Assembly: GCA_025055455.1 (NCBI GenBank)
Contig: JANWXD010000005.1
Span: 62,001 to 126,000 of the forward strand
Length of the DNA stretch: 64,000 bases
Origin: Bryobacteraceae bacterium
GTDB taxonomy: Bacteria; Acidobacteriota; Terriglobia; Bryobacterales; Bryobacteraceae
Reading direction: 5' to 3'
The translations under genes were made by a program, and so were the position numbers. The notes under the pieces were generated by a model that searched no databases, was not told the origin of the DNA, and worked only from the letters and a program-made list of their open reading frames with translations. Positions within the stretch are counted from its first letter, which is position 1; every line of letters starts with the position of its first letter. Positions 1 through 64,000 of this stretch are shown piece by piece.

Positions 1-488
1 TCGAGAGCGCGGCCGCTGAGCGCCGGCAGCTCGAGTTCGCCCTGCGGGGCCCACAGGATCTGCGCCACGCCCATCGCTTCGACGCCGGCGGCGCCGGGCG
101 CGGGCTCGAGCCCGAGCAACTCCGCGAGCTGCTGGTCGGCGGCCTTGCCTTCGGCCTGCAGCCGGTAGTGTCCGCGAGCCGCCAGCTTCTCGAGCCGGCA
201 CTGGGGACGATCCAGGAACCGCTTCCAGACTCGCCAGGCGGCGCCACCGTGCTCGAAAGCCACCGTGACCTCCGGCGCTAAATTGGTGTCCCAAGGACGC
301 AGCGTTTCCATCGCTCGTCCTTTGGCGCTATGAGCATTGGCCAAGGCGGCGATGAGGGCCTGAAGCAGCGTGGACTTGCCGGAGGCGTTCGGCCCATACA
401 GTACGGTGAACGCCTTCGGGTCCAAGGGCAGGTCCACGCGATTCAGGAAGCAACGGAACTTTTCGACCGTCAGATGCGATACGGTCAT
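1..488 (-). CDS. SMC/SbcC-like DNA repair ATPase, N-terminal part (runs off window edge)
   Basis: Reading the minus strand from ATG at 488 gives MTVSHLTVEKFRCFLNRVDLPLDPKAFTVLYGPNASGKSTLLQAL with Walker A GPNASGKST; ATGA overlap with the upstream nuclease gene. Absent from the ORF track because it is open at the edge. Confidence 0.8.
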   Translation of the reverse strand, partial: MTVSHLTVEKFRCFLNRVDLPLDPKAFTVLYGPNASGKSTLLQALIAALANAHSAKGRAMETLRPWDTNLAPEVTVAFEHGGAAWRVWKRFLDRPQCRLEKLAARGHYRLQAEGKAADQQLAELLGLEPAPGAAGVEAMGVAQILWAPQGELELPALSGRAL

Positions 489-1582
489 AGACCCACCTCC
501 CGCAGGCCTCGGTAAAGCAGGCGCAGGGCCTCAGCGGCGGCAGGGTCCGGGCTGTGGACGGCCTGTTCGAGCAGTCGTCGGGCGGCTTGGCGCAGATAGC
601 CGGCGGGCAGATTTTCGATCCACGCGGCGTCCTCCGGTTCCGGCAGCAACTGCGTAGTGTCCAGCCGGCCGAAGAAGAAGCGTTCGGCAAGAATGCGCTC
701 CACAGGTTCGAGCTCGTCAAGATGCGCGCGCCGCAGGACTCCGTCGAGCCGGCATTCGACGAGAGTGTGAGCAGGGTTGGGCAAGCGCTCCAGTTCGGCC
801 CGAAGTTCTTTGAGGCCGGCATCTTGCCGAACAGTTCGTTCGAGCGTGAGCCATTGGAGGCTGGCTACGCGGCGTTTTTCGACTTGCGGGGAAGCCCTGG
901 GCCCTGGAATTTCCACCACCAGGACGTTGCCAGAGTCAGGTTCCCCGAAACGCGTCGGTTCATGTGTGCCCGCATAGGCCATGCGTGCGGGACCGCCGGG
1001 AGGGAACAGGGCGGTGGAGTGCCAGTGGCCGAGGGCCAAGTAATCGAGTCCGCGCAGTTCGGGGGCATTGCGCGAGATGGGGTAACTCGGCTCGATCTCC
1101 GGATTGCCGAGGACGCTACCGTGGGCCAAGCCGATCCGGATCTGATCGGTGGGCTGATGGGGAATCCACTGCGTCGGATCCTCCGTGGCATGCGGATCGC
1201 GCACGGGGCAAGGAAACAGGATCCCGCCGGGCACCGGCACCGGCTGTGGCTGGATTAACAGATGCACGTTGGGGCACTCCTGCCAGACGGTGCGTTCCCA
1301 GACAGAGCCGGGCACGGCGGGGTCATGATTGCCCGGGATCAGGTACACGGGGCATGGGAAGCTGCTCAGGATCGAGGCGATTTCGGTCACGGTGGTTTCG
1401 CTCAGTCCGTTGTGTTCGAAGATGTCCCCAGCGATCAAGACGAAGTCTACGGCGGCGCTACGGGCCAGGTGGGCGATCCGGCGAGCCGTCGCCACGCGGC
1501 GGTTTCGCGCCTCCGCCGTCTTCTCGCCAAGCTGGGCGAGGCTCAGGCCGATTTGCCAGTCAGCCGTGTGAAGGAATTTCAT
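485..1582 (-). CDS. DNA repair exonuclease, SbcD/Mre11-like metallophosphoesterase
   Basis: MKFLHTADWQIG, AGDIFEHN and PGNHDP metallophosphoesterase motifs; paired with SbcC-like ATPase. Confidence 0.87.
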   Translation of the reverse strand: MKFLHTADWQIGLSLAQLGEKTAEARNRRVATARRIAHLARSAAVDFVLIAGDIFEHNGLSETTVTEIASILSSFPCPVYLIPGNHDPAVPGSVWERTVWQECPNVHLLIQPQPVPVPGGILFPCPVRDPHATEDPTQWIPHQPTDQIRIGLAHGSVLGNPEIEPSYPISRNAPELRGLDYLALGHWHSTALFPPGGPARMAYAGTHEPTRFGEPDSGNVLVVEIPGPRASPQVEKRRVASLQWLTLERTVRQDAGLKELRAELERLPNPAHTLVECRLDGVLRRAHLDELEPVERILAERFFFGRLDTTQLLPEPEDAAWIENLPAGYLRQAARRLLEQAVHSPDPAAAEALRLLYRGLREVGL

Positions 1583-1768
1583 GATTTCAGGGTATGGGAG
1601 TCAGTGGCTCAAAGGATGAGCCCGGACCGGGAAGCTGCGGAGTAGGGTTGGGAGGGCGTTTGGCGGGAAAGCGCGCCGGATGGCGCGCCTGTGGCGGGTG
1701 GCTGATCGTTTGTGGGGAGGAACTTCACGGTTGTAGCCGGAAAAGGCGACGCGCCAAGCTGACGGATT

Positions 1769-4582
1769 CTACAGCAGCGGGGCCAGGTGGCGGCCGGTGT
1801 GGGAGGCGGGCGTGGCGGCGATCTGCTCGGGAGGACCCTCGGCCACGATGCGCCCGCCGGCATCACCGCCTTCCGGGCCCAGATCGATCACCCAGTCCGC
1901 AGCGCGGATCACCTCGAGGTTGTGCTCGATAATCAGCACGCTGCCGCCGCTGTGGATCAGGCGCTGGAAGCTATCGAGCAGCTTGGCGATGTCGTCGAAG
2001 TGCAGACCCGTGGTGGGCTCGTCGAAGATATACAGCGTGCCGCGGCAATCGCTCAGCGCCAGGTGGGCGGCCAGCTTCACGCGCTGCGCCTCCCCTCCTG
2101 ACAACGTCGTGGCGGACTGACCCAGCCGGAGATATCCCAAACCCACCTCGTCGAGCACGCGCAGTTTGTCCACGACGCGGGGCACGTCGGCGAAAAACCC
2201 GAGCGCTTCCTTGACCGTGAGCTGAAGCACCTCGTGAATGTTCAATCCCCGGTAGCGGATGTCGAGGATGCTGCTCTTGAAGCGCGTGCCTTTGCATTCT
2301 TCGCAGACCAGCTCCACGTCGGCCAGGAATTGCATCTCGACCGTCACTACGCCGTCACCCTGGCACGCTTCGCAGCGCCCGCCGGGAATGTTGAACGAGA
2401 AGTGGCCCGGCGTGTAGCCACGGCGCTGCGCTTCATTCGTCGCGGCGAATAGCGCCCGGATGCCGTCAAAGGCCTTCAGATACGTCACTGGATTCGACCG
2501 GGGCGTGCGACCGATGGGAGATTGGTCCACGAGCACCACCCCGGTGAGCAGCTGCGCTCCTTCCACGGCACGGCAAGTTTGCTGCGCCGGCGCCCCCGAA
2601 AATTCGCCGTCTTCTTCCTCGATGGGGATCACGCCGCGGAGTCGCGCTTGGAGCGACCGGTAGACCACATCGTGGACGAGCGTGGACTTTCCCGAACCGG
2701 AGACTCCCGTAATGACGACCATCATGCCGAGAGGGATCGTGACGTCGATGCCTTTTAGGTTATGCGCCCGTGCGCCCAAGAAACGCAGCACCCGCGCCGG
2801 ATCCACCTTGCGGCGGACACGACGCACCGAGGTCTTCAGCTCGCCGCGCAGGTATCGGCCGGTCAGCGAGCCGGCGGCGTCACTCACCAGAGCGGCATAC
2901 GGCCCCTGAAAAACCACGCGGCCTCCCTGTTCGCCCGCCCCGGGCCCCAGATCCACGATGTGGTCCGCGGCGCGCATGACGTCCGCATCATGCTCGACGA
3001 CGACCACGGTGTTGCCCAAGTCCCGCAGCTCTTCGAGGATGCGAATGAGGCGGCCGGTGTCGCGCGGGTGCAGGCCGATCGAAGGTTCGTCCAGGATGTA
3101 GCAAGCGCCCACCAGCCGCGAGCCCAAGCAGGTGGCCAACTGGATGCGCTGCGCTTCCCCGCCCGAGAGCGTCGAAGACAGCCGGTCGAGCGTGAGGTAA
3201 TCCAGCCCCACGTCATTGAGGAATTTCAAACGCTGCCGGATCTCGGCCAGCACCTGGCCGGCGATTTGTTGCTCCTGCGGCTCCAGGATTAGCTTCTGGA
3301 AAAACTCGCCGGCCGCGGCAATGTTCATCCGCACCACCTCTGCCAGGGTCTTGCCGCCCACGCGCACGTAAAGAGCCTCTTTGCGGAGGCGAGCGCCGCG
3401 GCAGTCGGGGCATTCCGCATAGCCCCGGTAGCGGCTGAGAAAGACGCGCACGTGGACTTTGTACTTTTTCTGTTCGAGGCGGGCGAAAAAGCCGCGGATG
3501 CCCCGGAACCGCCCCTCGCCCTCCATAAGGAACCGGCGCTCTTCGTCGGTGAGCTCGGCAAAGGGCACGTCGAAGCGCACGCGGCCGCGCCCGTATTTTT
3601 TCAGCTCGTGCCACATCCAGCGATGCTGGGGCCGCTCCCAAGGTTCGATAGCGCCTTGCTCGAGGGATCGCGATTTGTCCGGCACAACGCGGTCGAGGTC
3701 ATAGTCGATGGTGTTGCCGAAGCCCTGGCAGCGGGGACAAGCGCCGGTGGGACTGTTGAAGCTGAACAAGCCGGGCTCCGGCTCGGCGAATTCGAGGTTG
3801 CAGGCCTTGCAGGCAAACTTTTCGCTGAACCGCAGCTGGCGCTCCGCGCTGGGGGTCTCGAAGAGCGCCTCGCCCGCCTCGCGGTAGCAGATCTCCACGG
3901 CATCGACGATGCGCGAGCCCAGGTCGGGCGCGATAGCGATGCGATCCACCAGAGCAAAGAGCGGCTGGGAGAAGTCGATGTCCAGCAGCGATTCGGGGGC
4001 GGAAAATTCGAAGGTGCGACCGTGCTGAAACAGCCGGTTGAAGCCCTTTCGGCGCAGTTCGAACAGGTGGTCCCGAAGGGCCTGGGCATCGTCCGGGCGG
4101 GCAAAGCGGACGGGAAACAGCACGTACCACCGCGAGCCCTCCGGCTCGGTAAGCATGCGGGCCGCCACTTGGTCCACCGTGTCGCGCTGGACCTGGCGGC
4201 CGCAGCCTGGGCAATAGGTGCGGCCCACCCGCGCGAACAACAGCCGAAGAAAATCATAAATTTCTGTGACGGTGGCGACGGTGGAGCGCGGGTTGCGCGC
4301 CGTGTTTCTCTGCCGAATAGCGATCGGCGGCGCCAAACCCTCCATCTCGTCCACGTCAGGCTTTTGCATCCGTTCCAGGAACTGGCGCGCGTAAGCAGAG
4401 AGCGATTCGACATAGCGCCGCTGGCCCTCGGCGTAGAGAGTATCGAACACCAGCGAGGACTTGCCCGAGCCGGACACACCCGTCACTACGGTGAGCCGGT
4501 TGTGCGGAATGTCCAGGGAGATATTTTTCAGGTTGTGGACCCGCGCGCCGCGGATCCGGATGGAATCCTCCACTACAATCAT
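1769..4582 (-). CDS. uvrA: Excinuclease ABC subunit UvrA
   Basis: Two ABC ATPase modules ([49 protein letters not shown]), zinc-finger cysteines, LSGGEAQR signatures. Confidence 0.98.
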
Positions 4583-4595
4583 TGTATTCGCCGTT

Positions 4596-5618
4596 GTGGG
4601 ACCGGAACGACTGCCGCTTCGTCAGGCCTCCGCCATCCGCCGCGCGCTCTTGAACTGGTACGAGCGCGCCGCGCGGCGGCTCCCATGGAGACGGACGCGA
4701 GATCCATATCGGATCTGGGTCTCCGAGATCATGCTCCAGCAAACGCGTGTGGCGGCGGTGCTTCCTTATTACCGCCGATTCCTGCGTCGGTTCCCGAACC
4801 TGAAGCGACTGGCCGCGGCTTCCGAAGACGAAGTGCTGCAAGCCTGGAGCGGGCTCGGCTACTATCAGCGGGCGCGCAACATGCATCGGGCCGCCCGGCG
4901 GATCGTGGAGTCGGGGGGCCGCTTCCCCAACGAGTACAGCGCCATCCGCGCGCTGCCGGGCATCGGCGACTACACAGCGGCAGCAATCGCCAGCATCGCA
5001 TTCGGGCAGCCGTACGCCGTGGTCGATGGCAATGTGATTCGGGTCTTGAGCCGGATCCTGGCGGAACGGGGTAATGTCCGCTCGGCCCCCGCTCGAACCA
5101 GGCTCCGGAAAGCTGCTGAGCACCTGCTCGATCGCGACCGGCCCGGAGATTTCAATCAAGCGCTGATGGAGCTGGGGGCCACGGTGTGCCTGCCCCGCAC
5201 CCCCCAGTGTGCTGGGTGCCCCGTCGCCAAGTGGTGCCGAGCCCGGCGACTGGGGATCGAACGCCAGCTGCCGGTCCGGCGCCGACCCCCGCGAATCGAG
5301 AAGGCCACGCGCACCTTGCTGGTGGTGCAGCGCAACGGAGCGCTGCTGCTCAAGCGTCGCCCCGTAGGCGGGCAACTCGAAGGGTTCTTCGAGCTGCCCG
5401 AGCCCGCCGACCTGCCAGGGGCACGCTTGGGCCCGAAGCTCGGCGAATTCCGCCATGCGATCACGCGCCGCCGCTACCGCATCCGACTGCGCGCGGCAGA
5501 ACTGGATCTGCTTCCCAGCGAATTTCTGTGGCTTTCGCCCGACCAGCTCAACGCTGTGCCGATGACGACCGCCACTCGAAAGGCGCTGAACCAGCTTGCG
5601 GGGACCTGGAAGAGGTGA
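4596..5618 (+). CDS. mutY: A/G-specific adenine glycosylase MutY (GTG start proposed; track ORF starts at 4461 inside uvrA)
   Basis: HhH-GPD fold [28 protein letters not shown], and C-X6-C-X2-C-X5-C iron-sulfur motif [17 protein letters not shown]. Confidence 0.93.
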
Positions 5619-5693
5619 GGCAGGACTCGGCGACTGCTCTACGTTATGGAGGGGCCTCCTAGATCTTCTAGTACCTCTTACTGCCTCAGAGGG

Positions 5694-5722
5694 TTGACAC
5701 GACGCCAAGAGTCCGGTATTCT
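5694..5722 (+). promoter_or_regulatory. Sigma70-like promoter TTGACA-N17-TATTCT upstream of radical SAM gene
   Basis: TTGACA at 5694-5699, 17-bp spacer, TATTCT at 5717-5722; start codon 46 bp downstream. Confidence 0.65.
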
Positions 5723-5767
5723 GGGCCAAGCTAGGACTCGGTGATTCGAGTGCTTTGACGGTTGTGA

Positions 5768-7804
5768 GTGATGCTCATTTACCTTGCAGACTTGGGCCAT
5801 AATCAGCTCACCCTGAGTTCCGACGTTTACCCTCTGGGCATCGCCAATCTGGCATCTTATGCTACGGCCTATCTTCGCGGAGGTTATAAGCTAGACATCC
5901 AGCTTTTCCGAGAACCTCAGGACTTGCGGGCGGCTTTGGAACGCCAGCGTCCCGATCTTCTCGCTCTGAGCAGCTACTCCTGGAATCACCAGCTGTCGTT
6001 GCAGTTTGCGCGCTACGCTCGCCGGCTCTATCCGGGATTGCCGACGGTCATGGGTGGGCCGAATTACCCCCTAAGCCGGACGGAAAAGGAACGATTCTTG
6101 CGGAAAATGCCCGAAATCTGCGTCGCCGTGCGGGGTCCCACGTACGAAGGGGAGCGGGCATTTTTGAACTTCTTGCAGCGCTTCGCCGACTGCGGCCTGG
6201 CCCTCGAAGCGATCTACGAAGAGGCGATCTCGGGGTGTGATTGGATTGACCCGAAGACGGGAGAGTTCGTCAGCGGGGCCGAGCCGCCACGCATCCAGAA
6301 CCTCGACGAAATTCCCTCTCCTTACCTCAACGGCTGGCTGAAGGACTACTACTCAACCGGCTATTTCCCGATGATGCAGATCAATCGGGGTTGTCCCTTC
6401 AGTTGCACGTTCTGCAACTCCGCTCCGGAAGGTAACAGCAAGATTTATGGCCACTCGCTCGAGAATGTTCAGGCCGATCTACTCCATTTGGCTCAGCACG
6501 TCCGACCGGAGATCCCGCTATGCTTCGCCGACGACAATTTCGGAATGTACCCGATCGACGTGGAGGTGGCGGACTATATCGGCTGGCTTCAGGAAAAATA
6601 CGGCTGGCCGAACTACATCCGAACCACCACAGGGAAAAATCGCGGAGACCGGATCATCCAGGTCATGCGGAAAGTGCGCGGCAAGTTACCCATGACCGCC
6701 GCGGTGCAATCCTTGAATCCTCAAGTTCTCGTCAACATCAAGCGTTCCAACATCAAGCTTTCCACGTATGCCGAAATCCAGAGGGAAGTGCGTGCGCAAG
6801 GCATGCAGTCCTACGGGGAACTGATTCTCGGCCTGCCGGGCGAGACGAAAGAAAGTTTTCTCGAAAGCATCCGGGAGCTGATGCGCACCGGAGTACAAAG
6901 GATCTCGGCCCACCAGTTGATGCTGAACCACGGGGCGCCGATGGCGGAACCGGAGAGCCGGTCTTTCTTCCGCTTCGACACCCGCTTCCGGCTGGTCGCT
7001 CGCAACCTCGGCAAGTACCTGGACGAGCCCGTTTTCGAAGTCGAGGAAATGGTCGTCGCCACACCGACGCTTTCCTTCGAAGACTATCTGGAGTGCCGGA
7101 TTTTCCACTTGCTGCTGACGATTTTTTATTACGAGGGTAACTTCGAGGAACTCTTCGCATACGCAGGCCAAGCTAACATCGAGCCGTTTGACTTGGTTCG
7201 CTACATGCAGTCTGCACTCCCGACCGCCCCCCCCGGCTTCCGCGGCGTCATCGAGGATTTTGTCCGAGAAAGCCAGGAGGAATTGTTCCCGACGGCGGAG
7301 GCCTGTCTGGCCTGGGCGAAGGAGCACTTCGACGAGCTCGTTTCCGGAGAAAAAGGCGGGAATCTTTTGAGCAAGTACTCGATGCTGGGTCGCTTCTACC
7401 ATTTGCAAGACGCCCTTCGCTTCCTGCGCGACGCCATCCAGAGCTGCGCAGAAGCGGCAGGCCGGCCCGTAAACGCCGCCGAGCTGGAGAGCGTGTATCG
7501 CTTCCTGAGCGGTATCAGCCTTCACGTTCCCTTTGCAGAAACCCTGGAGCAGGCGGTCGTCTTCGACTTGGAATACGATGTGCCGGCTTGGGTGGCAGAC
7601 GGCTACCGCCGGCCGTTACACGACTACCGCCTGGGGGCACCCCTGCGGCTGGTGGCACGGGCCAGCGACTCGGTCCGCGCCGCCCTGCTGTACCGCGTTC
7701 GGACGTTCGGCGAGCATCCCTCGGGGCTGGGCAAGTTCACCCGCACGATGTTCGCGCGGGACCTTCGCCGCGAGGTTTGTGAGCGCATGTCGGCGGTGGC
7801 CTGA
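5768..7804 (+). CDS. B12-binding-type radical SAM protein
   Basis: CPFSCTFC (CxxxCxxC) cluster motif, N-terminal B12-binding-like Rossmann region, LGLPGET. Confidence 0.88.
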   Translation: MMLIYLADLGHNQLTLSSDVYPLGIANLASYATAYLRGGYKLDIQLFREPQDLRAALERQRPDLLALSSYSWNHQLSLQFARYARRLYPGLPTVMGGPNYPLSRTEKERFLRKMPEICVAVRGPTYEGERAFLNFLQRFADCGLALEAIYEEAISGCDWIDPKTGEFVSGAEPPRIQNLDEIPSPYLNGWLKDYYSTGYFPMMQINRGCPFSCTFCNSAPEGNSKIYGHSLENVQADLLHLAQHVRPEIPLCFADDNFGMYPIDVEVADYIGWLQEKYGWPNYIRTTTGKNRGDRIIQVMRKVRGKLPMTAAVQSLNPQVLVNIKRSNIKLSTYAEIQREVRAQGMQSYGELILGLPGETKESFLESIRELMRTGVQRISAHQLMLNHGAPMAEPESRSFFRFDTRFRLVARNLGKYLDEPVFEVEEMVVATPTLSFEDYLECRIFHLLLTIFYYEGNFEELFAYAGQANIEPFDLVRYMQSALPTAPPGFRGVIEDFVRESQEELFPTAEACLAWAKEHFDELVSGEKGGNLLSKYSMLGRFYHLQDALRFLRDAIQSCAEAAGRPVNAAELESVYRFLSGISLHVPFAETLEQAVVFDLEYDVPAWVADGYRRPLHDYRLGAPLRLVARASDSVRAALLYRVRTFGEHPSGLGKFTRTMFARDLRREVCERMSAVA

Positions 7805-7955
7805 GAGCGTCGCGCGTCCCGAACCTCGGCAGGAACCCCATCGGCCGGAAAAGAGAGCGCGCCGGACCGCCTTCCCGGGGAGCTAAACGTGACTTGATTT
7901 GTCCCTGCGGACGGCGGTAGACTCAAGCACCGTCTGCATCCTTCGGAGGGTGGGG

Positions 7956-10900
7956 ATGGAGGGCGGCAAGTTTCCGCTCCGGCCACTGCTGGTACTGTGG
8001 CTGGCGGCGGTCACGGCCTGCGCCGTGGCCCGCGCGGAGCGGATCCTGCTGGCGGTGCGCGGGCCCGAGTCGCCGCTGGGAATCGAGGCCCTGGCGGAGT
8101 TCAAGATACGGCCGGCATCCTCCTCCGAGCTGGTTACGGCGATTGTGTTCGCCGATTTCCTGACGCGGGCCGAACTCGAGGAGTTGCGAGCCACCTTACG
8201 GCGCACCTATACGCGCCTCCAGCAAAGGGACCAATTCGTCGTGATCCTCGTGCGCGGGGAAGATATCATGCCCTTCCCTCCGGTGCGCAGCTTTACCGCT
8301 TTCGAAAGGCGGTTCTCCGAGGCGCTTGCTGAGGCGGGCCCGTCGGCCGCTCCCCCGGAGGCTGTGGAACTCTACGAACTCATCCTCTCTTTGATTCCGG
8401 AGCCGGGCGCCACGGCGTGGAGCCGAATGCTCGTCGCCGGAAGGCTGCCCGCACCACCCGAGGGCCTCCTTCAGGATTACGTCTACGCCCGGTTGGCCCG
8501 ACGGCTGGGCGAGGCGCGAGTCTGGCTGAGCGTCTGGCCGCCGCAGCTGACGCCGTGGCTGCCCGTTACCGTAGGCATAGAAGGATCCCGGCTGTTCGAG
8601 GCCGAGTGGAGTCCGGCAACGGCGCCGGAGGGTTTCGAGATCCGTTTACTGCGTGTGAACGGCACGAGCAGGCGGTACCTGGCGACGGCGCCGGATTTCC
8701 CGTTGCCCACCTTTGCCCAGCTTGCCCGATTCATAGCGGCCGTTGAAAGTGCGCGTCGTCCGGAGGCTGGGCGCGCCGAACTCGAGTCGTTGCGGCAGCA
8801 GATCGGCGTGTGTCCGGGATGGACGCCGGCATGGCAAGCTGGCGCAGCGCTGGCGGAGCGACTCGGCGACGTGCCGCAGGCCGCCTTCTTCCTGGAGAGC
8901 CTCGCGCGGCGGCTACCGGACGACCGAGAGGTGCTCCGGCGTTATGCGCTGGCACTGGCGCGTTCGGCGCCGGCGGCGCGGGCCCAGCCGGCGCTGCGAC
9001 GTGCGGTCGAGGCGTTCCCCGGCGACGCCCGGCTCTGGGAACTGCTTGCCCGGGCGCGGATCGAACAGCGGGCTTTTGCGGAGGCCCACGAACTGGCGCG
9101 CCGAAGCCTGCATCTCGATCCGAACAACGTCACGCTGTGGTGGATCGCAGCGGATCTGGCCCGCGATTTGGGCAACTTGCCGGCCGAGAGGGAGGCGCTG
9201 CGCGCAGCCCTGGATCGCGAGCCGGACCGAGCGGACCGTCGCGCCCGGCTGGTGGCTCTGGCGCTCGAGGCGGGAGACGGCCCGCAAGCGCGAAAAGCTC
9301 TGGAGGAGGCCGAAGGTAAAACGCCCGATGACGTAGCCATTCTCGAGGCGTATGCGGCTGGGTGGGAACGCTTGGGTGAGCCGGAGCGGGCTCTTCAGCT
9401 TTGGTTTCGCTCCGTGCAAGTGGACGGCCGTTTCGAGAGAGGTTATGTCGCTGCCGCGCGTCTCCTGGGCGCCGCTGGGGATTGGGAGCGAAGTCTGACT
9501 ACGGCGTTGCGCGGATTGGAGCGACTCCCCGATTCTGCGCCGCTCCATCTGGCCCACGCACAAGCCCTGCGGGAGCTCGGGCGACTACAGAAAGCCCGGA
9601 AGGCGATTCGCAGCGCCTCCCGCGCCGTGCCAGACCCGTCCCTCGCCAAGCTGGGAGCGGAGATCGAAGAGCTTTTCGGCGGGCCGGACGCCACAGCGGC
9701 CTGGGGCCGCTATCTCGAGTTGCTCGAAGGGGCAGATGCCGCAGAGGAAGAACGCCGCCGAGCCAGAACCAGGGCGATTTTCACAGCCCTCCGAGACGGC
9801 CAACTAGAGGCCGCGGTTCGCTGGATGGGGATCACCGACCGCGATGCAGTGCAGGGCCAGCACCAGCCAGGGGAAAGCATCACGATCCCTGGCGGCGTCA
9901 AGGTTCTGCAATTCCTTTCCAACATCGGAGGGCCGACCGATCCAGCAGAGTACCTCGTCACGTTTTCCCGAGCGATCGTGCAGCGCTCGGAAGCAATGGC
10001 GAGTGAGCAATGGAAGCGGCAGACGGAGCCGCTTTTGGAGCATTACGAGCGACTGGCGCAACTGCGCGCCTTGTTCCCGCCCTCAGCCGAGGGTACGACG
10101 GTCGCCTTGGAAACCGCTTCGAAGGCGGGCGCCCAGCGAACGCGAAAGGTGCTGGAGTTGCTCGGTTACCGGTTGAGGGTGTCGCGAGGCCGCGTTTCGA
10201 TTGAGCCTCGGATGGACAAGGACAGGGCGCAACGGCAGGCTCTGGCGGCGGCCCTGGAATGGGATGAGCGCGCGGCAGCGGCTTCGCTCCAGGCCGGGCG
10301 GCCGTTCGTGTTCCGTTTGGTGGATGACGCGGCGCCGGTCGTTCTGGGCGAGAGGGCTTGGGCTGAGTGGCTGCAGCGCTATCGCAACCCTCTCGGCTTC
10401 GCGGGCATGTTGATGCTGGATCCACGGCTGGCCCGCGTGTATGCGGGGCTGGCCGCAGCCAGTCCTGCGGCAGCCGCTGCCTTGGTGCAACGCATCGGGA
10501 TGCAGCGGCTCGTCTCCGAGTACGCCGGGCTCGTGTTCCTTTACGGACCGGCTTTAACCCTGGATTCGGACGGCACATGCCGCGTGCCGGGAGGCAAAGC
10601 GGCCGAGGGCGTGTGGCAAGCTCTGGTGGGCGTGAGCCCGCGGGACGGCCCGCGATTCCTGGAAGCATTGATCCGCAAAGACGACGGCATGGCGCTGGCG
10701 TTCTTTGCGACTTTGCACGGAGTCACGGCCGACCGCCAGCGATGGTTCTTGAACTCACCGCGACGGGCGCTGCTGTTTTATGAGCTGCTGAAAGACGCAC
10801 CGGAGTGGCAGGGGGGCGCGAGCAAAGGTGTTCGCAAGAGTCCCATCGTGGAGTTGTTTCGCGGCCTGCCCCTGACCGACGACGGGCGGGTGCGCTTCCC

Positions 10901-12872
10901 GGGCGCGGCTCAAGTCTGGCAGGTCGCACAAGGCACGAGCGAGTTGGATCGCATCGAGCGGCTCGCCAAACGGGCCCAGCGCGTTGCGCCCGCCGAAGAG
11001 GAAGCGATCTTGGCCCGCATGGCGCGGCGTCGCTACGAAGCCGCGGAGACGCGGTTTTCCCAGTTGGAGAATTTTCTGGCTGTGGCGCAAGTCGAGCAAG
11101 CCCTGGGTCGGGACCTCGAGCCGCGAGAGGCGCTCATCCTGTCGCAGCAGTTTGCCCCCTACGAGTGGGCTTTTCCGTTTCTAACCGCGTTGCCAAGCCT
11201 GGGCGAGCGCGAGTTTCAAGAGTTTTTTGCGTGGGCGCGTACTGTAGACCGCGAGGACTCAGCTAGGGCGAATCTGACGCTGGGATTGATGGGGAACGTG
11301 GCGCTGCTCACCGGCCTTTTGGTGCGATCCGGCCGGCTGGATCCCGAAGCCGCTGCGGCAGTTTTCTATCAGCTCTGCCGGGGGCTGCGGCGAGGGCCGG
11401 AAGTGGAAGCGCAAGGCTCAGCCACGGCGCATGCTTTGCGGTCGCTCGCAGCCGCGCTGAAGGCTTCGCCCGGAGGCTTTCAAGAGGCCGTCGAGGATGC
11501 GCTCTTCGGGCCTAGGCACTCCGTGTTGGGCCAGAGGCGGCGGCGGGACTATCGCAAGGTCTTGGAGCTGCAAAAGGCGCCGAGTGTGGACTTGATTCTG
11601 GCGGCGTTCCAGGCCGCCGAATTGGCAGGCAAGGGAGTCGCGGAAGCGCGCGAGGCGGCAGACGCGATCGAAAAGTGTCTGCCGACGCTCTTGGCAATTC
11701 CTTTGGCTCGGACCAGCCGTCCGCCGCCGGAGTTGAAGAAGCAGCTAGAGCAGTGGCAGACGCGGGAGGTGGCGGAGGCGATCCGTTCGCTGCGCGAAAG
11801 GGCCGGGCGGCGCCGGCCGAACCTGCGCGACCTGGAACGTGCGAGTCTCGAAGCCCGCCGCGCCCTGACCCCTTGGCTCGAACTGGCCCTGCGCGGAGTG
11901 GTCATGAGTTTTTACCTCCGGCCCGAGGACTTGCCGGTCTCCGAGGATCCGCTTCTGTTGCGTAAGTATCACTACTACCCGGGACGGGAGGTGGCAAACT
12001 CCATCTTTCCGGCGCCGAACTTCAGGGTAGACAGTGCCAGGGAGGGCGCCGCTCCGACGGGGTCTCTGGCCGGGATCGCCCAAGTCGCCGGGCGAATCGC
12101 GATGGTGGGAGCGCCGGGAGCAGGCGGCTTCGCCGAAGCTCTGGAGGCCCAGCAACTAGGGTCCATTCGCAACGCATTGTTCTGGCGCCTTCGGGATGAA
12201 GACCTGCGCGCCGTGCAATTGTCGGTTCTGGCTGGGAGAGAGTGGGTCGTCGAGGCATCCTCCGACGAGGCGGAGGCGCGGGCCCTCGGGGAGGCAGCCG
12301 CGGGGTTGGTATCGCCGGAACGGCTGGCGCGGTTGGAGCGGCTGCTCGGCCGGCTTCGAGCCGCCGCCCCAGTTGGTAGTGCACGGGAATATGTGGAAAC
12401 CTGGCGAGCGGCTTGGGAGACGCTTTCCGTCAGCGACCTGTACTGGCTGGGACGGCGGCGTGCTCAGGGTACCGAAAGCTCGCGCGCCTGGCAGGCACTG
12501 AGACGCGTGCCCGCCGAGTTGCATGAAGGGCCGGTGCACGAGCTGGGCATCGTGCCGCTCGAACATGCCCGCAGCAGCGTTCCGCGGTTACTACCACTAC
12601 CACCTTACGAGCATTATGCGGCTCAGCTGCACCCTGAGCGAGCCGGCGAAAGACTGGCGGAATTCGGCCTTTCGCTGGCCTGCGCGGTGGATCAGGCCGG
12701 ACTGGAGGCCGAAGCGGTGGGTTTGCTGGCGGAGACGGTGGCACGGCGGTTGTTTCCCCGCCTGGAGATGTCCGACCTGGCAGACTTCCGGTCTGCAATT
12801 GAACTCTGGAAGCAGATCCAACCGCGCGATCTGATTTCGCTGTGGGAGCAGGAGGTGACGAAGGGGTCATGA
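7956..12872 (+). CDS. Large secreted/anchored TPR-repeat protein of unknown function (start revised from 7899)
   Basis: Signal-like MEGGKFPLRPLLVLWLAAVTACAVARA, TPR-like helical repeats around residues 290-580; GGAGGGTGGGG upstream of ATG 7956. Confidence 0.75.
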   Translation: MEGGKFPLRPLLVLWLAAVTACAVARAERILLAVRGPESPLGIEALAEFKIRPASSSELVTAIVFADFLTRAELEELRATLRRTYTRLQQRDQFVVILVRGEDIMPFPPVRSFTAFERRFSEALAEAGPSAAPPEAVELYELILSLIPEPGATAWSRMLVAGRLPAPPEGLLQDYVYARLARRLGEARVWLSVWPPQLTPWLPVTVGIEGSRLFEAEWSPATAPEGFEIRLLRVNGTSRRYLATAPDFPLPTFAQLARFIAAVESARRPEAGRAELESLRQQIGVCPGWTPAWQAGAALAERLGDVPQAAFFLESLARRLPDDREVLRRYALALARSAPAARAQPALRRAVEAFPGDARLWELLARARIEQRAFAEAHELARRSLHLDPNNVTLWWIAADLARDLGNLPAEREALRAALDREPDRADRRARLVALALEAGDGPQARKALEEAEGKTPDDVAILEAYAAGWERLGEPERALQLWFRSVQVDGRFERGYVAAARLLGAAGDWERSLTTALRGLERLPDSAPLHLAHAQALRELGRLQKARKAIRSASRAVPDPSLAKLGAEIEELFGGPDATAAWGRYLELLEGADAAEEERRRARTRAIFTALRDGQLEAAVRWMGITDRDAVQGQHQPGESITIPGGVKVLQFLSNIGGPTDPAEYLVTFSRAIVQRSEAMASEQWKRQTEPLLEHYERLAQLRALFPPSAEGTTVALETASKAGAQRTRKVLELLGYRLRVSRGRVSIEPRMDKDRAQRQALAAALEWDERAAAASLQAGRPFVFRLVDDAAPVVLGERAWAEWLQRYRNPLGFAGMLMLDPRLARVYAGLAAASPAAAAALVQRIGMQRLVSEYAGLVFLYGPALTLDSDGTCRVPGGKAAEGVWQALVGVSPRDGPRFLEALIRKDDGMALAFFATLHGVTADRQRWFLNSPRRALLFYELLKDAPEWQGGASKGVRKSPIVELFRGLPLTDDGRVRFPGAAQVWQVAQGTSELDRIERLAKRAQRVAPAEEEAILARMARRRYEAAETRFSQLENFLAVAQVEQALGRDLEPREALILSQQFAPYEWAFPFLTALPSLGEREFQEFFAWARTVDREDSARANLTLGLMGNVALLTGLLVRSGRLDPEAAAAVFYQLCRGLRRGPEVEAQGSATAHALRSLAAALKASPGGFQEAVEDALFGPRHSVLGQRRRRDYRKVLELQKAPSVDLILAAFQAAELAGKGVAEAREAADAIEKCLPTLLAIPLARTSRPPPELKKQLEQWQTREVAEAIRSLRERAGRRRPNLRDLERASLEARRALTPWLELALRGVVMSFYLRPEDLPVSEDPLLLRKYHYYPGREVANSIFPAPNFRVDSAREGAAPTGSLAGIAQVAGRIAMVGAPGAGGFAEALEAQQLGSIRNALFWRLRDEDLRAVQLSVLAGREWVVEASSDEAEARALGEAAAGLVSPERLARLERLLGRLRAAAPVGSAREYVETWRAAWETLSVSDLYWLGRRRAQGTESSRAWQALRRVPAELHEGPVHELGIVPLEHARSSVPRLLPLPPYEHYAAQLHPERAGERLAEFGLSLACAVDQAGLEAEAVGLLAETVARRLFPRLEMSDLADFRSAIELWKQIQPRDLISLWEQEVTKGS

Positions 12873-13744
12873 TTTCGCGGCGGCGGTTCCTGCTGTGGGC
12901 GGCCGGCACGCCCGCAGTTTCCCAAGTCGAGCATCTTCCCAAAGGCACGCTGTTTCGCGTGCAGACCGCATTGGTGGAAATTCACACCATTGTGCTCGAT
13001 TCCCGGGGTCGGCATCTCCGGGGGCTGCAAAAGCAGGATTTCGAGATTCTGGACGGCGGCGACCGTCGCTCCCCAGAGATTTTCGAATCCGAGGAAAGTG
13101 CGCTGTCGCTCGGCCTGTTGCTGGACGTCACCGGCAGCATGCAGGAGGCGCTGGCCGCGCTCAAACACGCCGCGTTGCGGCTCCTAGACCAACTGCGTCC
13201 CGCAGACCAGGTGGCCGTGTTCGTGTTCAACAATCGCTTGTGGGTGCTGAGCGACTTTACGGCGGACCGCGACCTGACGGCGGCGGCCATCCGGAATTTG
13301 CGCGCCGGCGGCCGCACCGCCCTGTTCGATGCGCTGGCCCGCACGTCGCAACTGGTCGCCCAGCGGCAGGGGAAGCGCGCGCTGCTCGTGTTCACCGACG
13401 GCAACGACAACGCCAGCGCCCTGACGCTCGACCGGGCGATCGAGCGGGCCCGGCGGGAGGCGATCCCGGTGTACACCGTGGCGCAAGGAGAGGCGCTGCG
13501 CGTCCGGAACCTCACCGAGACACTGGAAACGATTGCCCGCAGCACGGGCGGACTGGCCTTCAAGGTGAAAAAGCCTGCCGAAATTGATGAGGCGTTCGCG
13601 GAAATCTCGCGGGAGTTGACGGCTTCCTATCTGCTCGCGTTCAAACCCCGGCCAGGCGCTGGAGAGTGGCGCACGCTGGCGGTAACCGTGCGCGGCAGGA
13701 AGGAAGTGCGTGTCCGCTGTCGCGAAGGCTACTTTGCGCCCTGA
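12869..13744 (+). CDS. VWFA domain protein, Acidobacteria-type (TIGR03436-like)
   Basis: MISRRRFLLWAAG Tat-like leader, LLLDVTGSM MIDAS-like motif, TDGNDNAS; ATGA overlap with upstream TPR gene. Confidence 0.87.
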   Translation: MISRRRFLLWAAGTPAVSQVEHLPKGTLFRVQTALVEIHTIVLDSRGRHLRGLQKQDFEILDGGDRRSPEIFESEESALSLGLLLDVTGSMQEALAALKHAALRLLDQLRPADQVAVFVFNNRLWVLSDFTADRDLTAAAIRNLRAGGRTALFDALARTSQLVAQRQGKRALLVFTDGNDNASALTLDRAIERARREAIPVYTVAQGEALRVRNLTETLETIARSTGGLAFKVKKPAEIDEAFAEISRELTASYLLAFKPRPGAGEWRTLAVTVRGRKEVRVRCREGYFAP

Positions 13745-13770
13745 GCGGCCGGAGGTAAGCCAACTCTGCC

Positions 13771-16020
13771 ATGAAACGAGTCATCGTGGTGACTCTCTGG
13801 GTGTGCCTACTTGTCGGCGCTCAGATCGAAACGCTGCCAGGGACGGCACCCCTGGATTGGGAGGGAGACCTGGCCGAGCGCCTGCTCGACGGGGCGCACC
13901 GCTTCGTCGAGCGACAGATCGCGGCTTCGCGCGAGCGGCGCGCCGCCCGCTGGCGCCGGGATCCTTCCTCGCGCCAAGCGTACGAGGCTTCCATCGAGGC
14001 GAACCGCCGCCGGTTCCGGCAGGCCATCGGCCTGGTGGACGAGCGCATTCCGGTCCGCCTGGAGCGGTTGGCCGAGGAAGGCGATCCCGCCCCCGCCGCA
14101 CAAACCTCCGCGTATCGCGTCTGGCAGGTCCGCTGGTCCGTCTTCGAGGGCGTCCACGGCGAAGGGCTCCTGCTCGACCCTGGCTCGGCCGCGCGGGCCT
14201 CGGTGGTGGTGGTCCCCGATGCGGACCAACTGCCGGAGCAAGCGGTCGGACTGGCCCCGGGCATTGCCGCCCGGGAGCAGATCGCGCGGCGGCTGGCCGA
14301 AAGCGGCTGCCGCGTCCTTGTTCCCGTGCTCATCGACCGCAGCTCGCGCTGGTCCGGCCGTCCACAGATCCGCATGACCGATCAGAGCCACCGCGAGTGG
14401 ATCTACCGCCAGGCCTTCCACATGGGGCGCCACCTGATCGGCTACGAGGTGGCCAAGGTGCTGGCGGCCATCGACTGGCTTGGCACGCAGGCGCGGGCGC
14501 CCGTGGGGGTGGCCGGCTACGGCGAGGGAGGCATGATCGCCTTCTACGCCGCGGCCGCCGATCCGCGTGTGACCGCAGCGCTGGTGAGTGGTTACTTCGG
14601 CCCGCGCGAGCGCGTGTGGTCCGAACCGATCTATCGCAACGTCTTCGGCCTGCTCAAAGAGTTCGGCGACGCCGAAATCGCCACGCTCATTGCGCCCCGG
14701 GGCCTGGTGATCGAACACGCGCGGGCACCCGAGGTACGGGGCCACAAAGGCGATATCGTGACCCCGGAGTGGAGCGCGGTGGAGGCTGAGTTTGCGCGCC
14801 TCGCCACCCTGCTGCCCGAGGGCTTCCAGCCGCGGTTCTTGGTGCAGGGGCCGGGCAGTGGATTGGAGCCCTTCGCCAAACTGCTGGGGGTGTCGCTGGC
14901 CCCCTCTCGAGCCCCGGCCCGCGACTTGCGCCGCGCCTTCGATGCGGCTGCGCGCCAGCGCCGCCAGCTTCATGAGCTGGAGGCGTACACGCAGAGGCTC
15001 GTGGAGACCTCCGAGCGGGCGCGCAACGAATTCTTCCTCCACAAGGCGGCTCCCGAGCTGGCCGTGCGCAAGTGGTCCTACGACCTGCAGCGCCCGACTC
15101 TTGCCTGGGAACCGTTTGTGGAAAAGGCGCGGTGGTACCGGGACTATTTTCGGCAGGAGATCATCGGCCAGTTCGACGAACCCGTGATGCCGGCCAACCC
15201 CCGCACGCGCAAGATCCGGGAAACACCCAAGTGGACGGGCTACGAGGTGGTGCTGGATGTTTGGCCGGAAGTGTTCGCCTGGGGCATTCTGCTAGTCCCG
15301 AAAGACATTCAGCCTGGCGAGCGCCGTGCGGCGGTGGTTTGTCAACATGGCCTCGAGGGGCTGCCGATCGAGACGGTGGAAGGAAACCATCCCGCCTATC
15401 GCAATTTTGCCGCCCGGCTGGCCGAAGAGGGCTTCGTGGTGTTCTCCCCGCACAATCTATACCGGGGAAAAGATCACTTTCGTTTCCTCGACCGCAAGGC
15501 GAATGCCCTCGGGGCCACGCTGTATTCGATCCTATTGGCCCAGCACGAGCAGATTCTGCGCTGGCTCCAGTCGTTGCCGTTTGTCGATGGCGAGCGCATC
15601 GGTTTCTACGGGCTCAGCTACGGCGGTAAGACCGCCATGCGGGTGCCGGCCATTCTGGAAAACTACCGCGTGATAATTTGTTCGGGAGACTTCAACCAGT
15701 GGACGCGCAAAGTGGCTTCCACGGACTTACCCTACGGTTACATGTACACGGGCGAGTGGGAAATGTTTCACTTCAATCTCGGCGGCACATTCGATTATGC
15801 GGAAATGGCGTACTTGATCTTTCCGCGTCCGTTTCTGGTCGAGCGCGGTCATCATGATACGGTGGGCGAAGATGCCTGGGTGGCGCACGAGTATGCCAAG
15901 GTGCGGTGGTTCTACGCGCAGTTCGGCCTCGGGGACCGCACTGCGATCGCGTTTTTCAACGGGGGGCACACGATTCACGGCGAAGCGGCGTTCGCCTTTC
16001 TGCGGCGCCACCTCTTCTAG
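13771..16020 (+). CDS. Tandem alpha/beta hydrolase (dienelactone hydrolase/acetyl xylan esterase-like)
   Basis: C-terminal GLSYGG nucleophile elbow with later RGHHD and NGGHTIHG; N-terminal hydrolase-like half with GYGEGG. Confidence 0.82.
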   Translation: MKRVIVVTLWVCLLVGAQIETLPGTAPLDWEGDLAERLLDGAHRFVERQIAASRERRAARWRRDPSSRQAYEASIEANRRRFRQAIGLVDERIPVRLERLAEEGDPAPAAQTSAYRVWQVRWSVFEGVHGEGLLLDPGSAARASVVVVPDADQLPEQAVGLAPGIAAREQIARRLAESGCRVLVPVLIDRSSRWSGRPQIRMTDQSHREWIYRQAFHMGRHLIGYEVAKVLAAIDWLGTQARAPVGVAGYGEGGMIAFYAAAADPRVTAALVSGYFGPRERVWSEPIYRNVFGLLKEFGDAEIATLIAPRGLVIEHARAPEVRGHKGDIVTPEWSAVEAEFARLATLLPEGFQPRFLVQGPGSGLEPFAKLLGVSLAPSRAPARDLRRAFDAAARQRRQLHELEAYTQRLVETSERARNEFFLHKAAPELAVRKWSYDLQRPTLAWEPFVEKARWYRDYFRQEIIGQFDEPVMPANPRTRKIRETPKWTGYEVVLDVWPEVFAWGILLVPKDIQPGERRAAVVCQHGLEGLPIETVEGNHPAYRNFAARLAEEGFVVFSPHNLYRGKDHFRFLDRKANALGATLYSILLAQHEQILRWLQSLPFVDGERIGFYGLSYGGKTAMRVPAILENYRVIICSGDFNQWTRKVASTDLPYGYMYTGEWEMFHFNLGGTFDYAEMAYLIFPRPFLVERGHHDTVGEDAWVAHEYAKVRWFYAQFGLGDRTAIAFFNGGHTIHGEAAFAFLRRHLF

Positions 16021-16092
16021 GAAACTTTTCCCGTGGGCGATTTTCTCGATCGCCAGGGTCGCTGGCACCTATCCTGTTAGAATCGCAGTGAG

Positions 16093-17625
16093 ATGCACCC
16101 GGATTTCCTGGTGGTGGGGGCGGGTGTCGCCGGGCTTCGAGCAGCCATCGAGTTGGCCCAAGCAGGCCGCGTACTGGTCATCGCGAAGGACAGCCTCGAC
16201 GAGTCGTCTTCTCAGTATGCCCAGGGCGGCATCGCGGCGGCATTGAGCGACGACGACGAAGTGGAGTTGCACGAGCAGGACACTTTGGCGGCCGGAGACG
16301 GGCTGTGCGACCGCGCCGCGGTGCGGACCTTAGTGGAGGAGGGGCCAGCGGCCATTCAGGAGCTCATCGAATGGGGCGCGCAGTTCGACCGCGAGGGATC
16401 GCGGCTGGCGTTCACCCAAGAGGGGGCGCACAGCCGCCGCCGTGTGTTGCACGCGCAGGGGGACTCGACCGGCCGGGAGATTTCTCGCACGCTGTACCAC
16501 AAAGCCGCTTCCCTGGGCAACGTGGAATTCCGAAGCTTCACCGCTGTCACCGATTTATTGTTGGCCGACGGAGAAGTGGTCGGGGTGGTGGCTTGCGACG
16601 CCGCCACCCAGCAGGCGGTGCCGCTTTATGCCCGGGGTGTGCTTCTGGCCACGGGGGGCCTGGGCCGGGTCTACCGCGAAACCACCAATCCGGATGTGGC
16701 GACGGGCGACGGCGTGGCTGCCGCCTATCGCGCCGGCGCAGAGATCAGCGACATCGAGTTCGTTCAGTTTCACCCCACGGCGCTTCACCTGGAGGGCGCC
16801 CCGCGCTTCTTGCTCTCCGAGGCGCTGCGGGGCGAGGGGGCGCTGCTGCGCAACAGCCGCGGAGAGCGCTTCATGGAACGCTATCACCCGTTGAAGGAAC
16901 TGGCACCCCGAGACGTGGTCTCCCGCGCCATCGTCGCCGAAATGGAGCGCACCGGAGCGCCCCACGTCTTCCTGGACCTGACCCACCTGCCCGGGGAGTT
17001 TGTCCGCCGCCGTTTTCCGCGCATCTACGAAACCTGCCTCCGCTACGGAGTCGACCTGACGAAGGACGCGGCGCCGGTGCATCCGGCCGCGCATTACGCC
17101 ATGGGAGGCGTGCGCACGGATCTCGACGGCCGAACGAGTCTGCCCCGGCTCTTCGCCGCCGGGGAGGTGGCGGCGACCGGCGTGCACGGCGCCAACCGGC
17201 TAGCGAGCAACTCCTTGCTGGAGGGCGTGGTGTTCGGCGCCCGGGCGGGCCGCGCCATGCGTGAGCTGACGAAGGCACCGTTCCGGATAGCGCCGGCGCT
17301 ACCCGAAGTGAGCTTTCCCGACATCGCCGAACGGGAACTCCGCGACCTTACCTGGCGCTATTGCGGCATCCTCCGCTGCGGAGAAGGCCTGGAGCGAGCC
17401 TGCCAACAGCTCGGTCGCTTACCCCACCGACCCTGTGCCCAGCCCACGCGGCGCTCCTTCGAGTTGCGAAACATGGTCCAGGTGGCATGGCTCATTGCCT
17501 ACTGCGCGCTGGCGCGCAAAGAGAGCCGGGGCGCTCATTTCCGCACAGACTATCCACAGAAAAGATCGGAGTATCAGAAACACTCGGTCATCAGCAAACA
17601 TTGCGATGCGGTGCGCTTTGTGTAA
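16093..17625 (+). CDS. nadB: L-aspartate oxidase
   Basis: [39 protein letters not shown]; full-length FAD succinate dehydrogenase-type flavoprotein. Confidence 0.95.
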
Positions 17626-17780
17626 CCGGACGGGCTGAGGACTTGCAGCCAAGCCATGCCCGGGCCGGCTCGGTTCGGCTGGAACTCATCGCGCGCCAGT
17701 GTTCCCGCTGCCTTCGAACCGCGGCCGCATACCGCATAGTCCCCGGGGACGGCTGCGGTACAATACGGAGTGCCCGCTTC

Positions 17781-18320
17781 ATGAAGCCTACCATCCGCTC
17801 GACCACTGTCCTGTGTGTGCGCCGGGACGGGAAGGTGGTGATGGCCGCCGACGGCCAAGTCACCTTCGGCCAAGAGGTTCTCAAGGCCTCGGCGCGTAAG
17901 CTGCAGCGGCTGTACAACGACCGAATTCTGGCCGGGTTCGCGGGCTCGACGGCGGACGCCGTCGCGCTGTTTTCCCGCTTCGAATCCAAACTGGAGCAGC
18001 ACAATGGCAACCTGACCCGCAGCGTGGTGGAGCTCGCTAAGGAGTGGCGCACGGACCGCGTCCTGCGCCATCTGGAAGCGCTGTTACTCGTGGCGGACTT
18101 GCAAAACACCTATATCCTCAGTGGCAGCGGGGACGTGATCGAGCCCGACGAACAGGTGGCGGCAATCGGCTCGGGAGGGGGATTCGCCAAGGCCGCCGCA
18201 GTGGCGCTCATGGAGAACACCAGCTTGAGCGCCCGCGCCATTGCCGAGAAGGCGATGGCCATCGCCGGCCGGATTTGTATCTATACCAACGAGAAGGTTA
18301 CTTACGAGGAGCTCGGTTAG
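17781..18320 (+). CDS. hslV: ATP-dependent protease subunit HslV (start revised from 17361)
   Basis: [30 protein letters not shown]; catalytic Thr after short propeptide; followed by hslU. Confidence 0.96.
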
Positions 18321-18322
18321 CC

Positions 18323-19681
18323 ATGGTGATTTATCTTCCCGTTCAGGCAACCGACGAAACGCCGGCTCTGGACGAACTTACCCCTCGGGAAATCGTGCGG
18401 GAGCTCGACAAATATGTCATCGGCCAGGCGGAAGCGAAGCGCGCCGTCGCCATCGCCCTGCGCAACCGCATCCGGCGCCAGAAGCTAGACCCGGAGATGG
18501 CCGAGGAAGTCTATCCGAAAAATATCCTCATGATCGGGCCCACCGGCGTGGGCAAAACGGAGATTGCACGGCGCTTGGCTAAGCTGGCCAACTCGCCGTT
18601 CCTGAAAGTGGAGGCGAGTAAGTTCACCGAGGTCGGTTACGTGGGCCGCGACGTAGAGTCCATGATCCGCGACCTCGTGGAGATCGCCATCGACATGGTG
18701 CGGGAGGAAAAACTGGACGAGGTGGCGGACCGGGCGGAACGCAACGCCGAGGAGCGCCTGCTGGACATCTTGATGCCGCCGCAGCCGGAGGCCAGCGAAA
18801 GCCTCGAGCGGACTCGGGAAAAGTTGCGGGAGAAGCTCCGGGCGGGCAAGCTCGACGACCGCATGGTGGAAATTGACGTCAAGCAGCGCGGCCCCACCTT
18901 CGAGATCGCCACCAACATGGGCATCGAGGAGATGGAATTCAACATCAAGGACGTGCTGCCTGGCCTGTTCGCCGGACGTACGCGCAAACGCAAGATGCGC
19001 GTGGCCGAAGCGCTGGAATACCTGATCCAGGAAGAGGAGGAAAAGCTGATCGACATGGACCAGGTAACCCGCATCGCCATCGACCGGGTCGAACGCAGCG
19101 GCATCATCTTTCTGGACGAGATCGACAAGATTGCGGGGAGGGAATCCGGCCACGGTCCCGACGTCAGCCGCGAGGGCGTGCAGCGCGACATCCTCCCCAT
19201 CGTGGAGGGCACTACGGTGAACACCCGCTATGGGTTCGTGCGGACCGACCACATCCTGTTCATCGCGGCGGGAGCCTTCCATGTCTCAAAGCCCAGCGAC
19301 TTGATTCCGGAGCTGCAGGGCCGCTTCCCCATTCGCGTGGAGCTGAAGTCGCTGACGGAAGAAGACTTCATCCGGATTCTGAAGGAGCCCAAGAACGCTC
19401 TGGTCAAACAGTACCAGGCGCTACTCGAGACCGAGGGCATCAAACTCACTTTCACGGATGACGCACTGGAAGAGATCGCCCGGTTTGCCGCCCGGGTCAA
19501 CGAGAATGCGGAGAACATCGGCGCCCGGCGGCTGCATACCATCATGGAAAAGCTGCTCGAAGAGATCTCTTTCGAAGGCCCAGATCTCAAGAAGAAAGTC
19601 GTAAAGATCGACGGCGCCTACGTGCGCAAGCAACTGGCCGACATCGTCAAGGACCAGGATCTGAGCCGCTACATTCTGTGA
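18323..19681 (+). CDS. hslU: ATP-dependent protease ATPase subunit HslU (start revised from 18044)
   Basis: [49 protein letters not shown]-domain, [18 protein letters not shown]. Confidence 0.97.
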
Positions 19682-20751
19682 GGCGCCGCTCGTCCTTTGC
19701 CTGCTCCCTCGCCGTGGCAACGGCGACTCTGTCTTCGTGCGGCTACGTGGGCGATCCGCTGCCTCCCGCGCTGAACATTCCCGAACGCGTCACCGACTTG
19801 AGGATGCACCAAGTTGCGGACCGGCTCGTGGTGGAATTCACGGTTCCATCCCGCACCACCGAAGGATTGCTGTTGCGGCTCGGTGAGATCGAGCTGCGCG
19901 CCGGGCCGTGGGAGGGATCGGCGTTCGATGAGCAGAGTTGGTATGCCTCCGCGGCCCGGATCGGCACGTCCTGCGATCGGCCCGGCCCATGCCGTGTGGA
20001 CATCCCAACAGGACCATGGACCGATCGGGAGGTGTTTTGCCGTGTGCGGGTCAGCCACCGGAAAGGCCGTTGGAGCGATTGGTCGGACTTCTCGATCGTG
20101 CGCGTCGTGGCGCCGCTCGGTGCGCCTCGAGGGCTCCGGGCGGAAGCGGCGCCCGAGGGCGTCTTGCTAACCTGGGACGACCCGGATCCGCGTCCCGGCA
20201 AAAGCTATCGCCTTTACCGTAAGGCGGAGAGGCAGACGGACTTGGAGCTGGTGGGAACATCCCCCGAGGCGCGCTGGCTGGATCGAACGGCGGAGTTCGG
20301 GCGTCAGTACGAGTACGCGGTCGAGGCGGTGCTGCCCGCCGGCGCCTCCGAGGCGCGGAGCGAGCGCACTCCGCCGGTCAGCATCGTCCTGCAGGACCGT
20401 TTTCCGCCCGCCGCCCCATCGGGCTTGCTCGCCGTAGCGGGCCCGACGAGCATCGAGCTTGCGTGGGACCCGAATCAGGAAACGGATCTGGCCGGATATT
20501 TCGTCTGGCGGGCGCCACCAGGAGGAGACTTCGAGCGGATCTCGGGCCTACTGGCCATGCCCGCATTCACTGACGTGTCCGTGGAGCGCGGCAAACGGTA
20601 TCGCTATGCCGTGTCGGCCGCCGACCGGTTGGGCAACGAGAGCCTGCGTTCGCCGGAGATGGAGGCGGAGCTGCCCGGCGAACCTACCCGACCCGAGCTC
20701 CGAATCGCGACGCCCGCCAACGAGCCCGGGAAATTCGACGCCTCGCCGTAG
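19678..20751 (+). CDS. Fibronectin type III-like lipoprotein
   Basis: Lipobox-like [24 protein letters not shown]; repeated FN3-like beta segments; GTGA overlap with hslU stop. Confidence 0.75.
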
Positions 20752-20871
20752 CGGCAGCGACGATCCACAGCTCGATCGCGCATAATGAGGGGAGGCGACA
20801 GCCCCGGATTTCGGATCTCGGTCCTAATTCACCGGAGGGCGCCCCGGCAGTGGTCTGGTAGGCGAGGGAGC

Positions 20872-21273
20872 ATGTGGAACTGGCTGCGCAAGAGACCCGC
20901 GCCCCTGACGGGCGCTCCAGCCGTCCGCCGGCAGAAAACCTACTCGGCGCAAAGCGGCTACGTGTATCAGTACTACTACGAGGGGCAGCGCGAAGTCTCC
21001 CGGGGCCGGGAACGGGGCGCCGAATACGTCTTCGAAGTGACCGCCGACCGCAAGACCTCGTTTCCCGTGTCGGTGTTCGTGAGCTCGGAGGCGCTAGCGG
21101 TTTGGGAACAGCGGCACGGCCGTTCGCTCACGGCGACCGAGCGCTATGCCATCGCCAAGATGGCGTTGTTTGCAGCCTTTGACGAGCGAGAGGATCCCCG
21201 CCAGATGCGCGACGAGGTGCGCGTGCAGCCCGCCGATGTCGAGGCCATCCTGGAACGGCTCGGGATCGAATAA
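20872..21273 (+). CDS. Hypothetical protein (start revised from 20785)
   Basis: MWNWLRKRPAPLTG; intact ORF, no recognised family. Confidence 0.55.
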   Translation: MWNWLRKRPAPLTGAPAVRRQKTYSAQSGYVYQYYYEGQREVSRGRERGAEYVFEVTADRKTSFPVSVFVSSEALAVWEQRHGRSLTATERYAIAKMALFAAFDEREDPRQMRDEVRVQPADVEAILERLGIE

Positions 21274-21316
21274 GGACACGTCAGAGCCTGTTCCCATGCG
21301 CCGCTGCACCGCCTTG

Positions 21317-21946
21317 TCAGCGCTCCGCTGCGCCGCCGGATCCGGCGCCCGGCGTCGCGCTGTCTCGCGGTGACGGAGCGGGCTTTTTTTCTCCGGATTT
21401 CTTGCCCGGCTTCAGAGGGCTGATGATGACGTGGGCCGCCCGCCCTTCCAGTCGCGGCTGGCCTTCGAGCTGACCGTACTCGGCGAGATCCTTGACGAAG
21501 CGCATCAGCAGGTTCTGTCCGATATCCACGTGAGCGATCTCGCGGCCGCGGAACTGGACTACCGCCTTGACGCGGTTACCCTCTTTGAGGAAGCGGATGG
21601 CGTGGTTTTTCTTGAACTCGTAGTCATGGTCGTCGGTGTTGGGGCGGAACTTCAACTCCTTGACCTGAATGACGTGCTGCTTTTTCTTGGCCTCTTGCTG
21701 CTTCTTTTTCTGTTCGTACTGCCACTGGCCGTAGTCCATGGCTTTGGCCACGGGCGGCTCGGCCGTGGGCGCCACCAGAATCAGATCCAGTCCCATGTCG
21801 CGGGCTTTCTGCAGAGCCACATGCGTCGGCATGATTTCGACGGTTCCATCCGGGAAAACCGCCCGTACCTCGCGCGCCGTGATACCCTCGTTGACGTTCT
21901 CCCGGACTCGCGGACGGCGGGGTAGAAAGGGTCTTCCAGGGGTCAT
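21317..21946 (-). CDS. infC: Translation initiation factor IF-3
   Basis: VNEGITAREVRAVFPDG, DLILVAPTAEPPVAKAMDYGQWQYEQKKK, KELKFRPNTDDHDYEFKKNHAIRFL. Confidence 0.97.
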   Translation of the reverse strand: MTPGRPFLPRRPRVRENVNEGITAREVRAVFPDGTVEIMPTHVALQKARDMGLDLILVAPTAEPPVAKAMDYGQWQYEQKKKQQEAKKKQHVIQVKELKFRPNTDDHDYEFKKNHAIRFLKEGNRVKAVVQFRGREIAHVDIGQNLLMRFVKDLAEYGQLEGQPRLEGRAAHVIISPLKPGKKSGEKKPAPSPRDSATPGAGSGGAAER

Positions 21947-22173
21947 GAAGAGGTCTCTCGGGGCCGGTCCCAGGGGCGCCTCATGTCCTCATCAAAGCAC
22001 AAACTCAGGGCCGCCGCTATGGGGACTCGCACCGGGTCCAGAGCCGGCCCCTCCCGCGGAGGTTCGGATACAACTGGCGCACATTGTCCACAGGCTAGCA
22101 CAGGCGGCCGGCGCACGGACCCCAGGCTCTCGGCGGCAGAATGGCATGGGCGGAAACTTCGGTCGATCCCTCC

Positions 22174-23010
22174 TCAGTCGGTAATCTCCAGCGTCGGCGC
22201 TTTGGGGCCCCCAATCTCTGCGACGCGCGCCGCGGTGGCGCGCGCCAGCTCCAGCCACGCCACCGCCCGCGGATCGTCCCCGTCGCGCAGCGCAACGGGC
22301 GAACCGGTGTCGCCTCCTCGGCGCACTTCCGGATCCAGGGCCACTTCGCCGAGAAAATGCACGCCCATGGCCTCGGCCGTTCGCCGGCCTCCGCCGTAGC
22401 TGAAGACGTCGATGCGCTCCTGGCAGCGCGGGCAAATCAGGTAGCTCATGTTTTCGACGATTCCGAGCACCTCGACGCGCACCTGCCGGAACATATGCAC
22501 TGCTTTGCGAGCGTCTTCCAGCGAAACATCGGACGGCGTCGTCACGACGATAGCTCCGGTCAGTGGCACGGTCTGAATCAGGCTGAGTTGCACGTCGCCG
22601 GTACCTGGCGGTAAGTCGACGACTAGGTATTCGAGCTCGCCCCAGTCCACGCCCCGCAAAAACTGCTGGATCACGCTGTGCAGCATGGGGCCGCGCCAGA
22701 TCAGCGGCCGGTCGCCGGGATTGAGGAACCCCATGGACATGAGCCGGATGCCGTGTTTCTCCAAGGGCACGATTCGGTCGCCGCGGGCCAACGGTGCCTC
22801 GCGCACGCCCATCATGAGCGGCACATTGGGGCCGTAGACGTCGGCGTCGAGCAAGCCTACGCGGTGTCCCAGCCGGGCCAGTGCGATCGCCAAGTTAACC
22901 GCGACGGTGGTCTTGCCGACGCCGCCCTTGCCAGAGCCGATCGCGATGAGGTGCTCCACGCCCTCGATGGGCTGTTTGGGCTGCTCACCCGGCTGTCTGG
23001 GAGGCATCAC
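22174..23010 (-). CDS. Mrp/NBP35 family iron-sulfur carrier ATPase
   Basis: IGSGKGGVGKTTVAVNLAIALA deviant Walker A, DVYGPNVP, CPRC motif. Confidence 0.94.
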   Translation of the reverse strand: MMPPRQPGEQPKQPIEGVEHLIAIGSGKGGVGKTTVAVNLAIALARLGHRVGLLDADVYGPNVPLMMGVREAPLARGDRIVPLEKHGIRLMSMGFLNPGDRPLIWRGPMLHSVIQQFLRGVDWGELEYLVVDLPPGTGDVQLSLIQTVPLTGAIVVTTPSDVSLEDARKAVHMFRQVRVEVLGIVENMSYLICPRCQERIDVFSYGGGRRTAEAMGVHFLGEVALDPEVRRGGDTGSPVALRDGDDPRAVAWLELARATAARVAEIGGPKAPTLEITD

Positions 23011-23040
23011 ATTCCATCGTACCGCCGCGACACGGCACGC

Positions 23041-25068
23041 TCACGGAGCCCGCATGACGAAATCCCAAACCTCTGCCGCTCGGCGCACGACCGCATTTAC
23101 ATCTTGCTCGAGCAGGAGCCCATCGGATGCAAGCTGGCGGGCTGCGGCGGCGACCCGCTCCAGATACGCCTCGCGGTTGGGATACCGCTCTTCGACGGAG
23201 GGACGGGGATCCCCATTTTTGAGCCGCTCGGCCTTCGTCCGCGCGAAAGGCAGAAACGAGCCCGCCATGCTGTATAGCTCCTCGGGCGCCCCGAGCGAGG
23301 GGTGGCGGAAATTCCATCCCGTGTAGGTGGCCAAAGGCACAGCGACGTCCGGCAGGCGGATGCCAGCGATCTCGTTGCCATCCCCGTCGAGCTGGGCCAC
23401 GAAAACGGGATACGGTTTCCCCAACTTCGGCGGCTCCAGAGACACGATGCCTCGCGTGGCGAACTCGGGTCCGTAATCCACCCGCCAGGCGCGGTGCAAC
23501 CGCTTTGGGAAACGCACGCCGGGGATCTTCGGGAACCGCACCGCCGCCGCCTCGACCAACGTCCCATTCGACAGGCGCGGATAGCGCGACTCAGGGGGTG
23601 GCGTACCGTCGGTGACCCACCGGTCCAAAGCCACGAGCAGGGCCCGCATGACCCAGCGGAAATCATGGGGGTTGGTGAGGTGAACGGTCCCCGTCCGGGA
23701 AGGCGGAAATTCCGCCGGCCCGTGCTGGCTGCCTGCAAAGAAGTAAATGCGAGTTTCCGGCGCCACGGCCGCGTCGCGCCGGCCGTCCGGAGTCGTGTGG
23801 ATCAACGACGCAGCGCGCCCGTAGTATTCGTAAGAGCCGTTCGTGTAGAAAATTTTCGGCACCACGTTGACCGCCGCCGCACGGCGCAGCAGGCCGTCGC
23901 GGGCGCCCGTTTCCGGGTCGGTTTCCTCCAAGTCCGTGAACGGGAACAAATCCGTAGGGTAGAAGAAATTCAGGAACGGATGGCCGTCCCGCGAGGGCTG
24001 CGCGAACCGGTGATTGAAACTGCCGCGCCCCGCTCCCGCTACGTGGGCCCACACGGCGTCGAACACCCTACGCCCATCCTCGTCCGCGTTGAAGCCTTGG
24101 TAGAGAAACGTGCGCAGGAACCGGCCGCTCTGAGAGGCACCGAACGCGATGGCCCGCTTCAGATAGCGGCGCTGGTCGCCGAGCTGCGTGATGCCGGCGT
24201 TCGGGGTGCCGTACTTGAGGAAGGAGACAAAATCGCGCACGGCGGCCAGCCCCAGCCCCACGAGCACCGGATCTTGCGCCGTGTAAATCACCTCGTAGAT
24301 CCGCCCCGGCTCGAATGTCCCCGTGAGGAGGTACACATGCGACCGATCGGGGACGGGCCGCCCGTCGCGTTCACGGGCGAAGATCCAGTCGTTTCTCGAT
24401 AGGTAACGACGAGGCCCCTCCGGCCGATCGCGCACGCTCAGCCGCGCGGCTGCCTCCTCGGACTCCGCCGCCGGATAGGCGCGCATGGTGCGATCGGCCA
24501 GCGAGAAGCTGCGGACGGGCCGGTCGGGGATGTGCTCGGAACGCACCAGCCCCCGGATCGGCCGGTGGCCCTCGCGCGCGGTCGGCGCGTAGAGGCGCAT
24601 CAGGAGTGGCTCTTCTGGTACATCCCACTGCCAGCCGAGCCAGGCCAAGGTGAACCCGCGTTCGAGCAAGAAGCTGTCGCCGAAGTCTTCGGGTTCCCGC
24701 GGGTCGAGCGAGGCCGCGCGCTGGAACATCCCGAGCATCAACTTGCGGCCGCGATTGACGACCTCGAACAGCAACGTGCCGTTGCCGAGGGCGGGGTCGC
24801 GCGGCTTGAGCACATAGAGGTCGGCGGTGAATGCGACGAGCCCCTGGGCGTTGCGCGGCGCCAAGTCGATGTCGCAGAGGATGCGGTTGGCGGCGAGGGC
24901 CGGATCGACCGCGAAATGCACCTTCCCGATGATCCGTTCGTACGGACCCGCGCGTCCGAAGGGCCGACCGTCCAGGACGTCGCTGCGCTCGTCCACTTCG
25001 ATTCGAACCACGGCCGCCGGCAGGCCAGCCGTGCAGGCGAGTAAGACCGTCCAGGCGGCGCAGCGCAT
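23041..25068 (-). CDS. Secreted alpha/beta hydrolase domain protein (PF20091-like)
   Basis: Signal peptide MRCAAWTVLLACTAGLPAAV; GASQSGRFLR nucleophile elbow; long ORF. Confidence 0.78.
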   Translation of the reverse strand: MRCAAWTVLLACTAGLPAAVVRIEVDERSDVLDGRPFGRAGPYERIIGKVHFAVDPALAANRILCDIDLAPRNAQGLVAFTADLYVLKPRDPALGNGTLLFEVVNRGRKLMLGMFQRAASLDPREPEDFGDSFLLERGFTLAWLGWQWDVPEEPLLMRLYAPTAREGHRPIRGLVRSEHIPDRPVRSFSLADRTMRAYPAAESEEAAARLSVRDRPEGPRRYLSRNDWIFARERDGRPVPDRSHVYLLTGTFEPGRIYEVIYTAQDPVLVGLGLAAVRDFVSFLKYGTPNAGITQLGDQRRYLKRAIAFGASQSGRFLRTFLYQGFNADEDGRRVFDAVWAHVAGAGRGSFNHRFAQPSRDGHPFLNFFYPTDLFPFTDLEETDPETGARDGLLRRAAAVNVVPKIFYTNGSYEYYGRAASLIHTTPDGRRDAAVAPETRIYFFAGSQHGPAEFPPSRTGTVHLTNPHDFRWVMRALLVALDRWVTDGTPPPESRYPRLSNGTLVEAAAVRFPKIPGVRFPKRLHRAWRVDYGPEFATRGIVSLEPPKLGKPYPVFVAQLDGDGNEIAGIRLPDVAVPLATYTGWNFRHPSLGAPEELYSMAGSFLPFARTKAERLKNGDPRPSVEERYPNREAYLERVAAAARQLASDGLLLEQDVNAVVRRAAEVWDFVMRAP

Positions 25069-25185
25069 ATTCGGGATTATAGGCCCGCTGCCGGCCGAAT
25101 CGTTGTGCCGCCGCCCGCAGGGCGGCCGGGCGGAGCCACCTCTGGGCCGGTACGCCTGACGAGGCCGCCGACTGGCACGAGCCCT

Positions 25186-26334
25186 TCACTGAACCGTCTC
25201 GCGTTCTTCTTCCGTCTCCTCCTCGAGCGTGGCGCTGCAGCGCGCCACGACGTCTTGGCTCGTGATTGCGCCGACGTGCCAGAGCTCGGCGAACGCCCAG
25301 CGAGAACGCAAGCCCATGGGCATGACGAAATAGCCGAGATGGAACATCGGTGCGAGTGCTGAGGGAATGAAGCTGACGAACATCAGACCCGTGGTTTCAT
25401 CCCAACACCAGCTGCCGAGCTGATGGCAGCGGGTCCACTCCCAGCTTTCGGCCCCGTTCAAGTGGGCCGCCAGCGCCCCACCGAGATCACGATCGCAGTC
25501 GACTGGCAACCGCAGCACGAGCCATGCCCCACTGCCGATCACCGGGTGTTCGCAACCTTGCACCTGCAACAGAGCCGTCTGGTTGGCGGGGGCGAGGGCC
25601 GCCGGGATCGAGCCGAAAAAGGGCAGTTCCGCGGTCAGTCCATTGTCGGAGGCGAAAGCCAAGATCTCGGGACCGAGCATCGCCCGGGCCTGATAGAACT
25701 CCTCCGAGGAAAACTTGCACGGCTCCGTTCCCCCGGCACGCAAAGACTCGACCAGTTCTTCCATCTGTTTGGAAGCAGAGGTTCGGGATTTCCGAGCATG
25801 CGGGCGAGGCGATCGAGCGAGCTTGGCGCCGAGTTCGGCCGCGGCCGGAGACCAAGCGGCACTTTCGAAAAACTGCAGTACGGCGCACGTGGCCACCAGC
25901 AGCGAGCCCGGTCGGAGATTCTGGCTGTGGCAATACACCGTCGCGCTCAAGGAGATCGTCTTAGCCGCACGATCCCACACGAAGGCGTTCATGGTGGCCA
26001 GATGACTCGCCTCGCTGAGTAACGCAAGCGTCTTCGGTGTGTCGGGCACTTCGCAGAGCCAGTCCGTGGTAATCCGGACGCGGACCACATCCGCTCTGGC
26101 GTCTCGGCGCGGCGGCGCTGCGTCGACGTGCTGAGCAAAGTCCCCAGGCCACCATGTGAACCCGCGTTCCCGCAGGATGGCGTGCTTGCGATCCACGTGC
26201 AATCGGCGTCGCGTTTGCTCGATGACCTTGGGGCCGACATCGCCCTCGATGAACGGCGAGCCGAACAGCTGCTCGGCGAGGCTGGGCTCGCCGCCCAGCA
26301 ACGCCTGGACATCGGACAGAGATTCGTTTGTCAT
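25186..26334 (-). CDS. Orphan hypothetical protein with structured leader
   Basis: 382-aa intact ORF; AAGGAG Shine-Dalgarno before ATG 26334; no recognised family. Confidence 0.7.
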   Translation of the reverse strand: MTNESLSDVQALLGGEPSLAEQLFGSPFIEGDVGPKVIEQTRRRLHVDRKHAILRERGFTWWPGDFAQHVDAAPPRRDARADVVRVRITTDWLCEVPDTPKTLALLSEASHLATMNAFVWDRAAKTISLSATVYCHSQNLRPGSLLVATCAVLQFFESAAWSPAAAELGAKLARSPRPHARKSRTSASKQMEELVESLRAGGTEPCKFSSEEFYQARAMLGPEILAFASDNGLTAELPFFGSIPAALAPANQTALLQVQGCEHPVIGSGAWLVLRLPVDCDRDLGGALAAHLNGAESWEWTRCHQLGSWCWDETTGLMFVSFIPSALAPMFHLGYFVMPMGLRSRWAFAELWHVGAITSQDVVARCSATLEEETEEERETVQ

Positions 26335-26335
26335 C

Positions 26336-26366
26336 GGTGCATTCTCCTTTCGGTCAGAAATGCACC
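26336..26366 (-). promoter_or_regulatory. Hairpin with Shine-Dalgarno in apical loop
   Basis: GGTGCATT (minus 26366-26359) / AATGCACC (26343-26336), 15-nt loop containing AAGGAG, directly before ATG 26334. Confidence 0.55.
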
Positions 26367-26381
26367 AGGAGTCGAAAAGAA

Positions 26382-26409
26382 AAAGCCGCCTTAAACATCA
26401 GGCGGCTTT
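26382..26409 (-). terminator. Intrinsic terminator between structured leader and orphan gene
   Basis: Minus strand AAAGCCGCCT-GATGTTTA-AGGCGGCTTT followed by TTCTTTTC; perfect 10-bp stem with U-rich tail. Confidence 0.75.
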
Positions 26410-26450
26410 GCTTTCCGAGGAGACTTCCGTTCGGAACCTCTCGGTTCCGC

Positions 26451-26539
26451 GCATCGAGCAGCTTACGCCGCTCAAGGCACCGTGGCGTCCCCTGGCCCGG
26501 TTGCCGGACCCGAACTTATGTTCGGGTCACTCCTGATGC
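26451..26539 (-). ncRNA. Candidate riboswitch aptamer, S-box/SAM-clan-like four-way junction
   Basis: P1 GCATC/GATGC; P2 GACCCGAAC-ATAA-GTTCGGGTC; CCGGCAACC; P3 ACCGGGC/GCC-A-CGGT; GGTGCC; P4 GAGCGGC-GTAA-GCTGCTC. Confidence 0.6.
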
Positions 26540-26547
26540 TAATTACC

Positions 26548-26576
26548 AGAGTATCACAACGGAGGCAGACTTGCAA
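26548..26576 (-). promoter_or_regulatory. Putative promoter of the structured leader
   Basis: Minus strand TTGCAA (26576-26571)-N17-TACTCT (26553-26548); predicted start about 26541, just before P1. Confidence 0.5.
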
Positions 26577-26682
26577 GGCCGCTAGAAAATTCAGGTAGCA
26601 TCCGCGCACCGTTTGTTCAGGAACCGAGGCCGCCCGGTCGGCAAAAGACAGTCCACTCCACTAAGTGCTCGTCTGACGGCGC

Positions 26683-27762
26683 TCAGGCTAGCCGCAGACG
26701 GGCGGTGGCGGGAAGGGTCAGCGCGTCGAATTCGCCTCGTTCCAGCTTCGGAAAGGCGGCTGCGGCGATCATGGCGGCATTGTCCGTGGATAGCTGCGGC
26801 GAGGGGAAATACACCGGATAGGGGAGCGCCAGCTGGCGGGCCGCCGCCCGCAGGCCGGAGTTGCAGGCGACGCCACCGGAGACGATGAGCGCCCGCGCGT
26901 GAACCTGCTCGGCGGCCGCCGCAGCGCGACGAAGCAGCTCCTCGATGACCGTACGCTGAAAGGAGGCCAGTAAGTCGAGCGTGGTTTGCGGAGTCACCGC
27001 GAGCCAGTCCTCCAACGAAGGTCGCGGGTTGCGCCGCAGCAGTTGCCGCCGCGCCTCGATTTCAGAGGTCAGGTCCCGCTCACGCGTCCACCGCAGCACG
27101 GCCGTTTTTAGACCGCTGAAGCTGAAATCGAGCGGATTGCCCTTCATGCGGGCCAGGGTAAAGCGCACGGCATCGGGATTGCCGTGAGCGGCCAGTCGGT
27201 CGATCACCGGGCCGCCGGGGTACCCAAACCCGAGCAGCTTGGCCACCTTGTCATAGGCCTCGCCGGCGGCATCATCTCGAGTCTTGCCCAACAGGCGATA
27301 GCGGAATCCCGGGGTTACCTCGAATAGATGCGTATGCCCGCCGCTCACCACCAAGGCGAGCGCCGGCAGCTCGATGATTTCCCCCCGTTGCTTGGCCTCG
27401 AGGACCACCGCGTAGATGTGCCCCTCGATGTGGTTGACGCCGATGAACGGCCTCCGGCGGGCGAAACTAATCGCCTTGGCGAAGGTCAAGCCCACCAGCA
27501 GCGAGCCGACCAGCCCCGGGCCCGAGGTGGCCGCCACGGCCGTCAGGTCCGCATAGTCGCTCTGTGCTTCCTCCAATGCCGCGCGCACAACAGGTACGAT
27601 TGCGCGCACGTGTTCGCGGGAGGCCAACTCCGGCACGACGCCCCCGTACTTGCCGTGCGTGGCCAGTTGCGAAGCGACGACGGAGGAGCGCACGTGCACG
27701 CCGTCGTCCACCACGGCCGCCGCCGTTTCGTCGCAGGACGTCTCGATGCCCAGAATGCGCAA
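26683..27762 (-). CDS. tsaD: tRNA N6-adenosine threonylcarbamoyltransferase TsaD (TTG start)
   Basis: [39 protein letters not shown]. Confidence 0.97.
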
Positions 27763-27791
27763 GTTCGGTATCCTACGGGTAGTCGCCGCCG

Positions 27792-28859
27792 GTGAATCTC
27801 TCTGATTTCGATTATCCCCTGCCGGAGGACCGCATCGCCCAGCATCCGCTGGAGGACCGCGCCGCCTCGCGCATGCTCGTCCTCTACCGGCGGGAGGGCC
27901 GCTGGGAGGACCGCATGTTTCGCGATCTGCCGTCGTTTCTCGGCCCCGGCGATTGCCTGGTGTTGAACGACTCCCGCGTCATCCCGGCGCGACTCTATGG
28001 ACGCCGCGCGGGCGTGCGCGCTCTTCCCATCGGCAAGCGAAACCCGAAACGCTGGCAGTACTTGACCGGCAAGGTCGAAGTGCTCCTGCTCGAGCCCGCC
28101 ACCGAGGACCCCAACCTCTGGCGCGCCTTGGTGCACCCTGGGCGCAAGATGCACATCGGCGAGCGAGTCTTTTTCGACGGCGGACTCGAAGCCGAAGTCG
28201 TTGCGCGAGGCCAATACGGCGAGCGAACGGTGCGATTCCACTGCGACGGCGACATCTATCAAAAGCTCGAGGAGATCGGGCACGTGCCCCTGCCGCCCTA
28301 TATCCGGCGGCCGGACGAACCCCTCGACCGGGAACGGTATCAGACCGTCTTTGCCCGGGAGCCCGGCTCGGCGGCGGCCCCCACCGCGGGCCTGCACTTC
28401 ACGCCGGAAATCCTGGAGGCTTGCCGCGCCGCAGGAGCCCAGATCGCCTACATCACGCTCCACGTCGGGCTGGGGACCTTTCAACCCGTTCACACTGAAA
28501 TCGTGGAGCAGCACCGGCTCCACGCGGAGCGCTTCCGCATCCGTGAAGAGGAAGCGCGCAAGATGCGGGCTGCGCGGCGACTGGTGGCGTGCGGCACCAC
28601 CGTGGTCCGCACGCTCGAGACGGCGTGCCGCCGCGGCGGCTTCGTCGAAATGAGCGGCCAGACCGATCTGTACATCTACCCGGGCTTCGAGTTCCGAGCC
28701 ACGGGCGCTATGCTGACGAACTTCCACCTGCCGCGGAGCAGTCTACTGATTCTGGTCTGCGCTTTCGCCGGCCGCGACCTGGTGTTGGCTGCCTACCGCC
28801 ACGCAGTCGAAGCGGGCTATCGCTTCTACTCGTACGGGGATTGCATGCTCATCCTGTGA
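27792..28859 (+). CDS. queA: S-adenosylmethionine:tRNA ribosyltransferase-isomerase QueA (GTG start)
   Basis: [63 protein letters not shown]. Confidence 0.97.
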
Positions 28860-28924
28860 AGGCCGGCCGAGACAGCGCTGCTGGATCCGAGTGAGGGTGC
28901 GGATCCGCGGGACCGGGCGAGGCA

Positions 28925-30073
28925 GTGGAGAAATCGATGAGCCAACCTGCGGGAGACTTCGGACTGGTTGCGGACGATCTCACCGGCGCCTGCGATGCCG
29001 GCGTGCAGTTCGCGCAACATGGACTCCGGACGCTGGTGTGGCTCTCCGGCGAGGGTCCGCCCGCCGGGGTCGACGTTCTGGTCCTCGTGACCGAGGGACG
29101 GGCCCTTGCGCCGGAGAAGGCCCGCGCGGCCGCAAAAGCCGCCTCGGAGCGGCTGCGCCGCCTCGGTCACGACGTTTTGTTCCAAAAGATCGACTCGACG
29201 CTTCGCGGCAATCCCGGTCATGAGATTCTCGGCGTGATGGAGGCGGGCGGCTTCGATCTGGCGATTCTGACGCCCGCATTCCCAGCCATGGGGCGCATCG
29301 TAGAGCGCGGCTGGCTGCATGCCACGGGCGCAGGCGAGCCCGTCCACGTGGCCGCGCGCCTGAGGGAGCAGGGGATTCGCGAGGTCGTGGAAGCCGGCTC
29401 CGAGAGCTGGCTCGAGCTCGAACGCTCCCGCCGCGGCAAGCCAATCGTCGTGCTCGTCGATGCGCGGTCGGAGGCGGATCTCGACCGTGCGGCCCAGCTT
29501 TGGTGCGCCATCGAGCCGCGGCCCTTGGCCGTCGGGTCGGCGGGTCTAGCGCGGGCGGTGGCGCGAGCGCTCGCGGGCCCTCCGCTAGAAGCGGAGGCTC
29601 CTCACGGTGTCAACGGGCCAGCCGGCGCGGTCCTGCTGATGATCGGCTCGACCCACCCTGTCACCGCAGCTCAGGTGGAAGCTTTGGTTCAATCGGGCGC
29701 TGTCGTGCTCGATGCCGACCAGCTCCCGGCCGCCCGGCGCGCTCTCATGGCGCGGTGCCCGACGGTGGTGCAGTTGGAGCCGGCCCAAGTCTCAACCGCG
29801 CGGCTGTCCGCCTGGCGGGATGTGATCCGCGAGTGCTCGCTGTGCGGCCTGGTGCTTTGCGGCGGCGACACGGCTCTGGCGGTCTGCCGTGCGCTGGCAG
29901 TCGAAGGAATCGAATTGGAGCGGGAGGTGGTCACCGGGATTCCCTCGGGTCGGCTCGTGGGAGGACCGCTGGCCGGCCTGCCCGTGGTGACCAAAGCGGG
30001 TGGATTCGGAGGACCGGATGCGCTCGCACAAGCCGTCAAGTTTCTGTTGCGACGGGGAGCGAACCTACAATGA
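28925..30073 (+). CDS. Four-carbon acid sugar kinase family protein (DUF1537)
   Basis: FGLVADDLTGACDAGVQFA, FQKIDSTLRGNPGHEI, SGRLVGGPLAGLPVVTKAGGFGGPDAL. Confidence 0.9.
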   Translation: MEKSMSQPAGDFGLVADDLTGACDAGVQFAQHGLRTLVWLSGEGPPAGVDVLVLVTEGRALAPEKARAAAKAASERLRRLGHDVLFQKIDSTLRGNPGHEILGVMEAGGFDLAILTPAFPAMGRIVERGWLHATGAGEPVHVAARLREQGIREVVEAGSESWLELERSRRGKPIVVLVDARSEADLDRAAQLWCAIEPRPLAVGSAGLARAVARALAGPPLEAEAPHGVNGPAGAVLLMIGSTHPVTAAQVEALVQSGAVVLDADQLPAARRALMARCPTVVQLEPAQVSTARLSAWRDVIRECSLCGLVLCGGDTALAVCRALAVEGIELEREVVTGIPSGRLVGGPLAGLPVVTKAGGFGGPDALAQAVKFLLRRGANLQ

Positions 30074-30080
30074 GATCAGG

Positions 30081-30641
30081 ATGTGGCTCCGGTGCGCGGT
30101 CGGGCTCCTGACGAGCTGGCTCTCCGCCGCGGCGCAGTTGCATGTCGGCGTGAAAGCTGGGGCGCCGCTGGCAGAATTGACCGAAACGGTGGGCGCGGGC
30201 GATTGGAGCAATCTGCCGTCCCGCTGGGCTTTCGGGCTGATGGTGGATGTGGACTTGCCCGCCGATCTCGGAATCGAGTTCAACGCACTCTACCGCCGCG
30301 TGGGCTATGAGGGCGCTCGACTGGATCAGGTCCCCGTACTGCGCTGGAAAGCGCGGGACGAGGTCTGGGATTTCCCACTGATCGGAAAATACCGCTTCCC
30401 GGGCGCCGTGGTGCGGCCTTACGTGGGCGCGGGAATTGCATTTCGAAAGCTCAACGACTTGATGCGACCGGGCTCGGGGTCCCGTGGCCCCGTGCTGAGC
30501 GGCGGCCTTCGGGCGAACGTCCTGGTTCTGAAGCTCTCGCCCGAACTGCGGTACACCCGCTGGACCGGTGGAGAGGACATCCGGGCCGGATTCCGCGCCC
30601 GCAAGAACCAAATGGAATTTCTGCTGGGCATCACGTTCTGA
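30081..30641 (+). CDS. Outer-membrane beta-barrel-like hypothetical protein (start revised from 30000)
   Basis: Short signal-like N-terminus, alternating hydrophobic strands, terminal aromatic LLGITF. Confidence 0.55.
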   Translation: MWLRCAVGLLTSWLSAAAQLHVGVKAGAPLAELTETVGAGDWSNLPSRWAFGLMVDVDLPADLGIEFNALYRRVGYEGARLDQVPVLRWKARDEVWDFPLIGKYRFPGAVVRPYVGAGIAFRKLNDLMRPGSGSRGPVLSGGLRANVLVLKLSPELRYTRWTGGEDIRAGFRARKNQMEFLLGITF

Positions 30642-30643
30642 GC

Positions 30644-31645
30644 ATGGAGCGCGCTCGAGAGCTTCCCAAAACTCGGTCCGTCATCGCCATCACCATCGGG
30701 GATCCCGCCGGGATTGGCCCTGAAGTGGTCGTCAAGGCGCTGGCGGATGCGGGCGTCGCCCCGCTGGCTGACTGGAAAATCATCGGGGATGCCGCCGTAG
30801 TGGAGCGCGCGTGCGAGCTTACGGGCATCCGTCTCCCGCCAAACGCGGAGATCTGCGATCTTCAGGCGCTGGATCCAGACGGCTGGAGACCGGGGCAGTT
30901 GAGTGCGGCCTGCGGACGCGCGGCACTCGCGTACATCCGCGAAGCGGTGCGTCTTTGCTTGGAGGGGCGCGCCCAAGCCCTGACCACCGCCCCGGTGAAC
31001 AAGGAGGCGATCACGCTGGCTGGCGAGGCTTTCACCGGCCATACGGAATACATCGCGGCGCTGTGCGGTGCGCCGGAGTCACGGATGCTGCTGGCGGGAA
31101 GCCGGCTCCGCGTCGTCCACGTTTCCACCCATGTGGCGCTGCGCCGGGCCTGCGAGCTCGACACTGCCCGCATACTGCGGACAATCGAGCTGGGGGGCGA
31201 GGCCATGAGCCGGCTGGGGTTCGCAAGGCCGAGAATCGCCGTTTGCGGCTTGAATCCGCACGCCGGGGAACATGGCCTCTTCGGCGACGAGGACGTGCGC
31301 AGCATCCTGCCCGCCGTCGAGCAAGCCCGCGGCCGAGGCTGGGACTGTCACGGCCCGCTGCCCGGCGACACGGTGTTTCTTCGCGCTCTGCGCGAGGAGT
31401 TCGACCTGGTCGTCGCGATGTACCACGATCAGGGACACATCCCGGCGAAGCTGGTGGATTTCGAAGGCACGGTAAACGTCACGCTGGGGCTCCCCATCGT
31501 CCGCACCTCGGTCGACCATGGCACCGCCTTCGACATCGCGGGCCAGAACGTGGCCAATCCCGCCAACATGAAAGCGGCCCTGCGCCTGGCAGTGCGGATG
31601 GCAGGAGGGACGCATGAGGGACAGGGTGGCACAGCGGCTGCTTAG
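30644..31645 (+). CDS. pdxA: 4-hydroxythreonine-4-phosphate dehydrogenase family (PdxA or PdxA2)
   Basis: IAITIGDPAGIGPEVVVKAL, FTGHTEYIAALCG, MYHDQGHIPAKLVDF. Confidence 0.93.
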   Translation: MERARELPKTRSVIAITIGDPAGIGPEVVVKALADAGVAPLADWKIIGDAAVVERACELTGIRLPPNAEICDLQALDPDGWRPGQLSAACGRAALAYIREAVRLCLEGRAQALTTAPVNKEAITLAGEAFTGHTEYIAALCGAPESRMLLAGSRLRVVHVSTHVALRRACELDTARILRTIELGGEAMSRLGFARPRIAVCGLNPHAGEHGLFGDEDVRSILPAVEQARGRGWDCHGPLPGDTVFLRALREEFDLVVAMYHDQGHIPAKLVDFEGTVNVTLGLPIVRTSVDHGTAFDIAGQNVANPANMKAALRLAVRMAGGTHEGQGGTAAA

Positions 31646-31697
31646 TTGGACCCATGGCCGACGGGTACGGATAAGACGGTAGGGAATGGAGCGTCCC

Positions 31698-33359
31698 TCA
31701 AAACCCGTCGAGCGCACGCACGCCCCGGCCTTCCGTACAGACGTAGGTCCGGCCCGCCCGAAGGTTCTTGTACTCCTCGGTGCGCCCGCTCGGCCAGCGG
31801 ATCAGGACCCGGTCTACACGGTCGCGGCGCCCCAAACCGAACGTCACGGGGAGCTCGGACTGCGACAAGTAGCTCGAGCCGCTTTTGACCATTCGCCAGC
31901 TGGTCTCGCCGCCATATTCGATGCGCACGGTGGCGCCGATGGCATCCCGGTTGGATTTCGTACCCACGAGCTGAAAGCGAATCCCGTGATTGGCGTTGTG
32001 CCGGTCGTTGCGGTAGAGGTAAGCGGGGCCGTTGTTGGTGGTGATCAGCACGTCCAGGTCCCCGTCGCGATCGAAGTCGCCGAAGGCCGCCCCCCGGCCC
32101 ACCTTAGGCTGCGCGAAGCCGCCGCCGACCTCCGGCGCGACGTCCTGAAATCCTTCTTTGGCCCGATTAAGGAATAGGTGGGGCGCCTGGGCGTAAGTCA
32201 CGTCGCGCCGCAGCGCCCGGATGCCTTCGTCGATGTGTCCGTTGACGACCAGGAGGTCAAGGAAACCGTCCAGGTCCACGTCAAAAAAAAAGCATCCGAA
32301 CCCCAGGCTGCGCCGCGTGATGCGTCCCACGTTGGTCCGCGGCGCCTGATCGATGTAGATGCCCCGGCGCGTGCCCCGGTACAGCCCGAGCATCTCGTTG
32401 TCGAAGTTAGTCACCACCAAGCTGGGCAGTCCGGAGTTGTCGTAATCGCCCACGTCCACACCCATCCCCGCCCGCGCCTTGCCGTCCTCGCTGAAAGCTA
32501 CGCCGACTCGGACCGCCACGTCCTGGAACGTCCCGTCGCCGTTGTTGCGGTAGAGCTTGTTGGGCTGCGTGTCGTTGGCCACGAACAGATCCACCCAGCC
32601 GTTGTCGTCGTCGTCCAGCATGGCCACTCCGAGCGACTTGGAGCTGCTGTCGAAGATGCCGCTGCGCGCCGTGACGTCTTCGAAAGTGCCGTCGCCGCGG
32701 TTGCGGAACAGCCAGCAGGTGGCGCCGCGATAGGCTTCCGGCGTGCAGTACGACTTGTTCTTGCCGTCCATGCTGCAGAACACGTCCAGCTCGGGCGACC
32801 ACTTCACGTAGTTGCAGACGAACAGATCCAGATATCCGTCGCGGTCGTAGTCGAACCAGAGGGCGGAACTGCTGAAGCCCTCGCGGCCCGCCAGCCCGGC
32901 CTTGCGCGTCACGTCCACGAACGTGCCCTTGCCGGTGTTCTGAAACAGGCGGCTCTGGCCCACGCAAGAGATGAAAATGTCGGTGAAGCCGTCATTGTTG
33001 AAGTCACCCGCCGCCACGCCCATGCCGTACATCTCGACGTCCAGGCCCGCCTGGCGCGTCACGTCGGTGAACGTGCCATCGCGGTTGTTGCGGTACAGCC
33101 GCAGCGTGGTCCGGCGGCGTTTATGGCCGGGCCAGTCCATCCCGTTCACCAGCAAGATGTCCTGCCAGCCGTCGTTGTCATAGTCCAAAAAAGCGCAGCC
33201 GGAGCCCAGCGTCTCCGGAAGATACTTCCGCCCGAACGCTCCGCTGTTGTGGACGAAACGGATCCCGGCCTGGGCGGTGACGTCGGTGAAGGAGAAACCC
33301 AACGGCGCGGCGGCGCGCAACCAGGCGGCGCCGCCGAAGAGGAACTCTCGGCGCGTCAC
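31698..33359 (-). CDS. CRTAC1 family FG-GAP/VCBS repeat protein with ASPIC/UnbV C-terminus
   Basis: MTRREFLFGGAAWL Tat-like leader; repeated DYDNDGWQDI / DFNNDGFTDIF / DYDRDGYLDLFVCN; C-terminal RVLIRWPSGRTEEYKNL. Confidence 0.93.
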   Translation of the reverse strand: MTRREFLFGGAAWLRAAAPLGFSFTDVTAQAGIRFVHNSGAFGRKYLPETLGSGCAFLDYDNDGWQDILLVNGMDWPGHKRRRTTLRLYRNNRDGTFTDVTRQAGLDVEMYGMGVAAGDFNNDGFTDIFISCVGQSRLFQNTGKGTFVDVTRKAGLAGREGFSSSALWFDYDRDGYLDLFVCNYVKWSPELDVFCSMDGKNKSYCTPEAYRGATCWLFRNRGDGTFEDVTARSGIFDSSSKSLGVAMLDDDDNGWVDLFVANDTQPNKLYRNNGDGTFQDVAVRVGVAFSEDGKARAGMGVDVGDYDNSGLPSLVVTNFDNEMLGLYRGTRRGIYIDQAPRTNVGRITRRSLGFGCFFFDVDLDGFLDLLVVNGHIDEGIRALRRDVTYAQAPHLFLNRAKEGFQDVAPEVGGGFAQPKVGRGAAFGDFDRDGDLDVLITTNNGPAYLYRNDRHNANHGIRFQLVGTKSNRDAIGATVRIEYGGETSWRMVKSGSSYLSQSELPVTFGLGRRDRVDRVLIRWPSGRTEEYKNLRAGRTYVCTEGRGVRALDGF

Positions 33360-33988
33360 GGCGGACTGACGAGCCCTTTTCGGATGGCGTAGAGCACCAG
33401 CTCGGCCGTGCGGTGGATGTTGAGCGCCTCCATGAGATTGGCGCGGTGCACCGCCACGGTGTTCGGGCTCAGGTTCAGGATGGCCGCAATTTCCTTGTTG
33501 GAGTGGCCTTGCGCAATCAGCTGGAGGATCTGCTTTTCGCGAGGCGTCAAGCGGCTGAAGTTCTCGTCCGGACCCGGCGGGGACTTCAGCAGGCCGGGGC
33601 CGAGGACCTGCTTGCCGGCGGCGACGTCCCGCACAGCGCTCACCAAATCGATGTCCATGGCGTTCTTGAGCACGTAGCCCCGGGCTCCAGCGTCGAGGGC
33701 GTTGCGCACGTAGTTGTCCTCCGAGTACATGCTCAAGATCAATATGGCCGTCTCTGGCCGGTGCCGCAGGATTTCCCGCGTCGCCTGGATGCCGTCCAGC
33801 TCCGGCATGGCGAAGTCCATGACGATGACCCGCGGCGCTAGCTCCTTGGCCAAGCGCACCGCCTCCAAGCCGGTGGCGGCTTCCCCCACCACGCGGATGT
33901 CCGGCTCGTCTTCGAGGATGCGGCGGAAACCCTGCCGCACCAGACTGTGGTCGTCAGCCAGCAAAACCGTGATGACTTCAGTTTCCAT
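33356..33988 (-). CDS. NarL/LuxR-family response regulator (start revised from 34015)
   Basis: LLADDHSLVRQGFRRILE receiver; LTPREKQILQLIAQGHSNKEIAAILNLSPNTVAVHRANLMEAL HTH. Confidence 0.95.
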   Translation of the reverse strand: METEVITVLLADDHSLVRQGFRRILEDEPDIRVVGEAATGLEAVRLAKELAPRVIVMDFAMPELDGIQATREILRHRPETAILILSMYSEDNYVRNALDAGARGYVLKNAMDIDLVSAVRDVAAGKQVLGPGLLKSPPGPDENFSRLTPREKQILQLIAQGHSNKEIAAILNLSPNTVAVHRANLMEALNIHRTAELVLYAIRKGLVSPP

Positions 33989-35318
33989 TGCGCGATCCCT
34001 CCGTGAGGGGCACACGCAGGCGGACCAGCGTGCCGCCCTCGGGCGGCCGCGCGAACTCGATCGCGCCGTGGAGCAGTTCGGCGCGCTCGCGCATGGCTAC
34101 CAGTCCGATGCCGCGTCTTGTCGGGGCGCCGTCCGGCATCCCCACGCCGTGGTCTTCGACTTCGAGAGTGAGTTGCTCGGGCGAGCAATGCAGCCGCACC
34201 CAAGCTTCCGAGGCCCGGGAGTGCCGCGCCAGGTTGTTCAACGCCTCCTGCAAGACCCGGTACACGTGAATGCCGACCCGGTCGTCCACGGCCGGGCAAA
34301 CGCCCTTTTTCTCATATCGTACCCTGATTCCGGTCTGCTTCTCGAACAGGGGCAGGTACCAGTCGAGAGCCTTTTCCAAGCCCCCATCATCCAGCACGGT
34401 GGGGTGGAGCATTTGCGAAAGGCTGCGCGTCTTGTCGAGGGCCGACTGGACCACTTCGCGGACCTCATGCAACTGCTCCTTCAAGGGCGAATCCGTCGGC
34501 AGGCCGCGCATCTCGGCCCGGCGCAACAGCGCACCCACAGCGGTCAGGATCTGCCCGAACTCGTCGTGGAGCTCGCGCGAGACGGACCGCAGCACTTGCT
34601 CCTGCACGGTAATCAGCTTCCGGGATAGGTCGCTGCGTTGAGCCGACAGCGTCTCCAACCGCTCGAACACGCGCCGGTTGGAGTAGATCAAGTAAAGGCT
34701 CGTGAGCGTCACCGCCGCCAGGATGGCCGCCAGAAACAGGTAGATGTCCCGCTCCACCCGCCGGTAAATCGCTTGGATCTGCGCCGCGGCCTGCTCTTCG
34801 GCCTCGTTATTGGAGACCAGGAGGCGCGCGACCGTGGTGGTGATGGCCGCCTGCTGCGCTTGCAGCGAATTGCGGATCAGGCGTCGCGCCCCCTCCGTAT
34901 CCCCTCGGGCGGCGAGGGCAAACATCTCGTCAGCCGAGCGCCAGAACTGGGCGATCGAGTTCGCCAAGTACTGTTGCCGCTCCGGTTCCCGCGAGGCTGG
35001 CGCAAAGCGGGCCTCGAGCCGCAGCGCATCCTCCAAGTCAATGCGGATGCGTTCGAATTGCGCCTTCCAGGCCACCAGCGGATACGGCTCGGTGTTGTCG
35101 AGCATGTCGCGCATCGCCAAGGCCAGCGCGTTGAGGTCGTTCTGGATGCGCAGCAGCTGGAGGCTGTCGCGCCGGTTGCGGTCCACCGTCTGCGTTTGCA
35201 GATCACGCAAACCGGCGATCTGGCGCAAGGCGTACCAAGAGAAGACGGCGACCGCCGCCAAAGTGAAGGCCAGCCCGGCCAGCAGCCGTCCGGTGGGAGA
35301 GGCGAGGGACTTGCGCAT
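33978..35318 (-). CDS. Membrane sensor histidine kinase, NarX/HisKA_3 type
   Basis: TM segments, SVSRELHDEFGQILTAVG H-box, VLQEALNNLARHS N-box, GIGLVAMRERAELL. Confidence 0.94.
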   Translation of the reverse strand: MRKSLASPTGRLLAGLAFTLAAVAVFSWYALRQIAGLRDLQTQTVDRNRRDSLQLLRIQNDLNALALAMRDMLDNTEPYPLVAWKAQFERIRIDLEDALRLEARFAPASREPERQQYLANSIAQFWRSADEMFALAARGDTEGARRLIRNSLQAQQAAITTTVARLLVSNNEAEEQAAAQIQAIYRRVERDIYLFLAAILAAVTLTSLYLIYSNRRVFERLETLSAQRSDLSRKLITVQEQVLRSVSRELHDEFGQILTAVGALLRRAEMRGLPTDSPLKEQLHEVREVVQSALDKTRSLSQMLHPTVLDDGGLEKALDWYLPLFEKQTGIRVRYEKKGVCPAVDDRVGIHVYRVLQEALNNLARHSRASEAWVRLHCSPEQLTLEVEDHGVGMPDGAPTRRGIGLVAMRERAELLHGAIEFARPPEGGTLVRLRVPLTEGSRNGN

Positions 35319-35380
35319 GCCGCCCAGTCAAAGCATACACGAAATCTCCCCCAGCCGGCGCCCGTCTCGCCGCAGGGAGG

Positions 35381-35851
35381 CTATCGCTTGTCGTACACCT
35401 CAGTCCAGCGCATCTCGCCGGGCGGGCCTTTGCGGCGGATCTCCCGGCGCAGGCTTTTGCCGTCGGCCGAAATCGAGGTGCGGGCGTACTCTTCCCACAG
35501 TCCGTCGTCGGAGCGGAAGACACTTTCCGTGGTGCGGGAGTCCAGGCGCCGGATCCGAATCTTGCCCGAGCCGAACGAGCGCGTGATGGGGTATTCCTTG
35601 CCGTCAATGGCCCCTTCGAAACCAAACGTGCGGGTGTCTTCTCCGGCTGAGTAGACGATCGTGCCGGTGTACTTGAGGGCCGGCTCATGGTGCTCGATGA
35701 TCACCGTGATGGCGAGCGGCCGTTGGACTCTGCCCCAGCGCGACTTGCCGACATTGAGATCCCAGGTGCCGGTCAGATTGGCGACTTGCGCAAGACACGA
35801 GCCGACGGACAACGCGGTACAGCCGGTCAGCTTCCACGCGATGCCGCGCAT
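35381..35851 (-). CDS. Secreted hypothetical protein (start revised from 35893)
   Basis: MRGIAWKLTGCTALSVGSCLAQVANLTGTWDLNVGKS. Confidence 0.6.
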   Translation of the reverse strand: MRGIAWKLTGCTALSVGSCLAQVANLTGTWDLNVGKSRWGRVQRPLAITVIIEHHEPALKYTGTIVYSAGEDTRTFGFEGAIDGKEYPITRSFGSGKIRIRRLDSRTTESVFRSDDGLWEEYARTSISADGKSLRREIRRKGPPGEMRWTEVYDKR

Positions 35852-35907
35852 GGTCATTCGCCTCCGGCTGCTAGTGTAGCGCCGCGGCGCCACGACGGGG
35901 GTTTCCT

Positions 35908-37761
35908 ATGCTGGAGAAAGATCCGATGGCCTGCGGGAACAGCCCGAGCGAAGAGCTCGTTCCGGACACCGGCGTCCGGCGCCTCGAACTGACGGTGGTG
36001 CTTTTTGCGGCCGCGATCTTTATTTTCGCCACCATACCTTCGCCGCCGCATCTGATGGACGATGTGGACGCGGTGCAAGCACAGATTGCGCGCACGATGC
36101 TCGAGTCGGGCGATTGGGTCACGGCACGGCTCAATGGAGTCGCCTACTTGGAAAAACCGCCTCTGAAGTACTGGCTGATCGCGGTCTGCTTCCTGATTTT
36201 CGGCGTGCACGACTGGGCGGCGCGCCTGCCCATCGGACTCGGAGCCGTCGCGCTCGCCTGGCTCACCGTCCGCTTCGGGCGCTGGGCTTTCGGAGCCCCG
36301 GCAGGCTTCTACGCGGGCCTGGCGCTGGCCACGTGCGTGGGGCTGTTTCTCTTTACGCGCGTCCTGTTCGCCGACGTGTTGCTCACCCTCGCCGTGACGG
36401 CGACTTTGTGGGGCGCGGTGCGGGCGCTCGAGCCGGACGAACTCCGTCCCCGGCGCTGGGCCTGGCTGGCCGCCGCCGCAACCGGCGCCGGGATTCTCCT
36501 GAAGGGATTGATCGCAATCGTCGCGCCCGCAGGAGCCCTGCTGCTGTACTTGCTGGCCACCGGCCGGCTGTGGCAGCGCGAGACCTGGCAGCGCCTGCAC
36601 CCTGTATCCGGGGCGTTGCTGATGCTCGCGATCGCCGCGCCCTGGCACGTGCTGGCGACCTTGCGCAACCCGCCTTACCTGGACTTCAGCCTCGACAGCC
36701 GTCCGGGCGTGTATCGGGGCTTCTTCTGGTTCTACTTTTTCAACGAGCACCTGCTCCGGTTTCTAGGCAAGCGGCACCCGGTGGATTACAACACCGTGCC
36801 GCGGCTGCAGTTCTGGGTGTTGCATCTGGTTTGGCTGTACCCCTGGAGCGCCTTCCTTCCGGCGGTGGCTCGGTTGCGTTACGGGCCCGTAGACCGCGCC
36901 GGACGGGTGCGTCTGCTGGCGCTGTGCTGGATCGGCTTCCTTCTCGTGTTCTTCTCGTTCTCGACGACGCAGGAGTATTACACAATGCCCGGGTATCCGG
37001 CTCTGGCCCTACTGGTCGGCTCCGCCATCGCCCACGGGGGCGTTTGGGTCCGACGCGGAGTGCGGATCGCGGCGGGCATCGCGGCGGCCGCGGCTGTCGC
37101 CGCGTTTGCGATCCTGGTCGCCGTGCGGGATCTGCCCACGCCGGGAGACATTGCAGAAGCCCTGCGAAAGGCCCCGAACGTGTACGAGGTCTACACTCTC
37201 TCCCTCGGACACATGCAGGATCTCACGTTGCGGTCGTTCGCGTACCTGCGGGAGCCGCTGGCGCTTGCGGGAATGGCTCTGGGCGGCGGCGCCGTCGCCG
37301 CCTGGCTGTTACGCGGCCAAAGGGCGCTTCTGGCTCTGGCCCTCATGATGGTCGTCTTGTGCCACGCCGCCCGGCTCGCGCTGATCCGGTTCGATCCCTA
37401 TCTGGGCTCCAAACCGCTCGCGGATGCGCTCGCCCGAGCTCCAGCCGGCCGGTTGATCGTCGATGACCAGTACTACGCCTTTTCCTCCGTTTTCTTCTAC
37501 ACCAACCGGCGCGCCTTGCTGTTGAACGGTCGCGTCATGAACCTCGAGTACGGCTCCTACGCGCCGGACGCACCGGACGTATTCATCGACGACCGAGAAT
37601 TCAAGGAGCTCTGGCGGCAGCCAGAGCGCTTCTACCTGGTTGCGGCGCGCGAGGCGCTCCCGCGTCTGGAAGGACTGGTAGGCGCCGCTGCTCTGCACAC
37701 GGTGGCCGCAGCCGGCGGCAAACTGCTGCTGACCAATCAACCCTTGCCGGGCGGCGACTAG
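35908..37761 (+). CDS. Glycosyltransferase family 39-like (ArnT/PMT-type) membrane protein
   Basis: Multi-TM; MDDVDAVQAQIARTMLESGDWVTARLNGVAYLEKPPLKYWLIA. Confidence 0.88.
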   Translation: MLEKDPMACGNSPSEELVPDTGVRRLELTVVLFAAAIFIFATIPSPPHLMDDVDAVQAQIARTMLESGDWVTARLNGVAYLEKPPLKYWLIAVCFLIFGVHDWAARLPIGLGAVALAWLTVRFGRWAFGAPAGFYAGLALATCVGLFLFTRVLFADVLLTLAVTATLWGAVRALEPDELRPRRWAWLAAAATGAGILLKGLIAIVAPAGALLLYLLATGRLWQRETWQRLHPVSGALLMLAIAAPWHVLATLRNPPYLDFSLDSRPGVYRGFFWFYFFNEHLLRFLGKRHPVDYNTVPRLQFWVLHLVWLYPWSAFLPAVARLRYGPVDRAGRVRLLALCWIGFLLVFFSFSTTQEYYTMPGYPALALLVGSAIAHGGVWVRRGVRIAAGIAAAAAVAAFAILVAVRDLPTPGDIAEALRKAPNVYEVYTLSLGHMQDLTLRSFAYLREPLALAGMALGGGAVAAWLLRGQRALLALALMMVVLCHAARLALIRFDPYLGSKPLADALARAPAGRLIVDDQYYAFSSVFFYTNRRALLLNGRVMNLEYGSYAPDAPDVFIDDREFKELWRQPERFYLVAAREALPRLEGLVGAAALHTVAAAGGKLLLTNQPLPGGD

Positions 37762-38135
37762 GCTCGCGCTGATGCGACAGCCGCGGAGAAAGAGGCGGCG
37801 CTGTGGGGCTCCCGATAGCGCTGGAACCGGTAGCCGGCGCCGAAAATGGTTTGGATATAGCGATCGCCGTATGGGGCCAGCTTCTTCCGCAGCCGCCGGA
37901 TGTGAACGTCCAAGGTGCGCGTGCGGATCTCTTTGCCGTACCCCCAAACCCGGAGCAGCAGGACGTCTCGCGGAACGATCTCCCCTTCGTTTGCCACGAG
38001 CATGGCCAGCAGCTCGTATTCCTTCCGCGTCAGCACCAAAGCGACGGAGTCCAAACGCACCATGCCGCTTTTGAAATCAACCTCCAAATGTTCATCGCGA
38101 TACACAGCCGGCTTGTCCATGGCCGATTCGGGCAT
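37758..38135 (-). CDS. OmpR/PhoB-type winged-helix DNA-binding protein lacking a receiver domain
   Basis: LTRKEYELLAMLVANEGEIVPRDVLLLRVWGYGKEIRTRTLDVHIRRLRKKL...IQTIFGAGYRF; ORF too short for a receiver domain. Confidence 0.88.
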   Translation of the reverse strand: MPESAMDKPAVYRDEHLEVDFKSGMVRLDSVALVLTRKEYELLAMLVANEGEIVPRDVLLLRVWGYGKEIRTRTLDVHIRRLRKKLAPYGDRYIQTIFGAGYRFQRYREPHSAASFSAAVASARA

Positions 38136-38198
38136 ACTTCTCTTCCGAACCCCCTCAGCCGCATCCTAAAGTTAACCAACCCAGGGGTCGTTTTGAAG

Positions 38199-38218
38199 TT
38201 GTAAAACTTTTGTAAAAC
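38199..38218 (-). promoter_or_regulatory. 11-bp-spaced direct repeats, PhoB-box-like geometry
   Basis: TTGTAAAAC at 38199-38207 and 38210-38218 on the + strand. Confidence 0.5.
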
Positions 38219-38227
38219 CGGTGGGAA

Positions 38228-38617
38228 CTACTCGATGGGGAACGGCCCGGCGTTGCGGACTTCCGGCTCGCGGCCTCCGCGGGCTTGCGCCCGCACGCGA
38301 AACCACACCGCGCGCACGGCATCCGGCATGCGGAAGTGGAAGGCGGCTTCCTGGCCGTCTTCCAGCAGCGCCTCCTCCAGGGCCCCCTTGCGCGTGGTGA
38401 CCACGCGCGCCTCCGGCGAAAGGAAGTCGAACAACAACACCACCGATTCGAGGGCCTGGCCGCTGGCATTCCGCACCCGCCCATCGACGAGGATCTGGCG
38501 TTCTATACGGCGGGCGGTGATCTCCGTCAGCTCCAGCTGAAATGCGGGCGGCTTGCGTCCTTCGGCCGCTGGGAAGCACAATGAGGCGAGTGTCAGGATC
38601 CACCAAAGGGCCTTCAT
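38228..38617 (-). CDS. Secreted hypothetical protein, FxLYD-like
   Basis: MKALWWILTLASLCFPAAEG signal; VDGRVRNASGQALESVVLLFDFLS. Confidence 0.55.
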   Translation of the reverse strand: MKALWWILTLASLCFPAAEGRKPPAFQLELTEITARRIERQILVDGRVRNASGQALESVVLLFDFLSPEARVVTTRKGALEEALLEDGQEAAFHFRMPDAVRAVWFRVRAQARGGREPEVRNAGPFPIE

Positions 38618-38649
38618 CAGGCAGCTAGTGTAACAGGAGGAGCTGTGCC

Positions 38650-39744
38650 ATGATCAGCCGGAGAGAATGCTTTCGCACTGTGGCAGGGTTGCCCGCCCTG
38701 CGTGCGGCGCAGGCGCGGCCGCGCAACGTGGTCATCGCCAGCGCCAACGGGCTGCGGGCGTGTAACCGCGCCATGGAATTGCTGCGGAGCGGAGCCGACA
38801 CCCTGGACGCCGTGCTCGCCGGGGTGAACCTCAACGAGGAAGACCCGGAAGACAACACCGTGGGCTACGGCGGCTTGCCGAACGAGGACGGCATCGTGGA
38901 GCTGGATGCGAGCGTCATGCACGGCCCGACGCGCCGCTGCGGCGCGGTGGCCGCGCTGCGCAACATCAAGACGCCGTCGAAAGTGGCGCGGCTCGTGATG
39001 GAACACACCGATCACGTCATGCTGGTGGGCGAAGGCGCCCTACGGTTCGCCAAGGCCTTCGGATTCCAGGAAGAAAATCTGCTGACCGAAAAATCCCGGC
39101 TGGCCTGGCTGGTTTGGAAGCAATCCCTGCGAGACCGCTCCGGCCACAACAACTGGACCGACGGGCTGGACGCTCCGCCGGGCAAACCTTCGGCGCGCCT
39201 TCGGGAGCTGTTCCCGCATGTGGACGAGGCCACGCTGGCCTGGGCTTGGCAAGTGGCGATGGATCCCCCGACAGGCACGATCAACTGCCTGGCGCTCAAC
39301 GAGCGGGGCGAAATGTCGGGCGTGACGACGACCAGCGGCTTGGCGTGGAAGATCGCCGGACGCGTGGGCGACTCGCCGCTCCCCGGCGCCGGGCTGTGGG
39401 TGGATCAGGACGTAGGTGCGGCCGGCGCCACCGGGCGGGGGGAGGAAAACATTCGCATCGCGGGCGCTCACACAGTGGTGGAAAACATGCGACGGGGAAT
39501 GGATCCCAAGGAGGCCTGCCTCGAAGCGCTGCGGCGCGTGGCGCGCAACTTCGGAAACGACGCGGAGCGCCTGGCCAAGTTCGACCTCACTTTCTATGCG
39601 CTGCGCAAGGACGGCGTCTACGCTAGCGCCTCCCTGTGGAACGCGCGAGTCCGCGAAGGCAAGCGCGTGCCGGCCCGCTACGCCGTCAACGACGGGGAGG
39701 GCGGGCGCTTGGAGCTCTGCGCCTGGCTGCTGGAACGCAAATAA
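38650..39744 (+). CDS. N4-(beta-N-acetylglucosaminyl)-L-asparaginase family Ntn hydrolase
   Basis: NTVGYGGLPNEDGIVELDA, TGTINCLALNERGEMSGVTTTSGLAWKIAGRVGDSPLPGAGLWVD. Confidence 0.92.
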   Translation: MISRRECFRTVAGLPALRAAQARPRNVVIASANGLRACNRAMELLRSGADTLDAVLAGVNLNEEDPEDNTVGYGGLPNEDGIVELDASVMHGPTRRCGAVAALRNIKTPSKVARLVMEHTDHVMLVGEGALRFAKAFGFQEENLLTEKSRLAWLVWKQSLRDRSGHNNWTDGLDAPPGKPSARLRELFPHVDEATLAWAWQVAMDPPTGTINCLALNERGEMSGVTTTSGLAWKIAGRVGDSPLPGAGLWVDQDVGAAGATGRGEENIRIAGAHTVVENMRRGMDPKEACLEALRRVARNFGNDAERLAKFDLTFYALRKDGVYASASLWNARVREGKRVPARYAVNDGEGGRLELCAWLLERK

Positions 39745-39757
39745 CAAGGCGCGGCGC

Positions 39758-40993
39758 TCACAGATCGCGGATCGTGAAAGCCACCAGGGCCAGCGTCAGC
39801 CCAATCAGGATGGCCACGGAAGTCCACGCAATGGCGTTGTAAGTGCGCGAATTGGTCCACTCGTGCATCAGGCCCTTGCGGTTGACTAGCAGCACCATGA
39901 AAATCAGCACGAGCGGCAGCAAGGCGCCGTTGATCACTTGAGACAGCAGGATCATCTTCACCAAAGGGAACTCCGGCAGCAGCACCGTGCCGGCGCCGAA
40001 GACGATCAGCAGGGTAAAAAGCCAATAGAAAACGGGCGCTTCCCGGAAGCGACGGTTCACGCCGGACTCGAAGCCCAAGCCCTCGCAGACGGTGTAGGCC
40101 GTCGAAAGTGGTTGAATCGAGGCGGCGAACAACGAAGCGTTGAACAGGCCGAGGCAGAACAGCAGATAAGCGTACTCGCCGAACGGCTTCAGGCCCAGCG
40201 CTGCGTCCGTCGCGTCACGGATGTCCCGTGGCCTCTGGGTCCAGATGGCGCCGGCGCACGCCACGATGATGAAGAAGGCAATCACCGTCATGGCGATGCA
40301 GCCGACGATGACCTCGATCCGGGACTCCGCATATTCTTTCGCGGTGATACCTTTCTCCACCACTGCCGCCTGCAGGTAGAACTGCATCCAGGGCGCGATC
40401 GAGGTGCCCACCAGGCCAATGACGATCGTGATGTAATCCGGATCCAACATGACCACCGGCCGGACGCTGTAGAGAGCCGCCTCCGCCCAGTTCGGCTCCA
40501 CCAGGACGCCAGAGATGATGTAGCAGATGTAAAACGAGCAGGCCCCTAGGAACACCTTCTCGACGCTCCGGTAGGTGCCCTTGACGACCAGTAGCCACAC
40601 GGCGATCGCGCTGAGCGGGACCGAGATGTAGCGGCTGACGTGGAACAGCTCGAGCGAGCTGGCCACGCCCGCGAAGTTCGCCATGATGTTGGTCAAATTG
40701 GTGAGCACCAAGGCGGTCATGACGAAGAAGGTGGTGCGGAGGCCAAACTCCTCGCGGATCAGATCCGAAAGGCCCTTGCCCGTGACCGCGCCCATGCGAG
40801 AGCACATCTCCTGGGTGACGATCAGGAGAATCGTAATGGGAATCAGGGTCCAAAGGGGAAGGTAGCCGAAGCGGGCGCCCGCTTGCGAATAGGTGTAGAT
40901 GCCGCCGGCGTCGTTGTCCACCATGGCGGTGATGAAGCCGGGGCCAATGACGGAAAAGAAGACGGCGATTCGGTGGCGCAGGCGCTTCAGCAT
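39758..40993 (-). CDS. Nramp-fold (NRAMP-related) metal ion transporter with non-canonical TM1/TM6 motifs
   Basis: GPGFITAMVDNDAGGIYTYSQAG; GTSIAPWMQFYLQAAVVEKG; multi-TM. Confidence 0.88.
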   Translation of the reverse strand: MLKRLRHRIAVFFSVIGPGFITAMVDNDAGGIYTYSQAGARFGYLPLWTLIPITILLIVTQEMCSRMGAVTGKGLSDLIREEFGLRTTFFVMTALVLTNLTNIMANFAGVASSLELFHVSRYISVPLSAIAVWLLVVKGTYRSVEKVFLGACSFYICYIISGVLVEPNWAEAALYSVRPVVMLDPDYITIVIGLVGTSIAPWMQFYLQAAVVEKGITAKEYAESRIEVIVGCIAMTVIAFFIIVACAGAIWTQRPRDIRDATDAALGLKPFGEYAYLLFCLGLFNASLFAASIQPLSTAYTVCEGLGFESGVNRRFREAPVFYWLFTLLIVFGAGTVLLPEFPLVKMILLSQVINGALLPLVLIFMVLLVNRKGLMHEWTNSRTYNAIAWTSVAILIGLTLALVAFTIRDL

Positions 40994-41005
40994 CCGCAGG
41001 GTCGC

Positions 41006-42247
41006 TCATCGTTTTCTCAGGATAGAAATCACGTCGTCGGCGGTGATCACGCCGGCGAGGCGGCCCTCCTCGTCAAGGACGGGTAGGGTGAGCAGATTGT
41101 ACTTGTCGAACAGCTCCGTCACCCGGTCCTGGCGCTCCCGTACGGAGACCTGGGCCGCGGGGGCGACCGCAATCGCGCGCAGGGGCGTTTGCGGCGAGGC
41201 GATGAACAGGCGCGCCAAGGGCACCACGCCGCTCAGACGACCCTCCGCATCGATCAGGAACAGCGCGTTCAACGACTCCAGAAGCTCCTCGTTCCCTTTG
41301 AGCGCGGTCAGGGCGTCGGCCACAGCACCTTGTTCTGGGACCGCCACGTACTCGGTGGTCATCAGCCCGCCGGCGGTGTCGTCCGGGAACTCCAGCAGTT
41401 CTTGAACCTCGGACTTGGGCTCGGCCTCCATCTCCTCGAGGATTTCTTCGGAGGTCTCCTCTTCCAGCTCCGCCAGCACGTCCGCGGCTTCATCGGGCGC
41501 CATTTCTTCGATAATTTCGGCGGCCTTTTCCGCCTCCAGAGACTCCAGAATCTGGGCCTGGATCTCGGGCTGCACTTCCGAAAGCGCTTCGGCGGCCACT
41601 TCGCTGTCCAGCGTTTCGAAGATCGCCTCCCGATCCTCGGGACTGAGCTCCTCGACGATGTCGGCCAGGTCCGCCGGATGCATCTGAGCCAGCAGTTCGT
41701 GGGAGATGTTCAGTCGCAGGCGGCGCTGGGGATCCGGTTCGACGATGTTGCAGAACTGCCAGGGGATCGACCGGGGTGCGATCGGCGCCTGGATCCGGCG
41801 GATCCACCGCGGCGGCAGCACCCCCTGGAGCAGCCGCCGCAGCATGCTGCGCAGCCCGATGTCCACCTCCCAGATCCGAAGCACATCGTGACCTGCTTCC
41901 TGGCTGATCAGCAACGTCACGTCGGTGACGCGGACCACCTTGCGGCCTTGCACGTCGATGATCTGCTGATCCAGCAGATCGCGCACCAGCCGTAGCATGT
42001 ATTCGTCGTCGTGGTAGGGCGTCAGGAGTTCGTCGCGGAGGTACAAGCCGTCCAGCGAAATCGAGCGAACCTGGTCGTGGCGGATGGTGAGCCAAGCCCA
42101 GCCGCCCCCCACCAGATAGCGGTCCACGCGGACCGGGTCAATCAGGGGAACCAGCGCGGCATCCTTGATGCGGCCGATGCGGCGTCCCTTCAGGTCGAAC
42201 ACCTTCAGGCCCACCAGCTCGGTCAGATACAGAATGCTCTCCGCCAT
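41006..42247 (-). CDS. Soluble PRC-barrel + MgtE N-domain + CBS pair protein
   Basis: KGRRIGRIKDAALVPL (PRC-like); MHPADLADIVEELSPEDREAIFETLDSEVAAEAL (MgtE_N); FPDDTAGGLMTTEYVAV and VITADDVISILRKR (CBS); no TM segment. Confidence 0.9.
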   Translation of the reverse strand: MAESILYLTELVGLKVFDLKGRRIGRIKDAALVPLIDPVRVDRYLVGGGWAWLTIRHDQVRSISLDGLYLRDELLTPYHDDEYMLRLVRDLLDQQIIDVQGRKVVRVTDVTLLISQEAGHDVLRIWEVDIGLRSMLRRLLQGVLPPRWIRRIQAPIAPRSIPWQFCNIVEPDPQRRLRLNISHELLAQMHPADLADIVEELSPEDREAIFETLDSEVAAEALSEVQPEIQAQILESLEAEKAAEIIEEMAPDEAADVLAELEEETSEEILEEMEAEPKSEVQELLEFPDDTAGGLMTTEYVAVPEQGAVADALTALKGNEELLESLNALFLIDAEGRLSGVVPLARLFIASPQTPLRAIAVAPAAQVSVRERQDRVTELFDKYNLLTLPVLDEEGRLAGVITADDVISILRKR

Positions 42248-42517
42248 CGAAAAGCGTCCGTGCCTTGCGAGCGCCCTGCGCCGAGGCCACGGGCGTTCTT
42301 CGAACTAGCGGCCGGCTGCGCTGCGCTCTACATGACGTCTCTCCTTTCCACTATGCCGTAGGGGAGGGGAACACTGCAAGGTTTGCGAGGAAAATCTCGC
42401 CGGTCTGATCCGTGGCTCGGCCCGATGGCGTCGGAAGGCGGTTTCCCGCCTGCCGCAAACCACAGGCTGGCCGCTCCGGGCGAGACCGGTGCCACAGCCG
42501 GCCGACGGACTTCTGGG

Positions 42518-43140
42518 TTAGGCGACCTCCCAGTAGACAGCGTAACGGCGGTCAAACAGCCGGTACAGCGGCACCAAGGTCACGTCCCGTTGTTGGCCCG
42601 TGGTTCGGAACGTGAGCGGCGAGTCGGCGGGCTTGATCCAGGAAGCTGGGTCCGCGCCCCTGGGCCGTAAGATGGGAATCTCCAGGTCTGGAACCGGCGG
42701 CACCTGGTTGGTCGGCGCCAAAGGAGATCCGTGCTGTTCTACCCCGGGGGCGCCAACGCGGAAGTTCGGCCCAATGATGTGCGCTTCGGTGAGCCCCTCG
42801 GCACCGAGATCCCCGGCCAGCACCAGCGGTCCATAGAGGTAGGCCTGCACCTTCGGATCGTCCGGCATGACTTCGGCGCTCAGATCCATGGGAAAACGCG
42901 CCTCCAGCATGTCCCCCGCCCTCCATACGCGTGTCAGCTCCAGGTAGCTCCCTGCTGATGGCGTCCCCTCCAGCGGCTGGCCGTTCAACTTCACGACGGC
43001 GGAGCGCCGCAGCCAGCCGGGGATCCGCAGCCGCAAAGCGAGACTCTCGGGCCGCGCTGCCACGGCAGTCAACTTGACGTCCTCAGCTTCCGGATACCGG
43101 GTCTCCAAGCGCAGTCGGAACCCTTTTTTGACCAGTTGTC
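42518..43140 (-). pseudogene. C-terminal remnant of a GH127/DUF1680-type beta-L-arabinofuranosidase-like protein
   Basis: In-frame VKKGFRLRLETRYPEAEDVKL ... IPGWLRRSAVVKLNGQPL ... DVTLVPLYRLFDRRYAVYW; N-terminal catalytic portion absent. Confidence 0.65.
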
Positions 43141-43194
43141 TGCCTCGCCCAACGCCCCAGCAACTCCAGACCCAGTCGGCAGGCGAGGTCCAGG

Positions 43195-43635
43195 CTAGTG
43201 CGCCGGATCGCCCCGGTGATGGGTTAGGAATTCCGCGTCAATTTTTTTCCGGCCCCGGTAGCCTTCCTCCACCCGGTGCCAGAACTGAATCCCCTCTTCG
43301 CCCATCCGCCAGCACAGGTAAACTTCCTCGCCCCGGAATAGGGTCGGAAAATCGATCAGGCCGATCTCGAGATCCTTGACGAGGCAGCCGTACTCATGAA
43401 TCCCCTGAATCACCTCTTTCAGGCGGGCGCCTAAAGCATCGCGCCGGGATTGGAGACGCACGACGTGCTGGTGGTTAACGACGGAGCCTCCTACCAGCGC
43501 CACACGGCGCAGGATCGCTTCGATCTCCGCCTCCGTCTTTCCATACTCGGCGCGGAGGATCATGGCTTGGCGCAGCTCCTCTTGGACCCGCGGCAGCAGC
43601 CGCTCGGCCTCCTCCAAAGTGAAGTGACGTCCCAT
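43195..43635 (-). CDS. DUF2203-family protein
   Basis: FTLEEAERLLPRVQEELRQAM ... CWRMGEEGIQFWHRVEEGYRGRKKI. Confidence 0.85.
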   Translation of the reverse strand: MGRHFTLEEAERLLPRVQEELRQAMILRAEYGKTEAEIEAILRRVALVGGSVVNHQHVVRLQSRRDALGARLKEVIQGIHEYGCLVKDLEIGLIDFPTLFRGEEVYLCWRMGEEGIQFWHRVEEGYRGRKKIDAEFLTHHRGDPAH

Positions 43636-43687
43636 AGCGTCTGGTCGCTCGTGGGCTTTCGCCCGTCACAGCATACGGTTTCGCTGT

Positions 43688-43721
43688 GGAGCGTCCCAGT
43701 CCAGTATAGCGTTGACGCTCC
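43688..43721 (-). promoter_or_regulatory. Inverted repeat flanking a TATACT -10-like element upstream of DUF2203 gene
   Basis: GGAGCGTC (43688-43695) / GACGCTCC (43714-43721) with TATACT on minus strand at 43708-43703. Confidence 0.4.
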
Positions 43722-43784
43722 GCGGCTGACCTCGACTCGTTCTCTGGACCGTGGCTGCGACGAGCGAGCGTCCTCCCGGCAGCT

Positions 43785-44852
43785 TCAGAAGGCGTCGAAG
43801 GGAGAGAAGTCCCAGCAATGGGGCTGTGACAGCCTGGCTTTTAGGTGCGCGTCCGCGGTTCGGTAATAAAGGGGCCACCGAGCGCCGCTTCGGCGTGCCG
43901 TGGGGAACAAGGGAAGCGCAGCGCGCCGTTTCCCAGGCGCCCAACCGAGCCACTGCACAGCGAGCGCACCTTGACGGAGGGCCGAGCGGATCGCCGCCCC
44001 GAGCAAGGTTCGAATCACCATCGGCGAGTCGTCGAGGGCTTGGAGGTCGCCAATCATCAACACCTTGCGCTGATCCCGCTCCGCAAGTACGATGTATCCT
44101 TGTAACTCCCCGTCACGCACCACTCCGAGGACCGTTCGCTTCCCCGGCCACCAGGCCTCGCTGAAGCGCCATTCCAGCGCCTTGGCCGTCCGAACCGCCC
44201 TCAACCGTCCCGGCTGTTTCCGCAACCTCTCCCAAAACGCATCGAACTCCTCCCCGAAGCGCTCGAACTGTCGAACTTCGCCCGCGGACCGACGCGGCAG
44301 GCGCCCTGGGATTGAAGCCAGCCACAGTAAGAGACCGGCCGGCACGGACAACCACCGGGCGGCCGGAATCCGCCTCCGCTGGAGCGCTGCAGCGGCGAAC
44401 TGTCGAGGTCGGAGGATCCAGAAGAGACTGGCATCGTATTCCGGAGCGGGGATCGGTTCGGCACGGAACGCGAGCATCACTTGGGCCGCCGTGTCGTTGG
44501 CGCTGCCGTTGATCATGAGCTCCACACGGCCTTGTGCGAAATAGGACATCATCAGCTGCAGCGAACGGGAGCGATGCTCCGGATCTACGGCCCAGGAACT
44601 TGCCGTCGCACACCGGAGACTCCGGCCATCCAGTTCGTACAACATCGGGATGTTCGTCAGTGTTCCCACGATGCGGCCGCCTTCGTCCTCGAGCACCCAA
44701 CCCATGGGGACTCCTTCGAAGTCGGCTGCAAACGGGTGGGTAAGCCACCAGCGTTTGCGACTTTCCACCTCGAAGGCGCTGAGCCCGTTCCTGACCGACA
44801 CATCCCGAATCCCGGCCAGATCCTCCAAGGTGGCGCACCGGAGGTGACTCAT
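43785..44852 (-). CDS. GNAT-like acyltransferase
   Basis: LRCATLEDLAGIRDVSVRNGL; ASSWAVDPEHRSRSLQLMM. Confidence 0.65.
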   Translation of the reverse strand: MSHLRCATLEDLAGIRDVSVRNGLSAFEVESRKRWWLTHPFAADFEGVPMGWVLEDEGGRIVGTLTNIPMLYELDGRSLRCATASSWAVDPEHRSRSLQLMMSYFAQGRVELMINGSANDTAAQVMLAFRAEPIPAPEYDASLFWILRPRQFAAAALQRRRIPAARWLSVPAGLLLWLASIPGRLPRRSAGEVRQFERFGEEFDAFWERLRKQPGRLRAVRTAKALEWRFSEAWWPGKRTVLGVVRDGELQGYIVLAERDQRKVLMIGDLQALDDSPMVIRTLLGAAIRSALRQGALAVQWLGWAPGKRRAALPLFPTARRSGARWPLYYRTADAHLKARLSQPHCWDFSPFDAF

Positions 44853-44948
44853 GGCGCCGGAAGACCTTTCCGGCGGCAGCTTCCTGCCGTTCGTATCTGC
44901 GGTACTGTCGCAGCCGCGACTGAGGCGATCAAGCGAAGCGCACTCTGG

Positions 44949-45995
44949 TTAGCGGCCAGCAAATGAATACACTCCGCTGACTTTGGCGCGGAACACCTCT
45001 AGAGGGAGCCCGTAGTGGGGCAGAAACCGGGGAATGGCCCAACGACAAGGGACCGGACCGGCATGGCGATCCTCGACCGCAAAGGCCGCGTCGTAACCCG
45101 CCCGTTCCGCTTCGCGCATGACTTCTGGCGAGTAGTCTGCACGGCCCCCGTTTGGGTACGCCAGAAACCGGCAGGGCGCGCCAACTTTTTCCTCGATCAC
45201 CGCTCGGCTCTCGCGCAACTCGGCGGCGACCGTTTCACCGTCCACGGACGTCAGGATGGAGTGTGAGACGGTGTGTGACCCCAACTCGAAACCTTGTGCT
45301 ACCAGTCTCCTCGCCTCGTGCCAGTCCATGAAGGCGTCCGACTGCTCATCAAAAAGCGATGGGACAGCCGGCGTTCTCGACCGCAAAAGGTCGAGCAACT
45401 CAAGCCGCCTCTGTGTCGGGACCCTCTTACACCGTTCCACCAGTTGCTTGGCAATTGCCAAGCGTGACTTCGCGTTGCCTTGGCGTTCCCCGAGGGAAAA
45501 GCGTCCAAACCCACACTCAAGCTCCGGCTCTGGCCAGTCCAGAATCCGCAGTCGCATCTCCGTAGTCCAAAGGATCTCGTGCGTACCCACATAACTGGTC
45601 GCTAAGTGAAAGATTGCGGGCACTCCCATCTGACGTAAAATCGGCGCAGCAATCGTCGCATTGTTGCGGTAACCGTCGTCGAACGTTACAACGACGGGAT
45701 TCTTTGGCCAAGACCGCCTTCCCGCCAATCCTTCGCAGAGGTCCGAGCCAGAAATCGGCGTAAATTTTCTGCAAATGTATTGTAGTTGCGCACTGAATTG
45801 TGAAACGTCAACGAAAAACGTAAAAAGATCCTTCCGGTCATCCCGCATTCGAGGGACCACGCCATGGTAACAGAGCACTGCTACCCAGCCGCGGCAAACC
45901 CGACGGCAGATCGCGTAAACGCCCATCTTTTCGACCGTCGAAAAGGCCCAACGTTTAAGTAAAGGACCAGCCCGAACGCTCACCCCTGACTCCAA
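44949..45995 (-). CDS. Polysaccharide deacetylase (NodB-type) family protein
   Basis: VLCYHGVVPRM, VVTFDDGYRNNATIAAPILRQMGVPAIFHLATSYVG, GSHTVSHSIL; start uncertain (TTG 45995 or ATG 45926). Confidence 0.9.
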   Translation of the reverse strand: MESGVSVRAGPLLKRWAFSTVEKMGVYAICRRVCRGWVAVLCYHGVVPRMRDDRKDLFTFFVDVSQFSAQLQYICRKFTPISGSDLCEGLAGRRSWPKNPVVVTFDDGYRNNATIAAPILRQMGVPAIFHLATSYVGTHEILWTTEMRLRILDWPEPELECGFGRFSLGERQGNAKSRLAIAKQLVERCKRVPTQRRLELLDLLRSRTPAVPSLFDEQSDAFMDWHEARRLVAQGFELGSHTVSHSILTSVDGETVAAELRESRAVIEEKVGAPCRFLAYPNGGRADYSPEVMREAERAGYDAAFAVEDRHAGPVPCRWAIPRFLPHYGLPLEVFRAKVSGVYSFAGR

Positions 45996-45996
45996 A

Positions 45997-46044
45997 TTGA
46001 AATTTCAAGCGGTGTAGTATACCTGCCGCGCTCCTGCGGGTCAA
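45997..46044 (-). promoter_or_regulatory. Sigma70-like promoter with palindrome at predicted +1
   Basis: Minus TTGACC (46044-46039)-N17-TATACT (46021-46016), then TTGAAATTTCAA palindrome at 45997-46008. Confidence 0.6.
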
Positions 46045-46121
46045 TCGGGTCGTGGCCTCCCGCCGAGTCCGGAGACACGGGCAGGGGCGGAAACGGCGCA
46101 GATTCGCATGGCAAATGACGG

Positions 46122-46853
46122 CTAACAGCTCAGACCTCCATCCACGAAAATCACCTGGCCGGTGATGAAACCCGCCCCCTCCGAGAGCAGGAACTTTAGC
46201 AGCGCCACTGTGTCGGCCGCTTCCCCCAAGCGGCCAAGCGGCGTGCGGCGAACGATTTGTTGGAGATCCTCCTGAGAAAGGGCCGCGGACATATCGGTCC
46301 GCACATAGCCGGGCGCGATGGAATTCACCGTCACGCCGATCCGTCCCAGCTCCCGGGCCAGGGATCGAGTCAAACCGTCCAGACCCGCCTTGGAGGCCGA
46401 ATATGCCGAAAGGCCCGTGTAACCCCGACTGCCGATGATCGAACTGATGTTGATGATCCGACCGCCTCGCCGGTGGCGAAGGAAGTGCCGGGCCGCCGCT
46501 CGCGACAGGGCGAGCGGCCCGATGAGATTCACCCGAACGATCCGTTCGCAATCTACGAGCGGGAAGGTTGCGAGCACGCCAGCCTGGGCGATGCCGGCGT
46601 TGTTCACCAGCCCGTAGAGCGGCCCGCCGCGCGCCACGCAGGCGTCGAGGAATCGCTCGTATTCCTCAATCCGGGCCAAGTCGAAGGGTTGATAATAAAA
46701 CCGTTCCCGCAGCGCGGGATCCGTTTCGAAGCATCGAATGTGTTCTGTCGGGGCGCGGCTGCAGGTGGACACGAAATAGCCCTCCTCTAACAAAGCGCGA
46801 ACGGCCGCTGCCCCGATGCCCCGACTGCCCCCCGTAATCACCACATGCTTCAT
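46122..46853 (-). CDS. SDR-family oxidoreductase, 3-oxoacyl-ACP reductase (FabG)-like
   Basis: VVITGGSRGIGAAAVRALLEEG, NNAGIAQAG, SAYSASKAGLDGL, DGGLSC; ATGA overlap with ligase. Confidence 0.9.
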   Translation of the reverse strand: MKHVVITGGSRGIGAAAVRALLEEGYFVSTCSRAPTEHIRCFETDPALRERFYYQPFDLARIEEYERFLDACVARGGPLYGLVNNAGIAQAGVLATFPLVDCERIVRVNLIGPLALSRAAARHFLRHRRGGRIINISSIIGSRGYTGLSAYSASKAGLDGLTRSLARELGRIGVTVNSIAPGYVRTDMSAALSQEDLQQIVRRTPLGRLGEAADTVALLKFLLSEGAGFITGQVIFVDGGLSC

Positions 46854-48163
46854 CGTGGCGCTACCTTTTTCCAAGAGCTGGAGATGGGTATCCGCTCGAC
46901 CATCGCGAATCGGCGCGGAACTTTATGAGCCGGCAAATCTCTCAAACACGCACGCAGAAGCTCCTGCGCAAGGTTGTCCGGCGCGCCGGCCGCCGGTACG
47001 ATCTCGGCTCCCAAGACCGCCCCCGTCATCGGATTGGGGATGGCCAAGACGCGTGCTTCCCTGACGTGAGGATGCGCAAGCAAATACGCTTCGACCTCCC
47101 GAGGAAACACCTTCAATCCCGCGACGTTGATCACCTCGTCGTCTCGACCTCGAAACAATACCCGATCTTCCACTACCTCCACCAAGTCTCCCGTCCGCAG
47201 CCAGCCATCCTCGGTCAGCGGCGCCGGATGGCTCCCGGCGTACCGCTGCATCAGCGAGCGGGCTTGCACCTCGAGCATGCCCTCGCGGATTCGCAGTCGC
47301 ACGCCACCGGGCAACTCTTCGCCCAACCACGCCGCCGGAAAACCGGCCCGACCGTCGTTCACCGCAAACAATGCGCCGGCTTCGGTGGACGCATAAATGT
47401 GCGTGACCCGCGCCTGGGGGAAGGCGCGCTGCAAACGGTCCAAGGTGCCTTGGTCGGCCGCTTCTCCCCCCAGAGTGATCTGGCGCAAGGACGGTAGTCC
47501 CTCGGAGTCTACGGCCATCAACAGCGAGCGCCAGAAGGTGGGCGTTCCACTCAGATGGCTGACACGGAACGTCCGTGCAAGCCGGCAAATTTCGGTGGCG
47601 GTGCGCCCATGCCCCATCACGAGTGCTCCCTCCGACAGCGCCGCTGAGAGCACCACCTGGAGCCCCGCAAAAGAGTGCGGTTCGTAAGTCAGCAACCAAA
47701 TGCCCCCGCGATTCTTTTCGAGAGATTCTCGACGCATGCGCGCCGTCAAGGCTTCCAGAGTCTGATGGACAACCTTCGGTCGGCCGGTGGTGCCGGAGGT
47801 GAGCAAGTAAATACCGGGAGCACAACCGGTTTGGCGGTCCCTGCTGTAATGACTGCCGGGGACAATTTCACCCGAGTCGCGCACCACAACGTCCGGTTCC
47901 AACTCCTCAGGAAGCTTCACATCCCCTGCGGACGCGCGGCCCAGGACCAGACTGACAGGGAAAGACTCGGCGACGACCAACAAGGCTAACAGCGTCGCCG
48001 GATCGTCGTCGAGGGAGAAAATGCGGCAAGCGCCGCGAGTGGTGATCGCATCGGAAAACTGGATGGCCTGCCTCAGAATGTCGTCTGCACCTACGTTGCC
48101 TTGCTCGCGCAACACCACGGGAGAGTTGCCGCGAGCCTCGAGCGTGGTGCGCAGACGGCTCAT
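46850..48163 (-). CDS. AMP-forming acyl-CoA/acyl-ACP ligase (ANL superfamily)
   Basis: YLLTSGTTGRPKVVHQT, YASTEAG, GWLRTGDLVEV, GRDDEVINVAGLKVFPREVEAYL. Confidence 0.92.
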   Translation of the reverse strand: MSRLRTTLEARGNSPVVLREQGNVGADDILRQAIQFSDAITTRGACRIFSLDDDPATLLALLVVAESFPVSLVLGRASAGDVKLPEELEPDVVVRDSGEIVPGSHYSRDRQTGCAPGIYLLTSGTTGRPKVVHQTLEALTARMRRESLEKNRGGIWLLTYEPHSFAGLQVVLSAALSEGALVMGHGRTATEICRLARTFRVSHLSGTPTFWRSLLMAVDSEGLPSLRQITLGGEAADQGTLDRLQRAFPQARVTHIYASTEAGALFAVNDGRAGFPAAWLGEELPGGVRLRIREGMLEVQARSLMQRYAGSHPAPLTEDGWLRTGDLVEVVEDRVLFRGRDDEVINVAGLKVFPREVEAYLLAHPHVREARVLAIPNPMTGAVLGAEIVPAAGAPDNLAQELLRACLRDLPAHKVPRRFAMVERIPISSSWKKVAPR

Positions 48164-48405
48164 GCCGCGAAAAGCCGGGCCAGCTCACCGACGGTACGAA
48201 ATTCGACGAATCCGTTGCGGAACGGGTCTCGACCCGTCACCGACTGCAGTTCGATTACGATCTGAGCAAGGTCCAACGAGTCGATCGGCAGCGTACCGTC
48301 CATCACCGCCACGTCCTCACTGAGCTTCACACGCGGAATTCCTTTGGCGTCGAGCACCTGATCCAGCACCGCTTGAATTCTTAAAAGCACCTCCTCTTTG
48401 CTCAT
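48160..48405 (-). CDS. Acyl carrier protein-like
   Basis: 81 aa with PIDSLDLAQIVIELQ phosphopantetheine-site motif; ATGA overlap with ligase. Confidence 0.87.
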   Translation of the reverse strand: MSKEEVLLRIQAVLDQVLDAKGIPRVKLSEDVAVMDGTLPIDSLDLAQIVIELQSVTGRDPFRNGFVEFRTVGELARLFAA

Positions 48406-48505
48406 GACTCTCAGTGTACCTATCGGCGGAAGGAGGGTTTGTCGATGAGGATCGGCGGCCGGGCCCGCAGGGAGACCGGGACTGCCGAACTACGTCGGAT
48501 CGGGC

Positions 48506-49003
48506 CTAGATGCCGGAAACCTGCACCGCCAGGCTCCGCGTCCGGGGCCCATCGAATTCCGCAAAGATGATGCTTTGCCACGTGCCGAGCAGCACGGCGG
48601 CGTTGCGCACCTGGAGAGACAAGCTCTGCCCAAGCAGCACGCCTCGCAGATGGGCGTCCGCGTTGCCCCGTTCGCAGTCGGAGTAGGCCGGATCATTGTG
48701 CCGCCAATTGTGATCGCGCGCCACTGTCTGCCCCAAGAACGTCTTGATGTCCTCGATTAGCGCGTCTTGCCATTCGTTGAGGAACAGCGCCGTCGTCGTG
48801 TGCAGCGATTGCAAGTGCACGATGCCTTCGCGGATCCCGCTCTTGCGGACAATTTCGTTGACGCGGTCGGTGATGTTGATGAGCTGGGTTCGCTCCGTGG
48901 TCACCCAGTCGAGGATACGGCTGAAGACCTTGTAGGCGCCCTGGCGGGCCGAGGAAGGCGGCGCCCCCGGCTCCGCAGTTTGGACCTTGGCGGTTGGCAT
49001 CAA
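48506..49003 (-). CDS. YjbQ/UPF0047 family protein
   Basis: EGIVHLQSLHTTTALFLNEWQDALIEDI; LGTWQSIIFAEFDGPRTRSLAVQV. Confidence 0.92.
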   Translation of the reverse strand: MMPTAKVQTAEPGAPPSSARQGAYKVFSRILDWVTTERTQLINITDRVNEIVRKSGIREGIVHLQSLHTTTALFLNEWQDALIEDIKTFLGQTVARDHNWRHNDPAYSDCERGNADAHLRGVLLGQSLSLQVRNAAVLLGTWQSIIFAEFDGPRTRSLAVQVSGI

Positions 49004-49012
49004 AGCTCTCCC

Positions 49013-50299
49013 TCAGGAACGGCTTGCCACTTGGGAACCGAAAACTTCGGCGGAACTCTCAATTATATCGTGGGATTTCGTGCCTCCGCCCCAGCGGGCC
49101 GCCACATAAGCATTCAAGATGCCGATGAACTCCGAGACGATGCCCTCTCCGCGCAGCGTGGTCAGCAAGCGCCCGTCCACGTAGACCGGCGCTTTGGGCT
49201 CCTCGAAGGTTCCTGGCAAAGAAATGCCGATGTCGGCATGCTTGGACTCGCCCGGACCGTTGACGATGCAGCCCATCACCGCCACCTTCAGCTCCTCGAC
49301 GCCGGGATAGCGTTCCTTCCAGACGGGCATCTGCTCCCGCAAGTACGTCTGGATCCGGTCGGCCATCTCCTGGAAAAACGTGCTCGTGGTGCGGCCGCAA
49401 CCCGGACACGCGCTCACCTGAGGACTGAAGCTTCGTAGCCCCAGCGACTGGAGGATCTGCTGGCAAACGAGCACTTCCTCGGTCCGGTCCCCGTTTGGCG
49501 GCGGCGTCAGCGAGGCGCGGATGGTATCCCCGATGCCCTCCTGCAGCAACACAGCGAGCGCTGCCGTGGTGGCCACGATGCCCTTGGTGCCCAAGCCGGC
49601 TTCCGTCAGCCCCAGGTGCAGCGGGTAGTCGCATTCGGCAGCGAGCATGCGGTAGACCTCGATCAAGTCCTGCACGGCGCTGACCTTCGCGCTGAGCACG
49701 ATGCGGTCGTGGGGCAGGCCGTAGCGTTCGGCCGCTTCCGCCGAACGCAGGGCGCTTTCCACCATGGCGCGCAGCGTGACGGCGCGGGCGTCGAGCGGTT
49801 CCGGCCGGCGGGCGTTCTCGTCCATCAAACGAGTTAGCAACACTTGATCGAGCGAGCCCCAGTTCACTCCGATGCGCACCGGCTTACCGTACTCGAGAGC
49901 CGCCTCGATCATGGTGCGGAAGTTGTCGTCATGCCGCTTGCCGATGTTCACGTTGCCCGGATTGATGCGGTACTTGGCCAAGGCGCGGGCGCAGTCCGGG
50001 TATTTTTTCAGCAGGATGTGGCCGTTGTAGTGGAAGTCGCCTACCAGCGGCACGCGCACCCCCGCTCGTTCCAGTCCTTCGGCGATGCGCGGCACGGCGG
50101 CAGCCGCCGCCTCGGTGTTGACCGTCACGCGGACCAGCTCCGAGCCCGCGCGGGCCAGCGCGGCGGCTTGGGCCACGGTGGCCCCCACGTCGGCGGTGTC
50201 GGTGTTGGTCATGGACTGCACCACGATCGGATGCCCGAAGCCGATCTTGACGCCACCGACGTCGCACACCACCGTGCGCCGGCGCGGAGCTGCTGCCAT
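49013..50299 (-). CDS. ispG: 4-hydroxy-3-methylbut-2-enyl diphosphate synthase IspG (start revised from 50377)
   Basis: [64 protein letters not shown] before ATG. Confidence 0.97.
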
Positions 50300-50384
50300 T
50301 ACCCCTCCTGCTAAATGTCCCATTCTACCGGCTTTTCCGGTACCGTTTTTCGCAATACGCCCCGAGGGGGCCTTCATGAGCTGA

Positions 50385-50762
50385 ACCCCATGTCTGCTGG
50401 TCGCAGGATGTCACGCCGGGGACGCCGATCGGTGCAACTGGCCCAACGTACTTCGAGCCGCCCAAAAGCTTGCCGCCGTCCACATCCTGCCGGGGCATGG
50501 AGGCGCGGGCGGCCGCGAAATCCTGGACGGCCAGATCCGCTTCTTTCAGGAGCTCATGGCCGCCGTGCGCAAGGCCGTCAACGAAGGCCGCAAGCTCGAG
50601 GATCTGGTTACCCTCAAGGAAGGGCGCCCCGTGGCCACGAGCGTGCAGCTTTCCGAGAGCGTGCGCAACTGGGTGGGCAATTCCTTGCCCGCGCAAGTGC
50701 GGGATGCCTACGAAGAGATCACCCAAGGCAAGCCCCACGGGGAGATTCTGGGCGGCAAGTAG
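50385..50762 (+). pseudogene. C-terminal remnant of an MBL-fold metallo-hydrolase
   Basis: In-frame HAGDADRCNWPNVLRAAQKLAAVHILPGHGGAGGREILDGQIRFFQELMAAVRKAVNEGRKLEDLV...AYEEITQGKPHGEI; in-frame TGA upstream and no HxHxDH region. Confidence 0.65.
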
Positions 50763-50768
50763 GCGCCC

Positions 50769-53195
50769 TCAGGCCGCCGGGGCCGGCTCCAGCTTCCGGG
50801 CGAAGCGGCACTCACTGTTCGGGCAGCGGAGCTCCGGACCGCCCTTGAGCCATCTCTCGACCAGGTAAGGGCTGCCGCACTCCGGGCAGGCTTCCGACAC
50901 CGGCTTGACCCAGGAAACGAAGCCACACTCAGGGTAGCGGCTGCACCCGTAGAAAGTCTTGCCGCGTTTGGAGCGGCGCTCGACCAGTTCGCCCGCCCCG
51001 CAAACCGGACACTTCATGCCGATCGTCTTCTGCTTGACGTACTTGCACTTGGGATAGTTGCTGCACGCCGTGAACTCGCCGTAGCGGCCATGCTTGATCA
51101 CGAGGTTGCTGCCGCACTGCGGGCACGGTTCCTCCAGCGGAATGTCGGGCTTTTTCTCGGCGACCCCGATCCGCTTGGTGGTCTTGCAATCCGGATACCC
51201 GGAGCAGGCGTAGAACTGCCCGAAGCGGCCTTTCTTCAGGACCATCGGCCGCCCGCAATTGGGGCAGTATTCTTCGTTTTCCTGTTCGCTCAAATCCACC
51301 TTGTCGAGGTCCGGTAAGGCCACACCCACTTCGCGGGTGTTGGTGCATTCCGGATACCCCGTGCAGGCCAGGAAACTGCCGTGGCGTCCCCATTTGATGA
51401 CCATGGGCCGGCCGCACTTCTCACAGGTGAGCTCGGTCGGCTTCTCCATGCGCTTGAGGTCGGTCATATTGCGGGCGGCGCGCTCCAGGTCCGCGCTGAA
51501 TTTCTCGTAGAACTCGGCCATGGCTTGGCGCCAGTCGCGCTTGCCCTCCTCGATGTCGTCGAGCTCTTCCTCCAGTCGCGCCGTATAGCGCACGTCGAAG
51601 ATGTCGTCGAAGTGCTGGATGAGCAGGTCGGCAACCACCATGCCCAGTTCGGTGGGCACGAAACGGCCGTTCTGTTTGCGCACGTAGTCCCGCTCCTGAA
51701 TAGTGGACAGGATCGAGGCGTAGGTCGAGGGCCGGCCCACGCCGTCGGCCTCCAGCTCCTTGACCAGGGTGGCTTCGGTGTAGCGAGGCGGCGGTTCGGT
51801 GAAGTGCTGCTGCGGCTCGAGGGAGCGGAACCTCAACGTTTCGCCCTCGCGCACCGGCGGCAGCTTGTGCTTGAGCTCCTCGTCTTCTTCGTCCTTCTGG
51901 TCTTTGCCCTCTTCGTACACCGCCAGGTAGCCGTCGAACTTCTGCACGCTGCCGGTTTCGCGGAACAGGTATTCGGCGCCGTCCTGACCGCGCGCCACGA
52001 TGTCCAGGGTCGTCTGGTCGAACAGCGCCGGCGTCATTTGCGAAGCGACGAAGCGCATCCAGATGAGGCGGTAGAGCTTGAGCTCGTCCTCGGAAAGATA
52101 CTTGGCCACCGATTCCGGGGTGCGCAGCACCGAGGTGGGTCGGATGGCCTCGTGGGCGTCCTGGGCGTCCTTCTTGCTCTTGTACACGTTCGGCTCGGGT
52201 GGCAAGTACGGTTGGCCGAAACGCTCGGCGATCAGCTGGCGGACTTCGGCGACGGCCTCGTCGGAGACGCGCGTCGAGTCCGTCCGCATGTACGTGATCA
52301 AGCCCACGGCACCTTCCGCGCCCAGCTCCACGCCCTCGTATAGGCGCTGGGCCAGCATCATGGTGCGCTTCACACTGAAGCGCAGTTTGCGTGCCGCCTC
52401 CTGCTGCAAGGTCGACGTGATGAAGGGCGGCACCGGGTTGCGCTTTTTCTCGCGGGTGGTGACCGACTGGACGACGTACTCGGCGCCCTCGAGTTGGCGG
52501 ACGAGGTTGTCGGCCGCCGCCTGATCCGGGATCTCGACATTCTCGCCGTTGCGCTTGATGAGGCGCGCCACAATCAGCGGTGGCTTCTTGGCCGCCAAGT
52601 GCGCGTCGAGCGTCCAGTACTCCTTTTTCTGGAACTGCTGGATTTCTCGCTCGCGCTCGACGATGAGGCGAAGCGCCACCGTCTGAACCCGGCCGGCGGA
52701 AAGGCCGCGACGCACTTTGTCCCACAACAGCGGTGAGATCTGGTAGCCCACTAGCCGGTCCAGCACACGGCGCGCCTGCTGGGCCTCCACCAGATGGCGG
52801 TTCAGGGCTCCCGGCTTCTCGAACGCTTTGCGCACGGCGTTGGCGGTGATTTCGTTGAACATGACCCGATAGATCGGGGGCCCGCCGTTTTTGCGAGTGC
52901 GCAGCTCTTCGGCCAGGTGGGCGCAGATCGCCTCCCCTTCCCGGTCCGGATCCGCCGCAAGGTACACCGCGTCGGCGTCCTTGGCCGCCTTGCGCAGCTC
53001 CTGCACCACTTTCTGCTTGCCCTCAATGATCTGGTAGGTGGGTTCGAAGCCGTTTTCGATGTCCACCGCCAGCTCGTTTTTCGGTAAGTCCTTGATGTGT
53101 CCTAGGGACGCTTTGACGACATACTGCTTGCCCAGGTATTTGCTGATGGTTTTCGCTTTCGCGGGCGATTCGACGATAACCAGAGATTTTCCCAT
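50769..53195 (-). CDS. topA: DNA topoisomerase I (start revised from 53243)
   Basis: MGKSLVIVESPAKAKTISKYLGKQYVVKASLGHIKDLP, SAGRVQTVALRLIVERE, C-terminal Cys4 zinc-ribbon repeats. Confidence 0.98.
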   Translation of the reverse strand: MGKSLVIVESPAKAKTISKYLGKQYVVKASLGHIKDLPKNELAVDIENGFEPTYQIIEGKQKVVQELRKAAKDADAVYLAADPDREGEAICAHLAEELRTRKNGGPPIYRVMFNEITANAVRKAFEKPGALNRHLVEAQQARRVLDRLVGYQISPLLWDKVRRGLSAGRVQTVALRLIVEREREIQQFQKKEYWTLDAHLAAKKPPLIVARLIKRNGENVEIPDQAAADNLVRQLEGAEYVVQSVTTREKKRNPVPPFITSTLQQEAARKLRFSVKRTMMLAQRLYEGVELGAEGAVGLITYMRTDSTRVSDEAVAEVRQLIAERFGQPYLPPEPNVYKSKKDAQDAHEAIRPTSVLRTPESVAKYLSEDELKLYRLIWMRFVASQMTPALFDQTTLDIVARGQDGAEYLFRETGSVQKFDGYLAVYEEGKDQKDEEDEELKHKLPPVREGETLRFRSLEPQQHFTEPPPRYTEATLVKELEADGVGRPSTYASILSTIQERDYVRKQNGRFVPTELGMVVADLLIQHFDDIFDVRYTARLEEELDDIEEGKRDWRQAMAEFYEKFSADLERAARNMTDLKRMEKPTELTCEKCGRPMVIKWGRHGSFLACTGYPECTNTREVGVALPDLDKVDLSEQENEEYCPNCGRPMVLKKGRFGQFYACSGYPDCKTTKRIGVAEKKPDIPLEEPCPQCGSNLVIKHGRYGEFTACSNYPKCKYVKQKTIGMKCPVCGAGELVERRSKRGKTFYGCSRYPECGFVSWVKPVSEACPECGSPYLVERWLKGGPELRCPNSECRFARKLEPAPAA

Positions 53196-53236
53196 AGGGA
53201 TTCGACGGGCGGCTCCGAGATCCGCCCATGCAGTTG

Positions 53237-54415
53237 CTACCACACTTTAACAAAGTTTCTGCCGGGAAGTTGTTTGATGAACCCCAGCATCTCCAGCTCG
53301 AACAGAGCGGCAATAATTTCCGAGGAGGAGTAGCCTTCCAGGCGCTCCAGCAGCTCGTCCATGTGCACCGCCTGGTCCACGTGAAGCTGGTCCAAGATCT
53401 TGCGGCCCAGCAGCGAGGCGGGCCCAAAGGGCACAGACGATTGTACGCCCGCTCCGGTTCCGTTTCGCTCGGGCGCGCCATCCGCCCCGAGGCGCTCGCG
53501 ACTGGCGTCGGCAAGCCGCCGGCGGTCCGCCGCCGGAAGCTCCGTAACCACGTCGTTCCAGTCTTGCACCAGCTTGGCGCCCTGTTTGATGAGCAGATTC
53601 GGTCCCCAGCTCATCTTCGAGGTGATGTTACCCGGAACCGCGAAGACCTCGCGCCCTTGGTCGATCGCCAGCCGGGCCGTAATCGCCGAGCCGCTGTACT
53701 GCGCGCCTTCCACGACCAGCACCCCCGCGCTCATGCCGCTGATGATGCGGTTGCGGATGGGGAAATTCTGCGGGTAGGCCGGCGCTCCCATGGGGAATTC
53801 CGACAAAACGAGCCCCCGCTTGGCAATCTCATCGGCCAGCTTGGCGTTTTCCGCCGGGTAGATGACGTCTACCCCGCAGCCGAACACCGCGATGGTGGCG
53901 CCCCCGGCGCCGAGGGCACCCCGGTGAGCCGCCGTGTCGATGCCGCGAGCCATTCCACTCACGATCGTCAATCCCGCAGTCGCCAGATCCGCCGCCAGCC
54001 GCTCCGTCACCGTCACGCCGTACGGCGTCGGACGCCGCGTGCCCACCACTGCCAGCATCAGGGAACCCAACAGCTCGACCCTGCCCCGGGCGAACAGCAA
54101 GATGGGCGGGTCGAAAATCTCCCGCAGCCGCGGCGGGTAGCGAGGATCGGAAATGGCGACCAAAGCCACGCCCTTAGCCAGCATTTTTTGGTGCTGAAGG
54201 GCTGCGTCCTCGAAGGTGCACCCGCTGGCGATGCTCTGAGCTACGGCGCCCGACACGCCGGCGGCTTCCAATTCCGACCGGGACGCGCGGAAGACCGCTT
54301 GTGGGCTCCCGTAGCGTTCGATGAGTTGCCCTGCCTTCCTGGCACCCAAGCCGGGCACCAAGCGCAGCGCCAGCCAGTGAAGCTCTTCTTCGCGGCTCGG
54401 ATTGGGAGCAAGCAT
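53237..54415 (-). CDS. dprA: DNA-processing protein DprA/Smf (start revised from 54508)
   Basis: AVVGTRRPTPYG, VSGMARGIDTAAHRGAL, YPAENAKLADEIAKRGLVLSEFPMG, C-terminal winged helix. Confidence 0.95.
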   Translation of the reverse strand: MLAPNPSREEELHWLALRLVPGLGARKAGQLIERYGSPQAVFRASRSELEAAGVSGAVAQSIASGCTFEDAALQHQKMLAKGVALVAISDPRYPPRLREIFDPPILLFARGRVELLGSLMLAVVGTRRPTPYGVTVTERLAADLATAGLTIVSGMARGIDTAAHRGALGAGGATIAVFGCGVDVIYPAENAKLADEIAKRGLVLSEFPMGAPAYPQNFPIRNRIISGMSAGVLVVEGAQYSGSAITARLAIDQGREVFAVPGNITSKMSWGPNLLIKQGAKLVQDWNDVVTELPAADRRRLADASRERLGADGAPERNGTGAGVQSSVPFGPASLLGRKILDQLHVDQAVHMDELLERLEGYSSSEIIAALFELEMLGFIKQLPGRNFVKVW

Positions 54416-54680
54416 GGTCGCCTCGTGAGCGCTTGCCCCCCAACCGCCTGCTCTTTCGAATTTATCAGGCGGGCGCGCTCCGGCGCAAGCAGGGCGAGCG
54501 CTTCTCAAGGAAATGGTGCCGGGGGATTTCGGAGGCTCTCAGTGCGAGGCAACCGTCTGTCTCGGCTCCGCAGTGGCCCGAAGGAGAGCGCACCGTCAGG
54601 AGTTTCCAGACTTTGAGCCCCGGCGCTGTCGGCGGAGACCCAGCCCGTGTGCTCGCCCGCCATGGTACAAAAGGAATGCG

Positions 54681-57407
54681 ATGGCTCGGCGAATTCCTGT
54701 GACGGTCCGGCGACGAGTCTCGTGGAGGCCTCTGCTTCTCGTCGCCGCCCTTATCGTTGTTCTCAGCGCCCGGCTCGTGGCCCGGTATGTCATCGAGTAC
54801 CAGTGGTGGAGAGAGTTGAACCAAGTGCCCACCTGGGTGAGCATGCTGTTGTACGGCGTCGCTCCGGTGGCGGCTGCTACCGTACTCGCCTTCCTGGTGC
54901 TGTGGGCGGCGCATGCCCGGGCGCTGAAGTTTGCCGGCACGAGCCTGCGTTACCACCCCCGCTACGCGTTTGTCTCCACCGTGGCGTTGTTCCTAATCGC
55001 CTTGGCGCTGGCTTCGGCCACGATTGACACCTGGACGGTGGTCCTGTACTTTGGCGGTCGGGGCTTGCCGGCCGAAGCCACGCAGTGGCGGGACGCGATC
55101 TTCAACCTCCCGCTGCGGTTTTACCTGTTCGATCTGCCCTTCTATTCGCTGCTCCGCCGGTACGTGCTGGCGCTGGCGGTAGTGGCGGCCCTCGTCTATT
55201 GGGCCGCGGCTCGCGGCTGGCAGATCTACGAGCGCATCCCGGAGTTCCGTGAAATGGGTGAGATCGACCCTCGGCTGTTCCGCCTCGAGGGAGCGCTCGA
55301 ATCGCGCTTCCTGCGCGGTGCTGGCGCCGTGTTCCTGCTGGGACTGGCGGCGCAATTCTTTCTAGGCCGCTACGAGATGCTGGTCCAGGACCACGGGTTC
55401 ATGGTGGGCATGGATTACGTCGCCGAGAAGATTGCCTTGCCGCTGCAGTGGCTCGTCATCGCAGCCTGCGTGGCGGCGGCCGCCGCGGTCTGGATGGGAC
55501 GCTGGAGGCTGGCGCTGGTGCTGCCCGCGGCCTTGGTTCTGCGCCTCGCCCTGCCGCCTGCGGTCAACGCCCTCTACGTGAAGCCCAATGAGATTTCGAT
55601 TCAACGGCCTTACATCCAGACCCATATTCACGCCACACGGAGCGCCTTTGGGCTCGAGCACCGAGCCCGGGAGGTGGAATTCCCGGCCCGTCTGGAAGCC
55701 CGGATCGACGTGGCCAAGCACGCCCCCCTGTTGGACAACGTGCGGTTGTGGGACTGGCGCGCTTTTCACGACACGGTCACGCAGATTCAGGCGCTGCGCC
55801 CCTACTACGTTTTCGCCGATACGGATGTCGACCGCTACGTGATCGACGGCAAGCTGCGGCAGGTGCTGCTAACGCCCCGGGAGTTGGACATCCGCCAATT
55901 GGCCGATGCCCGAGCGCGCTGGATCAACCCTCACTTCATTTACACCCACGGCTACGGCATGGTGATGGCGGAGGCCAACCGCATCACCTCCGACGGGCTG
56001 CCGGTGTTGTTCGTCCAAGACGCGCCGCCGCAGGTAAAAACCAACAGTCTCAAGCTGACCCGGCCGGAGATCTACTACGGCGAGGTCGTGCACGAGCCGG
56101 TCTTTGTCCGCACCGCCCAGGAGGAGTTCAGCTACCCCTCGGGCGCAGACAACGTCTTCACGCGCTATCAGGGCCGCGGCGGTTTCCCCATCGCACCCCT
56201 GTGGCTCCGGGTGGCAGCGGCCATCCGCTACGGCGACTACAACATCTTGTTGACGGGCTACCTGACGCCGGAGAGTCGCATGATGATCCGGCGCAACGTG
56301 CGCCAGCGGCTCGCCACGCTGGCGGGCTTCATTACCTGGGATCCCGACCCATACCTGGTGCTGACCGAGGACGGGCGCTTGGTGTGGACCGTGGACGGCT
56401 ACACCACCTCCAATGCCCATCCCTATTCGGCCAGCATCCGGCTGGGCGCGCTTGGAACGGTCAACTATGTCCGGAACTCCGTCAAGGCCACCGTCGACGC
56501 GTACTCGGGCGAAACGCGGCTGTACATCTTCGATCCCTCGGATCCCATCATCCAGGCTTACCAGCGTATTTTCCCCGAGCTGTTCCTGCCGGCGTCGGCC
56601 ATGCCTCCGGACCTGCGGGCGCACGTGCGCTACCCGGAGACCTACTTCCGGGCCCAGGCGGAAATCTACCGGACCTTCCATATGCTCGATCCGCAGGCCT
56701 TCTACAACAAGGAGGACGTTTGGGACATCGCACGCAACGTCCAAGGGCAGGACACCCGGCCCACGCCCTTGTCACCCACCTACGTCGTGGCCACGTTGCC
56801 CGGGGAAAGCGAGCCCGAGTTTTTGCTGGTGCTGCCCTTCACCCCGCGCAACAAGGACAACATGATCGGTCTGATGGTGGCCCGCTGCGACGGGCCGCAC
56901 CTCGGGGAGTTGCTCTTTCTGCTGCTCTCCAAACAGGAGTTAATTTTCGGCCCGATGCAGATCGAGGCGCGGATCAATCAGGATCAGAACATTTCCAAGG
57001 ACTTGACGCTGTGGAACCAGCAAGGCTCCCAGGTGCTGCGGGGTCAAATCCTCGTGCTGCCGGTCGAGAACACGTTCCTGTACGTCGAACCCATCTACAT
57101 CCAAGCCGCCGAGGCGCGAATGCCACAACTGAAGAAAGTCGTGCTGGCGATGGGCAACCTTCTGATTTACCGGGACACGTACGAGCAGGCTCTCGCGGAG
57201 CTGGCCGGTTTCCGGGAGACCGCTCCGGTGCTGGCGGCGTCCGCTGCGCCCCCTGCGGTCCCCGCCGCTCAAGCGGCGGACCGCGTTGATCCCCTGGAAG
57301 CGGTGCGGCAGCACTTGCGTCGTTACCGGGAGCTTGCGGCCCAGGGCCGTTGGGCGGAGGCCGGCAAGGAGCTGGAAGCCTTGGAGGCCTTGGCGGAACG
57401 GAGGTGA
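54681..57407 (+). CDS. UPF0182 family membrane protein (start revised from 54513)
   Basis: N-terminal TM helices, IQRPYIQTHIHATRSAFGL, YPEDIFRAQ-type region RYPETYFRAQAEIYRTFHM. Confidence 0.93.
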   Translation: MARRIPVTVRRRVSWRPLLLVAALIVVLSARLVARYVIEYQWWRELNQVPTWVSMLLYGVAPVAAATVLAFLVLWAAHARALKFAGTSLRYHPRYAFVSTVALFLIALALASATIDTWTVVLYFGGRGLPAEATQWRDAIFNLPLRFYLFDLPFYSLLRRYVLALAVVAALVYWAAARGWQIYERIPEFREMGEIDPRLFRLEGALESRFLRGAGAVFLLGLAAQFFLGRYEMLVQDHGFMVGMDYVAEKIALPLQWLVIAACVAAAAAVWMGRWRLALVLPAALVLRLALPPAVNALYVKPNEISIQRPYIQTHIHATRSAFGLEHRAREVEFPARLEARIDVAKHAPLLDNVRLWDWRAFHDTVTQIQALRPYYVFADTDVDRYVIDGKLRQVLLTPRELDIRQLADARARWINPHFIYTHGYGMVMAEANRITSDGLPVLFVQDAPPQVKTNSLKLTRPEIYYGEVVHEPVFVRTAQEEFSYPSGADNVFTRYQGRGGFPIAPLWLRVAAAIRYGDYNILLTGYLTPESRMMIRRNVRQRLATLAGFITWDPDPYLVLTEDGRLVWTVDGYTTSNAHPYSASIRLGALGTVNYVRNSVKATVDAYSGETRLYIFDPSDPIIQAYQRIFPELFLPASAMPPDLRAHVRYPETYFRAQAEIYRTFHMLDPQAFYNKEDVWDIARNVQGQDTRPTPLSPTYVVATLPGESEPEFLLVLPFTPRNKDNMIGLMVARCDGPHLGELLFLLLSKQELIFGPMQIEARINQDQNISKDLTLWNQQGSQVLRGQILVLPVENTFLYVEPIYIQAAEARMPQLKKVVLAMGNLLIYRDTYEQALAELAGFRETAPVLAASAAPPAVPAAQAADRVDPLEAVRQHLRRYRELAAQGRWAEAGKELEALEALAERR

Positions 57408-57411
57408 CCGC

Positions 57412-57546
57412 ATGGACAGGCCGCGGCATCCTCAAGTGATTCGGACCTGGAAGCTGGGCCGCCCGGCGCGACCCAAGCCCGAGCGAAACGCAACCCGCAC
57501 GGCGAAGCCGCCGCGAAAGTGGAAACCCTCAGCTCCACCCGTCTAA
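57412..57546 (+). CDS. Small very basic 44-aa ORF
   Basis: MDRPRHPQVIRTWKLGRPARPKPERNATRTAKPPRKWKPSAPPV; GGAGGTGA at 57400-57407 gives 7-nt spacing from GGAGG to ATG. Confidence 0.55.
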   Translation: MDRPRHPQVIRTWKLGRPARPKPERNATRTAKPPRKWKPSAPPV

Positions 57547-57548
57547 GC

Positions 57549-60500
57549 TCAGGCCCGGGTCAGCACGAAATAGAAAGCCACGCCCGCCGCGCCCGGCTCC
57601 AAATAATCCCCCAGCACATAGAGCAGCGCGGCCGGCATTTCCGGGGCGAGCCACTTGCCGAGGAGCAGGTCTGTATCCACGGCGCGGATCTCGTGCCGGA
57701 AACCTTCCGGATCCCCGACGCGCATGAACTCTTCTGTGAAACTGACTTCCGTCTCCCGTTGCATCCAGCCGAATCGCCAGTGGGCTTCCAGCTTGTCGCC
57801 GGAGGGGACGAAGCGCAGCCGGAACAGGACGGGATTGGCAGCATTCAACAGACTCACATTCGGTCGCGTCAACCACACCAAGTGCCCCTTCCATTCCCCG
57901 GCCAGCATCTCCCGCGCCGGCACGCGGACGCGCGGGTGGTCGAAGATCAACCGATGATCCTCGACGGACATCTTCTCGAAGGGATAGTTGTTGCGCTCCA
58001 TGACGAAGGTGGCGAATTCGATCCCGTCCGGAAACTCGCCTAAGTGCATCACCCCAAGGGCGCTGTCCTCGTCGATCACCTTGATCGTGTCGTAGACGTT
58101 GCGATAGGGGTGATTGCGGTAGCGCAGCAGCAGCACGCGGTCGCCCTTGATCAGGTAGCGCCGCTGGCTATCCGGATACTCCACTTCGCGGACCTCTGGA
58201 TCGCCGGGCAGGAAGACGAGCTCGTAGTTGACCACATGGCCCCGGGCCACTCCGTTTTCGATCCGGTCGAAGCGCTTCCAGAAACTCCCGCCGGCGAACA
58301 CGGCCCCCGAACGTTCCGCCTCGCGCCCCAAGCCAGAGGTGCGGATGCGCTCTTCCCAACCGAGCAGCGTGTCGGCCGCGAAGGAGCCTTTCCAGAACGA
58401 GTCCCGGAAGATGCGCCGCCGCGCGAAATCGATCCGCACCGCACCCGAGTTCAGCAAGCTTTCGAGCGGCCGCGTGGGCGTGTCCCGGAGCACGGCTTGC
58501 AGTTCCGCCGTGGCGCGCGTGCTGAAATAATCCGGCACGGCCGCGCCGCGCAGCACCTCCGTGCGCACGTCCTCGGCGAGCGTTCCGGGCGGCGGGGACA
58601 GCGGATCGTACTCCTGCTGGATGAAGTGAGCGGTAAAGGCCAGGAACCGCATCTGGGCCTGAAGCTTGAGGAGCGGGTCTTCGGTCCCCGTCACGCGGAA
58701 CGAGGTCAGGAAATCGGCGAGGTTCCGGACCGCGGGCAAGTCTTCGAACGTCCGGAACTTCAAGTATGCCGTGCCGCGCGGTTGCCTGGTCCCCGCGCTG
58801 TCTTCATAGAGCCGGGCATAGAGCGTGGTGTAATCGGCGAACAATTCCGCTACGGTGCGGCCCGTGCCCGCGGTGTCGCGCTGCATATACTTGACCCCCT
58901 CGAGCGTGTAGCGCCGGCCAGCAGGCGTGTCGAACTCGAGGTGGTAGCGCATTTCGGCTTCGCGGGTCGCCTCGTTTACGCGGAGATAGTTGAAGTAACT
59001 TTTGCGTGCATCGAGCGGGAAGATGGCGGGGGCCAAGTCTTCGAACTGGCCGAACTCGATCTTGCCCTCCAAACGGGCCTCGTGGGAAGGGCTCTCGATG
59101 AAGTCGTTGACGTCGGCAATGCGCATCAAGACGCGGAAGCTCACGTCCACCGCCTCGGGCGTGCGTTTCTCCCACGCCGGACGCTCGCCGGTGTCGTACC
59201 AGCCCGCCATGGTCTCCTCGAAGGTGAGGCCGATGCCGTCCGGCAGACGCGTCTCGAGAAAAGGCCGGATCCAGCGGTTCACTGGCATCTGCTTGTCCCG
59301 AACCCGCTCGAGCAGGTAGTACATGCCCAGGCGCCGGCCTTCCTCGGTATCTTCCACGTGAAACAGTCCCAGGGAAACCGCCGGCAGCAAGGCGGCGACG
59401 CCCGCGGGGGCTTTCATGACGTACTTGCCGATCATGCGATCCGGCCCGATCTTTCGGATCTCGTCGTGGAAGGGCGTGAAGTCGTGCAGCTGGAAGTGGT
59501 TGGCGGCAAAACTCGGGGTGACGAGCCCTTCGAGGAGTCCCAGCAATTGGTAGCGACTCTCGAGCCGCCCGTCGGGCTTCAAGTCGAACTTCAGCCACGC
59601 CAGACTCACCGCGTGGTTGGCGTTGGAAATCACGTCCATGCGCCATACCCCATGGAGGTCCTCCTTGGTGGGCTTCGCGCCCATCTTCCAAAGCTCGCGG
59701 TGGTCTTCGGCCGTCATCTGCTCGAAGCCATACTCCCGGAGCATCGGGAAGGTGAACAGGCGGAGCCCGTGGGGATACACGCCCAGATACACCCGGCCGA
59801 TGAGCAAATTCTCCTGAATCACTTTGAACACGTCGTAGAAACCTTGCCAGGGCGGGTCGGTGTACCGCAGCAAGATATAGCGCCCAGGCTCGAGATCGCC
59901 GGTGCGTTGCGTGAGCTCGATCTCCTCCAGCGTGTTGCGAGCTTGGATACGGTCGTCGGTGTCGCTGGTGATGCCGGCGTATGTGCCGTTCTTGCGGAAG
60001 AAGCGCTTCTTGAAGCCGGTGAAGATTGCGGCCGACATGCTGTTCAACACGTGGCCTTTCGGGAAAAAACCTTTCCAGAAGACGTCGTTGCGGATACGTC
60101 CGGCGGCTGGGTCGATGGTCCGCTCGCCGCTGTTCAGCATCCAGTCGAGCGGCTTGGTGGTGGCACGGCGAAACAGCCGGTCCAGTTCCGCCTCGCTCCA
60201 GCCGAGCATCTCCTTGGCGTCCACCGTCGCGACGCGTACGAGCGGCGCCCGCGCCGGGTAAGCTTCTCCCTGCAGCTGGCGGATTTTTCGCTCCGCAATC
60301 CGCTCCGCCAGGGCGGCAATCGTCAGAAAGGGGTTGACGCCGAGCGAAGTGGGAATCAAGGCGCCGTCGGCCACGAACAAGCCCTCGTGCACGCTGCCGT
60401 CGGCGGCAAAGACCCGCCCGAACTCGTCCACCGCCCCTTGATCCGGGTCTTCCCCCATCGGACAGCCGCCCAGCGGATGAGCCGTGATCAGATGGCGCAG

Positions 60501-61925
60501 GTTGAAGACGACCCAAAGGGGGTTGGGGATAAAGCTGGCACCCTGGGCCCGGGTGTGGCGCTTCAACTCTTCGTTGATGCGGCGGAACACCGCTTGCTGC
60601 CCCGCGTTCTCCCAAACGACGACCGCCCTGCCGTCGGGATCCCACCAAGGCGTCTGAAGCTCGATGCGACCGCGCGCATCGTCGAACCCCATGCAGAGGT
60701 AGAGCATGGTGTGGTTGAGCGCGCCGTCGGGATGGTCGGCAGTGAAGGGGTTGAAATCCCGCAGGATGCGGCGTTGCTCTTCCCGCTCGTCTCCGGCGTC
60801 GCTGTCCGTGCCCCGAAGCAAGCCGAAGGCTATCTTCGCTGCGTCGACGTACGCACTGGGGAACGAGAGATCTTCGATCGTGAACCGGTCCTCCACAGGA
60901 CCGGCGCCGTGGTAGCGCAGCGCCGCCACGATGGTCGGCCCCGGAGCGTGGGCGGCGCGCGGGTGGGAAGGCCGGTTGCCGAAGCCGAGGACATTCGTTC
61001 GGAAGTCGCCGTTGTAGGCTAGGCCGAAAAAGTCGCCATTTCCGCCGAAGGTCGTGCCCACCGCCGGCCTCAGATCGAGCCCAGCGGCCTGCGAGCGCAA
61101 CAGAATTTCCGTGGTGTTGATCGCCCCGGCCGCCAGGATAACGTTGCCGGCCTCGATCGAGAAATTCTCCGCCGCACCGTTGTCCCGGAGGCGCCGCCCA
61201 TGAACGCGCCAGCCGCCGCCCGGCAACTTCTCCACACGAAGCACCTCCGTTTGGACAAAGATGTCCGCTCCGCCCTGCCGCGCCAACGGCAGGTAATTCA
61301 TCGCCAGCGTGTTCTTGGCGCCGACGTTGCACCCCGTCACGCAATCGCCGCAATCGATGCAAGGCTTTTGGGGGACGCCGTACGGGTTGAGTCCGTCGAT
61401 GGTGAAGTTCACCGCAATATCCAGCGGCTCAACCCGCAGGCCAATCTGCGCCCCACGTCGAGCCAGGGCTTGAACTTTCCGCAACTGCGCAGCGCGGGGA
61501 TGGGGCCCAGCCGCCAAGGTTTTTCGGGCCCGGTCATAGTAGGGCCGCAGCGTGTGCAGCTTGATGCCTGACGGCCAGCCCGGTTTCTCGAAGACGTCTT
61601 CGTTCGGCACAATGGCGACGTTGGCGTTCACGAGAGAAGTGCCGCCCAGCCCCGAGCCTTGGATGACGGAGATGTCACGGTAGCTCACCAGCTCGTATAA
61701 CCCTAGAGGATTCGTGGGCTGGCGCTGGGCGCGGAGGACCTCGTCCAGCGAATCCGGGAAGCGGCCAACTTGCCATTCCCGGCCCCGCTCGAGCAGGCAG
61801 ACAGACGGCTTGGGCGTCAAGGGAGCGTTGGCGAGGCGGGCAGCGGTGATCGCGCCGCCGTAGCCCGAACCCACGATGACGAAGTCATAACGCGCCTTGC
61901 GCTGGGACCAGTCCTTGGCGAGCAT
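57549..61925 (-). CDS. Giant GMC-family (cholesterol oxidase-like) oxidoreductase with duplicated C-terminal domain
   Basis: FVIVGSGYGGAITAARLA, GSGLGGTSLVNANV, CIDCGDCVTGCNVGAKNTL, HPLGGCPMGEDPDQGAVDEFGRVF; ~900 aa extension with internal repeat. Confidence 0.87.
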   Translation of the reverse strand: MLAKDWSQRKARYDFVIVGSGYGGAITAARLANAPLTPKPSVCLLERGREWQVGRFPDSLDEVLRAQRQPTNPLGLYELVSYRDISVIQGSGLGGTSLVNANVAIVPNEDVFEKPGWPSGIKLHTLRPYYDRARKTLAAGPHPRAAQLRKVQALARRGAQIGLRVEPLDIAVNFTIDGLNPYGVPQKPCIDCGDCVTGCNVGAKNTLAMNYLPLARQGGADIFVQTEVLRVEKLPGGGWRVHGRRLRDNGAAENFSIEAGNVILAAGAINTTEILLRSQAAGLDLRPAVGTTFGGNGDFFGLAYNGDFRTNVLGFGNRPSHPRAAHAPGPTIVAALRYHGAGPVEDRFTIEDLSFPSAYVDAAKIAFGLLRGTDSDAGDEREEQRRILRDFNPFTADHPDGALNHTMLYLCMGFDDARGRIELQTPWWDPDGRAVVVWENAGQQAVFRRINEELKRHTRAQGASFIPNPLWVVFNLRHLITAHPLGGCPMGEDPDQGAVDEFGRVFAADGSVHEGLFVADGALIPTSLGVNPFLTIAALAERIAERKIRQLQGEAYPARAPLVRVATVDAKEMLGWSEAELDRLFRRATTKPLDWMLNSGERTIDPAAGRIRNDVFWKGFFPKGHVLNSMSAAIFTGFKKRFFRKNGTYAGITSDTDDRIQARNTLEEIELTQRTGDLEPGRYILLRYTDPPWQGFYDVFKVIQENLLIGRVYLGVYPHGLRLFTFPMLREYGFEQMTAEDHRELWKMGAKPTKEDLHGVWRMDVISNANHAVSLAWLKFDLKPDGRLESRYQLLGLLEGLVTPSFAANHFQLHDFTPFHDEIRKIGPDRMIGKYVMKAPAGVAALLPAVSLGLFHVEDTEEGRRLGMYYLLERVRDKQMPVNRWIRPFLETRLPDGIGLTFEETMAGWYDTGERPAWEKRTPEAVDVSFRVLMRIADVNDFIESPSHEARLEGKIEFGQFEDLAPAIFPLDARKSYFNYLRVNEATREAEMRYHLEFDTPAGRRYTLEGVKYMQRDTAGTGRTVAELFADYTTLYARLYEDSAGTRQPRGTAYLKFRTFEDLPAVRNLADFLTSFRVTGTEDPLLKLQAQMRFLAFTAHFIQQEYDPLSPPPGTLAEDVRTEVLRGAAVPDYFSTRATAELQAVLRDTPTRPLESLLNSGAVRIDFARRRIFRDSFWKGSFAADTLLGWEERIRTSGLGREAERSGAVFAGGSFWKRFDRIENGVARGHVVNYELVFLPGDPEVREVEYPDSQRRYLIKGDRVLLLRYRNHPYRNVYDTIKVIDEDSALGVMHLGEFPDGIEFATFVMERNNYPFEKMSVEDHRLIFDHPRVRVPAREMLAGEWKGHLVWLTRPNVSLLNAANPVLFRLRFVPSGDKLEAHWRFGWMQRETEVSFTEEFMRVGDPEGFRHEIRAVDTDLLLGKWLAPEMPAALLYVLGDYLEPGAAGVAFYFVLTRA

Positions 61926-61942
61926 CTCTACCCTCCGAGCGG

Positions 61943-61962
61943 CGATCTAGCTTGCTAGATCG
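61943..61962. promoter_or_regulatory. Perfect 9-2-9 palindrome, candidate operator
   Basis: CGATCTAGC-TT-GCTAGATCG at predicted +1 of the GMC transcript. Confidence 0.7.
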
Positions 61963-61969
61963 TCCCTTG

Positions 61970-61998
61970 AGTCTACACGCAAGAAGGATGGAGGTCAA
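61970..61998 (-). promoter_or_regulatory. Sigma70-like promoter for GMC gene
   Basis: Minus TTGACC (61998-61993)-N17-TAGACT (61975-61970). Confidence 0.65.
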
Positions 61999-62049
61999 TT
62001 ACTCGCGATCACCCTATCGCCGTTTCTGTAGATGGCAATGTGGGGACAG

Positions 62050-64000
62050 TTACTCTTTGGTGATCGTTTCGTCCATGCTGAGCAGGACGCTAGCGGCTGC
62101 CGTCCAAGCCGCCAGCTCCGGTGCGGATAGGCGGTCATCTACAGGAAATTGGCCCACCGCGAGAAATTGTTTGGCGGCTTCGGGTTGGCTCCGGAAGCGG
62201 GGCAGAGACTTTTCTACCACTCGAGCGACTGCGCGCAGTTCCTTCGGAGCAGGGGTGCGCCCGGTCACGAGCCGGAAGCCATAGCGGATCCGCGACGCGG
62301 TATCTTGGCCGCCCTCCCGCAACATGCGCGTGGCCAGCGCCCGGGCCGCCTCCACATACGTGGCATCGTTCCAGAGCGCCAAGGCTTGCAGTGGCGTGTT
62401 GGTGCGCGGACGACGAGCGATGCACTTTTCTCGATCCGGTGCGTCGAACAGCAGCATGGTCGGAGGCGGAGCCGTGCGCTTCCAGAAGATGTACAGGCTG
62501 CGCCGGTACAGATCCTGGCCGTGGCTTTGGACATATTTTTGAGCCGAGTAAACATCCCCAAAGGCGATGTCTTCCCAAAGGTTTTTGGGTTGATAGGGAA
62601 ACACCGCGCGACCGTACATCTCCCGGTTCAACAGTCCGCTGACGGCCAGCGCATTGTCGCGGATCATTTCCGCCGGCAGGCGGAACCGCGGACCGCGCGC
62701 GAGCAGTCGGTTCTCGGGGTCTTTCTGCAGCAGTTCCGGCGTCATGCGGGACGACTGCCGGTAAGTGGCCGACGTCACGATCAGCCGTTGCAGCCGCTTG
62801 ACGTCCCAGCCGGTGCGGACAAACTCGGTGGCCAGCCAGTCGAGCAACTCCGGATGACTCGGCGGCTCTCCTTGGGAGCCGAAATCCTCGGCGGTCTTGA
62901 CCAGCCCGGTACCAAAATACATCTGCCAGAAGTGATTGACCGCCACGCGGGCCGTTAGCGGGTGTGCAGGATCTACCAGCCAGCGGGCCAGTCCTAGCCG
63001 GTTGCGCGGAGCTCCCTCGGGCAACGGCGGCAACACCGCCGGCACCCCAGGTTCCACCTTCTCTACCTTATTGCGGTAATCGCCGCGGCCCAGCACCCAG
63101 GTCTCGCGCGGTTCCGGAAGTTCCTCCATGACCATCACCGTCGGGATGGTCTTCATGAGCTCCTCTTTTTCGCGCTCGAGCGCCTTCAATTCCGCGTACG
63201 CCCGTCGCAGGGCCTCCGGAGCATCGTAGGTCAAGAAATAGCGCCGCAGCGCTTCGTTCTGCTCCTTGGACCGCCGCGAGGCGGGCTCGGCCAGAATCGA
63301 GCGGATGGGGTGATGCAACGCCAGCGCCTCGATTTCCGATGGCTCGAGCATCCGGTCGTAGACGCGCAAGTCGTCCAAGCGTCCCTTGTAGGGCACGCCG
63401 GTCGCTTTGTTGCCCGTCTCTAGCGGCGCCTCCACGGCCCAGGAACCGCTCAAGTTGTCGCGCAGCACGGCGACATTGTCCAGTTCACCGTTCAGGTACA
63501 GCTTCACTCCGCGAGCTCGACCCGAGCCGTCGTACACCAGGGCCACATGATGCCATTCGCTTTGCAGCAGCCGCTCCCGGGTGCGAATCTCGAGCGACCC
63601 CTTGCCATCGAACAGGCGGAAGTACAGATAGGCGCCGCGTTTGAGGTTCCCGACGTGGATGGTCTCGTCGAGGGAGAGCTCCAAGCCACGACGCCCCGCG
63701 CTTGTGTCGACTTTCTGAAGGACCGCAAAGGGCTGAATCCCGCTATGGCGGATCCACACGGCGAGTGTGAACGGCCCGCCCTTCAAGCTGGGGATGTCCC
63801 CGTAGCGCACGTGGGTTTCCCCGCTGAACTCCACCGAGCGTCCCACCGGCCCCGAGCTGAAGGCCACTTCACCGCGCGGCACGGTCGCATGGCGGTAGCC
63901 GCCCGAGACGTCAGCCAGGCTGCCGTCGAACTCGTAGTGCACCACGATGCCACGGCGCGGGTCGGGCGGAAGGGTCGCCAGGCGCGTTTTTTCCCACTCC
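62050..64000 (-). CDS. LamG-like + PSD1 (DUF1553) protein, C-terminal part, continues beyond window
   Basis: [20 protein letters not shown] LamG-like; [47 protein letters not shown]1553; frame stays open to 64000 ([19 protein letters not shown]). Confidence 0.88.

Follow-up and report, generated by a model that had tools for sequence, protein, structure and literature searches.

The question raised by this locus is whether the structured leader ahead of an uncharacterised acidobacterial gene is a known kind of riboswitch and, if so, which compound it would sense and how it would control the gene. The leader lies on the minus strand of a 64,000-nucleotide stretch of DNA from a Bryobacteraceae bacterium, hereafter called the window. 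A sequence-only reading had named it a candidate for the SAM clan that could be a divergent subclass, a ligand-switched variant, or an unrelated RNA, and every sequence quoted there was found in its place. The clan call was right, and Rfam cmscan sharpened it to SAM-I/IV (RF01725): the element scored 50.1 bits over the full model (1-99), above the cut-off of 41.1, with E = 3.2e-5 over the whole window and E = 2e-7 over a 401-base region. It is the best-scoring SAM-clan member in the window and the single RF01725 match both there and in the genome, and nothing exceeded the cut-off for SAM-I (S-box, RF00162) across the genome. With a score over the RF01725 cut-off, neither a divergent subclass nor an unrelated RNA describes the element; judged from its sequence, it is a true member of the known SAM-I/IV riboswitch family (Table 1).

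Published descriptions define SAM-I/IV by a P2 without an internal loop or PK-1 and by the presence of P4, P5, and PK-2 (PMC2864571, PMC6890682), and all of these features are found in the window element. Its P2 consists of nine unbroken pairs capped by ATAA, with no internal loop and no PK-1, P1 to P4 form as previously drawn, and the GAGA-loop hairpin that had been set after an 89-nt element is present but is the P5 of the family. The earlier remark that no pseudoknot loop was apparent holds for PK-1, the absence of which is what SAM-I/IV leads one to expect, but PK-2 (GGGGAC/GTCTCC) had been missed. The ligand core is common to SAM-I (RF00162), SAM-IV, and the window element; in SAM-I, PK-1 is present and P2 contains a kink-turn, where the window element has a tetraloop and no PK-1, while SAM-IV lacks P4 and keeps PK-1 (PMC6890682), where the window element has a covarying P4 and no PK-1 loop.

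Table 1 Features of the leader and the regulated gene, in the order of transcription (positions in the window).
Feature	Position	Strand	Evidence
Promoter-like pair TTGCAA-N17-TACTCT	26548-26576 (TTGCAA 26571-26576, TACTCT 26548-26553)	-	Sequence
SAM-I/IV aptamer with P5 and pseudoknot	26416-26544	-	RF01725 match; covariation
Switch strand GCATCAGGAG, P1 5' side and J1/2	26530-26539	-	Complementarity to two downstream sites; covariation across leaders
P2 hairpin GACCCGAAC-ATAA-GTTCGGGTC, undivided	26507-26528	-	Covariation
P3 GGCAACCGGGC...GCCACGGTGCC, core CAACC / GGTGCC	26476-26505	-	cmscan alignment and alignment of 22 relatives
Pseudoknot 5' strand GGGGAC, P3 loop	26487-26492	-	91% of pseudoknot cells paired, 22 sequences
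P4 hairpin GAGCGGC-GTAA-GCTGCTC	26456-26473	-	Covariation
P1 3' strand GATGC (5' partner GCATC)	26451-26455	-	Alignment of 22 relatives
P5 hairpin, GAGA loop	26432-26449	-	cmscan alignment to family hairpin
Pseudoknot (PK-2) 3' strand GTCTCC, 3' of P5	26419-26424	-	Alignment of 22 sequences
Intrinsic terminator (gate 1), perfect stem and T-tract	26375-26409	-	Terminator scan
Target 1 CCTGATGT, 5' arm and loop of terminator	26395-26402	-	8 bp with switch strand
Target 2 CTCCTGGTGC, just upstream of gene	26362-26371	-	10 bp including one G-U with switch strand
Hairpin over Shine-Dalgarno and start region (gate 2)	26335-26367 (arms 26358-26367 / 26335-26344)	-	Covariation
Shine-Dalgarno AAAGGAG	26344-26350	-	Sequence
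Regulated gene, 382-aa protein, predicted tandem YbjN/type-III-chaperone-like fold	25186-26334	-	Homologues; AlphaFold2, Foldseek

As a second line of evidence, we aligned 22 related aptamers and compared their pairing with that of shuffled alignments. Standard pairs occupied 91.4% of the pair cells compared with 82.2% in shuffles, two-sided pair changes numbered 21 compared with 11.1, and the covariation score was 0.266 compared with 0.132 (0/500 shuffles for each measure). This strong signal supported the P1 to P4 four-way junction and was lost when the partners were slid out of register. Covariation was observed in P1, P2, P4, and P5, with P2 (9/10 pairs) and P4 (5/6) contributing the bulk of it; the inner pairs of P1 did not vary among the 22 aptamers, and the pseudoknot was also supported.

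The ligand core of the window element is letter-for-letter that of the metK-linked aptamers in the alignment. SAM-I numbering was used to map its positions to the contact residues given in PMC6890682. Many elements precede a protein that carries, by eye and without a profile, the MetK signature TSES-V-EGHPDK (for example L034, L053, L060, L062, L065, and L071), and another (L052) precedes a MetH-like protein. Because some elements with the same core precede metK, which encodes SAM synthetase, SAM is the likely ligand; the genome's own metK has no RF01725 element. A SAM-clan variant that has switched to a non-SAM compound has a precedent in the spermidine variants of SAM-I, which deviate at SAM-contacting positions of J1/2 and the P3 internal loop (PMC10853860), and one might point to a downstream gene with no visible methionine link and to a J1/2 that reads AGGA against AAGA in the Rfam consensus. 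However, the metK-preceding elements with the same conserved core are themselves AGGA, and no altered SAM-contacting bases of the spermidine type were found in the window core. We found no pointer to the ligand switch that had been suggested earlier and regard it as very improbable.

RF01725 was found in 33/396 genomes sampled across the phylum, and a subtype model (R1) was found in 15/238 genomes of the family and 24/400 of the class. A DNA pattern search returned 20 named loci that were mainly acidobacterial, the others coming from Deltaproteobacteria, Phycisphaerae, Verrucomicrobia, and Fimbriimonadales assemblies.

We then examined the sequences that flank the aptamer. The proposed promoter is present but weak, agreeing with the consensus at 7/12 positions and falling under the threshold of the promoter tool. 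The leaders as a set nevertheless tend to carry a promoter-like pair just 5' of P1 (mean best 8.2 compared with 6.1 in shuffled sequences, 0/200). The perfect-stem terminator with its U-tract was confirmed at 26382-26409, the sole terminator-like site in 26300-26700 (0.6 expected). Downstream of the aptamer, the switch strand GCATCAGGAG has two complementary sites, one in the terminator and one just before the gene. For target 2, 0/200 dinucleotide shuffles of the window's downstream region equalled the match to the switch strand. Across 50 distinct leaders, each strand scored 988 against its own downstream region compared with 853 +/- 19.5 for permuted strands, in a permutation that ignores kinship (0/5000). 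Changes on both sides were observed in L034 (CATCAAGAG/CTCTTGATG), L052 (CATCACGAG/CTCGTGATG), L045 and L056 (CATCCGGAG/CTCCGGGTG), and L036 (CATCAGGAA/TTCCTGGTG). In two leaders the altered strand was matched by both targets: CATCGGGAA by TCCCGATGT and TTCCTGATGC in L042, and CATTAGGAA by TTCCTGATGT and TTCTAGTGC in L109. Both targets are present in the 13 folded leaders, that is, the window and 12 relatives, and two further two-target leaders (L133 and L135) were recognised by eye.

The second target leads to the start of the gene. There, a hairpin has the 3' part of target 2 as its 5' arm, and its 3' arm fills the gap between the Shine-Dalgarno sequence and the start codon. Target 2 can be paired with the switch strand or the hairpin can form, but not both at once. 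Among the 25 leaders with a nameable target 2 and a start codon, the hairpin arms scored 541 with their own partners compared with 394 +/- 20 when permuted, kinship again being ignored (0/5000). Comparison among relatives establishes, at the level of sequence, the aptamer, its pseudoknot, the strand-target complementarity, and the start-region hairpin. The transcription-attenuation layout that had been proposed is supported, but it is half of the platform, the other half being the translational gate that follows; PK-2, the two targets of the switch strand, and the Shine-Dalgarno hairpin (26335-26367) were all absent from the sequence-only reading.

We propose that this SAM-I/IV riboswitch shuts off its gene at high SAM, with a single aptamer controlling two successive gates, a reading to which we give a probability of about 0.7. 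When SAM is bound, P1 would be closed and the switch strand occupied, so that the terminator forms, and any read-through RNA would also fold the hairpin over the Shine-Dalgarno and start region. When SAM is absent, the freed strand would first pair with CCTGATGT in the emerging terminator to cause antitermination. After passage of the polymerase it would then pair with CTCCTGGTGC, breaking the start-region hairpin and freeing the ribosome-binding site. The likely logic is that high SAM terminates and masks while low SAM allows read-through and unmasks. We infer the binding of SAM, the direction of control, and the order and relative weight of the two pairings. Because target 1 shares just two bases with the 5' arm of the terminator, the remainder lying in the loop, antitermination must work kinetically or sterically.

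Folding energies were calculated for 13 two-target leaders including the window (L133 and L135 were left out), with the pseudoknot, ligand, and Mg2+, all of which would favour P1, outside the calculation. With target 1 newly emerged, the antiterminator was favoured over the P1 fold by 4.5-13.5 kcal/mol in 13/13 leaders, and it was the minimum-energy fold of a 156-nt prefix of the window leader. With the whole terminator out, P1 together with the terminator was the more stable combination in most of these leaders, by 7.7 kcal/mol in the window. As target 2 emerged, its pairing was ahead by 8-18 kcal/mol in 13/13, and in the full leader it won in 12/13. Taken together, the energies would place the leader near the balance point of two states, where a switch is expected to sit.

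Many relatives carry one target alone, and in some leaders (for example L037, L039, L051, and L075) the comparison revealed no recognisable target. Since a single target is so common, one gate may suffice. If control were translational only, the switch strand would open the start-region hairpin and the terminator would be constitutive or a relic. The longer target 2 (10 bp compared with 8 bp), which is nearer to an equilibrium competition, the leaders with target 2 alone (L058, L065, L036, and L045), and the two-base overlap of target 1 with the terminator arm all speak for such a device, but in 12 relatives target 1 recurs at the equivalent position of the terminator, and in L042 and L109 it has changed in step with the switch strand; we consider the translational-only device unlikely. 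Still less probable is the converse, in which the decision falls at the terminator and the role of the second hairpin is limited to shaping translation: leaders with the terminator alone exist (L061, L038, and L053), but covariation marks both the second hairpin and its match to the switch strand as conserved. Chance resemblance or a decayed, non-functional copy might be suspected from a lone copy in the genome, ahead of a rare gene; with a score over the cut-off, a complete pseudoknot, an intact platform, and both targets intact, we give this next to no weight. Returning to the two-gate riboswitch, we think it on balance probable, though less so than the mechanism itself, that several families of the phylum have kept one SAM-controlled strand with two target copies, in the terminator and in the start-codon hairpin. 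SAM would then determine how much mRNA is made and, in a reversible second step, how far existing mRNA is translated, here for a gene family without a known SAM link.

The product of the regulated gene matched no Pfam, NCBIfam, or PADLOC family, in agreement with the earlier statement that the downstream gene has no recognisable methionine or SAM link. Its homologues are about 30% identical and occur in few genomes. One of them, from another family of the phylum (G285), has immediately before it a SAM-I/IV element of 50.4 bits with both targets recognisable, and after it a SAM-I element and a MoxR AAA+ gene; directly upstream of the homologues in G055, G598, G596, G534, and L072, no SAM-I/IV element was detected. 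An AlphaFold2 model reached pLDDT 82 from 7 sequences (59 from 3), and the top Foldseek matches were mostly to the YbjN/type-III-secretion-chaperone fold (probability up to 0.98, E 0.014 at best). From the order of the secondary-structure elements, the fold looks to be present twice in the model. Our guess is a chaperone-like or regulatory partner protein, although such a predicted fold says little on function. Plasmids gave no match to the protein or leader and viral contigs no exact match to the pattern, so, at the sensitivity of these searches, nothing indicated that phages or plasmids carry the locus. A defence reading, in which phage enzymes deplete SAM and thereby switch the gene on, had been prompted by a weak PADLOC mads_8 match of a homologue's MoxR neighbour and was rejected as unsupported. 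On the same strand, 117 bases downstream of the regulated gene, lies an alpha/beta hydrolase gene (23041-25068; PF20091, 144 bits).

Other genes were also observed behind SAM riboswitches. SAM-I or SAM-I/IV elements, at times two in tandem, precede a MoxR AAA+ gene in several phyla (L133 589-4296, L129 6127-9769, L058 799-2512, and L018, L021, L022, L059, L066, L087-L090, and L095), and behind the MoxR gene there are often a small gene and a vWA/metallopeptidase-like gene; a pairing of "SAM riboswitch" with MoxR was not found in the literature searched. Zinc-ribbon-like proteins stand directly behind the riboswitch in L029, L031, L063, L072, L073, L101, and L109, with metK next in L072, and the two examined (L029 and L072) had no Pfam family. 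A small protein with an HHLWRNGRWW-like motif (L036, L045, L046, L048, L054, and L056) showed weak similarity, under the cut-off, to DUF6538/Arm-DNA-binding, and metK comes next in L045, L048, and L054. A RadC-like JAB gene (PF04002) in L135 (1233-1921) lies behind a SAM-I/IV element that has both targets, and SAM-I/IV elements in L035, L041, and L043 precede what appears by eye to be a threonine-aldolase-type PLP enzyme-like protein.

With the described SAM-I/IV elements (RF01725; PMC2864571), which in this phylum often precede metK, the window element shares P1 to P5, the undivided P2, PK-2, and the core; it differs in the unknown family of its downstream gene and in a platform with two targets for one strand. 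The bi-mechanism tandem SAM-II/SAM-V riboswitches (PMC9481103) likewise let one ligand act on a terminator and then on a ribosome-binding site, but through two aptamers with a platform each, whereas here one aptamer would serve both gates. In dual expression platforms (Barrick and Breaker 2007, PMC2258182), a single aptamer also affects transcription and translation, but the ribosome-binding site lies within the terminator hairpin, in contrast to the two separate hairpins and two copies of one target in the window. One aptamer strand with two target copies was not found described in the literature searched, coverage of which was partial, and a prior description may exist; the aptamer family is already known, while the single-aptamer, two-gate platform is apparently undescribed.

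If this reading is true, a duplicated target lets one strand of one aptamer run both gates, an arrangement that is simple, testable, and could be copied in synthetic biology. The riboswitch family would moreover tag uncharacterised genes as SAM-responsive, among them those for the chaperone-fold protein, the MoxR/vWA operon, and the zinc-ribbon proteins, and this tag would be a first handle on their function.
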